The translations under genes and the position numbers were made by a program. A stretch of 16,349 nucleotides of DNA, taken from positions 1 to 16,349 of the forward strand of contig CAMWHH010000003.1 in assembly GCA_947174035.1 (NCBI GenBank). Reading direction: 5' to 3'. Shown here piece after piece: positions 1-16,349 of this stretch. Positions within the stretch are counted from its first letter, which is position 1; each line of letters begins with the position of its first letter. Origin of the DNA: an uncultured Mycoplasma sp. GTDB taxonomy: Bacteria > Bacillota_I > Bacilli_A > Mycoplasmatales > Mycoplasmoidaceae. The notes beneath the pieces are model-generated. The model saw only the letters and a list, made by a program, of their open reading frames with translations, had not been told where the DNA came from and ran no database searches.

Positions 1-1
1 A

Positions 2-181
2 CCAAGACCTGGTGTAACTCCTATGGCTTCAAGACCAACAGTTGCTCAACCAAGAGTTGTAGTTAATACAACAACTCCAAGACCAGTAGTGACTCAACCA
101 AGACCTGGTGTAACTCCTATGGCTTCAAGACCAACAGTTGCTCAACCAAGACCTGGTGTAACTCCTATGGCTTCAAGACCA
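2..181 (+). repeat. 48-bp in-frame tandem repeat (about 3.75 units)
   Basis: Units start at 2, 50, 98 and 146. Units 1 and 3 appear identical, unit 4 matches for its first 36 bases, and unit 2 has the same length but a diverged sequence (coding PRVVVNTTTPRPVVTQ). Since 48 is a multiple of three, gain or loss of a unit changes protein length without a frameshift. The array probably continues upstream of the window. Confidence 0.9.
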
Positions 182-304
182 ATGAGCAACACACCTGGAA
201 GAACTGTTATTAGAACAGCTGATGGAAGATTAATTTCAGTTAACACTAATAGTGGTGTTGCTGCTAGACCTGGAGCTGTTCCTCCAAGACCAGTTGTTAG
301 ATAA
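2..304 (+). CDS. Proline-rich tandem-repeat protein, C-terminal part (5' end outside window)
   Basis: The reading frame is open from the window edge, so the true start lies upstream; the ATG at 23 lies inside a repeat and is unlikely to be the start. The visible 100 residues are rich in Pro, Arg, Thr and Val and built from 16-residue units of the type PRPGVTPMASRPTVAQ, the second being strongly diverged. A non-repeated tail rich in Arg and Pro follows and ends in VVR. No membrane segment or catalytic motif is visible. Basic proline-rich repeat tails occur in cytadherence and terminal-organelle proteins of mycoplasmas such as P30, so a cytoskeletal or attachment role is conceivable, but that is only a resemblance in composition. 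A perfect terminator hairpin follows the stop. Function is unknown without the missing N-terminal part. Confidence 0.8.
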   Translation, partial: PRPGVTPMASRPTVAQPRVVVNTTTPRPVVTQPRPGVTPMASRPTVAQPRPGVTPMASRPMSNTPGRTVIRTADGRLISVNTNSGVAARPGAVPPRPVVR

Positions 305-316
305 TTTTAATAATTT

Positions 317-353
317 AAAATATATCCAAATTTTGTTTGGATATATTTTTTTT
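317..353 (+). terminator. Rho-independent terminator of the proline-rich repeat gene
   Basis: A perfect 14-bp inverted repeat (317-330 with 336-349) around a 5-base loop runs into a T tract ending at 353. It starts 12 bases after the stop codon. The stretch from here to 586 holds nothing I recognise beyond the tail of the convergent gene. Confidence 0.88.
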
Positions 354-586
354 ATTCATTTTGAATATTTAATTAATTTATCATTTTATAAAATAGTAAG
401 TCTAAAAATCTTAGAATTACTTTTTTTATTGTATTTATATATTTTGCTTAATTAGCATTAAAGAAAAAAAGTTACATTAAAAAATAATGATTTATATCAA
501 AACTTTTACTTTTACAACTAATAAATCCTAATTATTCATTATTTTGATTAATCTACATCCTTATGTTTAATTTTTAATTAATGCTT

Positions 587-2260
587 TTAAATAAAAAGAT
601 TTGGTTTTTCATAATCTTTTTTCATACTTATTTTATTTTTTTCAGTAATTTTTATATTTGATAGAAGCGAGTAAACAACACTTAAAAGCATTGGAATCAC
701 AATAAGCACTATTCATCCAAATGTCAATATACTAACATTAGTATAATAAGAAATTAATGACATTGCTATTAATAAAATAATGGATATTATAATTTCTCAA
801 ATATTAAATAATATTGCTTGTCAAAAAGTAATAGAATTATTTGATTTATTTTTTGGTGTTATGAAAAATTTGAATTTTGTTTTTAAAAATGCACTAACTA
901 CTGCAACAGTTGTAGACACAAGTAAGGATGAATAAATGAAATAATAAAAAAGAATTATTAATATCAACTTAAAAAAATTAATTTTTCCTAAGTAAAAGAA
1001 AAAACAATTAGTAAGAGGTGCTATTGCAAAAAATACTGTAACAGCTATATATCAATCTAAATAAGTGAATGAAAATCCTAATGGACATAAAATACTAAGG
1101 TTAAAAATAATAAGACAAGATGAAAGAATGATTATTATAAAAGATGTTTGGGATAAATAAATATCTAGTTTTCTAAAAAAAGGAACTTTTTTAGCAAATA
1201 ATGATTTAAATCCTAAGTATTTAAAAACCTCAGCCCCCCCCTGTGATCATCTAAATTGTCTTTTTTTAAAAGAAATATATTCACTTGGGAATTCTTCATA
1301 ACAAGTTATATTATCTGCATACACTACTGAAAATTTGTTTCGCAAAGCTTTATATGTTAAACCTCAATCCTCTAATAGTATTTCTGGAAAACCATTAGAT
1401 TCTTCATAACACTCTTTTTTTATGATTGCTCCATGTCCACAAAGATTTAAAACGCCAAGTCTATCTCTTGTGTTGTACTCTGCTTGTCATTGAAAATTAT
1501 GAATGTATGATCCAATGTAGTCAAATAGGTTTTTTTGTCTTGTACATAAGTTTTTTGCTTGCACTATTCCAATTTGATCATCTTCTAAAAAGTATAATAA
1601 AGATTTTCCAATAAAATCACTTGGAATTATTTCATCAGCATCTAAAACAACAAAATAATCATAGTTTTTATCTTGTTTCAAAAAATGATTTATATTTCCA
1701 GCTTTAAAACCTTTTGTACTATCTCTTCTTATTATTTGCACATTTTTATATTTTTTTGCGAAATCATCAACTCTTTTTTTGTAGGCATCAGTTTTTGAAT
1801 CATCAAGTATAAAAAATTTACAATTTTTATACTTTTGCTTCATACTTTCTAGTAAACTGTTTTCATCAAAATCATCACAAGTACAATAAAGTACATAAAC
1901 CATATAATTTGCTTTATTAATATTTGATTTTTGATATTTTTTATTTCATTCATTTTTTTCTTTTGAAAGTTGTTTTTTAATATAAAAATTGTAATATAGA
2001 CCATAAATAAATTGTTTTGTTGAATCACAATATAAAAGAGAGTTGAAAATGAAATTAAAACAAACAAAAACTTTTACAACTGTTGGTTCTAAAGTGTTTT
2101 CTGTATTTTCTCATTGAAGCACAATTGAAGTTCAATAACAAAAAGCAATTATTCCAACTCATAAAAATAAAATTAGACTTCAAATAAAATAGTATCTAGA
2201 CTTTTCTTTTTTAGAACTAAAGTGATTTGCATATAACTTTTTATTTGAATTCTGGTTCAT
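587..2260 (-). CDS. Membrane glycosyltransferase family 2 (cellulose/glucan synthase-like)
   Basis: Code-4 translation gives 557 residues from an ATG preceded by AGGAA. Two hydrophobic segments lie near the N-terminus (about 25-45 and 62-80). A cytosolic GT2 domain follows from about 120, with the nucleotide-sugar residues DD at 153-154, KGFKAGN at 183-189, the DAD metal-binding motif at 207-209, a TED-like LED at 296-298 and an RQFRW motif at 334-338. About five membrane segments then run to near residue 535. This is the architecture of processive synthases that polymerise a sugar nucleotide and export the chain, such as BcsA and PgaC. Known mycoplasma relatives make surface beta-glucan or galactan. 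The sugar used here cannot be told from sequence. The canonical QxxRW has Arg in place of the first Gln. A G8 run directly follows the motif (see findings). The promoter is not clear. The gene runs opposite to rpsB and stands alone. Confidence 0.88.
1234..1241 (-). repeat. Homopolymeric G8 tract inside the glycosyltransferase gene
   Basis: On the coding (minus) strand eight G in a row span codons 340-343 (Gln-Gly-Gly-Ala). I see no comparable G or C run elsewhere in this A+T-rich window. Reading with seven G gives a TAG at codon 349, and with nine G a TAA at codon 347, so either slip removes the C-terminal membrane domain. As given, the tract is in the full-length (ON) state. Confidence 0.9.
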
Positions 2261-2341
2261 ATTTCCTACTTTATAACATATTTTACTAAACATATAATAG
2301 GATTTTAAAAAAATATTTTATGTAGCATTAAACAAAACTTA

Positions 2342-2371
2342 TTCACAGGAATTTTTTTAATGTTATATAAT
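2342..2371 (+). promoter_or_regulatory. Putative promoter of rpsB
   Basis: TTCACA at 2342-2347 and a consensus TATAAT at 2366-2371 are separated by 18 bases, 43 bases upstream of the rpsB start. The -35 match is weak and the -10 perfect. A strong AAGGAGA ribosome binding site lies at 2404-2410. Confidence 0.6.
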
Positions 2372-2414
2372 ATAGTTCGTTTAAATTTTTTATACATTAT
2401 TATAAGGAGAAAAT

Positions 2415-3509
2415 ATGCCTAAAAAAGCAGAGGCTAAAACTGAATCATCTAAAAAAACTGATAAAGTAAAAAAAGAAACAGTTGAAAAAGATGTAAAAGC
2501 AGACAATAAAGAAACTAAAAAAACTGCTGATAAAGAAGTTTCTAAAACAGTAACTAAAAAAACTGCAAATTCAGTAGATAAAAAAACTAATGATTCAGGT
2601 TCAAAATTTGAATCTAACACTTATAAAGAAAAAGTAGCTGAAATAGAAAACAGCATCTTGCAAAAAATAAAAGAAAACCCAACAATTACAGGCAAACCAT
2701 TTAGAAAACTGGTTAGTGTAAATAAATTAATGGAAACTGGTGCTCATATTGGATTAACAAGCAGAAAATGAAATCCAAAAATGAAAAAATATATTTATAC
2801 TAAAAAAGGATCAAACCACATTATTGACTTATTACATACTGTAATTTCTTTAAATGTTGCTTATAACTATTTGTTAGATTTAGTTAAAGCGAATTCTAAT
2901 TTAGAAAATTCACCAATTTTAATTGTAGGTACAAGAGGAAAAACAATTAAAAATCATGTAAAAGATCAAGCTAAAAGAGTTCACGCTTATTATATAAATG
3001 AAAGATGACTAGGTGGAACTTTAACAAATTTTTCTACAATTACAAAATCTGTAGCTAAATTTAATAATTTAATTTTGATCCACAAAAATGGTGAAATAAA
3101 TAAATACACTAAAAAAGAACAAGTTGAGTTAAAAAAGAAAACTGAAAAATATGCAAAATATTTTTCAGGAATCAGAACAATGAAAGATCTTCCAAAAGCA
3201 ATTATTTTAACTGATCCTGAAACTAACAAAATTGCTATTAGAGAAGCTAAAAAACTTGGCATTAAAGTTATTGCTATATGTAATACAAATGCAAATCCAG
3301 ATTTGGTTGACTTTGTTATTCCAGCAAATAATTATTCTATTAAATCAGTTTATTTATTAATTGGATTATTCTGTGATGCTATTGCTGAAGCAAAAGGATT
3401 ACCAAAAATGTTTGCTGAAAAGAAAGATGAAGAAATTATTCTTCCTGAAGTTATTAAAAGAAAACCAGATAATAGAAGATTTAATAACTATTCTTCACAA
3501 AAACAATAG
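2415..3509 (+). CDS. rpsB: 30S ribosomal protein S2 with long N-terminal extension
   Basis: The 364-residue product carries the S2 core from about residue 98: SVNKLMETGAHIG, then RKWNPKMKKYIYTKKG, the NERWLGGTLTNF block, and CNTNANPDLVDFVIPANN near the end. S2 binds the 30S subunit head/platform region with S1 contacts and is needed for initiation. Usual S2 length is about 240-260 residues. The extra length here is mainly a Lys/Glu/Thr-rich, low-complexity segment of about 96 residues before the core. The start is supported by AAGGAGA four bases upstream and a promoter just before it; no other start fits as well. Trp codons at 119 and 202 are TGA. A strong terminator follows. In most bacteria tsf comes next, but here coaD does. 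Confidence 0.96.
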
Positions 3510-3520
3510 TTTAATATATT

Positions 3521-3551
3521 AAAATTTCTCTAGAAATAGAGAAATTTTTTT
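3521..3551 (+). terminator. Terminator of rpsB abutting the coaD start codon
   Basis: A perfect 12-bp stem (3521-3532 with 3537-3548) closed by a GAAA tetraloop is followed by T's to 3551. The next base is the A of the coaD ATG, so the U tract forms the immediate leader of coaD. Confidence 0.88.
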
Positions 3552-3971
3552 ATGTCAAAAAAAATTAAAAAATGTATTTTTCCAGGAACTTTTGAAACTT
3601 TTCATGATGGTCACAAAAATATTTTAAAAAGAGCTTTAAAAATATTTGATTTTGTTTATGTAGTTGTAGCAGTTAATCCATTAAAAAAAAGTAGCGACTT
3701 AAAACAGCGATATGAAATAGTGAAAAATGAAATTTTGAACTTGCAATTAAAAAATGTTGAAGTAAAAATTTGAGAAGGAAAGATTTCAGATTTTGCTGAA
3801 ATAAACTTAACATATTTTATAATAAGAGGTATAAGGGATGTTGAAGACTTTCAGTTTGAAAAATCTATTGAGAGAGTTTATAAAAATGATTGTAATAAAT
3901 TGGAAGTTGTTTATCTAATTTCTGATAAAGATTTAGAAAATATATCATCTCGAAAATTAAAAAAACTATAG
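3552..3971 (+). CDS. coaD: Phosphopantetheine adenylyltransferase (CoaD)
   Basis: This enzyme transfers AMP from ATP to 4'-phosphopantetheine, the next-to-last step of coenzyme A synthesis in the cytosol. The 139 residues show the nucleotidyltransferase signature FPGTFETFHDGH (HxGH at 18-21), the RGIRDVEDFQFE block at 92-103 typical of PPAT, and ISSRKLK at 131-137, matching the ISSTxVR motif. Family length is about 155-165; the C-terminal helix beyond the ISS motif is almost absent. One Trp (residue 74) is TGA. The ATG is the only start ahead of the catalytic motif, yet it has no ribosome binding site and sits at the end of a terminator U tract. Expression may depend on read-through from rpsB or on an unusual start. 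The ldh ribosome binding site follows seven bases after its stop. Confidence 0.93.
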
Positions 3972-3996
3972 TTAATTTGGAGGAAAAAAAACAAAT

Positions 3997-4935
3997 ATGA
4001 AAAATAGAAAGGTTGTTTTAATCGGTTGTGGAGCTGTAGGTACATCATTTTTATACTCAGCTTTAAATCAAGGATTGTTTGATGAATATGTTCTTATTGA
4101 TGCTTTTGAAACAGTAGCAAAAGGACATGCATGAGACTTTGAAGATGCTAATTCAGCAATGCTGACTCCAGCTACTCTTATTAAACAAGGTACTTATGCA
4201 GATTGTGAAGATGCTGATTTAGTTGTAATTACAGCAGGTGTTCCTCAAAAACCAGGTGGAGAAACAAGACTTCAATTAGTTGGTAGAAATGCTAAAATTA
4301 TGGAAGAAATTGCAACTAATGTAAGAGACTCAGGATTTGAAGGAGTTACAGTAATTGCATCAAACCCAGTAGATATTTTAGGTGCAATTTATGCAAAAGT
4401 TACTGGATTTGAACCTTCTAGAGTTATTCCTTCTGGAACAATTTTAGACTCTGCAAGATTACAATGAGAAATTGCAAAAAGAACAAAAGTTAGTCCAGCA
4501 TCTATTGAAGCTTTTGTAATTGGTGAACATGGTGATTCATCTGTTTCTGCTTTCTCACAAGTAACAATTGGATCTTTACCATTATCTAAATACAAAAAAT
4601 TAAGTGAATCTCAAAAGAAAGCAATTCACAAAGATGTAATGAAAAAAGCTTACAAAATTATTAATGCAAAAAGAGCTACATATTATGGAATTGGAGCTTG
4701 TTTAGCTAAAATTTGTAAAGCAGTTTTAAGAGATGAAAATATTGTTTTACCAGTAGCTATCAAGAAAAATGCAGATAGTGATATTTACATTGGATGACCA
4801 GCACTAGTTGGAAAAGATGGATGACACAGTCCTTTAAAATTATCATTATTAGCTGAAGAAAAAAGAGCTTTTACAAGATCATATAATGCAATCAAAAAAG
4901 TATTTGATGCTGCTTGAAGCGAATTAGGTAGATAA
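3997..4935 (+). CDS. ldh: L-lactate dehydrogenase
   Basis: This enzyme reduces pyruvate to L-lactate with NADH, regenerating NAD+ for glycolysis, the main energy route of many mollicutes. The 312 residues include the NAD-binding GCGAVGTS (10-17), with Asp34 for the adenosine ribose. Gln84 in the [11 protein letters not shown] loop marks lactate rather than malate specificity (malate dehydrogenases have Arg there). Arg91, Asp151, Arg154 and the catalytic His178 in GEHGD follow, with Thr228 in the substrate pocket. Trp residues are TGA. A GGAGG ribosome binding site lies at 3979-3983, rather far (13 bases) from the ATG. No own promoter is evident, so co-transcription with coaD is likely. A long terminator follows. 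Confidence 0.96.
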
Positions 4936-4965
4936 TATATATATCTTAATTTATATATATAAATG

Positions 4966-5010
4966 AAAAGTAAATTTTATTTAGTTAAAATTTACTTTTT
5001 TATTTTTTTT
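4966..5010 (+). terminator. Rho-independent terminator after ldh
   Basis: A perfect 14-bp inverted repeat (4966-4979 with 4986-4999) with a 6-base loop is followed by a T-rich run to 5010. It lies 31 bases after the ldh stop. Confidence 0.85.
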
Positions 5011-5102
5011 GTAAAAAACAGTAATTTTTCTAATTTTATTAAAAATACCAAATTAATTCTGTAAATTCTGCAAATAACCCACTATAAAATGTACTTTTTG
5101 AC

Positions 5103-5131
5103 TTGAAATGACTGTTTTAATGTGTTATATA
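5103..5131 (+). promoter_or_regulatory. Upstream promoter (P1) of the secreted repeat protein
   Basis: TTGAAA at 5103-5108 and TATATA at 5126-5131 have a 17-base spacer and an extended -10 TG at 5123-5124. It resembles the downstream promoter over about 33 bases. Confidence 0.55.
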
Positions 5132-5161
5132 AAAGCGAAAAATAAATTATATTTTGGAAAC

Positions 5162-5189
5162 TTGACATTTCATTTTAATGTTTTATACT
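5162..5189 (+). promoter_or_regulatory. Downstream promoter (P2) of the secreted repeat protein
   Basis: A consensus TTGACA at 5162-5167 and TATACT at 5184-5189 have a 16-base spacer. Transcription would begin near 5197, giving a leader of about 78 bases. This is the best -35 match in the window. Confidence 0.68.
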
Positions 5190-5274
5190 AAACTTACACA
5201 AAACAAAAAAGATATAACGAATATTTAACATATTTTGTTTCTTATCTTATTTTAATAATAGAGGAGGAATTTAT

Positions 5275-7011
5275 ATGAATTCAAAAAAAAGAATTTTAAT
5301 AACTTCAAGTGTTGGTGCAGCAGCTGTTATTGCTGGTGTTTCTCCAGCGATTGCATCTACTACTAACACTCAATCATCTACTGTTAATGTTCCAACAGAT
5401 CCAGTTGTTGATCCAAGTGTTGATCCAGTTAACCCTGGTGATCAAACAGATCCAAATCAACCTGGTGATCAAACAGACCCAGTTAACCCTGGTGATCAAA
5501 CAGATCCAAATCAACCTGGTGAACCAGTTGAACCAGTAGAACCAGTTGAACCAACTTATGCAACTGCTCCAAGCGAAGATAACTTTACACTTCAATTCAC
5601 ATTATATACAATGAATGATAAAGGCTTGAATGACTATTTTAAAAACAGAATTTCAAGTTCTCAATATGAAGGATTTGTAGAAAGAAATTTCGCAAATGCA
5701 GATCAATATAGTAATGTAAATATTACTTATGTTCCAGATTCAGCAAGTTTTGCTACTAATAGTTTCCAAGTTTATGCAACTCCAATTGAAGGTGCAGTTT
5801 GAGAAAATACTAAAGATGATAGTAATCAAAGAACTATAACTGTAAAAATTGATAATGCTGCAAAAACTCCAGATGCTACAGTTCCAGCAAAATCAAAAAA
5901 TAGTAGTTTTAATATCAAAATTTCAGATCAAAGTATTAAAACAGATGCTGATTTAAATAACTGAATGAAAAATTATTTCAATACAAGTTTCAATTTAAAT
6001 CACTTTACACCTGAAACTCCAGATTATGTATTTAAAAATGTTAAATTAACATATGTTGAAAATTCTGCAAGTATTGCAAATAAATCATTTAAAGTTAAAG
6101 CTACACCATTAGATGGTCATGCATGATCTAATACTGACTTCTATAAAAATACAGTTACTGATGCTTTTGATATGGATATTTGATTCTTGAATTTAATTCC
6201 AGCAAATAAAATTATCAGTCTTCCAGAAAGATGATCAAACAGTATAATTATTAACTCAATTTATAGACAGTTTAATACTACTGAATACTTAGATTGAGGT
6301 ATGCTTGGTTTCTTCTTTGATCCAACTTATTTAAGTTATGATACTTGATTAATTCCAGAATATAAAAAGAAATTTGATGATCAAAAAGACCAAAACGAAT
6401 GATATTTCTATAGAGAAGGTATTAAAGAACTTGCAAAATACTATCCAGTTGAACAAGCTTACTGAGATGCAATTAGATATGATAAAGTTGAACGTGTTAG
6501 TGGTGGTATTGCATTAGACTATTCAATCTTATGTTACCCTAAACAAGGTTACTATTGAGAAGATGGTACTAATGGAAGCAAATGAGTTCAAATGAGATTT
6601 TTTGTATCAGGTGAATGAGATGTTGGAAAATCTTGAGTTCTTGGTAAAACATATGATTTAATGGAACTAAAATCCTACAACATCGAAAACGAAAAAACTC
6701 CATTACCTACAAGATCTTGAGTAACAAATAAATTACTATCAGTTAAAAATGACATAGTAATAAAAGGTACTTTTGAAGAAAACAAAAAGATTGTTGAAAA
6801 AATTATTATGGATGACTTGGAAAAAAACTTCCCAGATTATTACATTCAAATTACTGACCTTCAATCAGCTTCTCCAAATGAACCACAAGATGTTAAAGGT
6901 AACTGAAAATATAAAATTAGATTTATATTAAAAACAGATAAATTTGCTATTAGTGACTTTATTGATGGATATATATTCTCAGATGGATGACCAATCTATA
7001 CTAAATACTAA
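5275..7011 (+). CDS. Secreted repeat-domain surface protein (non-lipoprotein signal peptide)
   Basis: I do not recognise a named family. The 578-residue product starts with a basic end and a hydrophobic stretch, with a likely signal-peptidase site after AIA near residue 27. There is no lipobox Cys, so it is secreted or surface-bound without a lipid anchor. Residues 50-93 form a Pro/Asp/Gln-rich linker of 9-residue units. Two clearly related domains follow at about 104-193 and 211-302, sharing a pattern of V-x-TYV-x-x-SAS-x-A-x-x-SF and ATP-x-x-G-x-x-W. A degenerate third copy lies near 400-445, with PKQGYYWEDGTNG. This strand-rich pattern recalls the lipoprotein-associated domain of mycoplasma surface proteins, but that link is tentative. 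The C-terminal half is aromatic-rich, with most Trp coded by TGA. It has its own strong ribosome binding site, promoters and terminator, so it is an independent unit among housekeeping genes. Confidence 0.88.
5422..5529 (+). repeat. 27-bp repeat in a 54-bp alternating array (4 units)
   Basis: Four 27-base units code DPVNPGDQT, DPNQPGDQT, DPVNPGDQT and DPNQPGEPV, so two types alternate as a 54-base higher-order unit. A short EPV triplet repeat follows to about 5556. All units are in frame, so copy-number change would alter only linker length. Confidence 0.9.
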
Positions 7012-7041
7012 TGAATTCAATAATTGTTTTTAATTAGAGTT

Positions 7042-7078
7042 AAAGTACAAAACATAAAAAATGTTTTGTACTTTTTTT
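7042..7078 (+). terminator. Rho-independent terminator after the secreted repeat protein
   Basis: A perfect 14-bp inverted repeat (7042-7055 with 7061-7074) surrounds a five-A loop and runs into T's ending at 7078. Confidence 0.9.
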
Positions 7079-7113
7079 ATTAAAACAAACATAATATTTT
7101 AATTATTGGTTTT

Positions 7114-7163
7114 TTATTTTATCTAAACTAATTAATATTAATTATTAAAATCAGATAAAATAA
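7114..7163 (+). promoter_or_regulatory. Nested inverted repeats upstream of tsf
   Basis: An 11-base arm at 7114-7124 has its exact reverse complement at 7153-7163. Between them lies a perfect 16-base palindrome at 7129-7144, nearly concentric with the outer arms. All are A+T rich, so chance is possible. It could be an operator or a leader hairpin of the tsf operon; no clear -35/-10 pair stands out nearby. Confidence 0.35.
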
Positions 7164-7201
7164 TTAAAGATTTTATTTATAACTAAGGAATTTATTTAAT
7201 T

Positions 7202-8077
7202 ATGAGTGCTAGTGCTGAAAAAATTAAAGAACTTAGAAACCGTACACAAGCAGGTTTTATGGATTGTAAAAAGGCTTTAGAAGAATCTAATAATGATATT
7301 GAAAAAGCCATTGCATGATTAAGAGAAAAAGGTATTTCAAAAGCCGCAAAAAAAGCAAATGCAATTGCTGCTGAAGGTCAAACACTTGTTAAAGAAGATG
7401 GAAACAATTGTGTTATTTTAGAAGTAAATTCACAAACAGATTTTGTTTCTAAAAATCCAGATTTTGTAAAATTTGTAAAGGATGTTGCTGACACTATTTT
7501 AAAAAATAAGTCTGTAAAAGATATTGATAAAATGGTTTTAAGTAGCAAAAAAACAATTGCTGACACTGCAATTGAATTAACTGCTACAATAGGCGAAAAA
7601 ATTGGTGTTAGAAGAGCTGATCTTTTTACTAAAACAAAAGATCAAAGTTTTGGTGTTTACCAACACTTTAACAACAGAGTTTCTGCAATGGTTTTAATTG
7701 AAGGTAAAGTAAGTGCAGAAGTAGGGAAAGAAATAGCAATGCAAGTTGCTTCTATGAACCCTAAATTTGTTAATAGTAGTGAAGTAGACAAAAAATGAAA
7801 AGAAACTGAAGAAAAAATCCTAATTCAAAAAACAATTGATGAAGGTAAACCAAAAGAATTTGCTGAAAAAATTGTTAAAGGAAGAATGGGGAAAATTTTA
7901 GCAGAAGTTTGTTTAGATGACCAACCTTTTATTAAAGATAATGGTATTACTATTTCAAAATACCTAAAAGAAAAAGGCGGTAAAGCATTAAAAATGATTA
8001 GATACGAAGTTGGTGAGGGTATTGAAAAACAAGAATCAAACTTTGCTGATGAAGTAAAAGCGCAAATGAAAAAATAA
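7202..8077 (+). CDS. tsf: Translation elongation factor Ts
   Basis: EF-Ts binds EF-Tu-GDP in the cytosol and drives GDP release so that EF-Tu can reload GTP. The 291 residues carry the N-terminal UBA-like motif with [19 protein letters not shown] at 11-29, and the EF-Tu-contacting TDFV at 79-82 inside [10 protein letters not shown]. The two core subdomains follow, with a C-terminal end of [20 protein letters not shown]. The length is close to that of the bacterial family. TGA codes Trp at 39. AAGGAA lies 11 bases before the ATG. It heads the tsf-pyrH-frr-uppS group. Unlike in most bacteria it is not directly behind rpsB, which lies about 3.7 kb upstream, and it is separated from the preceding gene by a strong terminator, so it must have its own promoter. 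Confidence 0.96.
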
Positions 8078-8122
8078 CTTTTTATTTTTTCATTTTTTTA
8101 TAATTTTTAAAAGGAGATAGGT

Positions 8123-9055
8123 GTGCATAATCAAAAAGAACTAATAATTTTAAAAATTAGTGGAGCTTCTTTAAAAGGTGATAAAGATATTATTAATATA
8201 GAATTTTTAAATGAAATTGCTAGACAAATAAAAGAACTTTCTTTATTTTATAAGGTTGCTGTTGTTTTGGGTGGTGGAAACATTTGAAGAGGAGCAATTG
8301 CTAATCAAATTGGAATGCAAAGATATAAAGCTGATCAAATGGGAATGTTAGCAACTGTTATGAATTCTTTAGCTTTACAATCTGCACTAACAAACATTGA
8401 TGTTAATTCAAAAATATTTTCAACTATTGAAATGGAAAAAATAGTGGATAGTTATATTATTAGAAATTTAGAATTTGCTTTAGAAAATAATTATGTTGCA
8501 ATTCTTTCTTGTGGAACTGGAAGACCTTATTTTACTACTGATACAGGAATTGCAGTTTCTGCTGCTGAGCTTGGAGCTACATACATTATGATGGGAAAAA
8601 ATAGTGTAGATGGTGTATATGATAGTGACCCTAATGTTAATAAAAATGCAAAATTCTTTGAGCACTTAACATATACAAAAGCAATTGAAGATCAATTAGA
8701 AGTAATGGATGTAACAGCCGCAAGTATTCTAAAACAATGTAATGTAAAAACAATTGTATTTAAAATAAATGAATATAATGCTATCATTAATACCTTAAAT
8801 AAAAAATCAAAATTTACTTTAGTTTCTGAACATCCCGATGATTTAAATACATTAAAATTTAGTTTTAATGATTATGAAAAAAACAAAAAAAGTAGCGGGG
8901 ATAATTCAACTAGTAAAAATTTAAATTTTAATGATAAAAATCTACTAGAATTTTATTTAAGTGAATTAAATAAATTAAATGAAAATATAATAAATAAAAA
9001 TGAAAAAAAATTAAAAGAAATTAAAGAAATTTTTAACATAGAAAAAAGCAAATAA
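8123..9055 (+). CDS. pyrH: Uridylate (UMP) kinase with C-terminal extension
   Basis: This enzyme phosphorylates UMP to UDP with ATP for pyrimidine nucleotide supply. The start is GTG, six bases after AAGGAG, and gives 310 residues. The amino-acid kinase core shows LKISGASLKG (10-19), VLGGGNIWRG (48-57, Trp as TGA), DQMGMLATVMNSLALQ (71-86), GTGRPYFTTDTG (131-142) and NSVDGVYDSDP (160-170). Family members are about 235-245 residues long. Here a polar tail of about 75 residues rich in Lys, Asn and Glu is added after about residue 235, with a predicted helical, coiled-coil-like end. The tail has no motif I recognise. Spacing to tsf is 45 bases, and the frr ribosome binding site begins right after its stop, which supports an operon. 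Confidence 0.95.
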
Positions 9056-9071
9056 AAGGAAATCATCTATT

Positions 9072-9623
9072 ATGGAATGAAAAGTTTATAAAGAAGAGTT
9101 TGATAAAAAAGCAAATGTAAAAATTGAATGATTAAATTCTGAGTTTAATAAAATAAAATCTGGAAGACCTAATCCAAAGATTTTAGACCATGTTATGGTT
9201 GAAGCTTATGGAGCTAAATCAAAATTATATGAAATTGCTAACATGCAAGTTGTTGAAGGAAAACAAATTGTAGTTAAACCATATGACAAATCTTTATTAC
9301 ATGAAATTAATTCTGGAATACTAAAAGAAAATTTAGGTTTATCTGTACAAATTGATGCAGATTCTTTAAGAATTACTTTTCCTTTACCTTCAGAAGAAAC
9401 TAGAAAAATGTCTGTTAAAAAAGTTAAAGAATTTGCTGAACAAGCAAAAGTAGAAATTAGAAGCATTAGAAAAGACATTCATCAAAAAATCAAAAAAGAT
9501 AAAGAACTTAGAGAAGATGAAGTTAAGTGATATGAAGAAGATTTAGATAAGTTAACTAAATCTTGAAACAATGAAATTGACAATGCTTTTAATGCTAAAG
9601 AAAAAGAATTATTAACAATTTAA
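9072..9623 (+). CDS. frr: Ribosome recycling factor
   Basis: RRF acts with EF-G to split the post-termination ribosome so that subunits can be reused. The 183-residue length matches the family (about 185). The conserved GRPNPKIL near residue 31, the [18 protein letters not shown] strand region, and the C-terminal helix with [19 protein letters not shown] all align with bacterial RRF. AAAGGA just after the pyrH stop is 11 bases before the ATG. Trp codons at 3, 20 and others are TGA. The pyrH-frr pairing is a classic bacterial arrangement and supports both calls. Confidence 0.96.
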
Positions 9624-9630
9624 CAAAATA

Positions 9631-10320
9631 ATGAAAAAATCATTAAATCACATTGCCTTTATCATGGATGGTAATGGAAGATGAGCAAAACAAAGAAATA
9701 AACCACGTATTTTTGGACATTCTGAGGGTGTAAAAAACATTTTATCAATTGTTCAATATTGTATTAAAAAAGAAATTTCACAGGTTTCTTTTTTTGCTTT
9801 TAGTGTTGAAAACTGAAACAGAAGTAAAGCAGAAGTGAATTTTTTAATGAAATTATTTTCAAAATATCTTAACAAAAAAACAATTTTAAAAATGGAAGAA
9901 TTAGGAATTGTAGGTAAGTGAATTGGTTTTGAAAATAATTTAAAAAAAACAATGATAGAAAAAATTAAAGCAATAGAGTCAGCTAGCAATAATTTTTTGA
10001 ATAAAAAAATTCAAGTTAATATATTTTTTAATTATAGTGGAACTCAAGATATAAATATTGCTTTAGAAAAAGCACTATCTAAAGATTCTAGTATAAAAAT
10101 AAATCCAATTAATTTTTTACTAACATCACAATTACCACCAATTGATTTATTAGTTAGAACAAGTGGTGAACAAAGAATTAGTAATTTTTGTTTGTATAAT
10201 TTAGCATATAGTGAGATAATTTTTGAAAAAACTTATTGACCTGATTATGATACAGTTATTTTAGAAAAAAATATCGATGAATATTATTTAAGAGATCGCA
10301 GATTTGGAAAAATAAAATAA
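9631..10320 (+). CDS. uppS: Undecaprenyl diphosphate synthase (cis-prenyltransferase)
   Basis: This enzyme condenses isopentenyl diphosphates onto farnesyl diphosphate in cis to make the polyprenyl carrier lipid. The 229 residues contain FIMDGNGRWA (10-19, catalytic Asp13), GHSEG (29-33), FSVENWNRS (57-65) and RTSGEQRISNF (176-186), the conserved signature set. It is slightly shorter than typical (about 240-260). It begins seven bases after the frr stop with no ribosome binding site, which suggests translational coupling. In a wall-less bacterium the carrier lipid cannot serve peptidoglycan; glycan or glycoprotein assembly is a possible use, by inference. The uppS-cdsA pair is common in bacteria. 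Confidence 0.95.
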
Positions 10321-10333
10321 GATATTTTTACTA

Positions 10334-10362
10334 TTAGTTTTATTTTTTAAATTAGATATAAT
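10334..10362 (+). promoter_or_regulatory. Possible promoter of cdsA
   Basis: TTAGTT at 10334-10339 and a perfect TATAAT at 10357-10362 are 17 bases apart. Transcription would begin about ten bases before the cdsA ATG, giving an almost leaderless message with no ribosome binding site. The -35 element is poor, so read-through from uppS remains possible. Confidence 0.45.
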
Positions 10363-10378
10363 TATTAAAACAATAAAT

Positions 10379-11539
10379 ATGAAAACAGCTAGAATACAAT
10401 TAAAAACAATTAAACACCAACATAAACTTATTAATGATATTGATAACAATAAAAAAAAGAATTTCAAAAACAGAACAGTAATTTCTGTTTTTGTGGTTAT
10501 TTATTATCTATTAATTCTTGGTTTAACAATTTTAGCTGACCAAACTAAATCCGAATGAACTTCATTTGATATAAAAATAAGTGGAATATTTGCCATTCTT
10601 TTAGTAGTGGTGATATATATACCATTTATATTTGCGGTTTTAGAAGCAACACGATTGGTTTTTAGATCATATGAAAAAATACCAATAATCATTTTAATGA
10701 TTGTTGCAACCATTGCTTATATTATTCCTGCTTTAACATTAATATTTACAAATTATTTTATTAATCATTTTTATGTGCAAAGTGATGAACCTGCTATAAA
10801 TTCACAAGAAACTGCTAATTTTTTTCTTTATTCTAAACTAACATATACAACAATTATTAGTAGTCTTGTTAGTTGAATGATTTTAATTATTGTATTAAAT
10901 ATAGTTTTAAAAGCATTTTATAAAGCTAATTTTAAAAATGTGATTACTTTAAATGCTTTACTAATGATTATTGTTTTTGGATTTGATGGTTTTATTTTTG
11001 TATCTATTTTTAAAGGATGAACTGCTTTACTTTTTTTACTAATTTCTGTTTTAGCAACTGATGCTTTATGTTATATTTGGGGGCTTCTTTTTGGAAAACA
11101 TAAAATGGCTAAAATTATAAGTCCAAATAAAACATGAGAAGGTGCAATTTTAGGATCAGTTTCATCAGTTGCATTATTAATGATTTATTGTGGATTATTA
11201 ACAATAGATAATCATGTTGTTTCTTCAAGTGAAAATCGATGATTAGTTAACTTGCAAAATATAGCAAGTTTTTCAACCGTTTATGACTACAGTCTTTGAA
11301 TTCTGATTTTGTTTATAGCAATTATCTTGGTGATATTTGCCATTTTAGGTGATTTACTTTTCAGTTATGTTAAAAGATCTTTTGCTATTAAAGATTTTAG
11401 TAATTATTTAAAAAGTCATGGTGGTTTTTTAGATAGAGTTGATTCTTTGCTGGTTGCATCCTTAATCTTTTTTATTTATTCTTTAATTGCAATTTCAGTT
11501 TATAGTTTTGTTAATTTTCCAACAAATATTCCAATGTAA
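10379..11539 (+). CDS. cdsA: Phosphatidate cytidylyltransferase (CDP-diacylglycerol synthase)
   Basis: This membrane enzyme makes CDP-diacylglycerol from phosphatidic acid and CTP, the branch point to phosphatidylglycerol and cardiolipin. The 386-residue product has a basic soluble N-terminus of about 35 residues and some eight membrane helices. The full CdsA signature lies at 329-355: SYVKRSFAIKD followed by HGGFLDRVD. ATDALCYIWGLLFGKHK and SPNKTWEGAILGS are further conserved cytidylyltransferase blocks. TGA is Trp in the TWEGA motif, while the CYIWG Trp is TGG. No Shine-Dalgarno is visible. The length is above that of many family members (about 270-300), mainly through the N-terminal tail and the loops between early helices. 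Confidence 0.95.
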
Positions 11540-11600
11540 AATGAAAAGTTTTATTCTAGTTCATTATGAATATAGAGAAAAACTTTTCATTTTTTTATTA
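11538..11600 (+). terminator. Convergent terminator between cdsA and the exonuclease gene
   Basis: A 15-bp perfect inverted repeat (11538-11552 with 11579-11593) surrounds a partly paired 26-base loop and runs into T's on the plus strand. The left arm starts inside the cdsA stop codon. The loop and right arm code the last residues of the minus-strand exonuclease, so one element may serve both directions. Confidence 0.72.
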
Positions 11601-12618
11601 GTTCAATATTATTCATATATATTTCATTATCAATGTTTATTTTTGAATAAAGATATTTATAACCATTTGTAAACATTATTGTATTCAAAGGAAAAACATT
11701 TAAATATTCAGCACATAAATTATTTAGTTTTACTAATCTATGAAAATCTTTTTCACTAATAATAATTCTTTTGTTTCTACTAGAAATAATATATTTTTTA
11801 AGTGTTGAAATTAGTTCTTTTGTGTAGTCATCATGATTAAAAAACTTTTCATCGATCTTATAATAGAAACTTCAGTTTCTTTTTATTTCTGTTTTGTTTG
11901 CTTCTAAAACATCAAGTTTATATAGAATTTGTTTTTTTGTTTCATAAAAATTAATTGGTTGAAAACCAATTTTTAAAAAACAAAATCCTTGCTCTTGAAT
12001 GTTATTTATTGTTGAAGCTGATTTATTAGCCTTGTTTTGGTTAGTGTTAATTCTTCTTAATCCTTTAGTATTTGTTTTATAAATTTCTCTGATGATTTCT
12101 TCTTTATTTTTTTTCTGTCATTCAACAAAAATTGAATATAGCAATCATGCGTCATATTGTGCATCATGCAGTTCATTTTCATTCACATTTATTTTAAAAA
12201 AATTAGATAATCTGTTTAATGCTCAAACTTCTTTAGTCATTGAAATCTTTTTTCATTCATTTTGTAAATCAATGTATTGAACATTTAAAGGTTTGTTTAA
12301 AAATTTTTTTGACATTTCATTTAAGAAATTAAAATCAAAACTACCATAAGAAATCAAAACTGTATTATTTAGATATTTATAGATTTTTTCTATGATTCTA
12401 ATATAGATCATTCCTTTTTCTATTTTTTTGATATTTTTAGAAACTATTTTGTAAACGTGTGGTGAAATTTTACACTTAGGATTGCAAAATCAATTTTTTT
12501 TATCAATTTCACCATTAGTTTTTAATTTAACTGCACCAAACTGTAAAAGTCTTTTAGGTTTGTCATTGGCTTCAATATCAGCAAAAACTATATCTTTATT
12601 TTCAGGAATATTTATCAT
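11551..12618 (-). CDS. DnaQ-like DEDDh 3'-5' exonuclease with unknown C-terminal region
   Basis: The N-terminal 170 residues form a DEDDh exonuclease domain. ExoI is VFADIEAND (Asp14, Glu16) followed by LLQFGAVKL. ExoII is SYGSFDFNFL with Asp96. ExoIII is LHDAQYDAWLLYSIF with His151 and Asp156. All five metal and catalytic residues are thus present, and the protein is probably active against DNA or RNA 3' ends. The family includes the Pol III epsilon subunit, RNase T and stand-alone proofreaders; which of these applies cannot be told. Residues about 175-355 are Lys/Asn rich, match nothing I recognise, and may be a binding domain. Trp is mostly TGA. It starts at an ATG without a good ribosome binding site. 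It is divergent from the next gene and convergent with cdsA. Confidence 0.85.
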
Positions 12619-12713
12619 ATTTATCTTTTGTATATAAAAAATTCTAACTTAATTTAATATGATTATTAAACTATAATTTTTAGTTTAAATAATACTCTTA
12701 TAATTAAATCTAG

Positions 12714-12743
12714 TTATTAAGCAATAAATATTTAAATTATAAT
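12714..12743 (+). promoter_or_regulatory. Possible promoter of the acidic-protein gene pair
   Basis: A perfect TATAAT at 12738-12743 is 34 bases before the ATG; the -35 candidate TTATTA at 12714-12719, 18 bases away, is weak. The 158-base gap holding it separates two divergent genes and shows nothing else. Confidence 0.4.
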
Positions 12744-12776
12744 AATTAAAGGTATTAAAAAAACAGAGCAAAAAAT

Positions 12777-14828
12777 ATGTCAATAAATATTAAATCATTA
12801 AAAAATTATAAAAAAATTGCTAAGGAATTTAAAAAAGTTTTAAAACAACAATTAAGAGAAAAACCAAAATCTGTAATTGGAATTGAGTCAACAAATAATT
12901 TTTTAAAAGTTACCAATAATTTAAAAAAAATTATTAAATTGAACTGGTATTATACTCACATTTTTCCATTAGCAACTTATTTAGAACAACAAAAAATTCC
13001 ATTAGACAAAGAATTAGCAGAAAATTTTGTTAAAAAAATTTATATGCCCCCATCTAATTATCAAGACATCCATAAATTAGCACTTAGACTTTTTTTAGAA
13101 AAAAAACCAAATGATTTATTTTTATTTGATAACTTGGGTGGAATAGATTTATTAATTTTTTTCATAGATTTTAGAGGTAACTTTGTTTTTAATGATTATG
13201 AATCAAAAAAAACATTCTTAAATAAAACTAATAATGGAAGTGATTTAGTATCAATTGGAATTAAATCAATTTTGACAGCAAAAAAAATTATTTGTTTTTG
13301 CATTGATGAAGCTTCTAAAGATGTTGTTTTTAAATTAAACAAAAGACTTATAGACACAGATGATACATTGACATATTTACACTTACATAATGATGTAACT
13401 TTATTTACTTTAAATTCAATTATTAGTAAAAATGAAATTAATTATGATCCAATGACTCAAGATAAAATGAAATTTTTGAATGAGTTGGATGATGTGAATG
13501 ATGATGTTGACATTTCTGCTATTGAAAAACAAACTGCTGAAGATGATGATGAAGATGAAATAATTCACACAAACATTGAAAATGTTAATTTAGACTCAGC
13601 AAATGAAAACATGAATAATTTAGATAAATCATTATTTGAAGAACTTGAAAAAGAAAAAGACGAAGAAATTAATTTTGAAAATGATGATGAAAAGTCAGAT
13701 TCTGATGATTATTTAAATGAAAAAGATTTTGATGAGGATGAAATAGATTTTTTAACAGATTCTGAATTTGAAGAAGAAATAGAACAAAAAATCTTTGATA
13801 TAAGAGAAACAGCTGATGAATTAAAAGAAGAAATCTATGAAGTTGAATCAAATGTAGAAGAAGTTGGTGATTTTATTGACCAAATTGACTCAGATTTAGA
13901 TGAATTAGAAGATAAAGAAGAAAATTTTGATGAACAAAAAACAGAAGAAAAAGATTTTGAAATTGTAGAATATACAGCTCAATTCTTATATTCTGAACCT
14001 AAGAATTTTGATTTCAGCACTTGAACTTGAGTTAATGATGAAAGAAACAAAGGTTATTTAGCAAAAAAAATTGGAGATTTTAATTCAAAAAAAGTAGATA
14101 CTGAAACTACTAAAAATATAGAAATAACTGATAATGTTAAAAAAGAAAATAAAGTAGAAAAAGATGAACCTATAGAATCTACTGATACTTTATCTAATGC
14201 TTATGATGATAATAAAAAATTAAATATTGATGAACTTCCAAATAATCCTGAAGATATTTATAGATATTTAATTATTAAAAACGAAACATTAGGTCAAGTT
14301 GAAAAGTTATTACTAAACAATAAACTAGGAAAAATTGAATCTGAATTGCTTAAAGAAATGGTTGAGCAAAATTTGGGTTCTTTTGAAAAAAGAATTTTAG
14401 GAAGTGAAATTTCTAAATTAATTAAGAAGAATAAAAATATTACTAATAAAAATAATTATGTTTCTTATAAATTATCTTACATACCAGGTTTTAGACCAAC
14501 ACCTTTATTAATGGTTTGGTATGACGTGAATAAGAAATTTTATGATGATTTAGTTAAAGAAATGGAACAAAATTTATCTATTAAATTCACTAATAGTGCT
14601 TTTGATGAACAAGTAAATCATATTTGAAATGATAGTTGTTATATGGTTTATAATCCAGATAGTTTATCAATTAGAGCTTTAGCATTTAGTTCAATTGAAA
14701 AATTAATTTATTTATTACGACATGTAAATAAAAATTTAACTATGAGAATAGCAGATGAACAAACATATCAAGTTCTTTCTAATTTGCTAATTGGATGAGA
14801 AAGTGAAATTAAAGTAGAGAAAAATTAA
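12777..14828 (+). CDS. Large hypothetical protein with a highly acidic middle region
   Basis: I do not recognise the full-length protein (683 residues, code 4). It has three parts. Residues 1-230 are basic and folded-looking; 112-218 resemble in layout a JAB/MPN (RadC-like) domain but lack the metal-binding histidine motif. Residues about 235-405 are extremely rich in Asp and Glu, with probable coiled-coil stretches, and look disordered. Residues about 490-683 form a second ordered region that includes SYKLSYIPGFRPTPLLMVWYDVN and a C-terminal part with IRALAFSSIEKLIYLLRHV. No signal peptide or membrane helix is visible, so it is probably cytosolic. Trp is mostly TGA. It is followed after three bases by a small gene, so the two are likely translated together. 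Function is unknown; a scaffold or nucleic-acid-mimicking role is only a guess from the acidity. Confidence 0.85.
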
Positions 14829-14831
14829 ATA

Positions 14832-15206
14832 ATGGAAAACTTTTTTAAAAATTTATTTGGTTTTAGAAAAAAAGAAGAACCTAAAAAAGAAGAAATTATC
14901 AGATCAGATAATAGTGAAAATAATTTATTAGTAAATAAAAAACAACAATTAGATTTAATTAAAAACAAAGATTTAAATTATGACAATTTAAATATGTTAA
15001 AAGATCTTTCTCTTAGTGAAAAACAATATTTAGAAAGAGAACTAGATTTTAAATATGATACTAGAAATTATAATTTAATTGATGTTTTAAGAAATGACCC
15101 CAAATTTTTTGAAGTTCATTGTGAAATTTATATTAATGGAACTAGAAAATTAATTACTGAAAAAATTCTTTACGATGATGTTAAAGAAAAAAATGATGTT
15201 TTTTAA
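14832..15206 (+). CDS. Small charged hypothetical protein
   Basis: The 124-residue product is rich in Lys, Glu, Asn and Leu, begins with MENFFKNLFGFRKKEE (an amphipathic, possibly membrane-touching helix) and has no transmembrane segment. The middle holds a helical stretch with LSLSEKQYLERELDF. No family is recognised. It starts three bases after the stop of the acidic-protein gene and has no ribosome binding site of its own, so it probably relies on coupled translation and acts with that protein. Its stop codon overlaps the start of a long terminator stem. Confidence 0.78.
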   Translation: MENFFKNLFGFRKKEEPKKEEIIRSDNSENNLLVNKKQQLDLIKNKDLNYDNLNMLKDLSLSEKQYLERELDFKYDTRNYNLIDVLRNDPKFFEVHCEIYINGTRKLITEKILYDDVKEKNDVF

Positions 15207-15262
15207 AAAAAATAAAAAGATATAGACTATCACTGATTGATTATGTATCTTTTTATTTTTTT
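15206..15262 (+). terminator. Terminator after the small charged protein
   Basis: A perfect but A+T-dominated 17-bp inverted repeat (15206-15222 with 15246-15262) has a 23-base loop. The right arm itself contains the T tract. Confidence 0.7.
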
Positions 15263-15265
15263 GTA

Positions 15266-15274
15266 TGTTATCAT
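15266..15274 (+). promoter_or_regulatory. Possible extended -10 promoter of the MATE gene
   Basis: TGTTATCAT (TG at 15266-15267, hexamer 15269-15274) lies directly after the terminator and 22 bases before the ATG. No -35 is evident, as is common for extended -10 promoters. The message would have a very short leader and no ribosome binding site. Confidence 0.4.
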
Positions 15275-15296
15275 TTAACTTATTTAAAAAATAACA

Positions 15297-16349
15297 ATGA
15301 AAACACAAGTTCAAAAAAATATAGATAACGTTTATGCAAAAGAAAATATATGGAAACTAAGTTTAAAAACTGTTGTACCTTCTCTTTTGCTAACACTTTT
15401 ATTTGGTATTTATATTTTTATTGATCAAATGCTAATTGTTAATTTAGTACCTCAAGATGGTCACAATTACATTGAAATTTTTTTTAAAAACAATAATGAA
15501 TCAGATCTTTATGAAAAAGTTTCTTTATATATTAACGAAAACACTGGAACAAATTTAGGTGTTTCAAATAGTATTAATGATTTTATTGCTTATCCCACAT
15601 CTAATTTAATTGGTCCATTTAGTTTGATAGTTTTATCCTTTGGATATTTAATAAGTGCTGGTAGTGCTGTTCTTTTTAGTAAACATCTATCATTAAATAA
15701 TGATGAATTACAAAAAAAAGTGATTTGAAATTCCTTTTATTCCTCACTTATTTTTGGATTAGTTGCAACAGTTATTATGCTTTTAATTCAAGATCCTTTA
15801 TTAAAAACAATGATACCAAATTCTACAAATTTAAAAGAAGTTGTGGGTAATAACAGTGCTGGTGTTAAACCGTGAGAATTAAAAAAATATTTTGATATAT
15901 ATTATTCAGGAGTTGTTGATCAAGCAAACCAATACATTTATTGAATTAATGCAGGTATTTTGTTTTCGTGTTTAAATAATTTGCTAGTTTTTTATTTAAG
16001 AGCTGAAGGGAAAAACTTATGAGTAACTTTATTTGGGGTTTTTTCTAATATACTAAACATTATTTTCGATATTATTTTTATTTATGTTATTAAAATCGGG
16101 ATAATGGGTGGAGGTATTGCAACTTTTATTGGACAAGGACTAAATTTAATTTCATTGATTTCTTATTTAATTTATTTAAATAAAAGAAATTTAACTACTA
16201 TTAAATTAAATATTTTGAAATTAAATAAAAAACTATTTGATTTAAAAATAGTTGGGACATCAATTGTTTTAGGTTCAAGTACATTTCTAAGAGAATTATC
16301 TTTAGCTGTAGCAAATATTGTTTATGTTCCTGTTTTTATGGACACAATG
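15297..16349 (+). CDS. MATE-family efflux transporter, N-terminal part (3' end outside window)
   Basis: The visible 351 residues form a polytopic membrane protein that fits the MATE (multidrug and toxin extrusion) branch of the MOP superfamily. The first helix reads VPSLLLTLLFGIYIFIDQMLI, with the Asp typical of helix 1. SFGYLISAGSAVLFSKHLS is the characteristic helix-2 block, and the later YLRAEGKNLWVTLFGVFSNILNIIFDIIFIYV is typical of helix 5-6. Such proteins use a sodium or proton gradient to export cationic compounds; the substrate here is unknown. The loop between helices 1 and 2 (about residues 52-105) is longer than usual, and a second long loop lies near 180-215. Trp is coded by both TGG and TGA. 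The frame is open at the window end. Confidence 0.88.

Follow-up and report, generated by a model that had tools for sequence, protein, structure and literature searches.

In Mycoplasma agalactiae, ON/OFF switching of gsmA, the gene for a beta-(1->6)-glucan synthase, is governed by poly(G) length, according to a passage of PMC12103780 that cites Gaurivaud 2016. Beta-(1->6)-glucan colonies of M. iowae phase-vary, and the sections of PMC11658790 devoted to them suggest that the variation originates in a 5' poly(TA) whose repeat number varies, and that EGZ31427.1 of M. (Malacoplasma) iowae 695 makes the polymer. Where the same paper treats M. bovigenitalium, it names a galactan synthase candidate with ten G at its start (WP_051043965.1) as a proposed polysaccharide switch. 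Homopolymer tracts of at least 8 bases are described as abundant in Gardnerella, with one shown to vary, in part of PMC11287997.

We analysed a window of 16,349 nucleotides from an uncultured Mycoplasma species (the source species, which belongs to Malacoplasma), which carries a GT2 synthase gene on its reverse strand (Table 1). A sequence-only reading of this DNA had placed eight consecutive G on the coding strand of that gene, directly after its RQFRW motif, and had compared the gene with that of the phase-variable GsmA of M. agalactiae. The run is there, as C8 on the forward strand, in frame and in the context TCA CAG GGG GGG GCT GAG (S Q G G A E), and the comparison with GsmA is sound: both proteins are GT2 membrane synthases (35% identity over 478 residues), and GsmA of strain 14628 likewise has an in-gene poly-G, a G9 at L113:5517-5525, in which a change of length shifts the frame. 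The site differs, since the GsmA tract codes NGGGN and falls, in the alignment, near residues 251-255 of the source synthase, about 97 residues upstream of G8, which rules out a shared position. Switching of GsmA is stated as shown in the passage of PMC12103780, whereas that of the source synthase is a candidate drawn from sequence. The M. iowae protein P0009, from the same genus as the source synthase and 52% identical to it over 425 residues, may correspond to EGZ31427.1, the gene for which has its repeat, (TA)n, at the 5' end, in contrast to the internal G run here. As described in that part of PMC11658790, WP_051043965.1 of M. bovigenitalium differs both in being a galactan candidate and in having its tract at the gene start.

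Table 1 Features of the synthase gene, in window coordinates.
Feature	Position	Strand	Remark
GT2 processive polysaccharide (probable glucan) synthase ORF	587..2293	-	code 4; 568 aa from first ATG
DxD motif, D218-A-D220	1634..1642	-	retained in truncated product
RQFRW	1247..1261	-	position of QxxRW motif in GT2 synthases
G8 tract, codons 351-354 (CAG GGG GGG GCT), candidate slipped-strand switch	1234..1241	-	in frame (ON) in assembly
TAA met on gain of one G	1223-1221	-	seven codons past Gln
TAG met on loss of one G	1215-1213	-	nine codons past Gln
C-terminal hydrophobic block, residues 376-549	647..1168	-	Kyte-Doolittle scan; gone in either frameshift
FFITPK, FxVTxK-type UDP-sugar motif	851..868	-	gone in either frameshift

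The synthase frame is open only when TGA is read as Trp. Its translation contains DDS164, KAGN197, DAD218, ED308 and FFITPK476, motifs from the list of GT2 synthase motifs in a section of PMC11658790, which bears out the class originally assigned; the role of the FxVTxK motif as a UDP-sugar motif comes from section 2.3 of that paper. The protein matched Pfam PF13641 (1.3e-21), matched the MdoH, PgaC and CelA models weakly and under their cut-offs, and had cellulose synthase as its best match among solved structures. Judged by hydropathy alone, segments at residues 33-60 and 71-89 and several within 376-549 lie on either side of the catalytic domain. We take the gene product to be a membrane-embedded GT2 glucan synthase with UDP-glucose as its most likely substrate; the polymer would be a capsule-like glucan, and the source species presumably produces a capsule. 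Met12 (position 2260) is the likelier start, giving 557 aa, because the 99% identical protein P0002 begins at the second Met as well and GTAGGAAAT stands just ahead of this codon. The glutamine of the tract, given earlier as Gln340, bears that number if counted from the second Met, but is Gln351 from the first ATG.

Translation would end after residue 359 in a G7 form and after residue 357 in a G9 form, at the two stop codons that had been predicted, and G6 and G10 likewise run into early stops. About 210 of the 568 residues are missing after a one-base slip, in agreement with the loss first estimated, and the C-terminal membrane block goes with them, as had also been predicted: both FFITPK and the hydrophobic block are absent from the G6, G7, G9 and G10 frames. 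Given the lost motifs and helices, the truncated forms are presumably inactive. With eight bases, the tract is as long as the homopolymer cut-off of 8 used in PMC11287997. Two of the 19 Gly codons in the synthase are GGG, and both lie inside the tract.

We take ON/OFF switching by a recently gained slipped-strand tract in a probable glucan synthase to be the best reading of these data, and on balance a probable one. G8 would then be a young contingency tract in the GT2 glucan synthase gene, which slippage of DNA polymerase would turn into G7 or G9. The slipped frame would cut the synthase just past RQFRW, removing the membrane channel together with the FxVTxK motif, and a clonal population would become a mix of glycan-positive and glycan-negative cells. 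Slippage would presumably occur often enough to matter, and the switching may be under selection.

The main rival to switching is chance codon drift, in which rarely used synonymous codons for the conserved residues Q-G-G-A happened to form G8, a run that perhaps slips at a low rate and is a hazard or neutral, not a maintained switch; we consider this rather doubtful, though deserving of serious weight. The tract is odd for the synthase gene but not for the whole genome. Shuffles of the window led us to expect 0.03 G7 matches, against two overlapping ones observed, and the claim that long G/C runs are otherwise scarce was confirmed, no other run in the window exceeding 5 (longest at 11079 and 13047). 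Seven places in the whole assembly carry G/C runs of at least 6, of which three are 8 long, one is 7 and three are 6. A codon-usage model, built from synonymous codon draws over 16 contigs (204 kb, 145 ORFs), gave mean counts of 367, 67, 14 and 1.3 for runs of at least 3, 4, 5 and 6 G, respectively, compared with 402, 69, 11 and 0 observed in the 204-kb sample, and thus matches the observed runs of 3 to 5. Per genome, with 88% coding assumed, the model predicts 5.1 coding-strand G runs of at least 6 and 0.31 of at least 8; the coding strands of the assembly contain three and one, the one being the synthase G8. With 0.31 such runs expected per genome from a model that fits the shorter ones, an origin by chance keeps part of the probability. 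Against it, G8 arose in the synthase gene itself in only 12 of 20,000 codon draws, and simple repeats explain, or are proposed for, phase variation in this class of synthase. Over the wider synthase family, we compared genes with their flanks at the best 80 of 274 homologous loci and counted 3 G/C runs of at least 8 in 137 kb of gene versus 6 in 655 kb of flank; this enrichment is not significant (binomial P 0.19).

Related genomes place the tract in time. In the sister species (G005, 91% DNA identity), the same SQGGAE is coded TCT CAA GGT GGA GCT GAA, and the outgroups G003 and G002 have CAA GGT, then ACA. Because CAA GGT is found in the sister species and two outgroups, the additional G's are derived on the source lineage, and the tract is young and was gained there. 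Changes to G are clustered, 4 of the 13 synonymous ones in the synthase falling within codons 351-355 (0.0002 of placements in a post hoc test), which argues against chance; synonymous differences as such were not significantly crowded at codons 350-355 (shuffle P 0.24), which argues for it. Also in keeping with chance, the tract was not found in any relative examined. Among 28 homologous loci including the window, all 27 others, which come from 17 genomes and in many cases from distant relatives, lacked a G/C run of at least 6 inside the matched stretch, and three of the 27 had a G6 outside it in the rest of the fetched sequence; a conserved G8 switch of the synthase is thereby ruled out. No truncated near-identical form occurred among the best 120 of 404 homologues listed, a listing that may miss near-identical forms inside one cluster, and a query with the C-terminal half had no match among 940 candidates, although fragments in another frame may escape annotation as proteins; both negatives carry little weight. 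We saw no tract-length variant in the data compared and found no published description of the synthase G8 tract in literature searches.

Slippage could also act at expression, with RNA polymerase or the ribosome slipping on the G run to give a fixed truncated fraction and a lower synthase dose while the DNA stays unchanged. Sequence reasoning allows that a G run permits an mRNA frame slip, but the site is not conserved among relatives, and we regard this explanation as very unlikely. Still less credible is a wrong tract length through an error of sequencing or assembly, for which the fragmented source assembly (a metagenome bin of 139 contigs, 79.7% complete) would give occasion, but against which G8 keeps the 568-residue frame open and P0002, another record, known as protein alone, is full length with SQGGAE.

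Other synthase genes of the genus Malacoplasma carry repeats of different kinds. The M. iowae-like genome G008 (locus L009) has (AT)9 in the 5' codons of its synthase; in that assembly, the first 80 codons of the synthase open frame lack an ATG. G006 has (AT)16 and (AT)10 lying 90 and 129 bases ahead of the synthase open frame (L010, about 3241-3311), and G001, taken as M. penetrans, has T15 and A10 lying 54 and 68 bases ahead of it (L008, about 3187-3215). By the patterns used, there was no repeat in the synthase orthologues of G005 and G003, only (AT)5 and three copies of a 4-base unit in that of G002, and no simple repeat besides G8 in the window synthase and its 200-base upstream region. 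Beyond these genomes, an (AT)7 occurs at codon 38 in M. felifaucium and no repeat in M. bovis 8790, and a Clostridia relative contains G9. A Gardnerella relative has C11 just ahead of its ATG (L067:4866-4876), beside a stretch of N. With the window excluded, 5 repeats occur in three of six Malacoplasma genes (11.0 kb including 150 bases upstream) versus 9 distinct ones across control stretches of the same genomes totalling about 267 kb, a count made post hoc and with 204 kb of the controls taken from the source genome and mostly coding. GsmA-type synthases may gain repeat switches repeatedly and independently, with the site and kind of repeat turning over between species and switchability kept; examples would be G8 here, (AT)9 in the M. 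iowae-like genome, (AT)10/(AT)16 in G006, T15/A10 in G001, G9 in M. agalactiae and C11 in the Gardnerella relative. We hold this view tentatively, and the repeat count in the Malacoplasma genes moved us slightly closer to it.

The sugar supply was compared across 10 genomes of the genus, of which 7 have the synthase and 6 have galU. All six other genomes with the synthase also have galU, and none of the three without it does (one of the three is 78% complete); in the source assembly, which is 79.7% complete, galU was not found. The galU gene adjoins the synthase in G006 and G008, directly following it in the latter, and does not do so in the window. UDP-galactopyranose mutase scored above its cut-off in G004 alone, a genome without the synthase. 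We infer that the synthase uses UDP-glucose to make a glucan.

The source genome's two other 8-base G/C runs are common to congeners, with lengths that differ between species, which counts in favour of switching. One lies a few codons past the ATG of a GlcNAc-type PTS EIIC-B-A gene and is C8 in the source genome (G000, L002:2272-2279, contig C58), C8 in G005 (L154/L207) and C9 in G003 (L059/L208); the gene is open in the source genome, and in G003 the ATG is out of frame with the rest. Relatives in G001 and G008 were unmatched by the motif used. From its sequence, the gene looks like a phase-variable sugar transporter, and it is near a putative glucosamine-6-phosphate deaminase gene (by reading alone). 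The second run lies upstream of a small ORF and is C8, C9, C8 and C10 in four of the nine genus genomes having the ORF (L003:1402-1409 on contig C87, L061, L192 and L143); the other five loci, one of them a partial match, are without such a run. This ORF has no Pfam or NCBIfam match and follows a PAPS-reductase-domain gene in the source genome. All tract differences at these two loci are between species.

Further runs were noted in congeners. A large protein starting MKSKK.WKWIGF has G8 at about residue 366 in three congeners, conserved in place and length (L160:1501, L153:1501 and L190:1793), and secreted proteins that look similar by eye have G9 in G006 (L056:1501-1509) and G8 in G002 (L191:1735). 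In G006 the protein is split between two frames and lies about 3 kb from the synthase gene of that genome. Within 7 kb, G001 (L151, L187) has three genes that resemble one another and carry G8, G9 and G8 where they code for the N-terminal hydrophobic region (LLLIGGGVVVGS). In the window itself, positions 2-304 (+) encode the end of a proline-rich protein, which contains 3.8 copies of a 48-base tandem repeat and is truncated by the contig end, and a similar repeat protein adjoins the synthase in G005 and G003. Positions 5275-7011 (+), between the genes for L-lactate dehydrogenase and EF-Ts, encode a protein of 578 residues that looks secreted, carries DPV/QPGDQT repeats and matches nothing in Pfam or NCBIfam.

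Repeat-driven switching is known already in related mycoplasma synthases; the G8 tract would add a further case, with the tract at another place in the gene. Should it switch, the sugar coat of an uncultured mycoplasma would be toggled by the M. agalactiae route, via a recent tract at a new site. With an identical peptide encoded in the sister species but no tract there, the two species together would illustrate the birth of a contingency tract by synonymous change.
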